A program made the translations under genes and the position numbers. The notes beneath the pieces are model-generated. The model searched no databases. It was given only the letters and a program-made list of their open reading frames with translations, and was not told where the DNA came from. From IMG/VR virus record IMGVR_UViG_3300031539_008075, positions 1-45,081 of that record: a stretch of 45,081 nt of DNA, one strand, 5' to 3'. This stretch comes from a virus. Positions 1 to 45,081 of the stretch are shown here, piece by piece (positions within the stretch are counted from its first letter, which is position 1; every line of letters starts with the position of its first letter).

Positions 1-963
1 GATCATCTGGTTGGCGGTGTCGGCGGGGTTGAATAGGTTCTCAGCGGTGCGACGGTTCGGGGCGGTGTGTTCGACGGCGCGCTCGATCTGGTGAGCGTAG
101 GCGTCCAGGTCCTGCGGGTCTGCCACGAAGGGCGTGTACCATCGGTTGCCCGGTGCCATCACGACGTTGCATCCACACGCGAGCGCCTCTCGGACGCTGC
201 GGGTGGCGATTCGGTGCGGAACGATTGCCACGTCCGCGGCGCGGTAGACGTTCTCCAGCCCTTGAACTATTGGCTGCACTTCGCCCATCATGCCGTTTTC
301 CTGCAGTGCCTGCCTGAGCGCAACCCAGGCACTGCCCTTTTGGGGGCTTGCGTACACGTGGAGCCGGGCGCCCGGGTTGCGTAGAGCGAACAAGTGGAAC
401 GCGTTGATGACGTGGTAGGGTGTCTCATCCTCGCGCCACATACTGGCGCAGACGACGTTGATCTTTGCCTTGTGACCGTGGAACTGGTAGCCGCTGGGTC
501 CGTCAGGTGTCCACTGTTCCAGGTCCACGGGTGGTGTCAAGGCGTGGAGTTTGTGGGACGGTAGGATAGTAGACCAGTAGGACAGAAACTCGGGCCAGAA
601 GGTGACGAATAGTTTGAACCTGGGGTCGTTTCGTATGCGTGTGAGATAGGTGTAGACGGGTATCTTGCCCGACTGCTCCAGCAGGAAAGAGCAGTGGGGC
701 CGGCCGTGGAGAACGTGAACGATAGGCAATTGGAGGGCGTTGAGGTCGTTCGAGAGTCCGCTATGGTTGACTATCGCGTCGCACTGATGCGCCCAGTCCT
801 CGGTCACGATGGGTACACCGCGGTCGGTGCTGGTGCGCGGTGTGACCGGATCCACGATGCGTGCATCCACGCGGGCCGCGCGCTCGGCGGCGACCAGGTC
901 GCGTGTGGTCTCGTACAATCCGGCGCGGTGTGGTGTGACGACTGCGACGTGGGCGACTCTCAC
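1..963 (-). CDS. Glycosyltransferase, GT4-like (allele A, cut by window edge)
   Basis: This is the 5' part of a GT-B-fold glycosyltransferase; the 3' end runs off the left edge and would continue at 44081-44046 if the molecule is circular. The start is GTG at 963-961, overlapping the TGA of the upstream gene as GTGA, so translation is probably coupled. The predicted protein matches the complete copy at 44046-45044 in layout: an N-terminal domain opening VRVAHVAVVTPHR and a C-terminal donor-binding half with REPLACG-type residues. It sits among virion genes, so it may glycosylate virion proteins or act on the host surface; the substrate is unknown. Confidence 0.8.
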   Translation of the reverse strand, partial: MRVAHVAVVTPHRAGLYETTRDLVAAERAARVDARIVDPVTPRTSTDRGVPIVTEDWAHQCDAIVNHSGLSNDLNALQLPIVHVLHGRPHCSFLLEQSGKIPVYTYLTRIRNDPRFKLFVTFWPEFLSYWSTILPSHKLHALTPPVDLEQWTPDGPSGYQFHGHKAKINVVCASMWREDETPYHVINAFHLFALRNPGARLHVYASPQKGSAWVALRQALQENGMMGEVQPIVQGLENVYRAADVAIVPHRIATRSVREALACGCNVVMAPGNRWYTPFVADPQDLDAYAHQIERAVEHTAPNRRTAENLFNPADTANQMI

Positions 964-1000
964 GATGCTACCCTGGGGTGCCACTGTCGCAGATGCGGCA
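1..1000. repeat. Terminal repeat, left copy
   Basis: Bases 1-1000 align without net gaps to 44082-45081. The first 99 bases (1-99) and the last 127 bases (874-1000) are identical between copies, while 100-873 are clearly diverged, by eye roughly one base in five. Both copies cover the same part of a glycosyltransferase gene. The pattern is what an assembler leaves when a circular genome has two alleles at one locus and each contig end takes one branch. A tandem gene pair is the alternative. Circular length would be 44,081 bp. Confidence 0.9.
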
Positions 1001-1580
1001 CAGTGGTGGCTCGCAGACTGACGGGTTGGCCGCCGGCGGTGGAGTAGTCGACTGTGAGAATTGGTGCGCTGGAGGGGTCGGTCCAGTAGTTGTGGGCGCG
1101 CCGGTACGCGCCGGTGTCACTTCCGTCGTCCTCGACGAAGAGGACGCAGTGGTCGTTTTGGGTCCAGTAGGCCTCGTTTACGAGGGCCTGGATCAGGGCG
1201 GTGATGTCGGCTGTGTTGTATGTATTGGTGTCGACCCAGTCTGTGGTAAAGTCCCAGGTCACGCTCGTGGCGGACCTGGTTCGGGCCTCGAATGACGCGT
1301 AATCGTCGGCGGAGAAATCGGCAGGGTCGTCTGCGTCCTGATAGTGTATGTTGGTGCGGACGGTGTCGGTGGACAGGTTTTTGTTGGCGGTGAAGGTGAT
1401 GTAGGCGTTCGTGATGGTGGCGGCCGGCGGAATGTTGAGTTGCACTCGGAGGGCGGCGTGGTTCCAGTCCGAGTCGTTCCCGATGTAGTGACCGTCGGAG
1501 TTGGGGCTGGCAAAGATGCCGGGGGGGTAGGTAAGAGCCGAGTCGTAATTGGATGATTCCTGGGGCGTGACGGTTGGCAT
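960..1580 (-). CDS. Virion beta-sandwich protein (DNRLRE-like)
   Basis: A 206-aa protein rich in Thr, Asp and aromatic residues with alternating beta-strand pattern. Segments such as AYITFTA, a Trp-rich middle (VTWDFTTDWV) and the closing APILTVDYS resemble DNRLRE-type carbohydrate-binding or adhesive domains found in secreted and phage-fibre proteins. No signal peptide is seen. It lies between a small beta-rich protein and the glycosyltransferase, whose start overlaps its stop. A tail-fibre or surface-decoration role is inferred from fold pattern and position only. Confidence 0.5.
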   Translation of the reverse strand: MPTVTPQESSNYDSALTYPPGIFASPNSDGHYIGNDSDWNHAALRVQLNIPPAATITNAYITFTANKNLSTDTVRTNIHYQDADDPADFSADDYASFEARTRSATSVTWDFTTDWVDTNTYNTADITALIQALVNEAYWTQNDHCVLFVEDDGSDTGAYRRAHNYWTDPSSAPILTVDYSTAGGQPVSLRATTVPHLRQWHPRVAS

Positions 1581-1587
1581 GGTGTGT

Positions 1588-1956
1588 TTATCTTTGTACC
1601 CACACTGTGACGGTTACCGAATCGTTGGCGTTGGCCTCGGCGATGGTGGCGACCAGCCGGCCGTGAACGACGTAGGGCGTGTACCATCCGGTGAGGTCGT
1701 TGTCGGCGCTGTCCTGTGCCAGCCGCCGGGGATAGATGACGAGGTCAGTCGCGGCCGGTCCCAGGTCGACGATGGATTCGTCCGGTAGATTCTCGTCGTA
1801 CAGGTCGAAGAGCGTGGTCCCGGCCGGTGGCGTGTCCACGTACTCGACTTTGGCGGCCAGCACCTGTCCGGAGACGTGGGGGCTGTATGCGGTGGCGGTG
1901 GCCGAACCGTTGGCTCCGACGGCTGGGCCGGTTGAGAACTGCACTCGGTCGATCAT
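1588..1956 (-). CDS. Small structural beta-protein, unknown
   Basis: A 122-aa protein opening MIDRVQFSTGPAVG, with repeated short hydrophobic strands (VLAAKVEYV, LVATIAEA, SVTVTVWVQR) typical of a beta-sandwich virion accessory protein. The ATG overlaps the stop of the 63-residue gene upstream as ATGA, so it belongs to the same late operon. I do not recognise a named family. The next gene starts 8 nt downstream of its stop. Confidence 0.6.
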   Translation of the reverse strand: MIDRVQFSTGPAVGANGSATATAYSPHVSGQVLAAKVEYVDTPPAGTTLFDLYDENLPDESIVDLGPAATDLVIYPRRLAQDSADNDLTGWYTPYVVHGRLVATIAEANANDSVTVTVWVQR

Positions 1957-2144
1957 AGGTCCTCCAGTGTGAGTTGCTGTGGGCCTCGGTGGGTGGATTG
2001 GCGGTCATTGAGCAGGTCGCGGATGGTTTTCTCCTCGGTGGCCCAGTCATCGTCACGTTCGTGCTCTGGGACGCTGTAGAGTTGGATAAGGCGAGCGATT
2101 GCGTCTCCGTGCGGCACCCAGTGGCCGGGTTGGTATACGATCAT
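1953..2144 (-). CDS. Small protein, unknown (63 aa)
   Basis: The start is ATG at 2144-2142, chosen because it overlaps the TGA of the CHAT-like gene (ATGA) and has AGGAGG four bases upstream. The protein (MIVYQPGHWVPHG...) is acidic in its second half and shows no known motif. Its own stop overlaps the next ATG. The chain of 4-nt overlaps through three genes argues that this short frame is real. A much longer reading in this frame is a shadow of the CHAT-like gene. Confidence 0.65.
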   Translation of the reverse strand: MIVYQPGHWVPHGDAIARLIQLYSVPEHERDDDWATEEKTIRDLLNDRQSTHRGPQQLTLEDL

Positions 2145-2692
2145 GCATCCTCCTGGGTGAAACAATGAAAGGCGAGTGTGTCGGCGGTGGCCAGGTCCTG
2201 GTACGGCCTGGCTGCCAACGTGGCCCGGGCGATTCGGAACGCCCAGACGGGCGGGCAGTGACAGGAGAGGGCGATGCGGAAGTAGAACCCGAGTAGGTCC
2301 GCGCCGTGCATCTTGTGGGACTTGGCATAGTTCTGGTCTGGGCCTCCGACCACAGCCTGCGCGCCAGCCTGTAGGAGTGCCTGGAGCATCGGGCTTTTCT
2401 GGATCCCGTCCTCTCGCTGTTGAAACGTGTGGCAGTTGGCGACGAAAACGATGGTGCGGGATAGGTCCAGCTTGTCTATAGTGTCGGTGTCCAGGGCGGT
2501 TTGCCAGTGGTCCCCGTACCAGAACGGCTGACTCGGGATGCCGTGTAACTTGACATACAGCAAGTCCGGCTGGTCCAGATGGTCGGGTGTGATCGTATCT
2601 TTGGTCCAAGGCGGCGCGAGCAGAGGCTCTACCCCCGCCGCCTTGGATACGCTATCGCGGAAACTGGCCGCGCAGTACGCTACAACTTTCAT
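2141..2692 (-). CDS. CHAT-like (caspase-fold) cysteine protease
   Basis: A 183-aa protein with the layout of a minimal CHAT/caspase-fold peptidase: a His in LHGIPSQPFW (about residue 50), a Cys in VFVANCHTF (about 86), and a following LLQAGAQAVVGG segment like the small-subunit strand of CHAT domains. This is family knowledge matched by eye; no alignment was run. It sits among virion genes and is translationally coupled to the 63-aa gene downstream. A dedicated caspase-like protease in a late operon is unusual. It could mature a fibre, attack a host defence component, or act in lysis timing. Confidence 0.55.
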   Translation of the reverse strand: MKVVAYCAASFRDSVSKAAGVEPLLAPPWTKDTITPDHLDQPDLLYVKLHGIPSQPFWYGDHWQTALDTDTIDKLDLSRTIVFVANCHTFQQREDGIQKSPMLQALLQAGAQAVVGGPDQNYAKSHKMHGADLLGFYFRIALSCHCPPVWAFRIARATLAARPYQDLATADTLAFHCFTQEDA

Positions 2693-2699
2693 CGTGGGT

Positions 2700-4451
2700 T
2701 CAGGAGTTGTCCGACGTGGCGATCTCGAGCCAATCCGCGCCGTCCCACATCAGCGTCAACGTGTCGTCGTTGCCGAGCGCGACGTCGGCGGTGAGGTGCG
2801 TGTTGGCGCCGTTCTTGATGGTGATGGCGTCGGAGGCGTTCTCGTTGACCAGGACGAGGATCTGGCCGTTGACGACACCGTCGGCGATGGCGGTGGTGGC
2901 GGAGGTGGTGAGGGCGGTGGCGGACGTGATGGGCTGGTAGGTGCCTGTGGCGACGATCGTACTGCCGCTGGTGACGACCTCGGCGGTCTGTTCGGCGGCG
3001 GTCGTGAATCCTCCGATGACCCACGTGGTGTCCGTGGCGTTGGAGAGCGTCTCTCCGTTCGTGCCTCGGATCTCGGCGCCTCCGCTGTCTATGACTGCGT
3101 TGTTGGCGTCCAGGATGTAGTCGAAGTCTGCTCCGCCGTCGGCGTTCCAGTCGCCGGACTCGGCGGCGAAGGCTGCCCCGATGTCGCCGTTTCCGGTTTG
3201 TTGGTTGTTCAGCACGAACACGCCATAGTGCAGGTCGCCACCGGCGGCGTTGTTCCAGGCCTCGTTGTAACTGATCGCCGATGCGCGTCCGCTGACGCCG
3301 GTCATATCCTGCGCCAGTTCGACGATGTTTCGTTCGGCGGCGAAGACACATCCTCCGCCGGTGGCACACACGGTGACCGTGCCTGAGGCCTTGAGGACCT
3401 CGGCCCAGTTCATTGATGCGGCGATGGTTGAGGCGTCCTGTACCGTTGCGGTGGTGTCGACTGTGGCGATTCCGTAGACTCCGACGAGGTCGCCGGTGGT
3501 GCCGGAGGTGCCTTGTGCCTTACCGCGCAGGGCGCGGGCTGAGGTGGTGCCGTTGCTGGTGATGGTGGAGTATACCTGGCTTCCGGTCCCGGTCTGGTCG
3601 ACCGTGACAGATCCGTCGATGTCGACGACGCCGGAGTTGTTCACGGCGAAGAGGTCGGTTCCGGCGGAGGTCTCGACGACCAGGAGGTCCGGGTTGTTCG
3701 ATTGTGTGCTGTGACCCTGAACGGTGAGTTGCACGGCGTCCGCGGCCCCGTCGACCATGGCGTTATCGGCGATGGTGACGGCGCTGTCGCCGTCGGAGAT
3801 GTTGCCGGCTATGGCGACGGTGCTGGCGAAATCGGCGGTAGAGTCGAAATCGGCGGCTCCGTCGACTTCGAGGAATCCTTCGATGTAGGCGTCCTCTCCG
3901 TTGAGGGTGCCGTCGGGCGTTTCGTCGCCGACACGCAGGTTGCCGGTCGAGACCCAGAGGAATCCATCGGATGCGACGGTCGCGGTGATGGAGCCGTTGG
4001 TTGCGTTTGAGAGAGTCTCGTCGTTCTCCAGGGTGATGTCGCCGTTGACGGTGAGGGTGCCGTCGATGGTTTGGTCTCCGGTGAAGGTCTCGTCGCCGGT
4101 GTGGGTGACGTCGCCGGTGAGTGAGACGTCGCCGGCGATGGTGACGGCACCTCCGTCGGCGATGCGGAAGACAGAGCTTCCGTTATCTCGAAACTCGACG
4201 ATGTCGCCGGTCGATTGCTGATCGACGACCAGGGCGTCGGTCTCCGAACCCTGGATCTGGAGCCCCGTGAGGTGGGTCATCCCCAGGGCGACGACCTCGT
4301 CCGGAGGAGAGGTCATCTGATCCGGAGGTACCAGGGGCGTGACGATGGGTGAGGGGATCGGGATGGGCTGGCGCTGGCAAGCTGGGGCGAGACAGGTGGC
4401 GACGATCGCGGCGAGAATGAGCAGCGTAGTGAGGGTGTTTCTGGTTTTCAT
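2700..4451 (-). CDS. Large repeat-rich fibre-like protein with lipoprotein-type signal
   Basis: A 583-aa protein. Residues 1-25 form a basic-hydrophobic signal ending LAPAC, with a second possible Cys at VATC, so a lipidated N terminus is plausible. Residues 100-200 contain short T-G-D-rich repeats (TGDVTHTGDETFTGDQTIDG) of the kind seen in trimeric beta-helical fibres. The C-terminal half has beta-rich segments and ends in WDGADWLEIATSDN, a common tail-fibre end. A lipid signal on a fibre-like protein is odd: it may be displayed on the lysogen surface or be a host-derived moron. Its ATG overlaps the upstream HhH gene stop. Confidence 0.6.
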   Translation of the reverse strand: MKTRNTLTTLLILAAIVATCLAPACQRQPIPIPSPIVTPLVPPDQMTSPPDEVVALGMTHLTGLQIQGSETDALVVDQQSTGDIVEFRDNGSSVFRIADGGAVTIAGDVSLTGDVTHTGDETFTGDQTIDGTLTVNGDITLENDETLSNATNGSITATVASDGFLWVSTGNLRVGDETPDGTLNGEDAYIEGFLEVDGAADFDSTADFASTVAIAGNISDGDSAVTIADNAMVDGAADAVQLTVQGHSTQSNNPDLLVVETSAGTDLFAVNNSGVVDIDGSVTVDQTGTGSQVYSTITSNGTTSARALRGKAQGTSGTTGDLVGVYGIATVDTTATVQDASTIAASMNWAEVLKASGTVTVCATGGGCVFAAERNIVELAQDMTGVSGRASAISYNEAWNNAAGGDLHYGVFVLNNQQTGNGDIGAAFAAESGDWNADGGADFDYILDANNAVIDSGGAEIRGTNGETLSNATDTTWVIGGFTTAAEQTAEVVTSGSTIVATGTYQPITSATALTTSATTAIADGVVNGQILVLVNENASDAITIKNGANTHLTADVALGNDDTLTLMWDGADWLEIATSDNS

Positions 4452-4807
4452 TGGGGGTGGTGCTCCTTTAGGTATGCGCGGATGGCGTCGAGGGCTCGTC
4501 GACTGACGACGTCGATCAGCGCCTCGTCGGACGCCGCGCGTAGTTTAGCCTGGGTGTCAAACCCGGCCTGGGCCAGCGCGTGGGCCGTGGCCTTTCCTAC
4601 TCCGGGTATGAGTGTCAAGTCGTCGGCCTGCGGCTCGGCGCGGCCGGCGGGTACGGGTATCGGGTAGAAAACGGGGCTGTGGTGGCCATACAGGTCGAAC
4701 TTGACGCGGCCCAGGCGTGGTTGTTCGCGGGCGTGATAGATCGGCACGTTGATGCCGAGCGCGTCGATTGCGGCCTGTAGGGTTTCCTGGTCGATCTCGA
4801 TTGCCAT
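4448..4807 (-). CDS. Helix-hairpin-helix protein
   Basis: A 119-aa protein. Residues 70-115 carry a helix-hairpin-helix / SAM-like domain (LIPGVGKATAHALAQAGFD) of the type that binds DNA backbone non-specifically. The N-terminal half is a short beta-containing region ending in a proline-rich linker. It lies between the decoration-protein gene and the fibre-like gene, and a perfect palindromic hairpin precedes it. In tailed phages small HhH proteins near capsid genes may act in head completion; this role is inference. Confidence 0.65.
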   Translation of the reverse strand: MAIEIDQETLQAAIDALGINVPIYHAREQPRLGRVKFDLYGHHSPVFYPIPVPAGRAEPQADDLTLIPGVGKATAHALAQAGFDTQAKLRAASDEALIDVVSRRALDAIRAYLKEHHPQ

Positions 4808-4820
4808 ATGGGTGCCTCCG

Positions 4821-4846
4821 GGCGGACCGTCGCGCGACGGTCCGCC
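4821..4846 (-). other. Perfect GC-rich hairpin in leader of HhH gene
   Basis: Arms of 12 bp (GGCGGACCGTCG / CGACGGTCCGCC) with a 2-nt centre lie between two late genes, 14 nt 5' of the ATG at 4807. There is no T run after it on the minus strand, so it is more likely an mRNA-processing, stabilising or translation-control hairpin than an intrinsic terminator. Confidence 0.8.
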
Positions 4847-4861
4847 GGGGTTGATGGGCGT

Positions 4862-5236
4862 CTAGCCCTCGACGAATGTTAGGACGATTGTGAAGTCGTC
4901 GGCGGCCACGCTGCTGTCTCCGTCGTAGTCGAGGGTGATGACGACGATGGTGCCGTCGGTGATGTGGGGGTAATAGCGCGTGTGGCTATTCCCATCGCTG
5001 TCGACAAAGTTGTCCCCGTCGAACTCGGCGGGTGCCTGGCTGTCGCCGATCTCGGTGGACGTGAGGTACTCGTCCGTGTCCGCGGAGTCTCCGATTGTCA
5101 GGAGTGCGGCCGAGTCGTTGGACGCGACGGCCGAGACGTGGACGAGCTGGCAGTCACTGGGCACGATGAATCGGATGTCCAGGTCGGCGGACAGGGTGCC
5201 CGGGATGTGGAATGGGACCGTGAACTTGCGTTGCAT
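4862..5236 (-). CDS. Probable capsid decoration / head-stabilising protein
   Basis: A 124-aa acidic, beta-rich protein opening MQRKFTVPFHIPG and ending in FTIVLTFVEG, without Cys pairs or membrane segments. It lies directly after the capsid-protein gene in the direction of transcription, the usual place for a decoration or head-stabilisation protein. Assignment rests on position, size and beta pattern; no family is recognised. Confidence 0.55.
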   Translation of the reverse strand: MQRKFTVPFHIPGTLSADLDIRFIVPSDCQLVHVSAVASNDSAALLTIGDSADTDEYLTSTEIGDSQAPAEFDGDNFVDSDGNSHTRYYPHITDGTIVVITLDYDGDSSVAADDFTIVLTFVEG

Positions 5237-5299
5237 GGGTTTATCCTCCGTCAGGTTTGAGTGTCATTTGGTCAAGGTTTCGTCAAGTTGCTGTCAGGT

Positions 5300-7807
5300 T
5301 CAACCGACGTTGTGTTTGTACATGCCCCTCCAATCCATGGGCCCGGTCGCAAAGAAGAACCGGACTTTGATGGGCATGACGTCGTTTGAGAACATCAGGC
5401 CGGCCGTGGGTGAGGCTACGCTGAAGATCTCGGGCGTGCTGCCGTACCTGAATCCCAAGCCGATGGTGGGCCAGAGTTGGGGATTGCAGACAGCGGCCCA
5501 GTTGTTCGTGTCGGTCCAGAGATCCACGACGATAACGCGTTCTCTCGCGCGTCGCAGCCGTTCCTCCCTGCCTTCGCCCTGGGCCTCCGGGTTGATGTCG
5601 TTGTCGGCCGTGCCGGGCTCGCCGGCGCTGGCCAGGTACTGCAGGGCGGCCATCTCCAGGTCGGACGGGACCAGGCAATAGACGGGCGCGGTCAGTGCGC
5701 CCAACCGCTCGCCAGAGTTCGTCTCCGTCTGCTGACGCATCGCCGTGCGGGTGGCGACCCAGGCAGCCCACGACAACGCGGTCGACCCGAGGTTGCCGTT
5801 GGACGCGTGGAATAAAGCCCTGGTGTTTGAGTTGTCGTAGTAGATGTTCGGCCCTACTCCAGAGTTGGCGGTAAAGATCTCGGAGATGGATTTGGACAGC
5901 GTGAGCCAGGCGGCCTGGGCCAGGGCACCGGGCATGGCGCGGAGGGTTCGCGTGTCGTCCTTGTCGATCGACTCGAGGGTGACCCCGAGGTATCCGCCTT
6001 TCTTGACAAACGTGCTCTGTTGCTCGATGTCGTCGATGGTGAGTTCGGTGTACGCAGCGCCCTCGGCGACGGTCGGCAGCTCGCCGATGCCGCCCAGGGT
6101 GATCCACTTGATGGTTTGCAGGCTCTGGAAGTTCTCGGGCCGGACGATCGGCTCCCACCAGAGCGGGTAGTTGGCGTACATCTGGACCACCCGTTTGTTG
6201 AGTGCGTCGGCGGTGAGCTTGGCCATGGTGGATGAGGTGACATTTGCCAGGTAGACGCGGTCACCGTGGAAGAGGCCGGTCATCTCCCAGTCGCCACTGA
6301 GCAATTCGTAGAACTCACGCACTCCGCGCAGTGGCGGGACTCTGCCGTCGGCCGGCAAAACGCCGTCGAGGAGCGCGTCCAGTGCGATCTTGACCTGGTC
6401 CAGGCTGTCGATGGCGCCGCGCAGTACCTGCGGTTGCCCTACGCCCTCGATGGTCGTCTCCTCCTCCCTGGCTGCCAGCGTAGCGGTCAGCAGCTCGAGC
6501 TGGCCCTCGATGGCCTCCAGTCGCTCTTCTTCGGGATCTGGCACGGGATCGGGTTCGGGCGTGAGGGCGTCCAGTCGGGAGAGGATCTGGTCGAGTCGGT
6601 CGGGCGCGGGCTGGGGGGGCTCGACCTGGGATCCGGAGGCGCTCATTCCGGGGGCGGGCGTGAGCGCGGTGACCTGTGAGGTCAGCGCCTCGATCTGGCT
6701 GGCCAGTGAGTCGAGCCGGGGATCGTGGGTCAGCGTAGCGGTCAGTGATGCGGTGGCGTCTTGGGGTTCGGGTTGTAGCGTCGGTGGTGCGGCGGTGCTG
6801 CCGGCATTGGGCGTGTTGGGTGGGGTCATACTGGTGTGGGGCATTGTATTACCTCCTACGGATTGGGGGACGAACCACACGCGGTGATCGTCCCGGATGG
6901 CCTCGAGCGCAGCACGGACGTATCCGCGTGCGCCGGGCGAGTAAACGAAGTCTACGGATTCGACGTGTGAGATTTCGGTGGTGGCGGTGAGTCCTGTATT
7001 CTCGTTCAGGTTGGTGCGTTGGAAGAAGACGGCGGAGAGTCCGGTCTGTGGTACCGGGCGGCCGGCCTCGCGGTCGGCGAGCATCTGGTCCATCAGAGCG
7101 CCGACGAAGGCGCCCGGGCTGCCGGGTTCCTGATCGTATAGCCGGATGCCGCCGAGCAGGGCCTGTTCGTCGTCGCTCCACCTGGGGTCGAATGTGACGC
7201 CCACGAGGTTCTTGACCTGGGGGGCCTGGTGCCATCCGAAACCGAACATTTCGGGATGGTCGAGGAAGGATGACAGGGCGTTGAAGAGAGGGGCGGCGGC
7301 TTTGACGGGCTCGGGTGGGATGATCCAGTCTGATTCAGTGCCGTCGGCTTTCATGACCCGCCCGGGTGTGAGGAAGACGCAGTCGTATTCACGTCCTGCG
7401 GATCGGGTGGCCGCGTCGACCGGTGCCAGGATCACCCGCCCAGCCTGGACGTGCGCCAGGAGGGATTCTGGGCCCGGGTCTGTCGGGATCGCGGCGTTCT
7501 CCTCCTTGTCGAGCCCCAGGGCGTGCCTGTGGGCGCTCAGGTGGGACTTGATCGCGTCGGAGGCATCCTCTCCGCTTCGTGCGCCCTGGGCGGCTGACCA
7601 CGCGGCGTTGAGTCCCCCCTTGTGGAGGAACATCTCGCCCGTGGTATACCGGCCGTCGTCGTCTGGATCCCCGCCGTTTCTCACCCAGTGGTGGGGGTAT
7701 CGCCGGCCCTCACGGTCGGCAAAGGCGCTGTCGGGCAGGTTGGTCTTGTTGACCGAACTCCAGGTAGGTTCGGAATCTGCGGTTTCGCTATTGTGTGTCA
7801 GTGCCAT
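5300..7807 (-). CDS. Fused prohead protease - scaffold - major capsid protein
   Basis: An 835-aa fusion. Residues 1-100 resemble the small domain found before phage proteases (LPDSAFADREGRRYP ... HRHAL). Residues 100-320 look like a prohead protease region with ISHVESVDFVYSPGARG near its end. Residues 330-460 are Pro/Gln/Glu-rich with Leu heptads, a scaffold-like coiled coil. Residues 480-835 read as an HK97-type capsid protein (WWEPIVRPENFQSLQ, YTELTIDDIEQQ, EIFTANSGVG, C-terminal VRFFFATGPMDW). The usual three genes are therefore one frame, and cleavage between residues about 455-490 would release mature capsid protein. The catalytic residues of the protease were not pinned down. Confidence 0.8.
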   Translation of the reverse strand: MALTHNSETADSEPTWSSVNKTNLPDSAFADREGRRYPHHWVRNGGDPDDDGRYTTGEMFLHKGGLNAAWSAAQGARSGEDASDAIKSHLSAHRHALGLDKEENAAIPTDPGPESLLAHVQAGRVILAPVDAATRSAGREYDCVFLTPGRVMKADGTESDWIIPPEPVKAAAPLFNALSSFLDHPEMFGFGWHQAPQVKNLVGVTFDPRWSDDEQALLGGIRLYDQEPGSPGAFVGALMDQMLADREAGRPVPQTGLSAVFFQRTNLNENTGLTATTEISHVESVDFVYSPGARGYVRAALEAIRDDHRVWFVPQSVGGNTMPHTSMTPPNTPNAGSTAAPPTLQPEPQDATASLTATLTHDPRLDSLASQIEALTSQVTALTPAPGMSASGSQVEPPQPAPDRLDQILSRLDALTPEPDPVPDPEEERLEAIEGQLELLTATLAAREEETTIEGVGQPQVLRGAIDSLDQVKIALDALLDGVLPADGRVPPLRGVREFYELLSGDWEMTGLFHGDRVYLANVTSSTMAKLTADALNKRVVQMYANYPLWWEPIVRPENFQSLQTIKWITLGGIGELPTVAEGAAYTELTIDDIEQQSTFVKKGGYLGVTLESIDKDDTRTLRAMPGALAQAAWLTLSKSISEIFTANSGVGPNIYYDNSNTRALFHASNGNLGSTALSWAAWVATRTAMRQQTETNSGERLGALTAPVYCLVPSDLEMAALQYLASAGEPGTADNDINPEAQGEGREERLRRARERVIVVDLWTDTNNWAAVCNPQLWPTIGLGFRYGSTPEIFSVASPTAGLMFSNDVMPIKVRFFFATGPMDWRGMYKHNVG

Positions 7808-7836
7808 AGGTGCCTCTCAGTTGTCCGATTTTCCGG

Positions 7837-9207
7837 CTATTCGTTCGTCCGATTTTCTGGCTGTTTGTCGGGCGTCTGGTTTAGGATCTCCTTTACCTCG
7901 TCTTCACCGATCACCTCTCCCGCAAATTTGAACGCCAGTCTCACGGCCTGCTCGTCGGTGATCCACCCTTGTTCTTTCATCGTCCGGAGAGCCTCGGTAA
8001 TGTCGTGTGCTGCTGATGCCAGGCTCTCATTGTCGGCGCGGGCGACCTCGGCGGTGTGGGTGGTCAGGCCAAGGTCGTCGGCCGGGTCGACGGGCTGTCC
8101 GAGCGCGGCCTGGTGCCGGTTCCAGGCTGCGGTGACCAGGTCGACGAGGAAATAACCCAAGTCCGTCTGTCGGTCGGTGTAGAATCGGGCGGTGGGCTCC
8201 CCCATTTCCTTCGCGGTCGCGTAGTTCATGGCGTCGCCCTCGCCGAAATAGTGGAGGCCCACGTTGGCTCCGACGGCGCAGGCTTGGCGCAATATCCTGC
8301 CGTCTTTCTCGGCGTCGTTGGCGTTGATGTTGAGGTCGTGCATCGTGACTGTTTCACCCTGTCCGTGCACGTAAATGCCGGCCTGGATGGGGTTGGTTTC
8401 GCGGAGCTGCGCGCGCTTGGTCTCGACCTGGGTGTCGTCGGCGATCTGGACGTCCAGTAGACCGTTTCGGGTGCGCTGCCGGTTGAGTCGCACACGGTCC
8501 TTGAGCCACTCGGAGTACCTGCGTGCCCAGGGCAGGACGGTGGTCAGGTCGCCCTCACCGCGCGTGGCCCCGACGGGGCGGTTGACCGCGAAATGGAGCA
8601 TCAGCGGTTCGAGCTTCCCCCCACTTCCGCCCCGGGCTCTCTTGTAGGCCTTCGGATGGCCCGGGCCGTTCCACCATTTGCCGTCGACGGTGTTGGTGGT
8701 CTGGTGGTATTGGATCTCGGTCTCGTAGTCGTCCTCGTCGGTCTCCAGCGTGTCGATCTTGCAAGCGGGGATGAGTCGAACGTAGCTCATTCCGTCTACG
8801 CGGTTGGTGAACAGGACTGGGAACGCCTCGCCGGCGCGGGTGAGCTCGTCACAGATGGGACCGAGACGGCGGTCAATGCGGTTCTTGGGGTGCTTCCAGA
8901 ATGCGGTGATGAAGTCCTGGAGGTCGGGGCGGTCACTGGTGATCGTGATGCCATTCCCGACCACGTATGACCGGGTGAGGGTGACGATGCGCCTGACCAG
9001 AAAGTTCTTGCGCCAGGCCTCGAGCGCGTCGTCCAGGTCCTCGATGCGTTCGCCCCAGGGCCGGTCCAAATCCGTTCCGCCGGACATCTGGCTCCAGCCG
9101 CTGGAGTCGTCCACACGAACGCTGACGGCGCTGGCCACAGCGCGCTCTACAGCGCGGTCGATGGTGGGGCCGAATAAGGCTCTAGCTAAACGCTCTCTCA
9201 GTGTCAC
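7837..9207 (-). CDS. Portal protein
   Basis: A 456-aa protein with features of a phage portal: an N-terminal amphipathic part, the block WRKNFLVRRIVTLTRSYVVGNGI about residues 65-87, a beta-rich wing domain, and a C-terminal helical crown region (NESLASAAHDITEALRTM). It lies between TerL and the protease-capsid fusion, the canonical place. It overlaps the 3' end of a 62-aa gene by 26 nt. It would form the dodecameric ring for DNA packaging and exit. Confidence 0.85.
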   Translation of the reverse strand: MTLRERLARALFGPTIDRAVERAVASAVSVRVDDSSGWSQMSGGTDLDRPWGERIEDLDDALEAWRKNFLVRRIVTLTRSYVVGNGITITSDRPDLQDFITAFWKHPKNRIDRRLGPICDELTRAGEAFPVLFTNRVDGMSYVRLIPACKIDTLETDEDDYETEIQYHQTTNTVDGKWWNGPGHPKAYKRARGGSGGKLEPLMLHFAVNRPVGATRGEGDLTTVLPWARRYSEWLKDRVRLNRQRTRNGLLDVQIADDTQVETKRAQLRETNPIQAGIYVHGQGETVTMHDLNINANDAEKDGRILRQACAVGANVGLHYFGEGDAMNYATAKEMGEPTARFYTDRQTDLGYFLVDLVTAAWNRHQAALGQPVDPADDLGLTTHTAEVARADNESLASAAHDITEALRTMKEQGWITDEQAVRLAFKFAGEVIGEDEVKEILNQTPDKQPENRTNE

Positions 9208-9370
9208 CGTTGTGGTATAGCCTGACGAGCTCGCGCAGCGCGCGGATCTCGTCCATTGCTGCCTGCAGGATCGGCCGGGCGTCGTCGTCGGCGCGGTTCC
9301 TGAGCAGCCGCAGGGCGTCGATCGTGTCGATCGTCCCGAATTCGGATGGGCGTTGGTTTGGGTCTGGCAT
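9182..9370 (-). CDS. Small helical protein, unknown (62 aa)
   Basis: A short, mostly helical protein (MPDPNQRPSEFGTIDTIDA...) with a Leu/Arg-rich amphipathic helix from residue 18. It overlaps the portal start and follows the intergenic repeat array, so it is the first gene after TerL on this strand. No known domain is seen. It could be a packaging accessory factor, but only its position suggests this. Confidence 0.5.
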   Translation of the reverse strand: MPDPNQRPSEFGTIDTIDALRLLRNRADDDARPILQAAMDEIRALRELVRLYHNGDTERAFS

Positions 9371-9544
9371 TGTCAGTTATGTCCAGTTGGTGGTAGGAGT
9401 CCTCATAACCTATGTAGTCGGAAGTTGATTTGAGCCAAAAATGAACCTAAAATGAGCCTAAAATGAACCTCTCGTGTGGTAGGATTAGGGTTCGCGCTCC
9501 AGGATCGATTCTCTGCCGGGGAGTTTTCGGTTCCTGGGCAATTT
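9371..9544. other. TerL-portal intergenic spacer with 11-bp iterons
   Basis: This gap is unusually long for the tightly packed late operon. It contains three perfect or near-perfect 11-bp tandem units (AAAATGAACCT, AAAATGAGCCT, AAAATGAACCT) at 9438-9470, with a degenerate fourth flanking unit on the low-coordinate side. One unit per DNA helical turn is typical for a protein-binding array. A packaging (pac/cos) recognition site for the terminase, or an operator, is the most likely use. Confidence 0.7.
9438..9470. repeat. Three 11-bp tandem direct repeats
   Basis: Units 9438-9448, 9449-9459 and 9460-9470; the middle unit differs by one base (A to G). They lie between the terminase and portal/62-aa genes. 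The spacing equals one helical turn, so a protein would contact one DNA face. Confidence 0.85.
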
Positions 9545-11071
9545 TCACCATTCGCCCTGGTCGATCTCGTCGAGGGCGTCGTCCGTCTCCACTACGGCAC
9601 TCTCTCCCGTGCCGGGCCACTGTTGCTTGTCGAGCGCTCCCGTGAGCGCCGCACTGATCAACAAATCGTCGTGTCCTCTGGCAATGAGTCCGTCATACGC
9701 TGGCGTCTCCCATACCCCCCACTTCATCGACTGGCCCGGGCCCCTCCGGATCTCCTGCTGGCAACTCTCGACCTCGTACCAGAACTGCCGGGTGTCTGGC
9801 TGCTGATCGTCGACGTAATCCTGGTATCTGCCCGTCTCCACGATTGCGAGAAAGTCCCACCCGAGGTCGCTCTTCACCTTCGGACTGAACAGGACCGCGA
9901 TCAACCGGTCCGCGAGCGCCTTCGCCAGAAAGCTACTCAAGCCTGCGCCGACACCCGTGGAGTCGACCACCACAAACATCGCGTGCCAGTGGTTGGCCAG
10001 CGCCAGGATCTGACCGTACAGCGAAGCGTGTTTGACCCCGAGCCAGAGCTTTCGGTCGACCGCGCGGTATGTGGGCAACTGACCATACGGTGCGTCGACG
10101 TCGACCACGGTCAAGGCGGTGGCATCGCGCTTCGTGTTGCCGAGGAGCATCCGGGCCTGGGCGTCGCCCTCCTGCTCATCCTCGCCGGCGACGTCCACCA
10201 GGATCGCGTACCGGCGGCCTGGGACTGGCTCGTGTCTGCGCTCGTGATCGCCGCGCATCAGCGCCCGGCGCAGGGGCGGGAACAACCCGCCCTGGGCGTC
10301 GATCTCCTCCAGGAAGTACTGAGTGCGGATGAGCGGGTGGTTCCGGCCTTGTCTGGCGACCTCGTCCGCGACGTAGGCGGCGTACGCGGGTAACTCTGCG
10401 CCTACCCGGTCTGCGTCGTACTTGAACACGCGGCGGATGCCGTCCTTGGCCTCGAGCCTGGTGAGGTGCTGAATGGTGGTGGCCAGCAGGGTGTCGGACG
10501 TCCAGGCGGTTCCCCAGAGGACAGTCGTCACGTTGGTGCTGGCTCCCATCGGCCTGAAATCCTTGTCCCACTTGTCGGGCCTGACGTCCTGGGCCTCGTC
10601 GCATTCGAGGAGCAGGTCGGCGGTGGCTCCGACCACGTTGGAGTGGGGATCGGCCGAGAAGAACATACACCGGGCCTTGCCCAACTGGACGATGTATCCC
10701 TCGCGCCGTTTGGCCTTGCCTGCGCTCCAGGAATAATCGAGCCGGTCCATCAGTCGCATGATGCTGTTCAGGGTCTGCGGTTTGTATGTGGGGCTGGCTT
10801 TGACGATCTGGCCACCTGCGCGTTTGTGAAGGTACAGTAAGTAGGCCTCTATGTGCGATGAGAGCTCATTCTTTCCTGCTTGTCTGCTCATCATCACGGC
10901 GAAGGTGAGGCCGCGGTGGTTCAGGATGGAATCTGTTATAGCCTGGGCGGGCTCGACCTGGTAGCCGCGGAGCGGTCTGTGGATGACGAACTTGCTGAAT
11001 TGCTCCGCGTGGTTGAGGAAATCGATCGCGTGGTCACGGGTGAGTCCGTCGGCGAGCTCCTCAAGTCCCAG
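9545..11071 (-). CDS. terL: Terminase large subunit (probable CTG start)
   Basis: This is the packaging motor. The Walker A-like motif SRQAGKNE is followed by an adenine-binding region and the Walker B block LLLECDEAQD; the C-terminal nuclease domain has ILVDVAGE, VVVDSTG and ARGHDDLLISAAL. The first ATG/GTG in frame lies directly before Walker A, which would remove the expected N-terminal 55-60 residues. The frame is open upstream to CTG at 11071-11069, with GGAGGAG a few bases before it and overlapping the TerS end. That gives 508 aa, normal for the family. The added segment (HRPLRGYQVEPAQAI) looks like a terminase N terminus. Start choice is inference. Confidence 0.85.
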   Translation of the reverse strand: MGLEELADGLTRDHAIDFLNHAEQFSKFVIHRPLRGYQVEPAQAITDSILNHRGLTFAVMMSRQAGKNELSSHIEAYLLYLHKRAGGQIVKASPTYKPQTLNSIMRLMDRLDYSWSAGKAKRREGYIVQLGKARCMFFSADPHSNVVGATADLLLECDEAQDVRPDKWDKDFRPMGASTNVTTVLWGTAWTSDTLLATTIQHLTRLEAKDGIRRVFKYDADRVGAELPAYAAYVADEVARQGRNHPLIRTQYFLEEIDAQGGLFPPLRRALMRGDHERRHEPVPGRRYAILVDVAGEDEQEGDAQARMLLGNTKRDATALTVVDVDAPYGQLPTYRAVDRKLWLGVKHASLYGQILALANHWHAMFVVVDSTGVGAGLSSFLAKALADRLIAVLFSPKVKSDLGWDFLAIVETGRYQDYVDDQQPDTRQFWYEVESCQQEIRRGPGQSMKWGVWETPAYDGLIARGHDDLLISAALTGALDKQQWPGTGESAVVETDDALDEIDQGEW

Positions 11072-11513
11072 AGTGCTCCTCCATCTCCGCCCAGAATTGG
11101 GTAAGCGCCTCCTCCATGATACGTTCGACTTTGGTCTGACCGGCCCCGGCCTCGCCGTGCGTGGCCTTGAGATCGCGCTGGAGCCGGCCCAACCTGCTGT
11201 TCAACTGGCCATGGAGAGCGAGCAGTCCCTTGAGTTCGTTGGGCTCCAGGTCGTCAAAGTTGAGGTCGATGTAACGGGAGAGCCGGTCAATCTTGGCGGC
11301 GAGGTCGTCGATGCGGACCTGGAGATCGGCCGGATCCCGCTCGGGGTCGGCTGCATACGCCCCGTGTTTCTCGGCGTTCTTGTTGCCCTTCGGTGCCCCC
11401 GGGTTCTGGGCGCCCTCGGCGTGCCTCACGCAGCGGGGCGGATCCGATCCTTTCTTGGCCCAGGCTCCGCACGGGGTCCCATCTTTGTTGGTGCCTTCGC
11501 AGAGAGTGCCCAC
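11061..11513 (-). CDS. terS: Terminase small subunit-like protein
   Basis: A 150-aa protein with an N-terminal Cys/His cluster (C5, C15, C27, H30) that could bind zinc, then GAPKGNKNAEKHGAY, a motif often seen in small terminase-like phage proteins, then a long Leu-rich helix suited to oligomerisation. It precedes TerL and overlaps its proposed start by 11 nt. It would recognise the packaging site and recruit TerL. The family call rests on motif and position. Confidence 0.7.
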   Translation of the reverse strand: MGTLCEGTNKDGTPCGAWAKKGSDPPRCVRHAEGAQNPGAPKGNKNAEKHGAYAADPERDPADLQVRIDDLAAKIDRLSRYIDLNFDDLEPNELKGLLALHGQLNSRLGRLQRDLKATHGEAGAGQTKVERIMEEALTQFWAEMEEHSGT

Positions 11514-11585
11514 GGATCAGAAGCGCCGGGAGTTCGATGACTATGAACCGCGCCAGCATAAGCCTGGCGCGGTATGCGAGTGCTG

Positions 11586-11780
11586 TCACCGGCTGCGGCT
11601 AAGACCGTCTTCGAGGGCGACGCCGAGGATGTAGGCGACGATCGCGGCGACGGCCTCGACCATCGCGGCCTCGCTCATTCCGGCGCGTTCGCCGAACAGG
11701 GCCACGACGATGGCGACGATGGCGGCCCAGAACTTGCGGGATTTGATCAGTTGGATGAGCTTGTTGACGTAGGGGTCCAT
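11586..11780 (-). CDS. Holin-like small membrane protein
   Basis: A 64-aa protein (MDPYVNKLIQLIKSRKFW...) with two hydrophobic segments: about residues 17-30 (WAAIVAIVVALFG) and 39-56 (MVEAVAAIVAYILGVAL). The ATG at 11780 is preceded by GGAGG with normal spacing; an upstream extension in the same frame lacks such a site. It is the first gene after the late leader. The KSRKFWAA pattern before the first membrane segment occurs in small phage holins. The endolysin lies far away at 38185. Confidence 0.6.
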   Translation of the reverse strand: MDPYVNKLIQLIKSRKFWAAIVAIVVALFGERAGMSEAAMVEAVAAIVAYILGVALEDGLSRSR

Positions 11781-11877
11781 TTGGCCTCCGGGTATATGGT
11801 TCCTCCCCCTCGGCCGGGCGGTTCCTGGGGATCGGCGGCCTTCGGTTGCGCCCGGCCTGCAAAAGGAGGGTATGCAC

Positions 11878-11915
11878 AAAAAAGGGGTCAGCACAGAGAT
11901 GCCGATCCCCTTTTT
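11878..11915. terminator. Intrinsic terminator in the late leader (tR'-like), possibly bidirectional
   Basis: A stem formed by GGGGTC...GATCCCC, extended by inner GCA/TGC pairs, is followed on the minus strand by six T (complement of 11878-11883). On the plus strand the same stem is followed by five T. It lies about 60 nt downstream of a strong minus-strand promoter and before the first late gene, so late transcription must pass it. Confidence 0.85.
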
Positions 11916-11976
11916 CCTGGTGCTGCCCCTGGAACGTGTACGTCGAACCCGTGGGGGCAGCTATTCGATTGGATAT
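11878..11976 (-). ncRNA. Predicted ~100-nt leader RNA between late promoter and terminator
   Basis: Transcription from the promoter at 12011-11983 would start near 11976 and stop in the T run near 11878. The RNA would hold one hairpin with perfect 8-bp arms (GCTGCCCC 11922-11929 with GGGGCAGC 11954-11961) and then the terminator hairpin. Lambda pR' makes a comparable short 6S RNA until antitermination lets polymerase through. An RNA-element (put-like) mechanism is also possible because the first hairpin is so regular. No antiterminator gene is recognised. Confidence 0.6.
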
Positions 11977-11982
11977 GCGGTC

Positions 11983-12011
11983 AGTTTAGCACGTTTGTTC
12001 GTGGATGTCAA
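11983..12011 (-). promoter_or_regulatory. Strong sigma-70 promoter for late genes
   Basis: On the minus strand TTGACA (12011-12006), a 17-bp spacer and TAAACT (11988-11983). The -35 box is consensus. It lies right after the 12022 gene and opens the late region. Confidence 0.8.
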
Positions 12012-12021
12012 GTGTTTGTTT

Positions 12022-12324
12022 CTACCGGTTTTTGACCTCCCTCGGGTGCCTGCTGCGGCGCCCGAGCTGGTACGCGGTCTGGAGGGCCAACCGCATCGCC
12101 ATGGCGAAGTGGCTGGGCTTCCCGGTCTCGAACGTGGCGTTGATGGCGTCGAGCACGTACACGGCCAGCGCCTGCAGGTCGGCCTCGTCCATCGGATTGC
12201 GGCGGGCCTCCTCGACCGTGGCGTTGAGCAGGCCGGCGACGTGGTTGGAGAGTTGGAGGTGGTGCGGGTCGGTGAGGTGCGTTGCGGGTGTCTCGGCCGT
12301 GTAGGCGGCGTAGAGTTCGGTCAT
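12022..12324 (-). CDS. Helical protein, unknown (100 aa)
   Basis: An alpha-helical 100-aa protein (MTELYAAYTAETPATH...) with no Cys or membrane segment. The ATG overlaps the TGA of the upstream gene (ATGA at 12321-12324). It is the last gene of the middle operon; the late promoter begins 11 nt beyond its stop. No family is recognised. Confidence 0.6.
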   Translation of the reverse strand: MTELYAAYTAETPATHLTDPHHLQLSNHVAGLLNATVEEARRNPMDEADLQALAVYVLDAINATFETGKPSHFAMAMRLALQTAYQLGRRSRHPREVKNR

Positions 12325-12518
12325 TTGCCGTGCCTCCAGATCTTGGACATCTCCGTGTCGGCGTGCGGGTCTGCGGGGTCAATGCCGTGGGCATCGAGCA
12401 ATGTGAGCAGGAGGGCGATGGTGAGGAGGAGCAATCGTCTGATGGGGATATCTCTGAGTGTGTTGAAGCTCATTCCTGTGAGCCGATTGATTTGGATGAG
12501 CAGTGCACGGTCGTTCAT
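12321..12518 (-). CDS. Small single-span membrane protein (65 aa)
   Basis: The start ATG at 12518 overlaps the stop of the zinc-finger gene and has AAGGAGGAAG just upstream. The protein has one strongly hydrophobic stretch (RRLLLLTIALLLTLLDAHG, about residues 28-46) and a charged tail. It may sit in the host membrane; no function is recognised. Confidence 0.6.
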   Translation of the reverse strand: MNDRALLIQINRLTGMSFNTLRDIPIRRLLLLTIALLLTLLDAHGIDPADPHADTEMSKIWRHGK

Positions 12519-12694
12519 TTCTTCCTCCTTCTCTTCCGCCGCTGGTAGGCGCGGCGGTTCTGGGCAGCGCGCTTGCACCGGTTGGAGCAATAGCGCTGTG
12601 TCGGGTGGTGCGTCCTGAAGACGGTTCCGCATTGGGCGCACTCGCGTTCGAATGCGCCGGTCGGGTCGGTGGCGAGGGGACCGATGTTACTCAT
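12515..12694 (-). CDS. Small zinc-finger protein (59 aa)
   Basis: A short gene read from the sequence: ATG at 12694-12692 to TGA at 12517-12515. The protein opens MSNIGPLATDP and holds CAQCGTVFRTHH, then RYCSNRCKRAAQNRRAY, a C-x2-C...C-x3-C zinc-ribbon arrangement followed by a very basic tail (RRKRRRKK). This pattern is common in small phage nucleic-acid-binding proteins. The stop overlaps the next ATG as ATGA and the start overlaps the previous gene by 8 nt, which supports a real gene. Confidence 0.7.
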   Translation of the reverse strand: MSNIGPLATDPTGAFERECAQCGTVFRTHHPTQRYCSNRCKRAAQNRRAYQRRKRRRKK

Positions 12695-12920
12695 CTAGGT
12701 TCCACCTTGTGATCGGCGACACTTCAAACCGATCACACGTGCACCGGCACGCGTCGAGTCCGTCTGGTCCAAACTCTCGGAGGATGTAACATTCCCCCTC
12801 CCGGTCACAGAACCAGCCGGCGGGATGGGGGTAAGGGCCCTTGACGGCGTACGACCTGCAAAACTGGCACACGCGCGGTATGACGAGTCGTGCGTTCTTT
12901 GGCTTTGCTTTTCGTCTCAT
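12687..12920 (-). CDS. Cys-rich small protein (77 aa)
   Basis: Contains CQFCRSY near residue 18, a single Cys at FCDREGEC, and CRCTCDRF near residue 60, so one or two zinc sites are likely. The start overlaps the methyltransferase stop (ATGA, 12917-12920). Function unknown; a zinc-ribbon DNA- or RNA-binding protein is possible. Confidence 0.6.
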   Translation of the reverse strand: MRRKAKPKNARLVIPRVCQFCRSYAVKGPYPHPAGWFCDREGECYILREFGPDGLDACRCTCDRFEVSPITRWNLDE

Positions 12921-13828
12921 GGTGACCTCCAGTACAAGAGCGGCAGCTCTCGTCTATCACGTGCTCGTTGAGTGTTGCGCCTCTCTTTCTCCAGCGCCTC
13001 CTGGGCGTGTGGCGAAATCCAGATCGCCTCGGTCCTTTCGGCACTGGTGATCGCTCCCCCGCCGTTCGTCCTGGCCTTGAACTCTTTCCGCACCCATCCG
13101 TAGGCCTCGTACAGGTCGGCGTACAGGTCCGATGGATACCCGGAGATGATCACCATTCCCTGCAGCGACCTGGCCAGCTCGGCTAATTCCACGTGGTCCT
13201 CGTCGGACATCTCCACGGCGTAGATGTGCTTCCACTTCGATCGGGTGGAGTGGAGGTAGGGGGGATCCAGATAGAAGAGCGTGGTGGGTGCGTCGCATTG
13301 GCGGATGACGTCCAGCGCCGGCCGGCACTCGATCTGCACGCCCCGGAGCCGGTCCACGATCGTCCAGAGGTGGTCTGTGTCCCGGAAGTTCATCGACGAC
13401 GGTTTCCACAGCGTCCCGGCCTTGACCTGGTACCTCCATCCCTGCCGCCGCCTTGCGCGCCCGCCCCCGACGAACCCCTGCCAGCAGGAGACGTAGAACC
13501 TGCGGGCTTCCTCGACCGGATCGTCCGATGGCTCCTGTGCTAACTCATACTCGGCGCGGGCCCAGGGCGTGAGCGTGATCGCCCTGATCAACTCGTCCGG
13601 GTGCTCCCTGAGCACGCGGAACAGATTGACGACGGCACCGTTGAGGTCGTTGTACACCTCGAGCGGCCTTCGCGGCTTGTACAGGAGCACGCTCGCGGCG
13701 CCGCCATAGGGCTCGCAGTAGCACTCGTGGGCCGCGGGCAGGTGGGCCAGGATGAAACGCACGATCTTGGCCTTGCCGCCGTAGTATCTGACGAGCGGGT
13801 GTGCGGGGGCGGTGGGGGCGACTTGCAT
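12917..13828 (-). CDS. D12-class DNA adenine methyltransferase (Dam-like)
   Basis: A 303-aa enzyme with the SAM-binding motif near the N terminus (PLVRYYGGKAKIVRFI), the FxGxG-equivalent EPYGGAASVL, and the catalytic DPPY in LFYLDPPYLHST (about residue 185). This is the D12/Dam class making N6-methyladenine. The start at 13828 was chosen because its ATG shares a base with the TAA of the SH3-like gene (TAATG); a longer in-frame start exists at 13864. It probably protects phage DNA from restriction or marks it for replication control. Confidence 0.9.
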   Translation of the reverse strand: MQVAPTAPAHPLVRYYGGKAKIVRFILAHLPAAHECYCEPYGGAASVLLYKPRRPLEVYNDLNGAVVNLFRVLREHPDELIRAITLTPWARAEYELAQEPSDDPVEEARRFYVSCWQGFVGGGRARRRQGWRYQVKAGTLWKPSSMNFRDTDHLWTIVDRLRGVQIECRPALDVIRQCDAPTTLFYLDPPYLHSTRSKWKHIYAVEMSDEDHVELAELARSLQGMVIISGYPSDLYADLYEAYGWVRKEFKARTNGGGAITSAERTEAIWISPHAQEALEKERRNTQRARDRRELPLLYWRSP

Positions 13829-14190
13829 TACTCGGTCTCCGGTTTGAGCTCCTGGGGCAGCCACCAGGAGGGGTAGGTTGCTCCGTCCAGCTTTATGCGG
13901 TAGGACTCGGTCTTATCGGCGTTGACCTGAACGACAGCGCCGGCCTCGCCGTGGGATGTGGAGTGCGAGTTGGCAATTTTCACCCGGTCCCCGACCTGAA
14001 AGGCCGGCTGGATCAGCTCCACGTCTGTGGAGTGCATCCAGGCCGGCAGGTCGCCGTCGGCCTGGACCGAGATCCACGGCGACGCCCGGTCGTCCGCCTG
14101 TATGACGGTGCCGGTTCGACCTTGCACCGGGGGTGGTGCCGTGTCCAGGATCTGGACCCGGTCCAGGGGTTGGAGTCTACGGTTGGTCAT
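13828..14190 (-). CDS. Two-domain SH3-like protein
   Basis: A 120-aa protein with two similar halves, each opening with a turn typical of KOW/SH3-like barrels: PLDRVQILDTAPPPVQGRTGTV and VGDRVKIANSHSTSHGEAGAVV. Such domains bind nucleic acid or peptides. It overlaps the 327-aa HTH gene by 14 nt and shares the stop/start junction with the methyltransferase. The exact role is unknown. Confidence 0.6.
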   Translation of the reverse strand: MTNRRLQPLDRVQILDTAPPPVQGRTGTVIQADDRASPWISVQADGDLPAWMHSTDVELIQPAFQVGDRVKIANSHSTSHGEAGAVVQVNADKTESYRIKLDGATYPSWWLPQELKPETE

Positions 14191-15160
14191 TGGGTTCCTC
14201 CTGGTCTGTGAAGTAGCGCCGGGCTGCGATCGCTCCTTGCGCGAGCTCCAGCGCCTTGATGGGTTCGATGCCTGTGGCGATGAGTTGCTCGGTTAGGGTT
14301 TCCAGGGTGGCGGGTGAATTCAAGTCTTTGTCCTCTACGGCGTTGGCGAGCCTTGTTGCGAGCGCGTGTTGGCGTTCGGCGTGTTCTATGGCGCGCCTGT
14401 GTCGCTCGACTCGGATGGCCTTCGAAGCCACGTCCTTGGCGTCGCGTGGACTTAGGCCGGCATCCTCCGCCAGGATCTGCAGGCTGACGTGGGCGGAATA
14501 GCCGAGGTCGTCCGTCTGTTCGGCTGCCTCCAGGGCGGCCTCGTAGGCCTCCCGTTTCTCCGGTTTTCGGTATCGGTTGGACTTGTGATGGGTGAGTCTG
14601 GGCTTCCAGGGCTCGTCGGTGACCTGCCGCTTTAGAACAAGCGTTCTACCCTGGCGCTCTGGCGCATCCGGGTCCACGAACCGCGTCAGTCTGCCGGCCT
14701 CCACTGCCTGACTGATGGCCTGCACACTGACCCGGGCGATGTCGGCGGCCTCCTGGAGTGTGACGAGGAGTCCCTCGTACGCCCACAACAGGGCCCGGGC
14801 ACACATTACGCCCAGCGGCGTGTCCCAGAACTCGGCCGGGGCCTGCGTGACCTCGGCGTACCCGGGCACCGGTGGATCGAAGAGCCGGGCGACGATGTCG
14901 CCGACGTCGTCGATGAGGTAGTCCTCGTCGTCGCCGTCTGGGTGATGGTCCAGGTTGCCGGCCGCGGCGTTGGCGACGTGCGTGAGCGTGATGGCCAGGC
15001 CACACCCGGCCAGCGTGGCGGCCGGGATTGGGTCATAGTTGAGCGCTGGATCCAGGCTTTCTATCTCCACGTGTCGCCGTTCGGCGTACAGGCTTATGAA
15101 GTCCGCGATGCAGTTGCGGTATTCGTCTGGGGTATGGGTGAGTTGTGTAGTGATGTTCAT
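14177..15160 (-). CDS. HTH-containing protein, unknown (327 aa)
   Basis: Residues 130-170 hold a helix-turn-helix of the MerR/excisionase type (VTLQEAADIARVSVQAISQAVEAGRL). The N-terminal half is acidic and helical (GDDEDYLIDDVGDIVARL). The C-terminal third is a long charged helix region rich in Ala, Glu and Arg. It may be a regulator or a DNA-bound scaffold protein. The start overlaps the upstream stop (15157-15160). No named family is recognised. Confidence 0.55.
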   Translation of the reverse strand: MNITTQLTHTPDEYRNCIADFISLYAERRHVEIESLDPALNYDPIPAATLAGCGLAITLTHVANAAAGNLDHHPDGDDEDYLIDDVGDIVARLFDPPVPGYAEVTQAPAEFWDTPLGVMCARALLWAYEGLLVTLQEAADIARVSVQAISQAVEAGRLTRFVDPDAPERQGRTLVLKRQVTDEPWKPRLTHHKSNRYRKPEKREAYEAALEAAEQTDDLGYSAHVSLQILAEDAGLSPRDAKDVASKAIRVERHRRAIEHAERQHALATRLANAVEDKDLNSPATLETLTEQLIATGIEPIKALELAQGAIAARRYFTDQEEPNDQP

Positions 15161-15462
15161 GGGGTTGGCTCCTTGATTGGTAATTCTGGCGCTTCGATGA
15201 GCCGGAGGAACTGGTCCTCCGGGAGTGGGATTGTGTACGGGCGTGTGTCCCAGTCCCAGTCTTTGATTTCTGTCTGGTGACTGAGTGGGAGGTCGAGGGT
15301 AATGTCGGCGGCGAGGTTCTGGGCCTCGTCGGGGTTGGTGGCCTGGAGGACTTGGCCGACGTGGAGTGTTTCCGGGTCGTCGACGTGGCCCTGGCAGAAC
15401 TCGCAGCTGCAGAAGTGGATGGGCATGTAGATTATGACACCTTGAACTCTGTACCAGGTCAT
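15157..15462 (-). CDS. Small protein with Cys pair, unknown (101 aa)
   Basis: The start ATG at 15462 overlaps the upstream gene's stop as ATGA; an upstream extension in frame is a shadow. The protein opens MTWYRVQGVIIYMPIHF and contains CSCEFC, a compact metal-site candidate, and the block LQATNPDEAQNLAADITLDL, which resembles small phage and host proteins that modify or process a short amino-acid sequence input. Function unknown. Confidence 0.55.
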   Translation of the reverse strand: MTWYRVQGVIIYMPIHFCSCEFCQGHVDDPETLHVGQVLQATNPDEAQNLAADITLDLPLSHQTEIKDWDWDTRPYTIPLPEDQFLRLIEAPELPIKEPTP

Positions 15463-15773
15463 CTGACTGGCTCCTTCGCGTGCAGCCTTTCGCTTGCGCG
15501 GTAGATAGGTTCGAACCCGCACTCTACCGTGAAAGTTCTGTCCGGTTGTCCGTCGCGGGTGACGATGACGTTAAGCTCGGTACCTTGGTAGGCAATCTCT
15601 CCCTCATCGTAGGACGCAGCAAATTTCTCAGCGGCGTTCTGGGCGTTGCGTGCCTGTATCTGAAGACTGTACTCGGGATCGTCGGCCAGCGTGACTGTCC
15701 ACACAGGCGGGCAGGTGTGACGGTATCCGGGGAGGCGGACCTCTCCGCAGATCGGGCAAAAGAATTTACTCAT
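15459..15773 (-). CDS. Zinc-ribbon small protein (104 aa)
   Basis: Opens MSKFFCPICGEVRLPGYRHTCPP, a zinc-ribbon-like CPIC...H-x-C site, and then a domain with the block QARNAQNAAEKFAASYDEG that resembles the middle of the following 101-aa protein (NPDEAQNLAA), so the two may be related. The start overlaps the sigma-like gene stop (ATGA). Function unknown. Confidence 0.6.
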   Translation of the reverse strand: MSKFFCPICGEVRLPGYRHTCPPVWTVTLADDPEYSLQIQARNAQNAAEKFAASYDEGEIAYQGTELNVIVTRDGQPDRTFTVECGFEPIYRASERLHAKEPVR

Positions 15774-16330
15774 TGGTCTCCTTTCCGTTTCAGGTAGGCG
15801 CGTAACAGGCGCCGGATTTTGGTGCGGTAGCAAGATACCTGGTCAGCGGGGATATCCAATTCCTGGGCAATCCCCTCGACCGTGGCGCCCTGGCACAGGA
15901 GGCCTACGATCTGTGCATCCCGCACGGCTGCCTTAAGCGTGCGTTCGCCTCCACGTGCCCGGGCGTCGATGAAGATGTCTACGAGTTTGAGCAGGATCTC
16001 GGGTGGGAGTCCTTCCCTGGCCTGATCTGGTTCGTCGATGAACCGCTCGGCCAGGCTCTCCCCGTCCTGGCTCGTCGGCCAGGCGGTGGCGTCACTCTGT
16101 GGCGTGGGTTGTGGTGGGGCATCGTTGCGGCTCCAGCCGGCCACGTAGTGACGCCACCACTTGAGGGCAGCGTTGCGCCCGCAGACGAGGGCGTAGTTTT
16201 CGCCCCGGTTAAGGTTGCGCCAGATGGCGAGGGCAGCCTCTTGGCGCATATCCTCTAAATCCTGGGCGGTGCAGTTGTGTTGGAGGCGGCGGGCAGCCTG
16301 GTGAGCTGCCCTGTCTGCGAGCGTGTACAT
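15770..16330 (-). CDS. Sigma-70-like transcription factor
   Basis: A 186-aa protein built like a short sigma factor. Residues 10-60 resemble region 2 (AARRLQHNCTAQDLEDMRQ, AALAIWRNL). The C-terminal 45 residues form a region-4-type helix-turn-helix (LLCQGATVEGIAQELDIPA, then DQVSCYRTKIRRLLRAYL). A phage sigma-like factor in the middle operon may direct host polymerase to a later promoter, such as the one at 12011-11983, though that promoter looks like a normal host sigma-70 site. The ATG is 5 nt after the upstream gene's stop. Confidence 0.7.
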   Translation of the reverse strand: MYTLADRAAHQAARRLQHNCTAQDLEDMRQEAALAIWRNLNRGENYALVCGRNAALKWWRHYVAGWSRNDAPPQPTPQSDATAWPTSQDGESLAERFIDEPDQAREGLPPEILLKLVDIFIDARARGGERTLKAAVRDAQIVGLLCQGATVEGIAQELDIPADQVSCYRTKIRRLLRAYLKRKGDQ

Positions 16331-16335
16331 TGACC

Positions 16336-16722
16336 TTATCCCTTCGGGACCAGGGTCACGAGCCGCACCTTGTCGTCGTCGATGCGCACTTGGAGGACGG
16401 CGTTGCCGTCGTTGGTCAGGCGCTGGCGCTCGTTACGTTCGGCGTCACTCCCGGGCTGGAGGGGACCGGTGACGATCAACTCGGCCCTGGCCAGCAGTGC
16501 CATTCCCTGTTCCCACTGGGCTCGCTTGGCCTTCACGAGGTGCCCCCCGTCGTCGATGCCGCCGAAGAGGCTGCGAATGCACTGCTCCACGTTCTGCGTG
16601 TGGGCACGGGCCTCCTGGTTGATGCGGGCCGCGATGTAGGCGGCCCACACCTGTTGGTTGGTGAATCCGTGGCTGCCGTTGGGCTTGGGTCGCCCTCGGC
16701 TGTGACGTGTGGTTCTGGGCAT
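16336..16722 (-). CDS. Basic helical protein, unknown (128 aa)
   Basis: The start is ATG at 16722, preceded by AAGGAGA; a longer in-frame reading crosses the hairpin at 16747-16774 and is rejected. The protein opens MPRTTRHSRGRPKPNGSHG and continues with a helix (FTNQQVWAAYIAARINQEA) and a C-terminal beta segment (AVLQVRIDDDKVRLVTLVP). No family recognised. Confidence 0.6.
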   Translation of the reverse strand: MPRTTRHSRGRPKPNGSHGFTNQQVWAAYIAARINQEARAHTQNVEQCIRSLFGGIDDGGHLVKAKRAQWEQGMALLARAELIVTGPLQPGSDAERNERQRLTNDGNAVLQVRIDDDKVRLVTLVPKG

Positions 16723-16746
16723 GATCGTTCTCCTTTCGAATATGCT

Positions 16747-16774
16747 CCGCCCGGGCCCTGCCCGGCCCGGGCGG
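16747..16774 (-). other. Intercistronic hairpin, 11-bp arms
   Basis: CCGCCCGGGCC / GGCCCGGGCGG around a CTGCCC loop (GGGCAG on the mRNA). It lies 25 nt 5' of the ATG at 16722 and just after the 331-aa gene's stop. There is no T run. The loop is the same as in the hairpin at 17808-17835. Confidence 0.85.
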
Positions 16775-16783
16775 GCTTGGGAT

Positions 16784-17779
16784 CTACTCAGGCTCCAGCC
16801 GCTGGCATCCGGGCGGCGGGATCTGGATCTGTCCATAGGGCGTCTCGTGCCAGGGGCAATCGTCCGGCATATCCTGCACGCGCTCGACGGTGATGCGCTC
16901 GACGCAGTACACGTGGGTGAGCATCATCGGTGGGTTGGCGGGATTGAGGCGGGAGAACCAACCATCCGGGTCGGGCTTCGCGTGGGTGCTGTAGATGTAG
17001 TCGGTGTCGAGGTATGCCTGGCCGTCGTCGGTCGCGGCGATAGCGTACCGTATGCAGTAGATGACGTGCGGGTAAAATGCGTCTTGCTCGGCCTGCCGGT
17101 GGTTGGCTTCGCGTTCCTTGCCGGCCTGCTCGATACGCTCCCAGGCCTGGTTGAGTGCCTGCTCGACTTCGGGGAAGCGGGTGTAGCATTCGACCTCGTC
17201 CAGGTCCTGGTAGAACTTGGCCTGGGCTGCCTCAGTGATCAGTCGGGCGATGGTCTCCTGTTGCTCCGTCTGTCTGGCTGCCTCTGCCTCTGCCTGCTGG
17301 CGCTCGATGCGGTCCCGAGCGGCATCCAGGGCGGCGCCGACGTCGGGGTCGTCGGTCAGTTTGTGGTTGCGGACGATGCCGCGCAGGTAGTTCAGACGCG
17401 AGGTGGTGGTGGCGATCGGGGCGTTGTCGAGGACCTCTGTTCGGGCGTTGACGCGTGCCTGGGCGGCTTCCGTGATCTTGGCGTCCACCTTGTCGCACCA
17501 GTCGGCGATGTGGGCGGGAGTCAGGCCGTGTGCTTCACCGCGGTTGAACTGGCGCGGGGTGTCTCGGTACGTGAGGACGAGGACAATGCGTCCTTTGGAG
17601 TCGGTGGTGATCTGCGCGTGGAGCTCCTCTTGGATGTCTGGGGGAAGAACGTTGTTGAGGTCTATCTGGAACTCCCGGCGGGCCGCTGCGTGTGTGCGTT
17701 CATTGTGTTCGCGGTCCCTGTCCTTGGCTGCCTGGCGAGAGTCTTTTGCGGACTGTCTGAGTGTTGCTAGTGCGTTCAT
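16784..17779 (-). CDS. Coiled-coil protein, unknown (331 aa)
   Basis: The N terminus (MNALATLRQSAKDSRQAAK) and residues 150-230 are rich in Ala, Glu, Gln and Arg with heptad spacing, indicating coiled coils. The central part has LVLTYRDTPRQ, a beta segment, and the C terminus is aromatic and Pro-rich (PDPDGWFSRLNPANPP). It is preceded by a GC hairpin and GAAAGGAGACC. I do not recognise it; size and context fit a DNA-metabolism accessory protein. Confidence 0.6.
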   Translation of the reverse strand: MNALATLRQSAKDSRQAAKDRDREHNERTHAAARREFQIDLNNVLPPDIQEELHAQITTDSKGRIVLVLTYRDTPRQFNRGEAHGLTPAHIADWCDKVDAKITEAAQARVNARTEVLDNAPIATTTSRLNYLRGIVRNHKLTDDPDVGAALDAARDRIERQQAEAEAARQTEQQETIARLITEAAQAKFYQDLDEVECYTRFPEVEQALNQAWERIEQAGKEREANHRQAEQDAFYPHVIYCIRYAIAATDDGQAYLDTDYIYSTHAKPDPDGWFSRLNPANPPMMLTHVYCVERITVERVQDMPDDCPWHETPYGQIQIPPPGCQRLEPE

Positions 17780-17807
17780 GGTTCTGGTCTCCTTTCGGGT
17801 TTGATAG

Positions 17808-17835
17808 CCCCCCCAGCCCTGCCCGGCTGGGGGGG
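17808..17835 (-). other. Intercistronic hairpin, 11-bp arms
   Basis: CCCCCCCAGCC / GGCTGGGGGGG around CTGCCC, the same six-base loop as at 16747-16774. It sits 29 nt 5' of the ATG at 17779. Confidence 0.85.
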
Positions 17836-17841
17836 GATGGA

Positions 17842-18498
17842 CTACTTGATCTGCACAATCCAGTCCCAGGCGGACCAGACATTGTGGATGATCTGGTCGA
17901 TCCAGGGACCTTCATCGTGGTCGGTGTAGCCGTCGACCTCGCTCCGGTCGTTCTGGGTGTGGGCGATGGAGATGCGGCTGTTGGGATACTCGGCGGCCAG
18001 GGCCTGGGTCAGTTGGGCCTGGAACTGCTGGGCGCTGGCGACGGTGTCGATGCGTTCCTCGTCCGGGTCCGTTGAGCCATAGAGGCCGTCGTCGCTGAAT
18101 TCTACGCGGATGAAGGTCGGTTTCCGCTTGAGGACGATCACCCAACGGGAATCGCCTGCCCCGTAGGCTCCATAATGTGCCCACAGGTCGGTTTTGCCCT
18201 CGACGGCGTGCTGGAATGCCTCCCAGTCGTCGCAGTGATCGGCGAGTTCGAGCACGTCCTCGATGTTGAGCAGTGCGGCGATTTCGTCGTCGTCGAGATA
18301 ACTGACCGGGTTGACCATCTCCCCCAGTCCGGCGGCGATGACGGCCTTGGCCTCGTCGGCGGTGATCGGCTCAGACGGCAGCCAGGCGTTTCCGTCGGGA
18401 TCTCCGCCGTTGTCGCCGTACAGGCCGGCGAGTTCGTCCAGGATTGGCCAGGCCTGGTCGGTGGTCTCGTCTTCGAGAAGCAATGTTTCGCGTTTCAT
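17842..18498 (-). CDS. Acidic protein, unknown (218 aa)
   Basis: The start ATG at 18498 follows AAAGGAGAC; the longer in-frame reading runs back through an upstream gene and is rejected. The protein is very acidic, opens MKRETLLLEDETTDQAWP, contains LLNIEDVLELADHCDDWEAF and ends SAWDWIVQIK. It has no Cys cluster or membrane segment. An acidic, DNA-mimic-like charge is notable, but no anti-defence family is recognised. Confidence 0.65.
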   Translation of the reverse strand: MKRETLLLEDETTDQAWPILDELAGLYGDNGGDPDGNAWLPSEPITADEAKAVIAAGLGEMVNPVSYLDDDEIAALLNIEDVLELADHCDDWEAFQHAVEGKTDLWAHYGAYGAGDSRWVIVLKRKPTFIRVEFSDDGLYGSTDPDEERIDTVASAQQFQAQLTQALAAEYPNSRISIAHTQNDRSEVDGYTDHDEGPWIDQIIHNVWSAWDWIVQIK

Positions 18499-18526
18499 CG
18501 GTTTGTCTCCTTTCGTCTGGTTCTTG

Positions 18527-18567
18527 CCCCTCCATCGGCCGGCGAAAGCAGTCGGTCGATGGAGGGG
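18527..18567 (-). other. Intercistronic hairpin, 11-bp arms
   Basis: CCCCTCCATCG (18527-18537) pairs with CGATGGAGGGG (18557-18567). It lies 28 nt 5' of the ATG at 18498 and just after the next gene's stop (18576), in the same arrangement as the two hairpins to its left. Confidence 0.85.
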
Positions 18568-18575
18568 ACTGTGAT

Positions 18576-19070
18576 CTACGCCCACTCGAAGCGGGCGGGC
18601 GGGTCGATGTCGTCGGGCATACCCTGCTCGTCGTAGCGGTATCCCCACGGTGCGGGCTGGTTGAGTTCCAGCCCGTTGCCATTGCAAGCGTCGATGAAGG
18701 CGTCGGCGAGCCACTCGGCGGCTTCCTCGCGGTTGACCTTCCAGTCGTCGGGCGCGAGCTGCTCGATGGCGTCGATCGTGCCAATATCCTCGGCCTCGAT
18801 GAGGTCCTGTGCCTGGTCGTACAGTCCCAGCGCCTTGAGGAGGTCCTCGGCGTCCTCCGTGCCCTCCCCGCTGCCGTCGGGGTCGATGGCGGGGATCGGG
18901 ATCACGAGCCAATCCTCCGGCCACGGGTCCCACTGGCGGTTGGTCTCCGCCCAGAAGATGCAACTGCCGGTGCCGTCCGGGCGGACGGCCAAGACGTGGT
19001 TGCCGTTGCAGGTGTCCCACATCTTGGCCTGAATTTCGGCCTTGTCGAGCGCGATCACGGGCTTGTCCAT
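18576..19070 (-). CDS. Acidic protein, unknown (164 aa)
   Basis: The start ATG at 19070 is preceded by AAAGGAGACAGACAG. The protein opens MDKPVIALDKAEIQAKMWD and is rich in Asp and Glu (DPDGSGEGTEDAEDLLKA); the C-terminal half contains REEAAEWLADAFIDACNGN. Like the next gene it is strongly acidic with Trp-rich patches. It is the first gene after the operator-bearing promoter region at 19080-19190, so its expression is likely repressor-controlled. Confidence 0.6.
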   Translation of the reverse strand: MDKPVIALDKAEIQAKMWDTCNGNHVLAVRPDGTGSCIFWAETNRQWDPWPEDWLVIPIPAIDPDGSGEGTEDAEDLLKALGLYDQAQDLIEAEDIGTIDAIEQLAPDDWKVNREEAAEWLADAFIDACNGNGLELNQPAPWGYRYDEQGMPDDIDPPARFEWA

Positions 19071-19130
19071 CTGTCTGTCTCCTTTCCTGAGATTTGCCTC
19101 TACTATACTCGATTTCAATTGAGCAAGATA

Positions 19131-19167
19131 GTGTCAAATGTCACCCGTTTCGAGTGACAAATGTCAC
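19131..19167. promoter_or_regulatory. Two 14-bp operator sites upstream of the 18576 operon
   Basis: GTGTCAAATGTCAC (19131-19144) and GTGACAAATGTCAC (19154-19167) differ at one base; the second is a near-perfect inverted repeat (GTGACA / TGTCAC). Their centres are 23 bp apart, about two helical turns. Downstream on the minus strand lies TATAGT, a good -10 box. A dimeric repressor binding cooperatively is the natural reading. Confidence 0.75.
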
Positions 19168-19188
19168 ATACTGAATTCTACCAAAATT

Positions 19189-19259
19189 CTACTACTACCA
19201 CCCGCAGCCTGCCGTTTGTCGCCTCGTGAGTTTGCGGGCGTGTGGGGTGGTAGTAGTAG
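19189..19259 (-). terminator. Long inverted repeat after the 19272 gene
   Basis: Arms of 14 bp (CTACTACTACCACC 19189-19202 and GGTGGTAGTAGTAG 19246-19259) with inner CGCA/TGCG pairing. It lies just after the 66-aa gene's stop and before the operator/promoter region, followed on the minus strand by AATTTTGG. It probably ends the operon above or insulates the promoter; a weak T run makes this less certain. Confidence 0.55.
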
Positions 19260-19271
19260 TAGAAGTAGAAA

Positions 19272-19472
19272 TCACTCGCTGGCCGTCAGCACACGCAACG
19301 TGTGCGCAAAGCGCTGGAGATCGGCGTCACTCGGTGCCGGCCTGCCGCTGATCACCGCCTCGAGCTGGGCGACCCGGTCCTCGAGCTCTGCCAGGCGCTG
19401 GGCGAGATTGGCCTGCCCCTGCCCCTGGCGTGCGCGGTCGGCGTAATAGAGATCCCAGTCCGTCTCATTCAT
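19272..19472 (-). CDS. Small coiled-coil protein (66 aa)
   Basis: The start ATG at 19472 (MNETDWDLYYADRARQG) has AGGAGG six bases upstream and overlaps the end of the previous gene by 8 nt. The middle (LAQRLAELEDRVAQLEAVI) is a short coiled coil. No known family; likely an oligomerising accessory protein. Confidence 0.6.
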   Translation of the reverse strand: MNETDWDLYYADRARQGQGQANLAQRLAELEDRVAQLEAVISGRPAPSDADLQRFAHTLRVLTASE

Positions 19473-19839
19473 CGTCATCCTCCTGGAGGGTTGCCGGTAG
19501 CGTGTGACCGTTGGTTGCGGCTGGCTTTCGTGCGCGGATGGCAATCCTGTCCTTGCCTGCCACCCTCATCGGCTCCGGGTACAGTGTCACCCGCTGGCCT
19601 GCCCAGTCGTCAGTATCCCCGCTGCCGGTGATGTCGGCGATCTGGTTTGCCAACGTGCGGTTGAGAATGACACCCCTCTGTGCTTCACTGAAGTACAGGA
19701 CGTACTTGGTTTGCGTTGGGGCTCCAGGGCCTGGTCGCATTTGCTCTGGCTGCATCCGGGCGATAGTGAGGGTGACGGCTTTGCCTTGGAGGTCGGCGCC
19801 GGTGGCATATCGGCGTGGGAACATTTGATCTACCTTCAT
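19465..19839 (-). CDS. Conserved phage protein, possible OB-like fold (124 aa)
   Basis: Residues 10-110 contain GKAVTLTIARMQPEQM, TKYVLYFSEAQRGVILNRT, and GDTDDWAGQRVTLYPEP, a block pattern that I have seen in many actinobacterial and other phages as an unassigned conserved protein. The short strands and the position within the middle operon suggest a nucleic-acid-binding OB-like fold, but this is inference. The start ATG at 19839 is preceded by AAAGGAGACAG. Confidence 0.55.
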   Translation of the reverse strand: MKVDQMFPRRYATGADLQGKAVTLTIARMQPEQMRPGPGAPTQTKYVLYFSEAQRGVILNRTLANQIADITGSGDTDDWAGQRVTLYPEPMRVAGKDRIAIRARKPAATNGHTLPATLQEDDDE

Positions 19840-19857
19840 TTGACTGTCTCCTTTTGG

Positions 19858-20433
19858 TTATAGGTATCCCCGGGCGCAACACTCGGGACACAGGTGATCG
19901 TGCTCGTCAATGACTGGCCGCTGGCACCTGGTGCAACGGCGTGGCTGCGGCTCTGCCGGCGGCTCCGGCTCTGGTTCGGGCTCTGGCTCCGGTTTGGGCT
20001 GCGCTGCGTCGCGCTCCAGGGCTCTGCATTCTGGGCATCGGATCAGGTAGGCGTTCGTCGGCACAAACAACTCGTTGCATCGCACGCACCTTTTCAGCAG
20101 CGACCGCCATACCTCGTAAAATCTGGCCCTCGCGAATTTCACCCACGCGTCGGCGGTGTACCGCTGGCGCTGGTGCGGCGTGCGCGTGTCACGCGTCCAG
20201 ATGCTCTCGGCCTTGTTGAAACTGAAACCGTACTGGTTCCAGATCGCCACCAGGCGCTCGTCATACCACTCGCTAGGTACGATGAGCGTGTGGCCGTCGT
20301 CCGCGAGGTGGGGACCGGGCAACATTCTCTCTCGCTCACCTTCCATCCTCGCCTGATAGGCGGCGTGGGCACTGGCGGCGGACTTGTGCATCCTCCAGGC
20401 CTCGATTGACCATCCTGTGGTGTCAATTGTCAT
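19858..20433 (-). CDS. Zinc-ribbon protein with Pro-Glu linker (191 aa)
   Basis: The N-terminal 110 residues are helical and aromatic (SEWYDERLVAIWNQYG). They are followed by CVRCNELFVPTNAYLIRCPEC (first zinc ribbon), a PE-repeat linker (about seven Pro-Glu pairs) and a second ribbon, CTRCQRPVIDEHDHLCPECC. The repeated PE linker suggests a flexible spacer between two metal sites. Function unknown; DNA-binding is likely. Confidence 0.65.
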   Translation of the reverse strand: MTIDTTGWSIEAWRMHKSAASAHAAYQARMEGERERMLPGPHLADDGHTLIVPSEWYDERLVAIWNQYGFSFNKAESIWTRDTRTPHQRQRYTADAWVKFARARFYEVWRSLLKRCVRCNELFVPTNAYLIRCPECRALERDAAQPKPEPEPEPEPEPPAEPQPRRCTRCQRPVIDEHDHLCPECCARGYL

Positions 20434-20445
20434 GGTGCGCTCCTT

Positions 20446-20790
20446 TCACCCGTCATATGCGAGGTCGAGCTGGAGAGTTGTTTCCTCCGAGTGCCATTTG
20501 CCCGGATCCTGCCGCATCTTTGCCCGCACGATTTGTTCCAGCTCGCGCCGCTTGCGGATGATTTCCCGTGTGGTTCGAATCGGCCAGATCGTGCCTTTCC
20601 AGGCGCGTGCGCCATTGCTCCACGTGCGGACAGTGTAGCCGTTGGCCTGGCACCAGTCAAGCGCAGCCTGGAGGTCGAAGTCGGCCGGCTTTATCTCAGA
20701 GGTGTTCATCCGGTCCTTGTACGGCTGTTTCTGGTACTTCTGCACGACGATACCGGCGGCCGTCTCGATGAAGTCAATTCGGTCGGTCAC
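20446..20790 (-). CDS. Unknown protein (114 aa)
   Basis: Opens MTDRIDFIETAAGIVVQKY, with a segment YTVRTWSNGARAWKGTIWPI and a basic helix (TREIIRKRRELEQIVRAKM) at residues 72-95. The start ATG at 20790 overlaps the stop of the gene above (ATGA at 20787-20790). No family recognised. Confidence 0.6.
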   Translation of the reverse strand: MTDRIDFIETAAGIVVQKYQKQPYKDRMNTSEIKPADFDLQAALDWCQANGYTVRTWSNGARAWKGTIWPIRTTREIIRKRRELEQIVRAKMRQDPGKWHSEETTLQLDLAYDG

Positions 20791-21272
20791 GGCGTCACCT
20801 CCTGGAAGTCAAAAACCGGCATCGTCTCGGTCATCGCCTCGCCGGTGGCTTCCTGCACCAGCGCCCGGATCTCCAGGATCGCCGCATCCGGCTGGATCCG
20901 GTGCGCCAGCAACCGATACACGATGCTCGCGGCTGGATCGCTACCGTTCTGAGGTCCCACCCGCTGGACAATCTCGGCCAGAGCCTGCGCAATCGTGCGT
21001 GCTTCGCCGTCGGCGTCGACGTTCTCCGGCCAGTCGAACGGTAGCACGGCATCATCCAGGCGCGCCACGCGCGTGCACTTGTCGCAGGCCGGGCAAAGGA
21101 GATAGTGCAGGTGTTCGGCAAAGGCGTCGAGCGGTTTGCGTGGCCACGCGGGGTTGTGGTAGTCCAGGTACTGGATCACTTCCCGGATGGTTGTCCCGCA
21201 GGCGGGGCAGGTGTATGGCGGCGTTTGGATCTGGCGGGTTTCGGGTTTCTCGGCTATAATCTTCTCGCTCAC
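20787..21272 (-). CDS. Zinc-finger protein (161 aa)
   Basis: The start is GTG at 21272 (VSEKIIAEKPETRQIQ), preceded by AAGGAGACAG; the longer reading in this frame runs through the upstream hairpin and is rejected. Residues 25-75 carry TCPACGTTIRE and, 35 residues on, LCPACDKCTRV, so two CxxC pairs could hold one zinc. The C-terminal half is helical (EIRALVQEATGEAMT). Function unknown. Confidence 0.65.
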   Translation of the reverse strand: MSEKIIAEKPETRQIQTPPYTCPACGTTIREVIQYLDYHNPAWPRKPLDAFAEHLHYLLCPACDKCTRVARLDDAVLPFDWPENVDADGEARTIAQALAEIVQRVGPQNGSDPAASIVYRLLAHRIQPDAAILEIRALVQEATGEAMTETMPVFDFQEVTP

Positions 21273-21307
21273 GGCTGTCTCCTTTCCGGTTTTGGCTGTT
21301 GAGTGTG

Positions 21308-21338
21308 CCCGGTCCCACGTGTGCGGCGTGGGACCGGG
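21308..21338 (-). other. Intercistronic hairpin, 12-bp arms
   Basis: CCCGGTCCCACG (21308-21319) with CGTGGGACCGGG (21327-21338), lying between the 52-aa gene and the GTG start at 21272. No T run on the minus strand, so it probably controls processing, stability or translation. Confidence 0.85.
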
Positions 21339-21346
21339 GGCTGTTT

Positions 21347-21505
21347 CTAGTGCCTGCGCCGGTGGCTTTTCTTCTGCCGTCGTGGCGGGCTCTTGGCTGC
21401 CAATGGTGCCAGCAGTGTTTTGGTACTGCGTCCGTCCACGCGCATCCCAAATCGTGCGCGGTGTCGTTTTCGGTCTCTGCGTGTCCATCGGTTTGAGGTT
21501 CTCAT
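21347..21505 (-). CDS. Very basic small protein (52 aa)
   Basis: The start ATG at 21505 overlaps the stop of the upstream zinc-ribbon gene as ATGA. The protein (MRTSNRWTRRDRKRHRARF...) is about 40 percent Arg, Lys and His, with no acidic patch, and ends in KKSHRRRH. It is likely a nucleic-acid-binding or ribosome-associated peptide; the frame is also traversed by other long shadow readings, so the call is moderate. Confidence 0.5.
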   Translation of the reverse strand: MRTSNRWTRRDRKRHRARFGMRVDGRSTKTLLAPLAAKSPPRRQKKSHRRRH

Positions 21506-21735
21506 CGTCTCCCTCCAAAGTGCCGCCTGGTGAATTCCCTGGCCGCGTCGTCGGTCAGTCCTACCCTGTCCACCAGTCGCAGGAAAAATTCGCATTCTGC
21601 TTCTTCGCGTGCCGCGTCGCCGTCGGTCTCGTTGAAGTCTGGATTTGCTTCAATCAGGCGCGCAACTGTTGCGCAAAACCCGTCGTCGTGATTGTCAAGC
21701 GGAAATCCACAAATCGGGCAAAGGTTACCGTTCAT
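21502..21735 (-). CDS. Zinc-ribbon small protein (77 aa)
   Basis: Opens MNGNLCPICGFPLDNHDDGFC, a CxxC...H...C site, then an acidic helix (NETDGDAAREEAECEFFLRL) and an Arg-rich tail. It is the first gene after the ~350-nt leader, with a GGGAGG just before the ATG at 21735, so it opens the middle operon. Confidence 0.7.
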   Translation of the reverse strand: MNGNLCPICGFPLDNHDDGFCATVARLIEANPDFNETDGDAAREEAECEFFLRLVDRVGLTDDAAREFTRRHFGGRR

Positions 21736-22087
21736 TTGTTCCCTCCCAAGCTTTACAAGTCACCCCCCACTCCCACCCCCCGCTTAGCTGACGGTGCGGG
21801 TCCGGGCTTTTTCGCAGCGTTGCCCCGCTGGCGGGTTGTTCAAGTCCTCCTGACCAGGTCGTCACCTGGTGACAATCCTACCCGCCTGGGCTGAGGTCTT
21901 CCACAACCCTGCCGAAACAATGCACATGGACCCTGGCCGTTCTCACCATCCTAGCCTGCCTTTGGCGTTAACCTCCTGGGAGGCAACCGCTTCGCCTTCA
22001 CTCGTTGGGCTTCTCAGCACGGAAGGACTAGGTTTAAACGCCAGATCGGCGGCTGCGGGCTACAACGGCCTTCGATTGTCAACGTAC
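21736..22087 (-). ncRNA. Long structured 5' leader of the middle operon
   Basis: The promoter at 22122-22094 would start RNA near 22087, and the first gene starts at 21735, leaving a leader of about 350 nt without a gene. It contains strong inverted repeats, for example ACCAGGT-CGTC-ACCTGGT (21853-21870), CCTCC-TG-GGAGG near 21974, and several C-rich and G-rich arms near the gene. It does not match tmRNA, RNase P or a riboswitch that I recognise. It may act as an attenuator, a protein-binding leader, or a stand-alone RNA processed from the mRNA. Confidence 0.5.
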
Positions 22088-22093
22088 AAGCAT

Positions 22094-22122
22094 ATTATAG
22101 CGCATCTTTGCGCCATAGTCAA
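22094..22122 (-). promoter_or_regulatory. Near-consensus promoter of the middle operon
   Basis: On the minus strand TTGACT (22122-22117), 17-bp spacer, TATAAT (22099-22094). The spacer contains a GCGCA-AAGA-TGCGC inverted repeat and shares the 9-mer TGGCGCAAA, shifted by one base, with the promoter at 27853-27881. This points to a common operator. Confidence 0.85.
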
Positions 22123-22464
22123 GCCTTTTATCCCAAATTTATCGCCAGTTTTGAAACTCGTGACTTGGGATAGACGCCCCCCCGACAGGCCACAACCCAG
22201 ACCGGTGCCAGCGGGATCACCCACGCGCCAGGATCTCCTCCCCCCCCCAGCGCGACAAGCACACGGTCGCCTGCACGATCTACCCCCGCTGCGCGCTCTC
22301 CTCTCCTCGGCCCGTGGTGGCTCGCGGCGATACTTACGGCGTAAGCACGAACACCAAAAGCGCGGCACCGTGGGGATGGAGACAAGGGCCGCCGCGCGAG
22401 CCGCGAGCGCGGTTGGCGCCGCACGAGGGGCAGCCCCCACCCGCCCGAGAGGCGGGCAGGGGCT
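22123..22464. other. Transition zone next to the T-depleted block
   Basis: No gene is supported here. T density on the plus strand is normal up to about 22350 and falls to three by 22464 (22413, 22414, 22464). The zone holds C runs up to nine (22230-22238), the palindrome CTTACGGCGTAAG near 22333-22345, and a hairpin CCCGCC-CGAGA-GGCGGG (22440-22456) just past the last TAG on the minus strand, which could stop or stabilise a transcript of the block. Confidence 0.6.
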
Positions 22465-22756
22465 AACCAAACAACGACAGAGCGCGCACGCCAGACGCGG
22501 ACGCACCAGGGGAAGGAGGAGGAGCGAAAGCAAGCCGACGCCAGCAGCGGCGAGACGCGGACGAAAACGGCCCGGGCGGGCGCGACAGCGCGCGCGCAGC
22601 CAGCCGACGCGCAAGCCGGCGCGCGCGGACAGCGCCAGGCCGAGCGCACACGGAGCGACAGCGGCAAGCGACACACACGGCAAAGCCGCCAGGGCCGCCG
22701 GGCGCACACGGAGCGCCCGGCGGCAACGGAGCAGCAGAAGAGGAGGAGCGAGACAC
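22463..22756 (-). CDS. Candidate A-free gene (97 aa), doubtful
   Basis: GTG at 22756-22754 lies six bases after AGGAGG, the only possible Shine-Dalgarno site inside the block; two of its six remaining minus-strand A are in this TAGGAGG. The frame ends at TAG 22465-22463. The product opens VSRSSSSAAPLPPGAPCAPG and contains only F, L, S, C, W, P, R, V, A and G; it is strongly cationic with no acidic residue. The preserved ribosome site argues for translation, but open frames are automatic here. It resembles no known protein. Confidence 0.3.
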   Translation of the reverse strand: MSRSSSSAAPLPPGAPCAPGGPGGFAVCVACRCRSVCARPGAVRARRLARRLAARALSRPPGPFSSASRRCWRRLAFAPPPSPGASASGVRALSLFG

Positions 22757-24530
22757 GGCACACCTCCTAAGCGCCCGCCAGAAACCCGGCGGACCCAAGC
22801 GCGGACACAAACCCGCGCAACCCCCCCGACCAGGAGACGACGAACCCACACCCGGCCGGCCGACGCGACGACCGCACGAGGACCGGCACCGACACCGACC
22901 ACCCACCGCAGGCCGAACGGCGGACCGCGACACCCACCCCCAGGCGGACGGCCCACGCGCGAGCGAACGAAAACGCGCGCGAGGGGGACCGGAACGCGCA
23001 CACGAGGACCAGGCGAGAGAAGGACCGGGCGGACGGCCGCAGGAGCAAGCCGGACAGCGACCCGGACCGGAACGCGGAAAAGCACAGCGAGCGAAGCGCA
23101 GGAGCAACCACCAGAGCACCCCCCAGGGGGGAGGAGAACCCCCCCCGAACGCGGACCGGGCTAACCAGCGCGGGCGGACAGCGCGCGGCACACGCCAGCG
23201 AGAGAGAGGGCGAACCCCCCACCACCAGAGAACGAGGGACCCCCGCAGGAGCAACCCCCCCGCAGGCCGGGGAAACCGACCCGACCACCACAGCGCGCGC
23301 AACGAGGCGCGCAGGCCGAGCACAGCCCCGCAGGCGACAGCGCAACGGAGCAAGCGCCACAGCGCACACACGACGGCCCACACGCGAACACAGCCCCACC
23401 AGGCGAGGAAACGAGAGCAACCACAGCACACCCCCCAACCCCCCGCCGGCGGCACAACAGCCGCCGGCGAGGCGGGAAAGCGGGCAGGACCCCCCGGGCA
23501 ACCCCGGGCCCACAGCGCACACCCGCAACCAGGCACCAACACCGCCGCCAGCGGCAGGAGACCCGAACCAGGCGCCGCCCGACCGCGCCGGGAGCAACAG
23601 CCGGCAACGCGCAGCCCCACCCAGAACAGGCCCACAGACCGGGAGGACACCCCCCCCGCCGGCGGGAGACCCCCCCCACCGCGCGCCCGGACAGCGGGGA
23701 CCCAGCCCGGACCGAACGAACACGGCCCCGCCGGCGACAACGGCCGCCAGCGCCCACCCCCCCGCAGGCCACAACCGCAGCCCGGACCAAAGAAGGAAAG
23801 AGAAGGAAAAGAGCAAAAAGGACAGGGCGGCGGGAAAGACCCGCCGCCCCGACGAAGCCAACCCGCCGAAGCGGGAACCGGGAAACCCGGCACCAACAGC
23901 CGCCCACCCAAGCCCCACACCCGGGCACGAGGCGGCAAGCCGCCCGGGCGACAGGCACGGGGCGGCTAACCCAAGCCGCCCACGCACCAACAGGCACGCC
24001 CGCCGCGGCGACGCGGGAGGAAGCCGAACCCCCCGCAACCGGGGCAGCCGCCCCCCAGCCGAGCCGCCAGACGGCGGAACGGACGAGGAACGACGCCCCA
24101 GAAGAGCGCCAGCGACAGGAGCGAGCCCAACGAGAAGGCCACAGCCCCCCCCAGCGCCGGGCAGAAGCCCGGAGCAAGAAAGCGGGGAGGGGAAGCACCC
24201 CGGGGCAGAGCGCCCCCCCCCGCAACGACGGCCCCGCGCGCACAGGCCAAAGACGAACCGCGCAGCCCCACCCGCCCACCCGCCCGACACCAAGCCGCAG
24301 ACCCGCCCACCGCGGACCAGCGACCCACGCCCGGCGACGGCAGCCCCGACAAACAAAGAACGCCCCCACAACAGGAGCGAAACAGCCCACACGAACACCC
24401 ACCCAGACAACGGCCCGCCCCGAAACCCGCCCGAGGGCGCGCAGGGGAAAACGAAGCGAACGACCCCGCGCCGGCGAAGGCCCCGGAGCACCACCCCGCC
24501 CCGGAAGGGGAGCCCGGCCCAAAGACCGGG
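22694..24530. repeat. Series of perfect GC-only hairpins inside the block
   Basis: Verified stems: 22694-22724 (12 bp, loop ACACGGA), 23295-23312 (6 bp), 23444-23469 (10 bp, loop ACAACA), 23825-23849 (10 bp, loop AAAGA), 23862-23875 (5 bp, loop CGAA, which is a UUCG loop on the minus strand), 23878-23890 (5 bp), 23931-23944 (6 bp), 23961-23980 (6 bp with the TAG inside the loop), 24157-24172 (6 bp, loop AGAA), 24499-24510 (4 bp, loop GGAA), 24513-24530 (5 bp). Arms contain no A or T. Such density suggests a structured transcript or protein-bound single strand. Confidence 0.8.
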
Positions 24531-24602
24531 AGAACGAACCGAGAGGAAAAGAGCAGGAGGAGCACCCACCCACCCACCGACCCGCCCCCCACGAACAACC
24601 CA

Positions 24603-24631
24603 ATGATACCACAAAACGCGGAAAAACGCAA
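24603..24631 (-). promoter_or_regulatory. Promoter-like site inside the block
   Basis: TATCAT (24608-24603), which holds the two minus-strand A of this part of the block, lies 17 bp from TTGCGT (24631-24626). The -10 box matches 5 of 6 consensus bases; the -35 box matches only the first three. The coincidence of the spared A with a -10 box is the reason to list it. Confidence 0.4.
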
Positions 24632-24778
24632 GGGGAAAACGGCCCCAAAACACGAAACACACCGAACACACACCGAACAGGACGCACAGGCAGGAAGACG
24701 CACACGCGACAAGAAAAACCGACAGAGCGACCCGGCAGGCCGACCCGCCAGCGCCCGGAGCACCCGCCGACCGCCCGC

Positions 24779-25357
24779 TCCGAGAATGCTCTTTCCTGGC
24801 TGTTCACACCGATGGTATAGAGTGTAAGTTATTCTTACGTCGAGGTTGTTATGTGTGGCACCTTACGGTTAAGCAAGGAGGGTCTTGGGGGTCCAACAGA
24901 TGGAATCAGCCTTCAATTGTGCTCGTGCCGGTAATATGAATGGATTGTTGCGTTCGCGCGCGGGATCTAGGTGGATACGGGGGCAACTAGGACCTATTTA
25001 CGGAACCGAAATCTACGTGGGTTCGGACCCGCTTGTCCTATGGTCTCTTTGTGCTACGAACCGCAGCCTTGCGAGTGGGCTGAAGCCGTTGACGTACGAA
25101 GCCTTTCTTCCTCTCTTTGGCTACACCATGGGTTTCTGGGTGTAGCCTCTGTCGAAAGTCACTCTTCGACTGTTCGCCACCTTCGCCGTAGGGCCTACTT
25201 ACTTTATCAATAGCAGAGGCGGGACCAAAATGGCTGGCGAAAGCTCCCTACAAGAGCGCAGCATCACCTTCGCGCGCGCGATCACCGGTTCACCAAAAAA
25301 AGGGGCAGGACTACCACCGGAACCAAACAGCGCCTGGGAGGAATGACCGACGATCGG
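24779..25357. other. Gene-free spacer with strong inverted repeats
   Basis: Normal base composition returns sharply near 24787. No convincing gene is present. Inverted repeats include GTAAG-TTATT-CTTAC (24824-24838), TAGGAC/GTCCTA (24988-25040) enclosing CCGAA/TTCGG, GGCTACACC/GGTGTAGCC (25119-25147), and GTCGAA/TTCGAC (25151-25170). The nested, evenly spaced stems look like a folded RNA of about 400 nt; the strand cannot be decided. Weak promoter-like boxes lie near 24815 on both strands. An open frame at 24900-25145 (plus) spans these stems and is not supported as a gene. Confidence 0.6.
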
Positions 25358-26077
25358 CTAGAAACTGAGTTCGTCCAGGGGCGTACACGTGTTGTGGATG
25401 TAGAGCTGGAGGTTGGGCAGTGCGTTGCGGATCTGATTGTCGAACCGGACAGCCCGATCCCAGTCCGTGGGCCAATTGTGGATCTCGGCCCAGTCGCTCC
25501 GAGGTCGCAAGGGACACATCACACACGAGGACTTGACGGGAACAGGCAAATGGTGAGTCTGGAGGTACTCGACACAATCGGCGCGGCTCATATCGAGCTC
25601 CAACAACGGCCACCGGGGCACGATGTACTTGACGTCGAACGGCCTGGCGCGTTGAGCCTCGTCGGTCGAGAATCCAATCCAGTTCTCGACGACACCCGGG
25701 ACCAGGCGGATGGATCGGCGCCGGCGCTCCTCGTTGATCCACTTGCGGGGCGCCCTGACCTTGAACCGGTACGTGCACTTTCTCCAGATCTGCCCCTTGT
25801 GACCCTGCGCGTCCATCGTGTAGAACGGCGGATGAGCGTTGGCATTGGGCGGGATGAGGCGACAGGACGGGGCGGGTGTGGTGACGTGGACCGGGATGTC
25901 GTGGGATTCGATCCACGGCGTGAACACAGCAGCCAGCTCACGGGTTGGCGTGCGTTCCCACCCGGTGGCCACATTGAGGGCGAGGTCGGGCTTGGGGATG
26001 TCTCCGAGGGCGGCCATCGCGGCGATGGTGAAGGACTGGACGCCCCAGGACAAGCTGAGGATGGTGAGTTGTGGCAT
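25358..26077 (-). CDS. PP-loop (PAPS reductase-like) protein
   Basis: A 239-aa protein opening MPQLTILSLSWGVQSFTIA, where SWGVQS is a PP-loop variant for ATP pyrophosphatase chemistry, and ending with a Cys pair in KSSCVMCPLRPRSDWAEI, as in the PAPS-reductase/DndC superfamily. Phages often carry such proteins; roles proposed include nucleotide or sulfur chemistry. It is the last gene before the A-free block and has a 12-bp hairpin ending 6 nt before its ATG. The substrate is not identifiable by eye. Confidence 0.7.
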   Translation of the reverse strand: MPQLTILSLSWGVQSFTIAAMAALGDIPKPDLALNVATGWERTPTRELAAVFTPWIESHDIPVHVTTPAPSCRLIPPNANAHPPFYTMDAQGHKGQIWRKCTYRFKVRAPRKWINEERRRRSIRLVPGVVENWIGFSTDEAQRARPFDVKYIVPRWPLLELDMSRADCVEYLQTHHLPVPVKSSCVMCPLRPRSDWAEIHNWPTDWDRAVRFDNQIRNALPNLQLYIHNTCTPLDELSF

Positions 26078-26082
26078 AACGA

Positions 26083-26110
26083 ACGACGGCGGCCTGGTGG
26101 CCGCCGTCGT
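26083..26110 (-). other. Hairpin just before the PP-loop gene
   Basis: ACGACGGCGGCC (26083-26094) with GGCCGCCGTCGT (26099-26110), loop TGGT; only 5 nt separate it from the ATG at 26077, and no ribosome site is visible. It could mask or control translation of the PP-loop gene. Confidence 0.85.
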
Positions 26111-26141
26111 GGGTGTATTGTAAGGTTGTGGGGGGGAAAAG

Positions 26142-26516
26142 TCAAGCGGGGTGTCGGACGGGTTTGGGCTCGATCGCCTTCAGGTCGCTCTCACTGACGT
26201 ACCACTTCCCGCCGCACTTCTCGGCGTGGACGTGGTCGGTCTTGGCCCAGTTCTGGATCGTGCGGATCGGGTGCCCGGTCATGCGCGCGGCGTCGCGCGT
26301 GGTGATCATTCCGTCGGGCGGGAGGTGGGGCACCTTTGTCGTCAGCCGGTCACGCTGCCGGCATTCCTGGATCTGGTCGACCGGCACGTAGTATACCGGT
26401 GCCTCGATCGCCGGCAACAGCCCGGACCTGATCCACTGCCTGATCGTATCGGGGCTGTTGCGGGTGAGGGCGGCGGCTTCTCTGACAGTTCTGTATCCTG
26501 GGGGTATAGGTTGCAT
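26142..26516 (-). CDS. Tandem HTH protein (124 aa), excisionase-like
   Basis: Two similar MerR/excisionase-type helix-turn-helix units: VREAAALTRNSPDTIRQWI (residues 11-29) and ITTRDAARMTGHPIRTIQNW (about 70-89), the second followed by a wing (KCGGKWYVSESDLKAI). The ATG at 26516 shares a base with the stop of the radical-SAM gene (TGATG), so it is coupled to it. It is a probable DNA-binding regulator or recombination directionality factor. Confidence 0.7.
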   Translation of the reverse strand: MQPIPPGYRTVREAAALTRNSPDTIRQWIRSGLLPAIEAPVYYVPVDQIQECRQRDRLTTKVPHLPPDGMITTRDAARMTGHPIRTIQNWAKTDHVHAEKCGGKWYVSESDLKAIEPKPVRHPA

Positions 26517-27400
26517 CAGTCCCTCCTCAACCACGGCTTTTGGGCCGGGGCGCGTTTGTACTCCTCGAACGGGATTGCTCCCAGCCACCTGGTTCGGTAC
26601 CAGTAGCGGCTCATATTTCTGAGCTGCGTGTCACTCCACCCGGGCGCCACGTACTTGTTCTTTTCCAGCGCGTCCAGCGGCTGAAACCGCATGGGGTTCG
26701 GGTCGATGCCCCACTCGGACTTGAGCTTGTGGCACCGGTAAAGCGCATCCTCCGGCGTGTCGTCGAAGCCAAAGAGGACGTACACCCGGATTTGTTTTTT
26801 CGTGATCCCTGCCCGTCGCAAGGTCCATATTGCGTCGTGGACGTTCGTCTCATCCCGGACGTGGTCCCACGCGAGGCGCACCTTGTGCAGGTCCAGCTCG
26901 GCGATGCGGGTGGCGTGGTGCTTGGTCAGCAGCCGCGCATCCAGCCCCTGGTTAAAGTCCACGCCCTTGAGACCCTTCAGGCTATCGATTACTCTGTCGA
27001 AGTGCGTGCGGGAGCTGGCCAGCAGGTTGTTGTCGCACACCACCGGGTTGCGTCGCCAGACCGGCAACTCGCGGAACTCGCCCTCGATGCGCGGCACTGC
27101 ACAGAAGGCGCACCTTCTGATGCAGCCGCGCGTGGTGAACGTGGCGTGGGCGTTATGGTGTGGGAGGGCGTCGATGGGGATGCCGTTGACCTGGGCGACG
27201 TCGGCCAGCGCCTGGGGCTGGAGCTTGACCGCCGGTCCGCCGGCGAACACCTGCCGGCCCAGCGATCGATGCCAGGCGGCGCGGGCGTAGGCGGCGGCCA
27301 GGTCCCAGGAAAAGACGACCGACAAGTAAGCGCGGTTGCCCTCGATCCACTCGGCCGTGCCCGGGGTCCAGGGGTAGGGCTGGGCGGTGCTTGCTTTCAC
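26516..27400 (-). CDS. Radical-SAM protein
   Basis: A 294-aa protein with the [4Fe-4S]-cluster motif CX3CX2C in TTRGCIRRCAFCAVPRIEG (about residue 85), a downstream conserved block DFNQGLDARLLTKHHA and a C-terminal GFDDTPEDALYRC region. The start is GTG at 27400, overlapping the previous gene as GTGA; the longer in-frame reading is rejected. It is larger than QueE, so it is not the usual 7-deazaguanine radical-SAM enzyme. It may modify a nucleotide, an RNA or a small molecule. Confidence 0.75.
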   Translation of the reverse strand: MKASTAQPYPWTPGTAEWIEGNRAYLSVVFSWDLAAAYARAAWHRSLGRQVFAGGPAVKLQPQALADVAQVNGIPIDALPHHNAHATFTTRGCIRRCAFCAVPRIEGEFRELPVWRRNPVVCDNNLLASSRTHFDRVIDSLKGLKGVDFNQGLDARLLTKHHATRIAELDLHKVRLAWDHVRDETNVHDAIWTLRRAGITKKQIRVYVLFGFDDTPEDALYRCHKLKSEWGIDPNPMRFQPLDALEKNKYVAPGWSDTQLRNMSRYWYRTRWLGAIPFEEYKRAPAQKPWLRRD

Positions 27401-27639
27401 TCGCCTGCCTTCTTCCCGGGCTTGAGCGTGGCTGCCACGTTCTTGACGTCCTCCAGGCTGACGAGCAATATCTTGGGGCCTCGACGCTTCCACCTGATCT
27501 TGTTCTCTTCAGTGGCCCAGCGTTGGATGGTTCTGATCGGGATCCCCGTTCGGATGCTGGCCTCGCGGGTGGTGACCATCCCGTTGGGTGCTGCTGCCCT
27601 CTGGCGCTGTGCGGCTCGGCGTTCGGTGAGTTTGCTCAT
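27397..27639 (-). CDS. HTH protein, excisionase-like (80 aa)
   Basis: Opens MSKLTERRAAQRQRAAAPNG, then a helix-turn-helix (VTTREASIRTGIPIRTIQRW) and a basic tail. Its sequence pattern resembles the second unit of the 26142 protein, so both may share an ancestor. The ATG overlaps the zinc-ribbon gene stop (ATGA). Confidence 0.7.
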   Translation of the reverse strand: MSKLTERRAAQRQRAAAPNGMVTTREASIRTGIPIRTIQRWATEENKIRWKRRGPKILLVSLEDVKNVAATLKPGKKAGE

Positions 27640-27827
27640 TGGGTTGTCTCCTCTGGCGGTTTCTGGTCCTGTTGTGGCTGATAGTGCAGGTCCTCCATGA
27701 TGCCTGTGGTCAGATCGCCCAGCGCGCCGCAGTCGCGGCATTCGAAGCAGTGGTCGTACCGGTCTACGGGACCACCACAGGATGGACAGCGGAAGACGTT
27801 CTGGGCAAGTGGTTTGTTGGTGCTCAT
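27636..27827 (-). CDS. Zinc-ribbon small protein (63 aa)
   Basis: Opens MSTNKPLAQNVFRCPSCGGPV and continues YDHCFECRDCGALGD, a four-Cys ribbon, with a Gln/Pro-rich tail. The ATG follows AAAGGAGACACGTC. It is the first gene after the strong promoter at 27881-27853. Confidence 0.7.
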   Translation of the reverse strand: MSTNKPLAQNVFRCPSCGGPVDRYDHCFECRDCGALGDLTTGIMEDLHYQPQQDQKPPEETTQ

Positions 27828-27852
27828 TGACGTGTCTCCTTTCGTGTTTAAC

Positions 27853-27881
27853 ATTATAACACGTTTTGCGCCAGAAGTCAA
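27853..27881 (-). promoter_or_regulatory. Near-consensus promoter of the 27827-25358 operon
   Basis: TTGACT (27881-27876), 17-bp spacer, TATAAT (27858-27853) on the minus strand. The spacer contains TGGCGCAAA, as does the promoter at 22122-22094 one base out of phase, so both promoters may answer one regulator. Confidence 0.85.
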
Positions 27882-28279
27882 TCCGCCCCGTTTCCATCCC
27901 GGCCGACAATGGTAAAGTGTCGCTCGCGTGGGAGCGGCTGGTCGACGACGGTCCGGATGCCGGCCGGGGCGGCGGTCTGGACGACGGGAGGAGTGACGAA
28001 GAAGGTGGGCTTTGGCTGCTGCCCGGCCTGTCGGGCGGCGGCCAGCGCTGCGTCGACGGCGGCCTGGGTACGCCGGCTCCACTTGCGTTCGAGGATAGCG
28101 ACGATGAGGGTGGTGGTCGGGACGCCGGCGAGGAGGCCGGCGAGGAAACCGAGAAATCCAGCGAGTGTCTCCGTGGACAGGCGGGTAACGGCGGCGTATA
28201 CGCCCAGTGCGAGGGTGGCGGTGGTGGCGGCGATGAGGAGTGCCCTGTGTCGGCGGGGTGGATTGGCTTGATTTTCCAT
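27878..28279 (-). CDS. Membrane protein, unknown (133 aa)
   Basis: Two hydrophobic segments, RALLIAATTATLALGVYAAV (about 12-31) and FLGFLAGLLAGVPTTTLIV (about 42-60), then a basic, Ala-rich cytoplasmic or periplasmic helix. Its stop overlaps the -35 box of the promoter at 27876-27881. Function unknown. Confidence 0.6.
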   Translation of the reverse strand: MENQANPPRRHRALLIAATTATLALGVYAAVTRLSTETLAGFLGFLAGLLAGVPTTTLIVAILERKWSRRTQAAVDAALAAARQAGQQPKPTFFVTPPVVQTAAPAGIRTVVDQPLPRERHFTIVGRDGNGAD

Positions 28280-28289
28280 TGGCTGTCTC

Positions 28290-28706
28290 CTAGATGATAT
28301 CGGCTATTAGGTCCAAGAGCTTACAGAGCCACATTCCGCGCGGGGCGGTGTGGGGGTTCCAAGCGGGTACGCGTCCGTCGATCTGTCCCTTGGCTCGCGC
28401 GCGGAGGTCCGCTTCGGTCCAGGGGCCGGCGACGGGTGCGCCGGCTCGGTGGAGGATGTATCGTGCCCAGCGGGCCTGACGGTCACTGACGTGGTAGGTG
28501 AGGGTGTCTTTGTCGAATGCGCGACCGGAGATGTGTCGGACTCCCTTCTCGGCGATCTCCTTCTCTACGTCCCATCCGCTCCACCCGGCATTACGCATGA
28601 TGCCCTGGCGCTCGATCGGGCCGTGGAGTCGGTGCTCGACGAGGCCGGGGATCTCGAAGATGGTTCCGACGTATGCGATGAGGTCAATCAGGCTCTGGAT
28701 GTTCAC
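28290..28706 (-). CDS. Unknown protein (138 aa)
   Basis: The start is GTG at 28706, overlapping the stop of the HNH gene as GTGA; a longer in-frame start is rejected. The product opens VNIQSLIDLIAYVGTIFEI and contains a middle charged region (WDVEKEIAEKGVRHISGR) and WARYILHRAGAPVAGPWTE. No domain recognised. Confidence 0.55.
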   Translation of the reverse strand: MNIQSLIDLIAYVGTIFEIPGLVEHRLHGPIERQGIMRNAGWSGWDVEKEIAEKGVRHISGRAFDKDTLTYHVSDRQARWARYILHRAGAPVAGPWTEADLRARAKGQIDGRVPAWNPHTAPRGMWLCKLLDLIADII

Positions 28707-29020
28707 TTCACGTAGTCCATTGCTGGCAGCCACATCTGGCCGGCCTTGGCGGCTCGTGTGCGCATAGCGTTTCTGGCGTGATGCCGGGCGTCAAGTCTCA
28801 GGTGGCACGGTGCACAGAGGGCGATGAGGTTGTTGGGGTCAGAGTTGCTCGGGTCGTGGTCCAGGTGATGGACGCTCATCACGTGCGCCCGATTGACGCA
28901 CGGCTGCCCGGGCCGGTAACACTGCCGGCCGCACCGTTGGCAGATGTAGTCAGCGTCTGCCTTGATCCGGGCGGCGATCTCGGTCCAGTCTGGGGGGTAG
29001 AGTGATTGATCAGCAGGCAT
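28703..29020 (-). CDS. HNH endonuclease (105 aa)
   Basis: Contains the HNH core: CQRCGRQCYRPG, then VHHLDHDPSNSDPNNLIALC and CHLRL, i.e. a zinc-bound beta-beta-alpha-metal fold with His-Asn-His. The start at 29020 (MPADQSLYPPDW) was chosen for its position just inside the end of the FtsK-like gene, which it overlaps by 11 nt. HNH nucleases here may aid packaging or homing; phages often place them near replication genes. Confidence 0.8.
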   Translation of the reverse strand: MPADQSLYPPDWTEIAARIKADADYICQRCGRQCYRPGQPCVNRAHVMSVHHLDHDPSNSDPNNLIALCAPCHLRLDARHHARNAMRTRAAKAGQMWLPAMDYVK

Positions 29021-30443
29021 GGTGATTGTTCCAACGGTCGTGTGGTGGGCCGGTGAGCGTGTTGTCCCTGGTAGCCTGGCAGGTGGGTGCCGGGGCGATG
29101 GCGAAGCCGCCCTGGGTTGTGCTGGGGACGTCGCAGCCGGCCCTGTATCTGTCAGTCTCCATCTGCTCGGCGAGGTTGATGGCGCGGGCGGTTCTGCGGT
29201 ACCAGGTGCCGGCGGCGTCACGGTCGAATAAGTAGCTGCAGGCGGCGCTGGTGAACCCCCACCTGTAGTCGGTGCCGTCGGCGACGCGGCGCCCGGGCCA
29301 ATACTCCCACGCGAGGAGCTTTTGAGCCAGTCTGGTATCGTCGTCGACGACGGGATCCGGATCAGGCGCTTCGAGCGGCCTGACCAGGTCCAACGGGTGT
29401 GGGCCGGTGCGTTCGGTGACGGGCCGTCGGGCGTGTGGCATCCCGGCGATGATCTTGTCCACCTCGGGCAACGGGGCCTGAAACCGGATCACCTGCCCGG
29501 CTGCCACCGCGACGAATGTCCCGCGACCTGGCTGTCGCTCGGCTCCGGTGCCCGGCCACCCCAGCGCGACGTGGGCGTCGGAGGCGCTGGTGACAGCGCC
29601 GCAGATGCGCAACGGAAAATTGGCCTTCATCAGCGGGCCCAGTACAGCCGCGCTGGGCTTCTGCGCGGCTGCTACCACGTGGATGCCGGCCTCGCGCCCG
29701 CGCTGGAGCAGCCGGGCGATCGCTCTCTCGGCGGGTGCGCCGGCTGTCATCACCAGGTCGGCCAGTTCGTCGATCAACACGACGATGAGCGGGGACTTGG
29801 TGGCACGGTCCAACTGGTCTACGAGGCGCTGGAGCGCGGCCAGGGCCTGTAGTGGATCGGCGATCGGTCCCCACAGGCAGTGGCGTAGTTGGCCGAGCTG
29901 GGCGAGCTTTTCATTCTGCGGGTCGATGACCATCAGTCGCAAGCTGGCTGCCGGGTTGCCCAGTGCCAGCGAGAGCCCGATCGTGCGCAGGAGCTCGGTT
30001 TTGCCCGAGCCTGTCGTGCCGGCGAGTAGGATGTGGGTGACGTCGGGTGAAGTGAGGGCGGCAGCCAGGAGCGTACCATCATTCTGCCGTCCAAGAATGG
30101 CGGTGGCTGGTGGGTGGTCGGGACCGGCGAGATACTCTTTCCAGAGGTCCATTAGGCCGAACCGGGCGCGCTCTACGTGGGGAACATCGATGACGAACAT
30201 CCGGCCGGCCTGTCGGACGCTGCACTTGGGTGCGTCCAGGGCTGCGGTCAGTTCTGGCAAGAGGCCGGGCAGGCGGCTGACCTTCTCACCTAGTACGGGC
30301 AGGACCTCGTATTGGGTGGAGGTGGTGCCCACGGTGCCACCGACGACGGCGGCGCGGATTGAGAAGCGCGTCAGCACGACTTCTATGCGGTCACAGTTGG
30401 CGCTGAGTAATTGTTCTAGTTCTGGTGCGTGTTGGTTGTCCAT
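29010..30443 (-). CDS. FtsK/SpoIIIE-like DNA translocase ATPase
   Basis: A 477-aa ATPase with Walker A in AGTTGSGKTELLRT (about residue 150), Walker B in LIVVLIDELADL (about 225) and the sensor region LLQRGREAGIHVVAAAQKP. This is the FtsK/SpoIIIE/TraB-like branch. A membrane anchor is missing, so it is cytoplasmic. Start at 30443 follows AGGAGACAG. It could pump DNA, help partition a plasmid-like prophage or remodel replicating DNA. The C terminus has Cys residues of unknown use. Confidence 0.85.
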   Translation of the reverse strand: MDNQHAPELEQLLSANCDRIEVVLTRFSIRAAVVGGTVGTTSTQYEVLPVLGEKVSRLPGLLPELTAALDAPKCSVRQAGRMFVIDVPHVERARFGLMDLWKEYLAGPDHPPATAILGRQNDGTLLAAALTSPDVTHILLAGTTGSGKTELLRTIGLSLALGNPAASLRLMVIDPQNEKLAQLGQLRHCLWGPIADPLQALAALQRLVDQLDRATKSPLIVVLIDELADLVMTAGAPAERAIARLLQRGREAGIHVVAAAQKPSAAVLGPLMKANFPLRICGAVTSASDAHVALGWPGTGAERQPGRGTFVAVAAGQVIRFQAPLPEVDKIIAGMPHARRPVTERTGPHPLDLVRPLEAPDPDPVVDDDTRLAQKLLAWEYWPGRRVADGTDYRWGFTSAACSYLFDRDAAGTWYRRTARAINLAEQMETDRYRAGCDVPSTTQGGFAIAPAPTCQATRDNTLTGPPHDRWNNHHAC

Positions 30444-30513
30444 TTTGCTGTCTCCTGGTATAATTTGAATGCGACAGGGCAAGGCTGCCCTTCGTTCCCA
30501 ATCTCCTTGTGAT

Positions 30514-30548
30514 GGCACCGGATCCGCCCCCGCTCTGGATCCGGTGCC
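30514..30548 (-). other. Intercistronic hairpin, 12-bp arms
   Basis: GGCACCGGATCC (30514-30525) with GGATCCGGTGCC (30537-30548), loop GCCCCCGCTCT. It lies between the 105-aa gene and the FtsK-like gene, 70 nt 5' of its ATG. On the plus strand it is followed by TTTT, so a weak plus-strand terminator is possible. Confidence 0.85.
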
Positions 30549-30554
30549 GTCGTT

Positions 30555-30872
30555 TTAGAACCACTTCTGCAGGTTGTGCACTGCGGTTGTGCAGTCTCTG
30601 GCCAGTATGGGCACTCCTACCTCGTCTATTTGGGCCGCGACGGTTTCGGGTTGGAGACTGAATGTGTCTGCGATGTGTTGGATCAGTGCTTGGCGCTGCT
30701 CGTCGGTGTATTGGTCCAGGTCGAGATCGTACACGAGTTCACCGGTGTGGCCCGGTAGATCGGCGCGATATGGTATGGGAGATTTGACGTAGACCTGGTT
30801 AGTGCCAAAGATCTCGGTCCACATCTCGGCGCGCTTTGGGTTGTGTACGATCACCTGAAAATCTTTTCCCAT
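30555..30872 (-). CDS. Unknown protein (105 aa)
   Basis: Opens MGKDFQVIVHNPKRAEMWTE, moderately acidic with a long helix (QYTDEQRQALIQHIADTFS). No Cys pairs or membrane segment. It follows the 68-aa gene with a 5-nt gap. No family recognised. Confidence 0.55.
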   Translation of the reverse strand: MGKDFQVIVHNPKRAEMWTEIFGTNQVYVKSPIPYRADLPGHTGELVYDLDLDQYTDEQRQALIQHIADTFSLQPETVAAQIDEVGVPILARDCTTAVHNLQKWF

Positions 30873-30877
30873 TTGCG

Positions 30878-31084
30878 TTACTCCTCTGTAGAATTTTTCT
30901 CCCCGGCCGTGTGGCCGTTGAGCAACTGAATGATGCGCCCGAAGGCCTCGCAGGCGGCGATGGCCTTGTCGTAGTCGGCGGCGAGGCCTCCGTAGCGTAG
31001 ACCCTGCGTGTATGATCGGTGGCGTTTGAGCGCCTGGGCTACTGTCTTGATGTCCTGTTGCACTGTTGGCGTCGGTTTCTCCAT
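30878..31084 (-). CDS. Small helical protein (68 aa)
   Basis: The start ATG at 31084 (MEKPTPTVQQDIKTVAQALK) overlaps the membrane-protein gene by 46 nt. Short helical protein with a basic patch (KRHRSYTQGLRYGG) and an acidic tail. Function unknown. Confidence 0.55.
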   Translation of the reverse strand: MEKPTPTVQQDIKTVAQALKRHRSYTQGLRYGGLAADYDKAIAACEAFGRIIQLLNGHTAGEKNSTEE

Positions 31085-31230
31085 TGTTTGATGTCCTTGA
31101 TCCAGCCTGTGAGAAGATAGGTGAGAAGGGCAGCGACGAAAATTACAGCGAGTGTCGGGCATAGCGTGCCGGCGACGATGATAGTGCAGACGGTGGCGCT
31201 GGTGAGAATGTCGCCCCAGAGGTCGTTCAT
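31039..31230 (-). CDS. Small two-span membrane protein (63 aa)
   Basis: Two hydrophobic segments (about residues 8-23 and 25-43: SATVCTIIVAGTLC, LAVIFVAALLTYLL) and a basic C terminus (KQWRNRRQQ). Its ATG overlaps the upstream stop as ATGA. Likely a host-membrane protein; holin-like size but in the early operon. Confidence 0.55.
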   Translation of the reverse strand: MNDLWGDILTSATVCTIIVAGTLCPTLAVIFVAALLTYLLTGWIKDIKQWRNRRQQCNRTSRQ

Positions 31231-32096
31231 GGTACCTCCGGGAGGTCGTGCACCAGGATCTCAACCCCCTGGCCGTTGACTTTGACGATCCCGGCCTGTT
31301 TGGCCCTCTTCAGGTGATCACTCACGGTCCGCCGGCTGATGCCCAAGTCCGCCGCAGCCTCGCCTTGGGTTGCCTTCGGATTTCCCGCGAACCACCGCAC
31401 GGTTCGCAGTGCGTTCCCTAGCTCTGCCACTGCCTGCACAGCCTCCGCCGCGCGTTGCCGTTCCTCCGCCTGGGCCTGCACAGCATCCGCCTCGACCCGC
31501 GCAAGCGCTGTGCGTGCCTCCGCCCTGGCCTTCGCAGTGGCTGCCTTTGCCTTCTCAGTCTCCGCCGCAGCCTGCACACGTGCCGCCACCCGGGCGGTCT
31601 CCTCGTGCTGGGCGATGCGGAACTTGTCGAGCTCGAGCTGGCGTAGGGCTTGGGCTTCAGCTTGGACTTGGGCATTGGTCTCCTCGTGTTTGGTGTGGCG
31701 GGCGTGGGCGAGTGCGCGCAGTCCGGCGATGGCGCCGGCGAGCACCGGGCAAATGGAACCGAATAAGAGCGATAGAAGCGGGTGGTCGGTGGGTGTGGTT
31801 GCGCGATAGTAGGCGTAGCCAAACCCGATCGGTGCCCCGCAGGACAGGATGAAGACGAGGGCAGCGTAGATGCGTTCAGTGCGTGAGTGGGCGTGGGTCA
31901 ATCTGTGCAAGCTGGCTGCAGCGGTCAGGTCCAGGCTGAGCGCGACCACGTACCCCAACGGGCTCCGGTCGGCCTGCTCACGGACGCTGAACGCTGCGCC
32001 CGTGTGGCCGGCGTCGGACAGGAACAACACCCACATTGCTGCTGTCTGGATGTCGGTTGTTTTCTTGATCTTGGTCCACAACTGTGCGGTTGTCAT
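31227..32096 (-). CDS. Membrane protein with coiled coil and C-terminal winged HTH
   Basis: Residues 15-135 hold about four hydrophobic segments (e.g. AMWVLFLSDAGHTGAAF, YAALVFILSCGAPIGFG). Residues 140-215 are a long Ala/Glu/Gln/Arg coiled coil. The C-terminal 60 residues contain GEAAADLGISRRTVSDHLKRA, a clear helix-turn-helix. A membrane-anchored DNA-binding protein is unusual for a phage; it might tether phage DNA to the membrane or sense an envelope signal. The N-terminal membrane part resembles DUF2637/spdB-type plasmid-transfer proteins. Start ATG follows AAAGGAGACCACC. Confidence 0.7.
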   Translation of the reverse strand: MTTAQLWTKIKKTTDIQTAAMWVLFLSDAGHTGAAFSVREQADRSPLGYVVALSLDLTAAASLHRLTHAHSRTERIYAALVFILSCGAPIGFGYAYYRATTPTDHPLLSLLFGSICPVLAGAIAGLRALAHARHTKHEETNAQVQAEAQALRQLELDKFRIAQHEETARVAARVQAAAETEKAKAATAKARAEARTALARVEADAVQAQAEERQRAAEAVQAVAELGNALRTVRWFAGNPKATQGEAAADLGISRRTVSDHLKRAKQAGIVKVNGQGVEILVHDLPEVP

Positions 32097-32115
32097 GGTG
32101 GTCTCCTTTTCGTGT
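32083..32115. repeat. 33-bp direct repeat, copy 1 (gene start region)
   Basis: Identical to 32353-32385. It covers the ribosome site AAAGGAGACCACC and the first codons (MTTA) of the membrane-HTH gene. The related leader CATGGTGGTCTCC also occurs at 33497 and 35517, so this start module has been reused in the operon. Confidence 0.9.
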
Positions 32116-32165
32116 CTAACGGGTTCTTGGCTCTGATGCGCTGTCTCTGACACACTCACGCTCAC

Positions 32166-32366
32166 TCACCTGCCCGCCCCGTCTTCTAGGCCCACGACCA
32201 CAGTGCCGGTGCGATTGTCCCCAGCATCACGCATAGGTGGGTGCGTGAAACTGTGTACACTCGCTCCTACATTGTGGTTCGTGTGCTGTAGTAGGCGGTG
32301 TGAGCGAGTGAGTGAGCGGTGTGAGCTTGGTCTTGGTGTGCGATGGTGTGAGTGTGCGGTTGTCAT
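32166..32366 (-). CDS. Doubtful small gene, possible duplicate remnant (66 aa)
   Basis: Starts MTTAHSHHRTPRPSSHRSL with the same 33-bp leader and first codons as the gene downstream; the rest is His/Ser/Thr-rich and low-complexity, overlying GTGTGAGC-type short repeats on the plus strand. It may be a decayed copy of the membrane-HTH gene start rather than a functional protein. Confidence 0.3.
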   Translation of the reverse strand: MTTAHSHHRTPRPSSHRSLTRSHRLLQHTNHNVGASVHSFTHPPMRDAGDNRTGTVVVGLEDGAGR

Positions 32367-32385
32367 GGTGGTCTCCTTTTCGTGT
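32353..32385. repeat. 33-bp direct repeat, copy 2
   Basis: Same 33 bases as 32083-32115, here at the start of the doubtful 66-aa frame, 270 bp away. Confidence 0.9.
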
Positions 32386-33018
32386 TTAGATGATCGGTAG
32401 CTTGGTCTGGGCATCGAGGGCGCGAAGGAGAGGCAGTGCCCAGGCGAGGCTCTTGTCTGTTGCGATTCCGAATGTGGTGCCGTCTATGCTGTCGGCACCG
32501 ATGTGGAAAGCGAAGCGGAAGCGTTTCTGGCTGTTGACTCGGCCGAGATGTACCCACTTTGCACGACGTTTGGCTTGGCGGGCGAGGTCGACGGCTGTGG
32601 GTGACAGCTTCCATTTGGTGGTGCCGCCAATGAATAGGGCTTCGAATTTTGACCATGGTACGGTGAGGTGCTCGAGTCCGTCCTGGGCGACGAGGGCGAC
32701 GGGATAGCCGAGGTTGTGGAGGGCGGGTTCCCAATGGCGGAATCGTTTCAGGGTGGCGCGTGCGTTTCCGACGACGTCGGGTGCAGTCACGAACAGGCAG
32801 CGGTGGTTGCGGCTTTGGTGGTGGCAGAGCATGGTTATGAAACGACGGGGGTGGAAGTTGTCTGGGTTGAAGCAATCGTTGTCGGCTGCCCACCAGGCGT
32901 TGGGTGTGAAGGATGCCTGGTAATGGACTCGGGGCGTGATGAGTCGGCCCACAAATTGAGGGAAGTTGTGGGCGGCGGCTCGTATGCTGGGCGTGTTGCT
33001 TGAGCTGAGGATCATCAT
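32386..33018 (-). CDS. TIM-barrel transglycosylase-like (DpdA/TGT-like) protein
   Basis: A 210-aa protein with WAADNDCF (about 43), CLFVTAPDVVGNA (about 74), PVALVAQDG (about 106), LFIGGTTKWKL (about 128) and WVHLGRVNSQKR (about 154), then GADSIDGT. The DN-CF, QDG and IGG motifs match the logic of tRNA-guanine/deazapurine transglycosylases (DSGGF, VQGG-type). Phage DpdA enzymes insert 7-deazaguanines into DNA. I infer a similar role here; the family match is by memory and motif, not search. The start ATG overlaps the stop of the QueT gene, so both are co-translated. Confidence 0.5.
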   Translation of the reverse strand: MMILSSSNTPSIRAAAHNFPQFVGRLITPRVHYQASFTPNAWWAADNDCFNPDNFHPRRFITMLCHHQSRNHRCLFVTAPDVVGNARATLKRFRHWEPALHNLGYPVALVAQDGLEHLTVPWSKFEALFIGGTTKWKLSPTAVDLARQAKRRAKWVHLGRVNSQKRFRFAFHIGADSIDGTTFGIATDKSLAWALPLLRALDAQTKLPII

Positions 33019-33497
33019 TTTAGCTCGGCCTCGATTGCGTGATATGCTGGAATGAGAGTGAAGGTGCCTGCGGTGATGATCAGCGCGGTAGAGATGAAGA
33101 CAGAAAGGGCGGTTGGGATCCAGGGCAGCCCTGCCCCCAGCCCCAATGGGAACGTGGCTACTCCCGAGGCAATGATGACCGACTGGGCCAGGATCGCGAG
33201 CCAGGGAATGGATCGGATGCGGATCTTGCGCAGTGCGTAGGCGGCTAGGGCTCCGGTGAGATCGAAGATGGGCATAATTGCCCAGTCCCAGAAGCCGAAT
33301 GGGCTGGCCTGATTCGCGAAAAAGTCCCCGAGTGCGAACCCGAGCGCAAACTCGGGCCGGCAGACTGCGAGGGCCTTGAGTGCGTTGGCGGCTCTGAACT
33401 GGAGGGCGTGGAATGAGATAGGGGCCAGGGCGATGACGAGAATGTAGTAGAGTGCTCCGATTAGTGCGGCGTATACGGTCCGTTTGGTGTGAGTCAT
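33015..33497 (-). CDS. queT: QueT-family queuosine-precursor transporter
   Basis: A 160-aa integral membrane protein with the QueT signature region LAPISFHALQFRAANALKAL (residues 24-43) and downstream GFALGDFFAN and AIMPIFDLTGALAAYALR, five to six membrane spans. QueT is the membrane component that imports queuosine precursors via ECF transport. Finding it as a phage gene, fused by overlap to a transglycosylase-like gene, suggests uptake of a 7-deazaguanine base for DNA or tRNA modification. Start at 33497 follows AAAGGAGACCACC; the longer frame is rejected. Confidence 0.8.
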   Translation of the reverse strand: MTHTKRTVYAALIGALYYILVIALAPISFHALQFRAANALKALAVCRPEFALGFALGDFFANQASPFGFWDWAIMPIFDLTGALAAYALRKIRIRSIPWLAILAQSVIIASGVATFPLGLGAGLPWIPTALSVFISTALIITAGTFTLIPAYHAIEAELK

Positions 33498-33574
33498 GGT
33501 GGTCTCCTTTTCCGTGTCTAAGTGCGGTGTCGTACTTCGTCTGTTGTGTGTCATTTTGGAAGAAACAAACCTAC

Positions 33575-33823
33575 TTACTGTGCGGCTGTCTCCTGAATGA
33601 TCGCGTAGCACTCGTGCAGGGCGACGTGGGTTTGGGCGATGGCCGTGGCAGCCTGGAGCAAGAGGGCCAGGAGCTGCTCGCTGGTCAGCTTGTTGTCGGT
33701 CCACAGCGTGGTGATCTCTTCGATGCAATCTGCTGCCACAGCGTTGGCCTCGGTTGCGTCGTTGACGTATTGGTTAAACCTGGTGCCGCCCACCTTCAGG
33801 CGGCGGCGGGTTGATCGTGCCAT
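33575..33823 (-). CDS. Small helical protein (82 aa)
   Basis: Opens MARSTRRRLKVGGTRFNQYV, then a Leu/Ala-rich helix (TSEQLLALLLQAATAIAQTH) with one Cys either side. It overlaps the membrane-protein gene at 33774 by 50 nt. Function unknown; an oligomerising or membrane-associated factor is possible. Confidence 0.5.
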   Translation of the reverse strand: MARSTRRRLKVGGTRFNQYVNDATEANAVAADCIEEITTLWTDNKLTSEQLLALLLQAATAIAQTHVALHECYAIIQETAAQ

Positions 33824-34169
33824 TTGTGCGGTTTATCCGTGCTGTTAGATCGTGCTGGTGGATCGCGCGCTTCTGCGCGTGCCTCCACATCGACCCGAGC
33901 GCCATTGGGGCACCCGAGGCGGCGAAACAGGCCAGGGTGTAGAGCGCGGCCTCGGTGCCGTTCAAGAGCGCCGTGGCTGCGATGGTCACCGCGCTGCCGG
34001 CGATGACCATGATGCTGGTGTATCCCTCGTCGCGCCTGGTGCGCTCCAGCCAAGCGACCAGGGCGTTGTATGCCAGGCCGAAGCCCAGCAAGGCGCTGCA
34101 GACGGGGACGAGGTTACGGTTTGGTGACAGTTTGGTGACATTTTGCGTGTTTTCGTCTCTACCGTGCAT
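33774..34169 (-). CDS. Membrane protein, unknown (131 aa)
   Basis: The start ATG at 34169 (MHGRDENTQNVTKLSP) has GAGG upstream. Three hydrophobic segments follow (VCSALLGFGLAYNALVAW, SIMVIAGSAVTIAATALL, ALYTLACFAASGAPMALG). The C terminus is Pro/Gly-rich. It lies between the replication gene and the 82-aa gene. Function unknown. Confidence 0.55.
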   Translation of the reverse strand: MHGRDENTQNVTKLSPNRNLVPVCSALLGFGLAYNALVAWLERTRRDEGYTSIMVIAGSAVTIAATALLNGTEAALYTLACFAASGAPMALGSMWRHAQKRAIHQHDLTARINRTNGTINPPPPEGGRHQV

Positions 34170-34186
34170 TGAAAACCTCGGTACGG

Positions 34187-35008
34187 TCAGTGCTGGATGA
34201 ACTCGGCGAACTCGCCGTCGATGTAGCGGCGGGTGTCCCATTCCAGGTATCGGCGGCGGTCGGTGATGTGGGGGTCAACTGGCTTGGGCTGGTCTCCGGG
34301 TGCTCCCTTGCACCATAGGCCGGCCTCCGTCTGATGACTGTACCACACGTCCCCGTTCTTCTGTCTGCGTGTCATTTCGACGTGATGGATTGAGCAGATT
34401 GGAGCAGCGGCCGCCGCCTGCTTGCTGGCTGCTGGCTCTTCTTTCTCTGCTGTTTCTGGTTTCTCTGATGGTTCTTGTTTAGCATGGTTATGGTTTGTGT
34501 AGTGGTTTACCGTAACCGGTCCAACCGTACACGGTTCAACCGTGCACGGTCCAACCGTACACGGTTCAACCGTGCACGGTAAACCACTAGACGGTGGCGG
34601 TTCGGATTGCAGGAGCGCTGGCTGTGTGCTTTCGTACTGTGCCAGTTCTTTGTCTGACGGAAAGATGAGATACCTGTTACTGGTGAAGGTCCCGTCGGTG
34701 TGCATACTCTGGTGTCGCAAGAGTATGCGGTGGCCGTTGATGTAGGTCTTGCAGAGGTCGGAGAGAGCTCTCGAAATGGTGTCGACGTTGTAGCCGGTTT
34801 CCCGGGCGATTGTTTCTCGGGATGGCCAGGACCATCCATTTTCGTTGGCGTGGAGACTGAGGTCGGTGAAGACGGCGAGTTTGGCTCCCTTGAGCAGGTA
34901 GAGCTGGGATCTGAATGTGACGTCGACCTGGGCGTAGACGCGTTTGGTGGCTCCCTCACCTGGTTCCCTTTGTCGGCCGTTGAAGATGGTGATCAAGGGT
35001 GCTGGCAT
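34187..35008 (-). CDS. Replication protein with HTH and internal iteron origin
   Basis: Residues 35-100 hold a winged-HTH of the phage replication-protein type (AVFTDLSLHANENGWSW, PSRETIARETGYNVDTI). Residues 135-165 read PCTVEPCTVGP repeats: four 5-aa units that are the translation of four 15-bp iterons at 34521-34580. The C-terminal third is charged with a Cys/His site (ICSIHHVEM). This resembles lambda O and similar initiators whose origin lies inside their gene. The start ATG overlaps the upstream stop by 16 nt. Confidence 0.75.
   Translation of the reverse strand: MPAPLITIFNGRQREPGEGATKRVYAQVDVTFRSQLYLLKGAKLAVFTDLSLHANENGWSWPSRETIARETGYNVDTISRALSDLCKTYINGHRILLRHQSMHTDGTFTSNRYLIFPSDKELAQYESTQPALLQSEPPPSSGLPCTVEPCTVGPCTVEPCTVGPVTVNHYTNHNHAKQEPSEKPETAEKEEPAASKQAAAAAPICSIHHVEMTRRQKNGDVWYSHQTEAGLWCKGAPGDQPKPVDPHITDRRRYLEWDTRRYIDGEFAEFIQH
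34500..34589. other. Probable replication origin: four palindromic iterons in an inverted repeat
   Basis: Four 15-bp units (34521-34535, 34536-34550, 34551-34565, 34566-34580), alternating CCAACCGTACACGGT and TCAACCGTGCACGGT; each holds a perfect palindrome ACCGTRYACGGT-type core. The set is framed by a perfect 14-bp inverted repeat, TAGTGGTTTACCGT (34500-34513) and ACGGTAAACCACTA (34576-34589). Location inside the initiator gene matches lambda-type origins. Confidence 0.8.
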
Positions 35009-35517
35009 TGGCTGGCCTCGGTTTCTATGTCGGGCGGTGGGAGCGTCATGCCGGCGGTGATCTGCGGGATGAGGTTAGGGTCGACGGTGCGGTAGAAGTG
35101 GGCCAGGTTGACTTGGCGCAGATCGAGCTCGCACCAGAGACACCTACCCGTGGGTGTGATCGGGTTACGATCGTCGCCTGTTAATCTGCACTGGATGCAT
35201 CGGCCGGCCTGGGCGAGTTTGGCACGTTTCTTCTTGAGGTGAAAAACCGTTAGTGTCTGGCAGCCGAGGAGTGTGGCTAATTCGTTCGGGCTGCGTGTGC
35301 CGTCGTCCAGTCGTTGGTAGCGGTGGTATAGCTGACTTGTGATCCTATGTGGTTTATGCTTTGGGTGGATAAGGTCGTTGGGCAGTACCTGGTGTGCGTG
35401 GCGACGGAGGGTGCTGTAGCAGACGCCCAGACTGCGGGCAATCTGGGCAAACGTAGCTCCGTCTCGTCTGAGCTGGGCGAGCTCCTGGTCTGTGATGAGT
35501 TCTGCGATGGGTGTCAT
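34993..35517 (-). CDS. HTH and zinc-ribbon protein (174 aa)
   Basis: The N-terminal region has a helix-turn-helix (DGATFAQIARSLGVCYSTLR), followed by a second DNA-binding-like stretch (SPNELATLLGCQTLTVFHL) and a zinc ribbon (CIQCRLTGDDRN... CLWC). Start ATG follows AAAGGAGACCACC. It could be a regulator or loader acting with the replication protein whose gene it overlaps. Confidence 0.65.
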   Translation of the reverse strand: MTPIAELITDQELAQLRRDGATFAQIARSLGVCYSTLRRHAHQVLPNDLIHPKHKPHRITSQLYHRYQRLDDGTRSPNELATLLGCQTLTVFHLKKKRAKLAQAGRCIQCRLTGDDRNPITPTGRCLWCELDLRQVNLAHFYRTVDPNLIPQITAGMTLPPPDIETEASQCQHP

Positions 35518-35538
35518 GGTGGTCTCCTTTCTTGGCTG

Positions 35539-36222
35539 TTAGATCACGTGTTGTAGTGATTGCATGAGTTGGTGTCCGATGAATCGGGTGTAGGCTGGTG
35601 GGACTGCCTGTGTGATCTCGTGCCAGTCCATCCAGTGTATGCCCATTACCTGGCGCGCTTCCTTTAGTGAGGCAGCTATACGACAGAGCCTGTGTCCTTT
35701 GTAGCTGACGCGCCGAGCGTCGGGCCTCGAGCCGTAGACGCCAATCGTGTAGCTGTTGGAGTAGTGTCTGCACGGGAGCGCGAACAAGAGGACGTTGCTT
35801 TCAAAGTGGCGATGGCGTGCGAGGTGCTCAAGGCCGAACGATGCTCCACATAGTATTATCCCGGTGCGCAGCGGGCTTCCCTGTACATTCTCGATTATCC
35901 AGACCTTACCTGTAGCGGCGAGTGCGCGTCTGGTGGCGGCAATGAGGTCAGGTGGGTTGGGATTGGTACGTATCTGGCCAAATCTGGCGCGGGTGATTGC
36001 GCGCATGCCTGTATACTTCTGGCAAGGTGGACTGGCGTGTATTACAGAGTAGGGCTCGGAATGGTTCTTTAGAAATTCGAGAGCGTCAGCCTGGTGAAAC
36101 TCGAACGGATAATGGGGTTGTGGTTTGTGATCTACGCCGGTGACATTGAAGCCGGCTTGTGCGTAGCCGGCTGAGGCTCCACCGGCTCCGCAGTATAGGT
36201 CGAGTAGGCGGGGTTTGGTCAT
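35539..36222 (-). CDS. C5-cytosine DNA methyltransferase
   Basis: A 227-aa Dcm-type enzyme: motif I LLDLYCGAGGASAGYAQAG, motif IV with catalytic Cys in ASPPCQKYT, motif VI IENVQGSPL and a C-terminal PPAYTRFIG. It is shorter than restriction-linked C5 enzymes and lacks a large target-recognition region, as in many stand-alone phage methyltransferases. It opens the early operon; no restriction partner is visible. Confidence 0.9.
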   Translation of the reverse strand: MTKPRLLDLYCGAGGASAGYAQAGFNVTGVDHKPQPHYPFEFHQADALEFLKNHSEPYSVIHASPPCQKYTGMRAITRARFGQIRTNPNPPDLIAATRRALAATGKVWIIENVQGSPLRTGIILCGASFGLEHLARHRHFESNVLLFALPCRHYSNSYTIGVYGSRPDARRVSYKGHRLCRIAASLKEARQVMGIHWMDWHEITQAVPPAYTRFIGHQLMQSLQHVI

Positions 36223-36455
36223 GGTCTTGGCTCCTTTCTTTGGGTTAGATCGTGTGTTCTATTGATTTAGGGTTTACTTTCTGCTATAATGGCTGGGAGA
36301 GCCCCGGTGACTTTGCGGGCCGTCGGGACTCCCCCCGGATACAGGCGCTACTATGTCGATGTTGCGGTCACCGTTGTGCGCCAGGTTGAGTTCGGTCGTT
36401 CTGCGGCCGGCTACTGGTGTGCTGCGTGTGGCCGCTTTCTGCTGCCACAGGGGGG
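36223..36455. other. Divergent control region between methyltransferase and integrase
   Basis: Contains the plus-strand integrase promoter (36262-36290) and the minus-strand start of the early operon, for which no strong promoter is seen. The integrase mRNA would have a leader of about 160 nt; an open frame in another phase covers it but has no clear ribosome site. Confidence 0.6.
36262..36290 (+). promoter_or_regulatory. Integrase promoter
   Basis: TTGATT (36262-36267), 17-bp spacer, TATAAT (36285-36290) on the plus strand, pointing to the integrase gene. The -10 box is consensus. Confidence 0.8.
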
Positions 36456-37352
36456 ATGGACGTGCTGGGGGAGTGGATCCAATCTTACAAGGAGGACTGC
36501 TATGCTCTGTGTGAGGGGACTGGGGATCTGTACGCCTATCACTTGGATCGTTTTCTCGCGGCCGCCCCCGGGCTGAGGATGAGCGAGGTAACGCCTGCGG
36601 TGCTTCGGTCCTACATGGCCGGCCTTCGAAGGAAGGACGGCCGGGCGTATAGCGCGCACTACGTGGACCAGGTCTACCGCACTCTGCACACCTTCCTGTC
36701 GTGGGTCGTGCGTGAGGGCGGGATGGAATCCAACCCGCTGGACCACGTCCGCCGTCCACGCGTGCCTCGCACCAAATCGCCACGTCTCACGCTGGAGGAG
36801 GTTGAGCGGCTGTTGGAAGCGGTCAAGTCTGGGTCGAACCCTGCGCGCGACCTGGCGATGGTATGCCTGGCCGTGGACTCTGGCCTGCGGCGTGGCGAGA
36901 TCATCACGCTCGAGCTGGACCACGTGGACCTGGGGGCGGGTGTAGTGCGGGTGATCGGGAAGGGCAGCCGGGAGCGGGAGGTTCCGGTAGGGTCATTCAG
37001 CCTGGTTGCTTTGAGAACCTACCTGGCGCTGCGTCCCACTGTGGCAACAAAAAAAGTCTTCCTCACTCGACGGGGAAGACCTTTTACTCGGAATGGTGTG
37101 CAGACGTTAATGTATCGGCTCAAGGAGAGAGCCGGCCTGCCACAAGTGCGCTGGCACCTGCTGCGTCACACGTTCGCAAACTTTTTCATCGCGAACGGTG
37201 GTGGCCTGCGGATGCTGGCCGACATTCTGGGCCACGCGTCCGTGGACACGACGGCGAGGATCTATACCGATCCTCGGCTGGGGGAGTTGCAACGGGCGCA
37301 TGCTCGGGCGTCTACGTTCTCGGGGATGGGGATGAATGGGGATGAGGACTAG
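36456..37352 (+). CDS. int: Tyrosine integrase
   Basis: A 298-aa recombinase. The core-binding domain covers residues 1-95 (MDVLGEWIQSYKEDCYALC). The catalytic domain shows the Arg of SGLRRGEIITLEL, the Lys region GKGSREREV, HLLRHTFANFF (His-x-x-Arg), and GHASVDTTARIYTDP with the active Tyr. It is the only well-supported plus-strand gene. ATG at 36456 is immediately after AGGGGGG; a GTG at 36417 is an alternative start. It would insert the phage at a tRNA-Gly gene via attP at 37382-37435. Confidence 0.9.
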   Translation: MDVLGEWIQSYKEDCYALCEGTGDLYAYHLDRFLAAAPGLRMSEVTPAVLRSYMAGLRRKDGRAYSAHYVDQVYRTLHTFLSWVVREGGMESNPLDHVRRPRVPRTKSPRLTLEEVERLLEAVKSGSNPARDLAMVCLAVDSGLRRGEIITLELDHVDLGAGVVRVIGKGSREREVPVGSFSLVALRTYLALRPTVATKKVFLTRRGRPFTRNGVQTLMYRLKERAGLPQVRWHLLRHTFANFFIANGGGLRMLADILGHASVDTTARIYTDPRLGELQRAHARASTFSGMGMNGDED

Positions 37353-37381
37353 AACGTTAGCTACACTAGCTGACATTCATT

Positions 37382-37435
37382 TAGAACGCCAGCTTCCCAA
37401 GCTGGATGTCTCGGGTTCGAATCCCGACACCCGCT
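37382..37435 (+). other. Probable attP: 3' half of tRNA-Gly(CCC)
   Basis: Positions 37382-37435 reproduce the second half of a tRNA: anticodon stem-loop CCAGC-TTCCCAA-GCTGG with anticodon CCC, variable region, T-arm TCGGG-TTCGAAT-CCCGA, and acceptor strand CACCCGC. The 5' half is absent. Phages that integrate into tRNA genes carry exactly this piece so that the tRNA is rebuilt after insertion. It lies 30 bp after the integrase. An intact attP inside the contig fits a circular, not integrated, genome. Confidence 0.85.
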
Positions 37436-37519
37436 CTGGGGGAGGATTCTCTCCTCGGGGTCTTCTCACTGTGGATGTTGGTTTGTTAAGGTTCTGGGCC
37501 ATCCACCGTGCGGTGGACC

Positions 37520-37753
37520 TCAAGCCGCTGTCCCTGCCTGGGCGGCGGCTTCTTTTTCGTCAGGTTGGCGCTGTTCTAGAAGGCGGTCGATGGATGCGCG
37601 GTAGATGCGGAGGGGGCTGTTGACGGCGGACGGGTTGAGCTTGTATGCTTCGAGCTGGCCGTCCTGGACCAGGCGGGTTATGGTGGATCTACTTACGCCT
37701 AGCAGGTCGGCGGCTTGTGCGGTAGTTACGGTGGATTCGGGTTCCAGGTCCAT
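37520..37753 (-). CDS. Excisionase-like HTH protein (77 aa)
   Basis: Opens MDLEPESTVTTAQAADLLGV with a helix-turn-helix (AADLLGVSRSTITRLVQDGQ) and a wing, as in AlpA/excisionase proteins. A second in-frame start (GTG at 37840) has the same GGAGGCAGCCA site before it, so a longer form of 106 aa is possible. It is transcribed divergently from the integrase side and is a candidate recombination directionality factor or lysogeny regulator. Confidence 0.65.
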   Translation of the reverse strand: MDLEPESTVTTAQAADLLGVSRSTITRLVQDGQLEAYKLNPSAVNSPLRIYRASIDRLLEQRQPDEKEAAAQAGTAA

Positions 37754-37877
37754 TGGCTGCCTCCGTGTTGCGGGTTCAGGTCGAGCCAGTATAGGGCGGT
37801 TGGCGAAGGTGTGGCGCAGGATGGAGTGGTGTTTGGACACTGGCTGCCTCCGTCGGTGTAGCTGTGCAAGTAATGCA

Positions 37878-37906
37878 AGTATAGCACAGTTTATTTTCCG
37901 TGTCAA
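37878..37906 (-). promoter_or_regulatory. Consensus promoter for the excisionase-like gene
   Basis: TTGACA (37906-37901), 17-bp spacer, TATACT (37883-37878) on the minus strand. A direct repeat TGCAAGTA-A-TGCAAGTA overlaps the -10 box and could be an operator. Confidence 0.85.
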
Positions 37907-37923
37907 CCAGAACTTGTGTTCTA

Positions 37924-38109
37924 ATGTTATCTAAGGCTGAACGTGTTCTGTTTGCATTGTCGGTCGGCGGTGGGGTGGGATGGCTGACTGTGCTGGAGTC
38001 TGGCCTGGTTCACCACCCGGGCGTATGCGCGGCTGGACTGCGGGGCCTGATCGTGGGCCTGGCGGTCGGGGCGTGTTGGGTGCTGGCGGGACGGCTGCGA
38101 AGAGTGTAG
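37924..38109 (+). CDS. Small membrane protein, doubtful (61 aa)
   Basis: Opens MLSKAERVLFALSVGGGVGW and has two hydrophobic stretches (VLFALSVGGGVGWLTVL, GLIVGLAVGACWVLAG). It lies between the divergent promoter and a good plus-strand terminator, which supports rightward transcription, but no ribosome site is visible before ATG 37924. It may be leaderless or not a gene. Confidence 0.4.
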   Translation: MLSKAERVLFALSVGGGVGWLTVLESGLVHHPGVCAAGLRGLIVGLAVGACWVLAGRLRRV

Positions 38110-38131
38110 CGCAGGTGTAGCGTGAAAGTGT

Positions 38132-38170
38132 AACGCACCTGTAGTGTGGAGGACTACAGGTGCGTTTTTT
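38132..38170 (+). terminator. Intrinsic terminator, plus strand
   Basis: AACGCACCTGTAG (38132-38144) pairs with CTACAGGTGCGTT (38154-38166), loop TGTGGAGGA, followed by six T (38165-38170). It ends plus-strand transcripts from the integrase side before the late genes on the minus strand. Confidence 0.9.
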
Positions 38171-38184
38171 GTTCGTAGAGTCGT

Positions 38185-38817
38185 CTAATCCTTCTTCAGC
38201 ATCTGGTCGATGACGGCGGGCTGGAGATGCGCCTTGAGCACCGGCACCGGATCGACCCAGCGCTTGCCCTGGGTCTTGAACTCACTCCAGGTCATTTTGT
38301 CGAGACACATATCGAAGTGCAGGTGATCCCCGGTGTCTCCGCCCCTGTAGTCTCCCAGTTTCCCCAAGAGGTCGCCGGCATTTACGTGGTCCCCGATCTC
38401 GACCTGGAAGGTTTGTGGGTCAAGGTGCGCGTACCTGACATACAGGTCAGCCCCGTCGTGCTGGTGCTTGACGACGATCACGCCGAGCCATCCGTCTGAA
38501 TGCCCCCTGTCGTGCACAACTCCATCGGCAATGGCCCAGATTGGCTGACCACGGTCTATGTCGCCATACGGGGCCTTGTCGCCGTTTAAGTCGATTCCGG
38601 TATGGCCGTCGGGGTTGGCCTTGCTCCAGAGGTGGTACTGGTCGCACTTCCACATGGTGGTAGGGAATTCTTCGCTTCCGACCGGATAGGCCCATTGGGT
38701 TTCGGTTTCTGGCGGCTGGGCAATGACGAGGGCATCGGGCAGGGTGAAGGTGGCGAGTCCGCCGGGGGTTTCTACTTCGATGGTGAGCGGTCCTGGAATA
38801 TGTAGGGTTGCAGGCAT
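38185..38817 (-). CDS. M23-family endolysin
   Basis: A 210-aa LytM-like peptidase: zinc ligands in HTGIDLNG (about residue 72) and HLHFD (about 165), with a catalytic region RYAHLDPQTFQVEIGDHVNAG between. The N terminus (MPATLHIPGPLTIEVETPGG) is beta-rich without signal peptide, so it depends on the holin for export. It cleaves cell-wall peptide crosslinks. It overlaps the lipoprotein gene by one base and is the last gene of the late transcript. Confidence 0.85.
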   Translation of the reverse strand: MPATLHIPGPLTIEVETPGGLATFTLPDALVIAQPPETETQWAYPVGSEEFPTTMWKCDQYHLWSKANPDGHTGIDLNGDKAPYGDIDRGQPIWAIADGVVHDRGHSDGWLGVIVVKHQHDGADLYVRYAHLDPQTFQVEIGDHVNAGDLLGKLGDYRGGDTGDHLHFDMCLDKMTWSEFKTQGKRWVDPVPVLKAHLQPAVIDQMLKKD

Positions 38818-39362
38818 TAGGGTTCTTGGGCTCCTTTGAATATGATGGGCCCCCAGTAGGTGTAGGGTGCACTGATGATGGTGTCGCCGGTTGTGTAGCC
38901 CTGGTCATCGTGAGCGAGGTGGGGGTCGGTGCAGCGTATGGTGGTCCATCCTGGGCCGGCGAGTTCGCACTTGTACCACTCCTGGGCGATGCCGAGGAAG
39001 TGTGGGTATTTGACGACTACGGGAGACGCGTACGGCCCGGTGCCTACGGTACTGGTGGCGACGATGCCGGGTGTAATGTGCGTGGCGTGGATTGTCTTAC
39101 CGTCCTGGATGAGCTTGGTGTAGAGGTGGAGGGCGGGCGGGTCTGGGAGTGTTTCCGTGACGGGCAGGGTGTATGTAGCCGTGGTGTATCCGGTTGACCA
39201 GTCGAAGGTGAACGTGCTCGATGGCGGGGTGGCGGTGGCGCGCGGCGGTGCGTTGAGCGCGCGCGGCGGGTTGGCGGCTCGTTGTTCGGGTGTGGGCGTG
39301 GCGGGTGTGCATGCCGGGGCGAGTAAGAGAAGAGCAATGAGGATGTAGGGATGTAGTTTCAC
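38817..39362 (-). CDS. Lipoprotein with Thr/Pro-rich linker (181 aa)
   Basis: The GTG start at 39362 follows AAGGAG. Residues 1-18 form a lipoprotein signal ending LLAPAC, after which comes TPATPTPEQRAANPPRA, the Thr/Pro linker common in Chloroflexota lipoproteins. The rest is a beta-rich domain without known motif. Next to the endolysin it might be a spanin-like lysis protein or a superinfection-exclusion factor. Confidence 0.6.
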   Translation of the reverse strand: MKLHPYILIALLLLAPACTPATPTPEQRAANPPRALNAPPRATATPPSSTFTFDWSTGYTTATYTLPVTETLPDPPALHLYTKLIQDGKTIHATHITPGIVATSTVGTGPYASPVVVKYPHFLGIAQEWYKCELAGPGWTTIRCTDPHLAHDDQGYTTGDTIISAPYTYWGPIIFKGAQEP

Positions 39363-39380
39363 GTATGTACTCCTTAGTCG

Positions 39381-39578
39381 TTAGCTTGCTGTGGTGGAGT
39401 CGACGATCAGGCCAAGTTTCTCGAGCGCCGTGAGCAGGTTGGCGAGCGCTGCCTCCGGGTCGTCTCGTGCGCCGTCGATCTCTATGGGTCGCGGTCGGAG
39501 TTCCTGGGCGAGCTGGTCTAACTCGGTGTGGGGAATGTGGCCGGCGTCGGGCAGGTCATAGTGTCGGATTTGGGTCAA
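39381..39578 (-). CDS. Small acidic protein (65 aa)
   Basis: Opens MTQIRHYDLPDAGHIPHTEL and contains an amphipathic helix (DDPEAALANLLTALEKLGLI). It lies 2 nt from the stop of the 515-aa gene, so it is in the same transcript. Function unknown. Confidence 0.55.
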   Translation of the reverse strand: MTQIRHYDLPDAGHIPHTELDQLAQELRPRPIEIDGARDDPEAALANLLTALEKLGLIVDSTTAS

Positions 39579-39580
39579 GT

Positions 39581-41128
39581 TTATCCCTCTCCTGGTCTGG
39601 TATACGTGACGGAGATGCCGGCAATTCTGATGTCCTGCTGGCTGCCGGTGTCGTCGTCGAGGTCCACACGCACCTGGATTTTGTAAAAGTCTGCGCCTAT
39701 GGTCGTGGCGCGGACGACGGTCGTGTTGTTGCCGGTCGTGGCCGTGGTCCAGCTGGTGGCGTCGTCGGTGCGATATTTGACCAGGACCTTGAAGTCGGCG
39801 GCCTTCCCGTCCAACACGACGCTGATCTGCTCGAGCCGCTTCTGTCGCCCTGGTAGGTCAAGGTCCAACCACGACGTGACGACGTTGCCGTCGGCCAGTG
39901 GGCTCTCGGCGGCGGCGAACGTGCCGCCTAGATGATACAGTCCCTCACTGTCTGCATCCCATCCACTGACGACGAGTTCCCCTGCCCCCATCGTGCCGAC
40001 CCACGGCTTGTATCCTGTGCTGGCGGTGGTAGTGAGGGAGGGGAGGTCTACGAATCGGTTGCCGACGAGGACCTTGAACGTCTGGGTGGTAGAGTCGTCC
40101 AGTTCGTACCACACGAGGTGATCGTTCCACACGGTCAACCCAATCGTCTCGGGGTTGTCGGGGTCGTTGGTGAGCGTGGCTACGGGCTCGATGCGCGAGC
40201 CGTTGAACTTGAAAATTGGGACGTCGCGGTCATTGTCGTATCGTTGAGTTCGGCCTGGGAAGAAGTAGAGTTCATCGTCGAAGACGGCAAAGGGCAGGCC
40301 GTATTCGGGTATGTCGCCGGTGCCGGGGATGTGGGCGAGCTGGGCGAGTGTGGCCGGTGCGTCGGTGGCTGCGTCGGGTAACCGGTACAGGTGGAGCGTG
40401 CCGTCGTCGCCTCGGGCGGCGATGAGGAGGTATCCCCGAAAGGCTGTCATGAACTGGATGTCCATGGTACCTATGGGCGTGTAGTGGGTTTCAAAGGCGT
40501 TGTCCGATGAATTGAGGCGTAGGACTTTCCCGGCCTCCGTGACGAGGTACATGCGGTCACCTGCCGGCGCCAGCAGATAGGCGTCGGTGGTGGCGTAGAA
40601 CTCGGCGAGGGCGGTGGTGTAGGAAGAGCCGCGATAGACTTTCTTGTTGGCTCCGATGACGTAGAGATCGCCTCCCCAGTAGACGCAGTTGTGCAAATGC
40701 TTTCCTCCGAGCGCGTTGGTTGCGCCTACCAGGTCGTAGACACTGGCGAGGGTCCAGGTTGATGAGTAGTAGGTGGCTACGATCTTGGTCGCGGGTGTGC
40801 CGATGTCCTGGCCTATGAAGACATACCTGTTGTTCTCGTCGTCCCAGAACCCGGCCTGGATGTTCTCGATCTGTGCATGGGTGGCTTCCTGCGTGGACCA
40901 GTCGGGTGCGCGCTGGAGCAGGCCGTTGTGGTCTGGGAGGAGCGAGTCCAGGCTGTAGAAGTCACCTCGGCGACGGAAGAGCGTGACGGCTGGATCGGTC
41001 CATTCTCTCTGGACCCACGTCTTTACCTGGACGGTCACGGGTGTATCCCCTTGGGGCGTGGGGCCGACGACGAGGGGCAGAAAGGCGAGGAATGCGGCTG
41101 CGATTCGTGCGGCGTTTGAGGTGTGCAT
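39581..41128 (-). CDS. Secreted or virion beta-propeller-like protein (515 aa)
   Basis: The start ATG at 41128 (MHTSNAARIAAAFLAFLPLV) follows AAGGAGACAG and opens with a signal-peptide-like stretch to about residue 25. The body has regularly spaced beta segments with Trp and aspartate turns (RYVFIGQD, DLYVIGANKKVYRG, GYLLIAARGDDGTLHLYRL, DELYFFPG), consistent with a six- or seven-bladed propeller. The C-terminal 100 residues form a separate beta domain (VTSWLDLDLPG ... IAGISVTYTRPG). It may be a tail-tip or surface protein; export by a signal peptide would be unusual in a virion protein. Confidence 0.6.
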   Translation of the reverse strand: MHTSNAARIAAAFLAFLPLVVGPTPQGDTPVTVQVKTWVQREWTDPAVTLFRRRGDFYSLDSLLPDHNGLLQRAPDWSTQEATHAQIENIQAGFWDDENNRYVFIGQDIGTPATKIVATYYSSTWTLASVYDLVGATNALGGKHLHNCVYWGGDLYVIGANKKVYRGSSYTTALAEFYATTDAYLLAPAGDRMYLVTEAGKVLRLNSSDNAFETHYTPIGTMDIQFMTAFRGYLLIAARGDDGTLHLYRLPDAATDAPATLAQLAHIPGTGDIPEYGLPFAVFDDELYFFPGRTQRYDNDRDVPIFKFNGSRIEPVATLTNDPDNPETIGLTVWNDHLVWYELDDSTTQTFKVLVGNRFVDLPSLTTTASTGYKPWVGTMGAGELVVSGWDADSEGLYHLGGTFAAAESPLADGNVVTSWLDLDLPGRQKRLEQISVVLDGKAADFKVLVKYRTDDATSWTTATTGNNTTVVRATTIGADFYKIQVRVDLDDDTGSQQDIRIAGISVTYTRPGEG

Positions 41129-41157
41129 TGACTGTCTCCTTGTTCTGTGATGGAGAC

Positions 41158-41166
41158 ATTGTAGCA
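41158..41166 (-). promoter_or_regulatory. Extended -10 promoter candidate
   Basis: TGcTACAAT on the minus strand (complement of 41166-41158) lies about 30 nt before the ATG at 41128. A weak -35 lies 17 bp upstream. A separate promoter here would let the signal-peptide gene be expressed from the prophage. Confidence 0.45.
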
Positions 41167-41177
41167 CGGTGTGGGTT

Positions 41178-42506
41178 TCATCGCCAGCTGCCGCTTTCGG
41201 AATCCCATCTGTCGAGCGCGGGTGCGCGGGCTATGCCTGAATGCCTGGCTGCCTCCCGGCTGGCCAGCGCGTTGAGACCGCGCTCGAACTCTTTCAGCCT
41301 GGCGTCGGCCCAGTCTCGGAGTTTTCTCGGTACGGCGCGCTGGGGTTGTTCCTGGACGCGTTCCTGTGCCGCGTATCCGGCCGCTCCGACGACGATCAGG
41401 TTCTGGGCGTGATCGTCGAAGGTCGTGACGCTGGCGCCGGCGAGTCCGTTGATGCTGTGGAGGGCCGTGTACCAGATTCGGACGACGTCGTCCGTGACGG
41501 GTTCGTCGAGATCGTCGATGTACAGGAGATCCCCCGACCAGAGTTCAAAGTCGCGCCAATTGGGCGGCTGGGCTGGGTCGGTGGAGTCGTAGGGCCACCA
41601 TACCCGATCGATCTGGATATAGTCCGTGATCGAGGAGATGTCCACTTCCCTGCCGTCGGCTTCGAGGGTCAGTGAGGTGATGCGCCGGCGGGGTTTGACC
41701 TCGCTGTACCGCTGTAGTGCCCAGACGATTGCCTCGTCGATGTCGTCCTGGTCGTAAGCGTAGGCGTACCGTTGCCACGCGGGCGGGCGGCTGCGGGCTC
41801 CGTACCTGAAGTTCTTTCCTTCCTCCTTGGCCCACTCGATGAGGCGGTCGACGACCTCCTTGTCGACGGTGAGGGTCTCGGAAAGTTCGACTGCCCGAGC
41901 GCGGGCGGCGAACATGGCGGCTCCGCTGACGAGATAGCTGACGTCCTCCTCGGGCACGGTGGTGGCGGTGGCGGAGTCCAGCCCCTTGACCGTGTGCATC
42001 TTTGTGTACCAGATGCGCACGATGTCGCCGTCCTGTGGCTCGTCGTCGTCGTCGATGTAGATGATCGAGCCGGGCCATACCTCGAACTGTCTCCAGTTGG
42101 GTGGGTAACCGGGGCTCGACGAGTCATAGTCCCACCACACCTTTTCGACCCGCACGACGTCGGTCAGGCTGGAGATGTCGATCTCGCGGCCGTCGGCGGA
42201 CAGGGTGACGGTGCCGATGGTGTGGTCCGGGCTGACCTGGCTGTACTGCTCGAGTGCCTCCCTGATGGCGTCGTCGATGTCGGTCGAGCTCCACCTGCTG
42301 GCACCCGAGTCCTGCAGGCGGCTTTGGACCCGGGCACGCAGTCCCGTGGATGCTGTAGCGAGCTGGATGGATGAGGCGGTGACGGCGAGGGGCTCGGTGA
42401 GACCACTGGCTCCCATCAACTGGGTTTTGATCCTGTCTCTGATGGTGGTGAGCGTGGGTGTGGTCGATCCCGAGGCTGGGGTTCCTGTTCCTGATCCTGT
42501 TGCCAT
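41178..42506 (-). CDS. Connector-like protein with internal tandem duplication
   Basis: A 442-aa protein built of two similar halves: residues 73-185 and 255-365 share blocks such as DDAIREALEQYS/DEAIVWALQRYS, ADGREIDISSLTD/ADGREVDISSITD, WWDYDSSSPGYPPNWR/WWPYDSTDPAQPPNWR and VRIWYTKMHTVKGL/VRIWYTALHSINGL. The N-terminal part is Thr/Ser-rich. The helix-plus-beta layout recalls head-tail connector adaptors, which are usually single-domain. The C-terminal 60 residues are helical and charged. Function is inferred from position in the late operon. Confidence 0.6.
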   Translation of the reverse strand: MATGSGTGTPASGSTTPTLTTIRDRIKTQLMGASGLTEPLAVTASSIQLATASTGLRARVQSRLQDSGASRWSSTDIDDAIREALEQYSQVSPDHTIGTVTLSADGREIDISSLTDVVRVEKVWWDYDSSSPGYPPNWRQFEVWPGSIIYIDDDDEPQDGDIVRIWYTKMHTVKGLDSATATTVPEEDVSYLVSGAAMFAARARAVELSETLTVDKEVVDRLIEWAKEEGKNFRYGARSRPPAWQRYAYAYDQDDIDEAIVWALQRYSEVKPRRRITSLTLEADGREVDISSITDYIQIDRVWWPYDSTDPAQPPNWRDFELWSGDLLYIDDLDEPVTDDVVRIWYTALHSINGLAGASVTTFDDHAQNLIVVGAAGYAAQERVQEQPQRAVPRKLRDWADARLKEFERGLNALASREAARHSGIARAPALDRWDSESGSWR

Positions 42507-42509
42507 ATT

Positions 42510-42749
42510 TTACCCTACTGTCACGGGGAGTGGGTTGTCAAAGATCCAGTTTCTCTTATGGCGCCACAGGTAGTATGTGCCCGGGTGGAGGTAGAAGGTG
42601 ACGCGGCCAAGGTGGTCGGTGGTGCCGTGGGTGGTGTGGATTGCGCCCTGGGGATCGAGGCTGACACGGACCAGGCACCCGGGGCAACGGGTTCCGTTGT
42701 TGGCGCTTTCGACGACGTGGGTGAAGGTTTTCTTGTCGTCTCTGGTCAC
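42510..42749 (-). CDS. Ig-like domain protein (79 aa)
   Basis: The start is GTG at 42749, overlapping the stop of the stalk gene (GTGA). The product VTRDDKKTFTHVVESANN ends GRVTFYLHPGTYYLWRHK then NWIFDNP, which matches the last 60 residues of the upstream protein (GQVVFYLDAGTYYVWRQK, then GWNFTNP). Both look like carboxypeptidase-regulatory-like beta-sandwiches. It is probably a free-standing copy of that domain. Confidence 0.65.
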   Translation of the reverse strand: MTRDDKKTFTHVVESANNGTRCPGCLVRVSLDPQGAIHTTHGTTDHLGRVTFYLHPGTYYLWRHKRNWIFDNPLPVTVG

Positions 42750-44059
42750 GATACCGTCTCCGTGTCGGGGTTGGTGAAATTCCATCCCGCCTTCTGCCTC
42801 CAGACGTAGTATGTCCCGGCGTCGAGATAGAAGACAACCTGCCCGTTGCCGTCCGTCTCTCCGCTGGCGACCACGTGGGTGCCGGCCTCGTCGCTGGTGA
42901 CCCACACGTCGGCGTCTTCGATGGCTTCACCATCGACGGTGGAGGTTAGGGTGTAGGTGAATGTGATCGCGCCGGTGCCGGAGGTATAGGTCTGGATCGC
43001 GGTCGTCTCGGAGTGGACGAGGATCAGCTCACTCTCGATGGCGGCCGCGTCGGACTGGATCGCCGTGGTCTCGCTGTGCACTGTGGTGAGGGCCGCATCG
43101 ATGACGATCACGTCACTGGCTACGATCGTGGTCTCGCTGTGCACCAGGATCAGCTCTGACTCGATGGCTGCTGCGTCGGACTGGATGGCGGTGGTCTCCG
43201 AATGGACGTTAGAGATCGCGGCATCCAGGACGATGATGTCAGAGGCAATGACCGTGGTCTCGGAATGGGTGATGATCAACTCTGACTCGATGGCGGTGGT
43301 ATCCGACTGAATCTTGGTGGTCTCCGAGTGTACGTTAGAGACAGCGGCGTCGATGACGATCACGTCACTGGCTACGATCGTGGTCTCGCTGTGCACCAGG
43401 ATCAGTTCGGACTCAATTGCCACGAGGTCCGAAGCCTGCGCGACAGTGAGGCCTCCCCCTGCTGCCTCGATGGCGGTGGTATCGCTCTGGATGACGGTTG
43501 TCTCTGAGTGAACGATGATCAACTCCGACTCAATGGCCGTCGTATCGCTTTGGATGACCGTGGTTTCCGAGTGCACATTGGAGAGGGCCGCATCCAGGAC
43601 GATCACGTCAGAGGCAATGACCGTGGTCTCCGAGTGCACGGTGGAGATCGCGGCGTCGATGACGATCACGTCACTGTCGATGTGGGTGGTGTCGGAGTGG
43701 ATCTTGGTGGTATCGGAGTAGATGATCGTGGTGTCGGAGTAAATCTCCTTGATCCCGCCGGCGACGGGATATACGACAACGGGGGTGGTCTTGGCTCCGC
43801 TGGTGGACGTCTTCACAATGAGTGCTACCGTGTCGGCGTCCATTTCTGAATCCGTCAGGTCCAGGTAGTACATCCCTGAATTGGTTGCGATTTCGGTCGC
43901 CTCGTTGGCGCAGTCGGCGAAGGTGCCTCCGTCCTTCGAGACCTCGCTGTCCAGGTCGGCCGCACCGGTCACCAGGTCGCCGTCGGCGTCGAAGATGGGG
44001 AACGTGACGCGATAGGCCGTGTTTTTCTTGGGTAGAGGTCGGGCGTCACTGGCTGCCAT
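42746..44059 (-). CDS. Coiled-coil stalk protein with beta domains at both ends
   Basis: A 437-aa protein. Residues 1-105 form a beta domain (MAASDARPLPKKNTAYRVT). Residues 105-385 are about twenty 14-residue repeats of the form HSETTVIQSDTTAIES, i.e. heptads with Ile/Leu at alternating positions, predicting a long trimeric coiled coil. Residues 385-437 are an Ig-like tip domain. This is the layout of a phage fibre or spike stalk. The DNA in 43010-43750 is correspondingly repetitive and could recombine. Confidence 0.75.
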   Translation of the reverse strand: MAASDARPLPKKNTAYRVTFPIFDADGDLVTGAADLDSEVSKDGGTFADCANEATEIATNSGMYYLDLTDSEMDADTVALIVKTSTSGAKTTPVVVYPVAGGIKEIYSDTTIIYSDTTKIHSDTTHIDSDVIVIDAAISTVHSETTVIASDVIVLDAALSNVHSETTVIQSDTTAIESELIIVHSETTVIQSDTTAIEAAGGGLTVAQASDLVAIESELILVHSETTIVASDVIVIDAAVSNVHSETTKIQSDTTAIESELIITHSETTVIASDIIVLDAAISNVHSETTAIQSDAAAIESELILVHSETTIVASDVIVIDAALTTVHSETTAIQSDAAAIESELILVHSETTAIQTYTSGTGAITFTYTLTSTVDGEAIEDADVWVTSDEAGTHVVASGETDGNGQVVFYLDAGTYYVWRQKAGWNFTNPDTETVS

Positions 44060-45044
44060 TTGTCACCTGTTGGATGAGCGTGATCATCTGGTTGGCGGTG
44101 TCGGCGGGGTTGAATAGGTTCTCAGCGGTGCGACGGTTCGGGGCGGTGTGTTCGACGGCGCGCTCGATCTGGTGAGCGTATGCGTCCAGGTCCTGCGGCT
44201 CTGCCACGAAGGGCGTGTACCATCGTTTGGCGGGTGCCATGACGACGTTAGAGCCGCAGGCGAGCGGCTCGCGCACACTGCGGGTGGGGATCCGGTGCGG
44301 GGTGATCACGACGTCGGCGGCGCGGTAGACGTTGTCGAGGCCGTGGACGATTGGCTGGACCTCGCCGAGCATTCCCTTTTCGTGCAGTGCCTGCTTGAGG
44401 ACTTGCCAGGCGCCGCCCTTCTGAGGTGCCGCGTAGATGTGGAGCTTGGCCCGTGGGTTACGGAGGGCGAACAGGTGGAAGGCGTTGACAATGTGGTATG
44501 GCGTCTCATCCTCGCGCCACATGCTGGCGCAGACGACGTTGACCTGGGCCTTGTGGCCGTGAAACTGGTATCCGCTGGGTCCGTCGGGTGTCCAGTGATT
44601 GAGGTCGACGGGCGGTGGTATGGCTTTGAGTTTCTCGGCGGGCAGGATTGTGGACCAGTACGGTAGGAACTCGGGCCAGAAGGTGACGAAGAGTTTGAAC
44701 CTGGGATCGTTTCGTATGCGTGTCAGGTAGGTGTAGACGGGAATCTTCTTGGCGGATTCCAGTAGAAACGAGCAATGAGGGCGCCCGTGCAGAACGTGGA
44801 TGATGGGCAGTTGGAGGGCGTCGAGATCCTTGCTGAGTCCGCTGTGGTTCACGATGGCGTGACAGCCGCGGGCAAAATCGGTGCCGACGATCGGGACACC
44901 GCGGTCGGTGGCCTCGCGGGGCTTGACCGGATCGACGATGCGCGCGTCGATCGCGGCCGCGCGCTCGGCGGCGACCAGGTCGCGTGTGGTCTCGTACAAT
45001 CCGGCGCGGTGTGGTGTGACGACTGCGACGTGGGCGACTCTCAC
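44046..45044 (-). CDS. Glycosyltransferase, GT4-like (allele B, complete)
   Basis: A 332-aa GT-B-fold enzyme from GTG at 45044. N-terminal acceptor domain to about residue 165 (VRVAHVAVVTPHRAGLYETT) and C-terminal donor domain with VVCASMWREDETPYH, VVITPHRIPTRSVREPLAC and GSNVVMAP, a GT4-like EX(n)G region. The 3' end overlaps the stalk gene start by 14 nt. It could glycosylate the stalk or fibre proteins encoded next to it. The same gene in diverged form occupies 1-963. Confidence 0.85.
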   Translation of the reverse strand: MRVAHVAVVTPHRAGLYETTRDLVAAERAAAIDARIVDPVKPREATDRGVPIVGTDFARGCHAIVNHSGLSKDLDALQLPIIHVLHGRPHCSFLLESAKKIPVYTYLTRIRNDPRFKLFVTFWPEFLPYWSTILPAEKLKAIPPPVDLNHWTPDGPSGYQFHGHKAQVNVVCASMWREDETPYHIVNAFHLFALRNPRAKLHIYAAPQKGGAWQVLKQALHEKGMLGEVQPIVHGLDNVYRAADVVITPHRIPTRSVREPLACGSNVVMAPAKRWYTPFVAEPQDLDAYAHQIERAVEHTAPNRRTAENLFNPADTANQMITLIQQVTNGSQ

Positions 45045-45081
45045 GATGCTACCCTGGGGTGCCACTGTCGCAGATGCGGCA
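44082..45081. repeat. Terminal repeat, right copy
   Basis: Aligns to 1-1000: first 99 and last 127 bases identical, the middle diverged. See the left copy for the circular-allele interpretation. Confidence 0.9.

Follow-up and report, generated by a model that had tools for sequence, protein, structure and literature searches.

A phage block nearly devoid of adenine on its sense strand belongs to a gene family of mobile elements

INTRODUCTION

In the variable regions of diversity-generating retroelements (DGRs), adenines of the coding strand are specifically changed, and C is the rarest replacement (PMC3521204). The T-poor cryptogenes of kinetoplastid mitochondria lack one base on one gene strand, and their messages receive U insertions. 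DprA-like proteins occur in defence and toxin-antitoxin modules, including ShosA and shosTA (PMC9122126), and a tail of the form Qxx[LIMFV][FLI] is a beta-clamp-binding type of motif (PMC4549789). In the literature that we searched, the coverage of which was incomplete, we came across no account of naturally occurring protein-coding genes written in a three-letter alphabet. To our knowledge, DprA modules of the shosTA type are not known as adenine-free. Here we analyse a phage block in which one strand is almost without adenine, together with its relatives.

RESULTS

Composition of the block in the window phage

The window, meaning the whole stretch of DNA that was analysed, is a 45,081-bp linear IMG/VR record (IMGVR_UViG_3300031539_008075) of a phage that looks temperate, with integrase, terminase, portal and capsid-protease genes. 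On the minus strand, the phage that bears the adenine-free block also encodes a QueT-type (queuosine precursor) transporter at 33015-33728 (Pfam E 1e-23) and a D12-class N6-adenine DNA methyltransferase at 12917-13864. A weak Rfam tRNA match on the plus strand (37371-37429), adjoining the integrase gene, is possibly an att-site remnant; ARAGORN found no tRNA there. The extent of the block was as follows.

22343..24778, minus strand: adenine-depleted block (T-depleted on the plus strand), 2436 nt with 11 T, from scored segmentation
22465-24778, minus strand: block core, 6 T in 2314 nt on the plus strand

The base counts of the core on the plus strand were 623 A, 953 C, 732 G and 6 T, with T-free runs of 804, 636, 393, 300 and 171 nt, whereas the longest T-free run elsewhere in the window was 49 nt; A-, C- or G-free runs of comparable length were absent from the window. 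The segmentation gave a log-likelihood ratio of 536 nats over the window background, which excludes chance. The right edge is sharp, with T back at 24779, 24787 and 24790, and the left edge fades gradually across 22343-22464. On recount, the number of T, the 804-nt run and both edges given in the first-pass annotation proved exact.

The genes flanking the block lie on the minus strand, on which the block is nearly without A. Counting one at 22464, just left of the core, seven minus-strand A's were considered. Four are the A of a TAG (T at 22464, 22768, 23162 and 23967 on the plus strand), one (22765) lies within a Shine-Dalgarno-like AGGAGG ahead of a GTG, and the remaining two (24604 and 24607) fall within TATCAT (24602-24607), a sequence that would fit a -10 element as well as the Ile-Ile codons of an ORF. 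Over the whole block, codon periodicity was slight.

Relatives on phages, plasmids and chromosomal contigs

At the DNA level, neither the block nor its flanks had a near relative in the phage collection or the viral contigs, and searches with the genes flanking the block gave weak relatives only. A terminase search gave 22 viral contigs, and when these were scanned blindly for stretches lacking one base, five further blocks came to light. Three of them (L012, L016 and L017) were nearly A-free across 0.8-0.9 kb and two (L019 and L021) were A-poor, and all five held clear ORFs. L016 and L017 encode a DprA-like protein, and besides the stop their sense A's lie only in the conserved Asp-Gln and the C-terminal Gln codons; L012 has two ORFs joined by TAATG, and L019 and L021 carry the DprA-like gene together with a second gene, here called gene 1.

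When the DprA-like protein was used as a tblastn query, six complete plasmids of cultured Gammaproteobacteria were retrieved, from Nitrosococcus oceani, N. watsonii, N. halophilus, Methylobacter, Methylocaldum and Methylomagnum, and the cassette sense strand was A-poor in all six. With profile scans, 13 loci were located in genome contigs (Gammaproteobacteria, Sulfuricella, Ignavibacteriae, Anaerolineae, Caenarcaniphilales and Bacteroidota) and 22 in viral contigs. The gene pair, or the DprA-like gene alone, occurs at about 40 loci in phages, plasmids and MAGs of several phyla, and one module was found on both plasmids and phages, adjoining accessory genes. The family core is a DprA/SLOG-like protein of ~190 aa, often preceded by gene 1 of ~100-125 aa, and the block in the window is a member of this mobile-element gene family with an adenine-purged sense strand, of which the window phage keeps gene 1.

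An assembly or sequencing artefact, a chimera or a low-complexity insert could be suspected as long as a single contig is considered, yet the same feature is present in independent metagenomes, finished isolate plasmids and MAGs, and we give this explanation practically no credence. The chimeric contig feared in the first-pass annotation is in particular ruled out as the cause, because homologous A-depleted genes occur in independent phages, complete plasmids and MAGs.

Several loci carried further features. A polypyrimidine leader, GGCGTTTTCTCTCTTTTTTCCGGTTTTTCTCTCTTTTGGGG, is conserved before gene 1 (L041:5012-5040 and ~5290; also L040, L039, L044 and L046), and in the plasmids an inverted copy lies 170-250 bp upstream. 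At L063:865-1866, the DprA-like ORF continues without a stop into one that resembles an IS200-type TnpA transposase, with A back at the junction.

Parts of the window block

Within and beside the block, the following parts were distinguished.

22429..22467, minus strand: strong GC hairpin, terminator-like, -35.5 kcal/mol in a 45-nt window, from folding
22463..22756, minus strand: ORF D, hypothetical, GTG start after AGGAGG, end ...RALSLFG-TAG
22767..23111, minus strand: ORF C, gene 1 homologue by sequence comparison, probable GTG start at 23111 after GGGGGG, TAG stop at 22767-22769
23161..24763, minus strand: A-free stretch on the 5ʹ side of gene 1; two more TAGs within it (23161-23163 and 23966-23968)
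24814..24838, minus strand: candidate promoter/operator, TATACC at 24814-24819 and palindrome GTAAG-N5-CTTAC at 24824-24838

The sense codons of ORF C contain no A at all. Its product shares 54-63% aa identity with gene 1 of L070 and L065 and is also homologous to an A-containing gene 1 (G004, on the contig of L019); the alignment scores reached z 16-23 against 500 composition-preserving shuffles, and the codon-model score in this frame was positive. These comparisons bear on the reading of the T-free plus strand as a pan-edited cryptogene, that is, a message receiving U insertions as in kinetoplastid mitochondria. In composition, the plus strand does match what the coding strand of the remaining genome gives once its T's are deleted, but the minus strand bears an intact ORF homologous to gene 1 and the homologues are uninterrupted ORFs, and we find such a cryptogene scarcely credible. 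T deletion or editing of an ordinary gene was rejected in the same way, the fit in composition being a coincidence.

A DprA-like gene was not recognised in the block by tblastn in all frames, and the SLOG matches obtained there were rejected as composition-driven noise. The tail of ORF D resembles the beta-clamp tail with Q replaced by A; its homology was unsupported (z 2.1 against gene 2 of G001) and its codon score was negative. In the stretch at 23161..24763 convincing codon periodicity was not found, and it is probably leader/non-coding sequence or degenerate genes. The terminator-like hairpin comes immediately behind the last TAG, at the end of the dense A-free part, and just beyond the sharp edge of the block lies a possible promoter/operator, proposed from its resemblance to consensus.

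Adenine depletion follows the sense of the genes

In nearly all of the 41 scored loci, A made up 0.2-14% of the sense strand of the DprA-like gene, compared with 17-38% in the flanks, and sense-strand T was undiminished. Several loci had 0 A at 139-187 four-fold sites; the Methylomagnum gene, for example, contained 0.7% A, with A at none of 164 four-fold sites. For the 31 loci with enough flanking sequence, the four-fold frequencies from flanks to cassette changed from.205 to.038 for A, from.258 to.343 for G (+.085) and from.198 to.296 for T (+.098), and C remained nearly constant (.338 to.323). Deamination of adenine (A to I, which reads as G) by an enzyme acting on the displaced strand or the mRNA would fit both the strand specificity and the rise of G at these sites. 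However, T rose as much as G in 27 of the 31 loci, and no TadA/MafB19-type deaminase was found on the elements tested, which leaves host deaminases as candidates; we consider this explanation very improbable.

The depletion extended to every four-fold codon family, least so in the rare Thr codons. Among the six-fold families, A-containing codons fell from 34% to 4% (Arg), 53% to 12% (Ser) and 18% to 5% (Leu). Lys, Glu, Asp, Asn, Thr, Ile, Tyr and His are almost gone from the cassette proteins, which consist of little but the ten amino acids that have codons without A, plus a few unavoidable residues. The A's that are kept are largely those of stops, start codons (ATG/TAATG), the conserved Asp and the clamp-motif Gln. 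Avoidance of stop codons in all six frames was rejected as a cause, since CAG, GAC, GGA and others are purged too.

The direction of depletion was that of the gene: the block of L019 runs opposite to its terminase gene and that of L016 parallel to it, indicating that the orientation tracks gene sense and not terminase or packaging direction. Neighbouring genes on the same elements were not A-depleted. As a control, the family profile was run against 101 Methylococcales genomes, in which the cassette was present in four (five places) and an ordinary chromosomal dprA in about 70; sense A averaged 2.9% in the cassette (four-fold 2.2%) and 17.6% in chromosomal dprA (9.5%). A-free runs of at least 145 nt in six whole host assemblies occurred almost solely at the cassette. 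The first-pass annotation had held that one base could be kept out of one strand of the block only by strong selection or by a targeted mutational process, and the adenine-depleted homologues, with the strand following gene sense, support that view.

One A-free run outside the cassette lay in a TolA-like Lys/Ala repeat (L083). A T-free stretch of ~230 nt without cassette match was seen at L081:1501-1730, in a contig of 6 kb from a Sulfuricella MAG.

Extent and loss of the depletion

In the extreme members (the window, L041, L059, L069, L070 and L077), the A-free stretch takes in the non-coding leader, and in several of them it extends to the 3ʹ terminator zone. The A-free leaders rule out a cause at the codon level alone, which would also leave the non-periodic part of ~1.6 kb in the window unexplained. 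In milder members, the depletion starts near the start codon and ends ~30 nt before the stop codon of the DprA-like (SLOG) gene, with A back at once in the 3ʹ UTR, a pattern that selection on the whole transcript does not predict. At the Nitrosococcus loci, the 5ʹ fade is gradual and the 3ʹ ends are sharp.

Two loci depart from the constraint. L049:3995-4603 encodes a DprA-like relative that lacks both the depletion at four-fold sites and the clamp-type tail, and its protein is still poor in Lys/Asn/Glu/Ile; it is possibly a relaxed former member. At L045:3610-4564, gene 1 is A-poor (5%), the adjacent DprA-like gene has 21% A, and the depletion ends at the gene boundary. These loci indicate that the adenine constraint can disappear or shrink in range. 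Neither a model of the whole transcript alone nor one of codons alone accounts for this fully.

Predicted structures of the proteins

The core protein is predicted to have a DprA-like Rossmann fold. Its model had a mean pLDDT of 95.7, and the best matches among solved structures were DprA (VIA Z 14.5 to 3maj and 4ljr), with 160-164 residues aligned at an rmsd of 3.2-3.6; Foldseek matched HpDprA at 1e-4, and the DprA-type antitoxin ShosA was among the best structural matches (Z 13.8). The family profile also retrieved chromosomal dprA at E 1e-5 to 1e-11. The protein nevertheless fell below the curated cut-offs (PF02481, 15.7 bits vs 29.6; TIGR00732, 10.9 vs 191), indicating a divergent relative and not a DprA orthologue.

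A C-terminal Qxx[LIMFV][FLI] was present in 22 of 33 family members (gene 2 of G001 included and ORF D of the window entered as a miss), compared with 43 of 1469 control ORFs (2.9%), and the tail retains its A-containing Gln codon. We regard it as a putative motif of the beta-clamp type. The model of gene 1 was of low confidence (pLDDT 71), and its fold search gave weak LAGLIDADG-like matches only (TM 0.27), too weak for a LAGLIDADG fold to be assigned.

The plasmids of N. oceani and N. watsonii are nearly identical in the cassette and around it, save ~200 bp of the DprA-like gene (L042:5659-6276 vs L037:765-1382), and L019 and L021 diverge strongly in the segment that begins at the GSR motif and runs almost to the tail. 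Such patterns suggest that close relatives swap DprA-like alleles by recombination, as would be expected for a gene in conflict.

Divergence between close relatives

The proteins of L016 and L017 are 94% identical, and the differences that their genes show at 64 of 175 four-fold sites involve C, G and T alone. The four-fold divergence of this gene (.37) is somewhat above that of the flanking genes (.09-.28), an excess for which its more even base usage accounts in part. The cassette proteins are under purifying selection. When N. oceani and N. halophilus were compared, the divergence of gene 1 and of the DprA-like gene did not exceed that of the neighbouring genes; few A-G differences were seen, and there was no excess of G-C/G-T transversions in their place. 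A mutator turning A into any base should have converted the A-G differences, and we therefore read this pattern as A variants failing to fix.

These results weigh on the idea of targeted adenine mutagenesis of the sense strand or of a transcript cDNA, DGR-like and self-templated, by which A would be ratcheted out unless selection holds it. Such a process would suit the long A-free non-coding parts of the window and other extreme loci, the gradual 5ʹ and sharp 3ʹ ends in Nitrosococcus, and the substitution spectrum, in which G and T replace A and C is rarest, as in DGR variable regions (PMC3521204), a resemblance that also counts against selection. On the other hand, no RT (RVT_1) was found on 21 virus contigs, which may be fragments, on the six complete plasmids or in three cassette-bearing host assemblies. 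No long direct repeat surrounds the window block, so there is no pair of template and variable repeats, and the divergence of gene 1 and the SLOG gene resembles that of their flanks, the lost A-G differences not being replaced by G-C/G-T. Taken together, we consider targeted mutagenesis a decidedly unlikely explanation.

DISCUSSION

We tentatively propose that the family is purged of adenine by selection acting at the nucleotide level on the transcript. The homologues are stripped of A at silent sites and show no hypermutation signature, and no RT or deaminase was found on the elements tested, so that the data lean to selection. Every A in the transcript, or in the displaced sense strand, would then be costly and would be removed by purifying selection, and the stops, start codons, conserved Asp and clamp Gln would stay because they cannot be written without A. 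The cassette product, or a condition that it creates, may be directed at adenine-containing RNA or ssDNA or at the ATP supply, in which case only an A-free message would keep being expressed; such self-avoidance of an adenine-directed activity is our leading guess for the cause of the exclusion. A self-referential module, in which the DprA-like clamp-binding protein (plus gene 1) would attack or inactivate nucleic acid that contains adenine, or expression that depends on ATP, and would itself be spared through a transcript with adenine at only those few positions where the code requires it, is conceivable but doubtful. Selection would have to be strong to purge single silent A's, and the departures at L049 and L045 also count against it.

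The pressure might instead come from outside, if the cassette had to be transcribed or translated while defences of the host or of a rival deplete ATP, target A-containing RNA or eliminate the tRNAs for A-containing codons. The sense-strand specificity, which includes the 5ʹ leader in extreme loci, the sharing of one module by plasmids and phages beside accessory genes, and the allele swapping of the DprA-like domain, which suggests conflict, would all agree with such external selection. However, a single gene family is affected across unrelated hosts and the neighbouring genes of the same elements are not, and we hold an external cause to be unlikely.

If selection is indeed the cause, the family exposes, in the conflict between phages and plasmids, a new activity or environment that is directed at adenine; should mutation be the cause, it points to a targeted mutator not previously known. 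Both readings are open to test in the cultured hosts (Nitrosococcus, Methylomagnum and Methylocaldum). The adenine-purged genes also mark, base by base, the positions that are unable to dispense with adenine.

Compared with known systems, the family shares with DGRs an adenine-specific change of the coding strand with C as the rarest replacement (PMC3521204), but it has no RT and no template repeat, extends over 0.8-2.4 kb and not ~120 bp, and shows no clear excess divergence. Like the T-poor cryptogenes of kinetoplastids, it lacks one base on one strand of a gene; unlike them, its gene is translatable as it is, with no editing needed. The likeness to DprA/SLOG proteins is one of predicted fold, the family protein being the Rossmann domain alone (~190 aa vs ~370 aa), and it differs from DprA in being borne by mobile elements, in its clamp-type tail and in its adenine-purged gene. 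With shosTA, syrTA, rqlHI and the DprA-PRTase of P2-like phages it has in common a small mobile-element operon with a DprA-like protein, whereas the PRTase partner of shosTA-type modules was not recognised here, gene 1 being modelled at a pLDDT of 71. Finally, the type of tail motif is that of beta-clamp-binding proteins such as transposases and Pol IV (C-terminal QLxLF), and the gene context in which it appears here is new.

Follow-up and report, generated by a model that had tools for sequence, protein, structure and literature searches.

The genome of an uncultured phage carries a gene pair that we read as a salvage-type module for base modification, in which a transporter of the QueT family would import a 7-deazaguanine base and a short DpdA protein would exchange this base into the phage DNA. 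We give this reading a probability of about 0.6. The pair is encoded in a stretch of 45,081 bp, hereafter called the window, which is a whole virus record of IMG/VR. The more useful finding came from the relatives of the second gene: the subfamily of short DpdA proteins to which it belongs is systematically coupled to transporters of 7-deazaguanines.

A transporter gene overlapping the gene of a short DpdA

Both genes are encoded in the minus strand. The upstream one, queT (33015-33497), starts with ATG and encodes a membrane protein of 160 aa from the QueT family, of the ECF S-component type. The downstream one, dpdA (32386-33018), encodes a DpdA/TGT-like TIM-barrel protein of 210 aa, which we call short DpdA. 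The original prediction described two overlapping open reading frames, and this is confirmed by the sequence, where the stop of queT and the start of dpdA share the four bases ATGA at 33015-33018. A Shine-Dalgarno motif (AGGAG) is found immediately 5' of the ATG of queT, and the arrangement of the two frames makes it likely that their translation is coupled through the ATGA. A pattern search placed the ribosome-binding leader of queT, CGGAAAAGGAGACCACCATGAC, at 33493-33514 in the minus strand (repeat family D1), and this pattern has three matches in the record for none expected in shuffles. Near-identical leaders, ACGAAAAGGAGACCACCATGAC, occur three times in the minus strand, at 33484-33519, 32353-32388, and 32083-32118, where they precede queT, a small ORF right behind dpdA, and an HTH gene (31227-32097), respectively. 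The second copy, at the 3' end of dpdA, is 97% identical to the one at 32083-32118. These elements are duplicated ribosome-binding leaders within one gene block. No preQ1 riboswitch was found ahead of queT.

The assignment of the product of 33015-33497 to the QueT family, as originally predicted, is solid. It matches PF06177 with an E-value of 2.9e-24 and a score of 86.4 bits (cut-off 33.7), covering positions 2-134 of the 141 of the profile, and phrog_27044 with an E-value of 1e-17, the same PHROG that includes the QueT of phage Dp-1 (gp06). It keeps Q33, R35, N62, and D71, as well as the AxxxA of helix 1 (A11, A15), which is the contact motif of S-components. In the QxRx[SA]E motif, Q33 and R35 are present and position 38 is an Asn, while all members of a small set of eight compared QueTs have a Glu there; position 30 is a His, for a Gly in the same eight proteins. 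The Asn38 could alter the cargo of the transporter. The phage record encodes neither an ABC ATPase nor the T component EcfT, and QueT, being an S-component, would thus need an ECF module of the host, which is composed of two ATPases and EcfT. Near relatives of this QueT were not found by peptide patterns in viral and genome contig collections, nor in phages at an E-value of 1e-5. Its structure was predicted from the single sequence and is poor (pLDDT 53). A sequence search of the PDB returned no convincing match for either QueT or short DpdA.

Family, fold, and invariant residues of short DpdA

Short DpdA (32386-33018) has no match in Pfam or NCBIfam, including the family of TGT. Hence, of the profile searches proposed in the original prediction for both proteins, the one for QueT succeeded with PF06177, but TGT/DpdA could not be called with these two collections. 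Other evidence does place the protein. It matches phrog_15826 with an E-value of 1.4e-54, and tblastn revealed actinophage proteins 44-53% identical to it, several of which are named "DpdA-like tRNA-guanine transglycosylase" in their records. A single-sequence query gave no near relatives, but an alignment query did recover relatives, and the alignment with 64 of them from viral contigs was used as input for AF2. The resulting model has a pLDDT of 94.7 and a pTM of 0.91. When it was searched against the PDB with Foldseek, the first match was the TGT 3s1g (E-value 2.1e-5), and many TGT entries were among the first 50. VIA-align superposed it on the TGT 2nqz, which has preQ1 bound, with a Z of about 14.4 and an rmsd of 3.0 for 200 residues; residues 1-209 of the model superpose on TGT residues 40-369. 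The fold alone is not decisive, because pyruvate kinases reach a Z of 15 (VIA) against the same model, tying with TGT. Among the best matches in a library of viral structures were phage "queuine tRNA-ribosyltransferases", i.e., DpdA.

The comparison of profiles with hhalign separated the two families. Against four phage DpdAs, short DpdA had a probability of 89.7 and an E-value of 1.9e-6 across 116 columns, which take in D46, D81, G131-G132, and H157, the residue where the alignment stops. Against four canonical TGTs the probability was 0.1, i.e., there was no profile similarity, and there was no signal against the DpdA of Dp-1 alone. All 65 short-DpdA sequences share D46, D81, Q112, G131, G132, H157, R160, N162, R166, D179, and G180. 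Among these invariant residues, the program aligned to DpdA only D46, D81, the GG pair, and H157. D46 is aligned to the Asp in the LIDSGAF motif of phage DpdA, whereas D179 is outside the region aligned by hhalign and is paired with the TGT-type Asp by order only. By order and motif, the invariant residues look like the base-exchange set of TGT and DpdA, which in E. coli Tgt includes what we take to be the catalytic aspartates, D89 and D264. Bacterial TGT shares the TIM-barrel fold and is the top PDB match; E. coli Tgt (375 aa) is about 165 residues longer than short DpdA and lacks the profile similarity. The product of 32386-33018 is predicted to be a short TIM barrel of the DpdA/TGT type. 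This agrees with the original prediction, which would have been abandoned if the structure model had put the protein outside the TGT fold; the model puts it inside.

Transporter genes next to short DpdA in other phages

To place the window pair among its relatives, we collected short-DpdA loci from IMG/VR (best 80 of 544 relatives kept) and from 84,980 genomes (54 loci), and inspected the neighbourhood of the gene in nine phage records. The 144 loci were reduced to 116 once near-duplicates were removed. A gene of a YhhQ/Vut_1 transporter is found in the same strand and at most 150 nt away from short DpdA in 37 of the 116 loci, and within about 320 nt in a further 5 (total 42/116). It is upstream of short DpdA in 30 of the 37 adjoining cases and downstream in 7, which suggests that the association arose repeatedly and was not inherited as a single arrangement. 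Among 33 of these neighbours that were tested, 32 matched TIGR00697, "queuosine precursor transporter", and all matched PF02592. When 50 whole virus records were scanned end to end, Vut_1 was found in 26, and in all 26 it adjoins short DpdA.

Genes for preQ0 synthesis (QueC, QueD, or QueE), called with HMMs that we built on the genes annotated in phage Sonali rather than with curated models, directly adjoin short DpdA in 13 of the 116 loci; in three more, preQ0 genes and a full DpdA are found at a greater distance. About half of the loci have neither a transporter nor a preQ0 gene as neighbour, and these may rely on a supply by the host. QueT was found beside short DpdA in none of the 50 virus records and in none of the remaining loci surveyed. 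Hence, this pair was seen in the window only.

Full-length and short DpdA are found together in three phages, Sonali, R29Z, and phiG7, which suggests that the short protein may have another role. A second DpdA is in the flanks of 5 loci, and most short-DpdA loci are without one. In some phages both forms occur along with preQ0 synthesis genes, as in Sonali (locus L002, 5896-6513 and 8883-9773), phiG7 (L009), and locus L007. The match to short DpdA is broken into two pieces in the Escherichia phages phiG7 and SHIN8, so the gene may be decaying there. A literature search on DpdL, DpdM, and DpdN gave nothing relevant.

Synthesis genes and other genes of the window

Across the 45,081 bp of the record, the HMMs that we made for FolE, QueD, QueE, QueC, DpdA, and YhhQ have no other match. 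The original remark, made by reading the sequence, that synthesis genes are not seen therefore stands for this record. A radical-SAM protein with a CxxxCxxC motif (26516-27493, minus strand) was considered as a hidden QueE and rejected: it matches phrog_9298 (E-value 2.2e-35) and not the QueE model. The minus strand also encodes a D12-class N6-adenine DNA methyltransferase (12917-13864; PF02086, E-value 5.2e-25) and a DNA methyltransferase of the C5-cytosine type with a PPCQ motif (35539-36222; phrog_363, E-value 4.5e-37). With DpdA included, the DNA of this phage may be modified in three ways. A PAPS-reductase-like protein is encoded at 25358-26077 (minus strand; phrog_424, E-value 4.2e-27). 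An annotated PAPS reductase is also one or a few genes away from short DpdA in ReqiPine5 and vB_EliS_R6L (L003, 6709-7626; L006, 5463-6506), and it is possible that this enzyme is a further partner of short DpdA. A borderline Rfam match to a tRNA at 37371-37429 in the plus strand (29.4 bits for a cut-off of 29) was not confirmed by ARAGORN.

The window phage belongs to an uncultured lineage. Its head maturation protease type protein (5300-7807) and its terminase-like protein (9545-10897), both in the minus strand, are distant from those of isolated phages, and the searches for a host with the head protease, the terminase, and FtsK gave distant and mixed matches only. Megablast with about half of the record gave no match.

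Comparison with known systems

The original prediction implied that a pair of QueT and DpdA would be new. This is weakened by the Streptococcus phage Dp-1, a direct precedent, where the QueT gene (gp06) is directly upstream of dpdA (gp07) and overlaps it by 11 bp. Gp06 matches PF06177 with an E-value of 3.2e-38 and, like the QueT of the window, phrog_27044; it was already named in the Seurat paper (PMC4342423). In the DNA of Dp-1, dPreQ1 amounts to about 1.7% of G (PMC6884629). The two systems differ in several respects. Dp-1 has FolE, QueC, QueD, and QueE beside the pair, whereas the window lacks synthesis genes; the DpdA of Dp-1 has 311 aa, belongs to another subfamily (phrog_887), and has no profile match to short DpdA; and Asn38 sets the QueT of the window apart. 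What is new here is the QueT pair with salvage only, the short DpdA subfamily, and its strong linkage to transporters.

The actinophages ReqiPine5 (gp04-gp03), StevieRay (gp53-gp54), and Aoka (gp38 and gp40) have a DpdA of the same short family. Like the window, they lack synthesis genes at the locus and carry the gene of a 7-deazaguanine transporter near short DpdA, either overlapping it or one gene away. Their transporter is Vut_1/TIGR00697 (YhhQ, QPTR), whereas that of the window is the unrelated QueT. Orion and the Salmonella phage 7-11, group 3 of Hutinet et al. (2019), also resemble the window in having DpdA without synthesis genes, and for such DpdA-only phages an uptake of exogenous 7-deazapurines was proposed (PMC6884629). 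The same study found homologues of YhhQ in some phages, with no correlation with any specific phage group (PMC6884629). Here, in contrast, transporters are strongly linked to one DpdA subfamily, and the transporter of the window is QueT. Modification was not detectable in the DNA of Orion despite its DpdA, which was attributed to phage and host both being without a preQ0 pathway (PMC6884629). A transporter is what would lift a limit of this type.

Proposed salvage for DNA modification and its alternatives

The recurrent pairing of short DpdA with Vut_1, the presence of QueT in its place in the window, and the lack of detectable FolE, QueD, QueE, and QueC are good evidence that the pair serves to salvage a 7-deazaguanine base. 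The idea of salvage instead of synthesis, made in the original prediction, is well supported because short DpdA is repeatedly paired with Vut_1 and because Dp-1 has the overlap of QueT and dpdA. In the mechanism that we propose, QueT would bind an extracellular 7-deazaguanine base (preQ0, preQ1, queuine, or a relative) and its import would be powered by the energising ECF module of the host. Short DpdA would be made from the same message, as suggested by the ATGA overlap and its recurrence, and would swap guanine for the imported base in the phage DNA, as suggested by its homology to DpdA and by the modification of DNA in Dp-1 and Rosebush (PMC6884629). This exchange would shield the phage DNA from restriction, in line with the same work (PMC6884629). 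A bolder version, to which we give somewhat less than even odds, is that hypermodification relies on salvage only: the S-component QueT would be plugged into the host ECF, the base would come from the environment, a minimal DpdA of 210 aa would insert it, and the resistance to restriction would be set by what neighbouring microbes release. The imported base would then possibly be non-standard, given the Asn at the conserved Glu position.

The pair might instead act on RNA, boosting queuosine-type modification of tRNA during infection with short DpdA as a TGT. Salvage of queuosine for tRNA is the normal role of QueT and YhhQ (PMC11130926), and among solved structures the fold of TGT is the nearest to that of short DpdA. 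Still, the nearest characterised sequences are phage DpdA and not TGT, the length of 210 aa is far below the 375 of E. coli Tgt, and mycobacteria, the hosts of some relatives, are without any gene of the Q pathway (PMC6884629), which together make this explanation unlikely. We regard as slightly less probable still that the barrel of short DpdA has an auxiliary role or a different activity, for example on a base that the DNA already contains, on nucleotides, or in partnership with a second DpdA, with the same importer as supplier. The co-occurrence of both forms of DpdA in three phages fits this explanation, as does the invariant H157-x-G-R-x-N-x3-R166, which is unmatched to DpdA since the profile alignment ends at H157. 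However, a second DpdA is missing from the flanks of most loci (5 have one), and the TGT-type base-exchange order of Asp, Gln, Gly-Gly, and Asp is invariant.

The remaining explanations question the use of the pair or its unity. The pair could be real and idle in most conditions, leaving the DNA unmodified when exogenous base or a host ECF module is lacking. The DpdA of Orion without detectable modification (PMC6884629) is an example, and the phage itself encodes neither an ABC ATPase nor EcfT. Yet, the invariance of the putative active site across diverse relatives and the repeated pairing of short DpdA with transporters argue for regular use, and we find this account improbable. That the genes are chance neighbours, with QueT importing an unrelated vitamin-like compound and the overlap arising by chance from the tight packing of phage genes, seems very improbable. 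The Asn38 and His30 of QueT, where 8 of 8 compared proteins have Glu and Gly, and the failure to find a second locus with QueT and short DpdA are in its favour, but linkage to transporters is habitual in the short-DpdA subfamily and Dp-1 shows an overlap of QueT and dpdA too.

Salvage of a base for exchange into the phage DNA thus remains our preferred reading. Concerning the point left open in 2019 on YhhQ and phage groups, transporter genes here mark one specific DpdA subfamily. The existence of cultured relatives with short DpdA that grow on M. smegmatis makes testing practical. If the reading is true, a large subfamily of short DpdA proteins, so far named by analogy only, would gain a testable function, and the protection of phage DNA could be based on a nutrient scavenged from the community, not on a synthesis operon.
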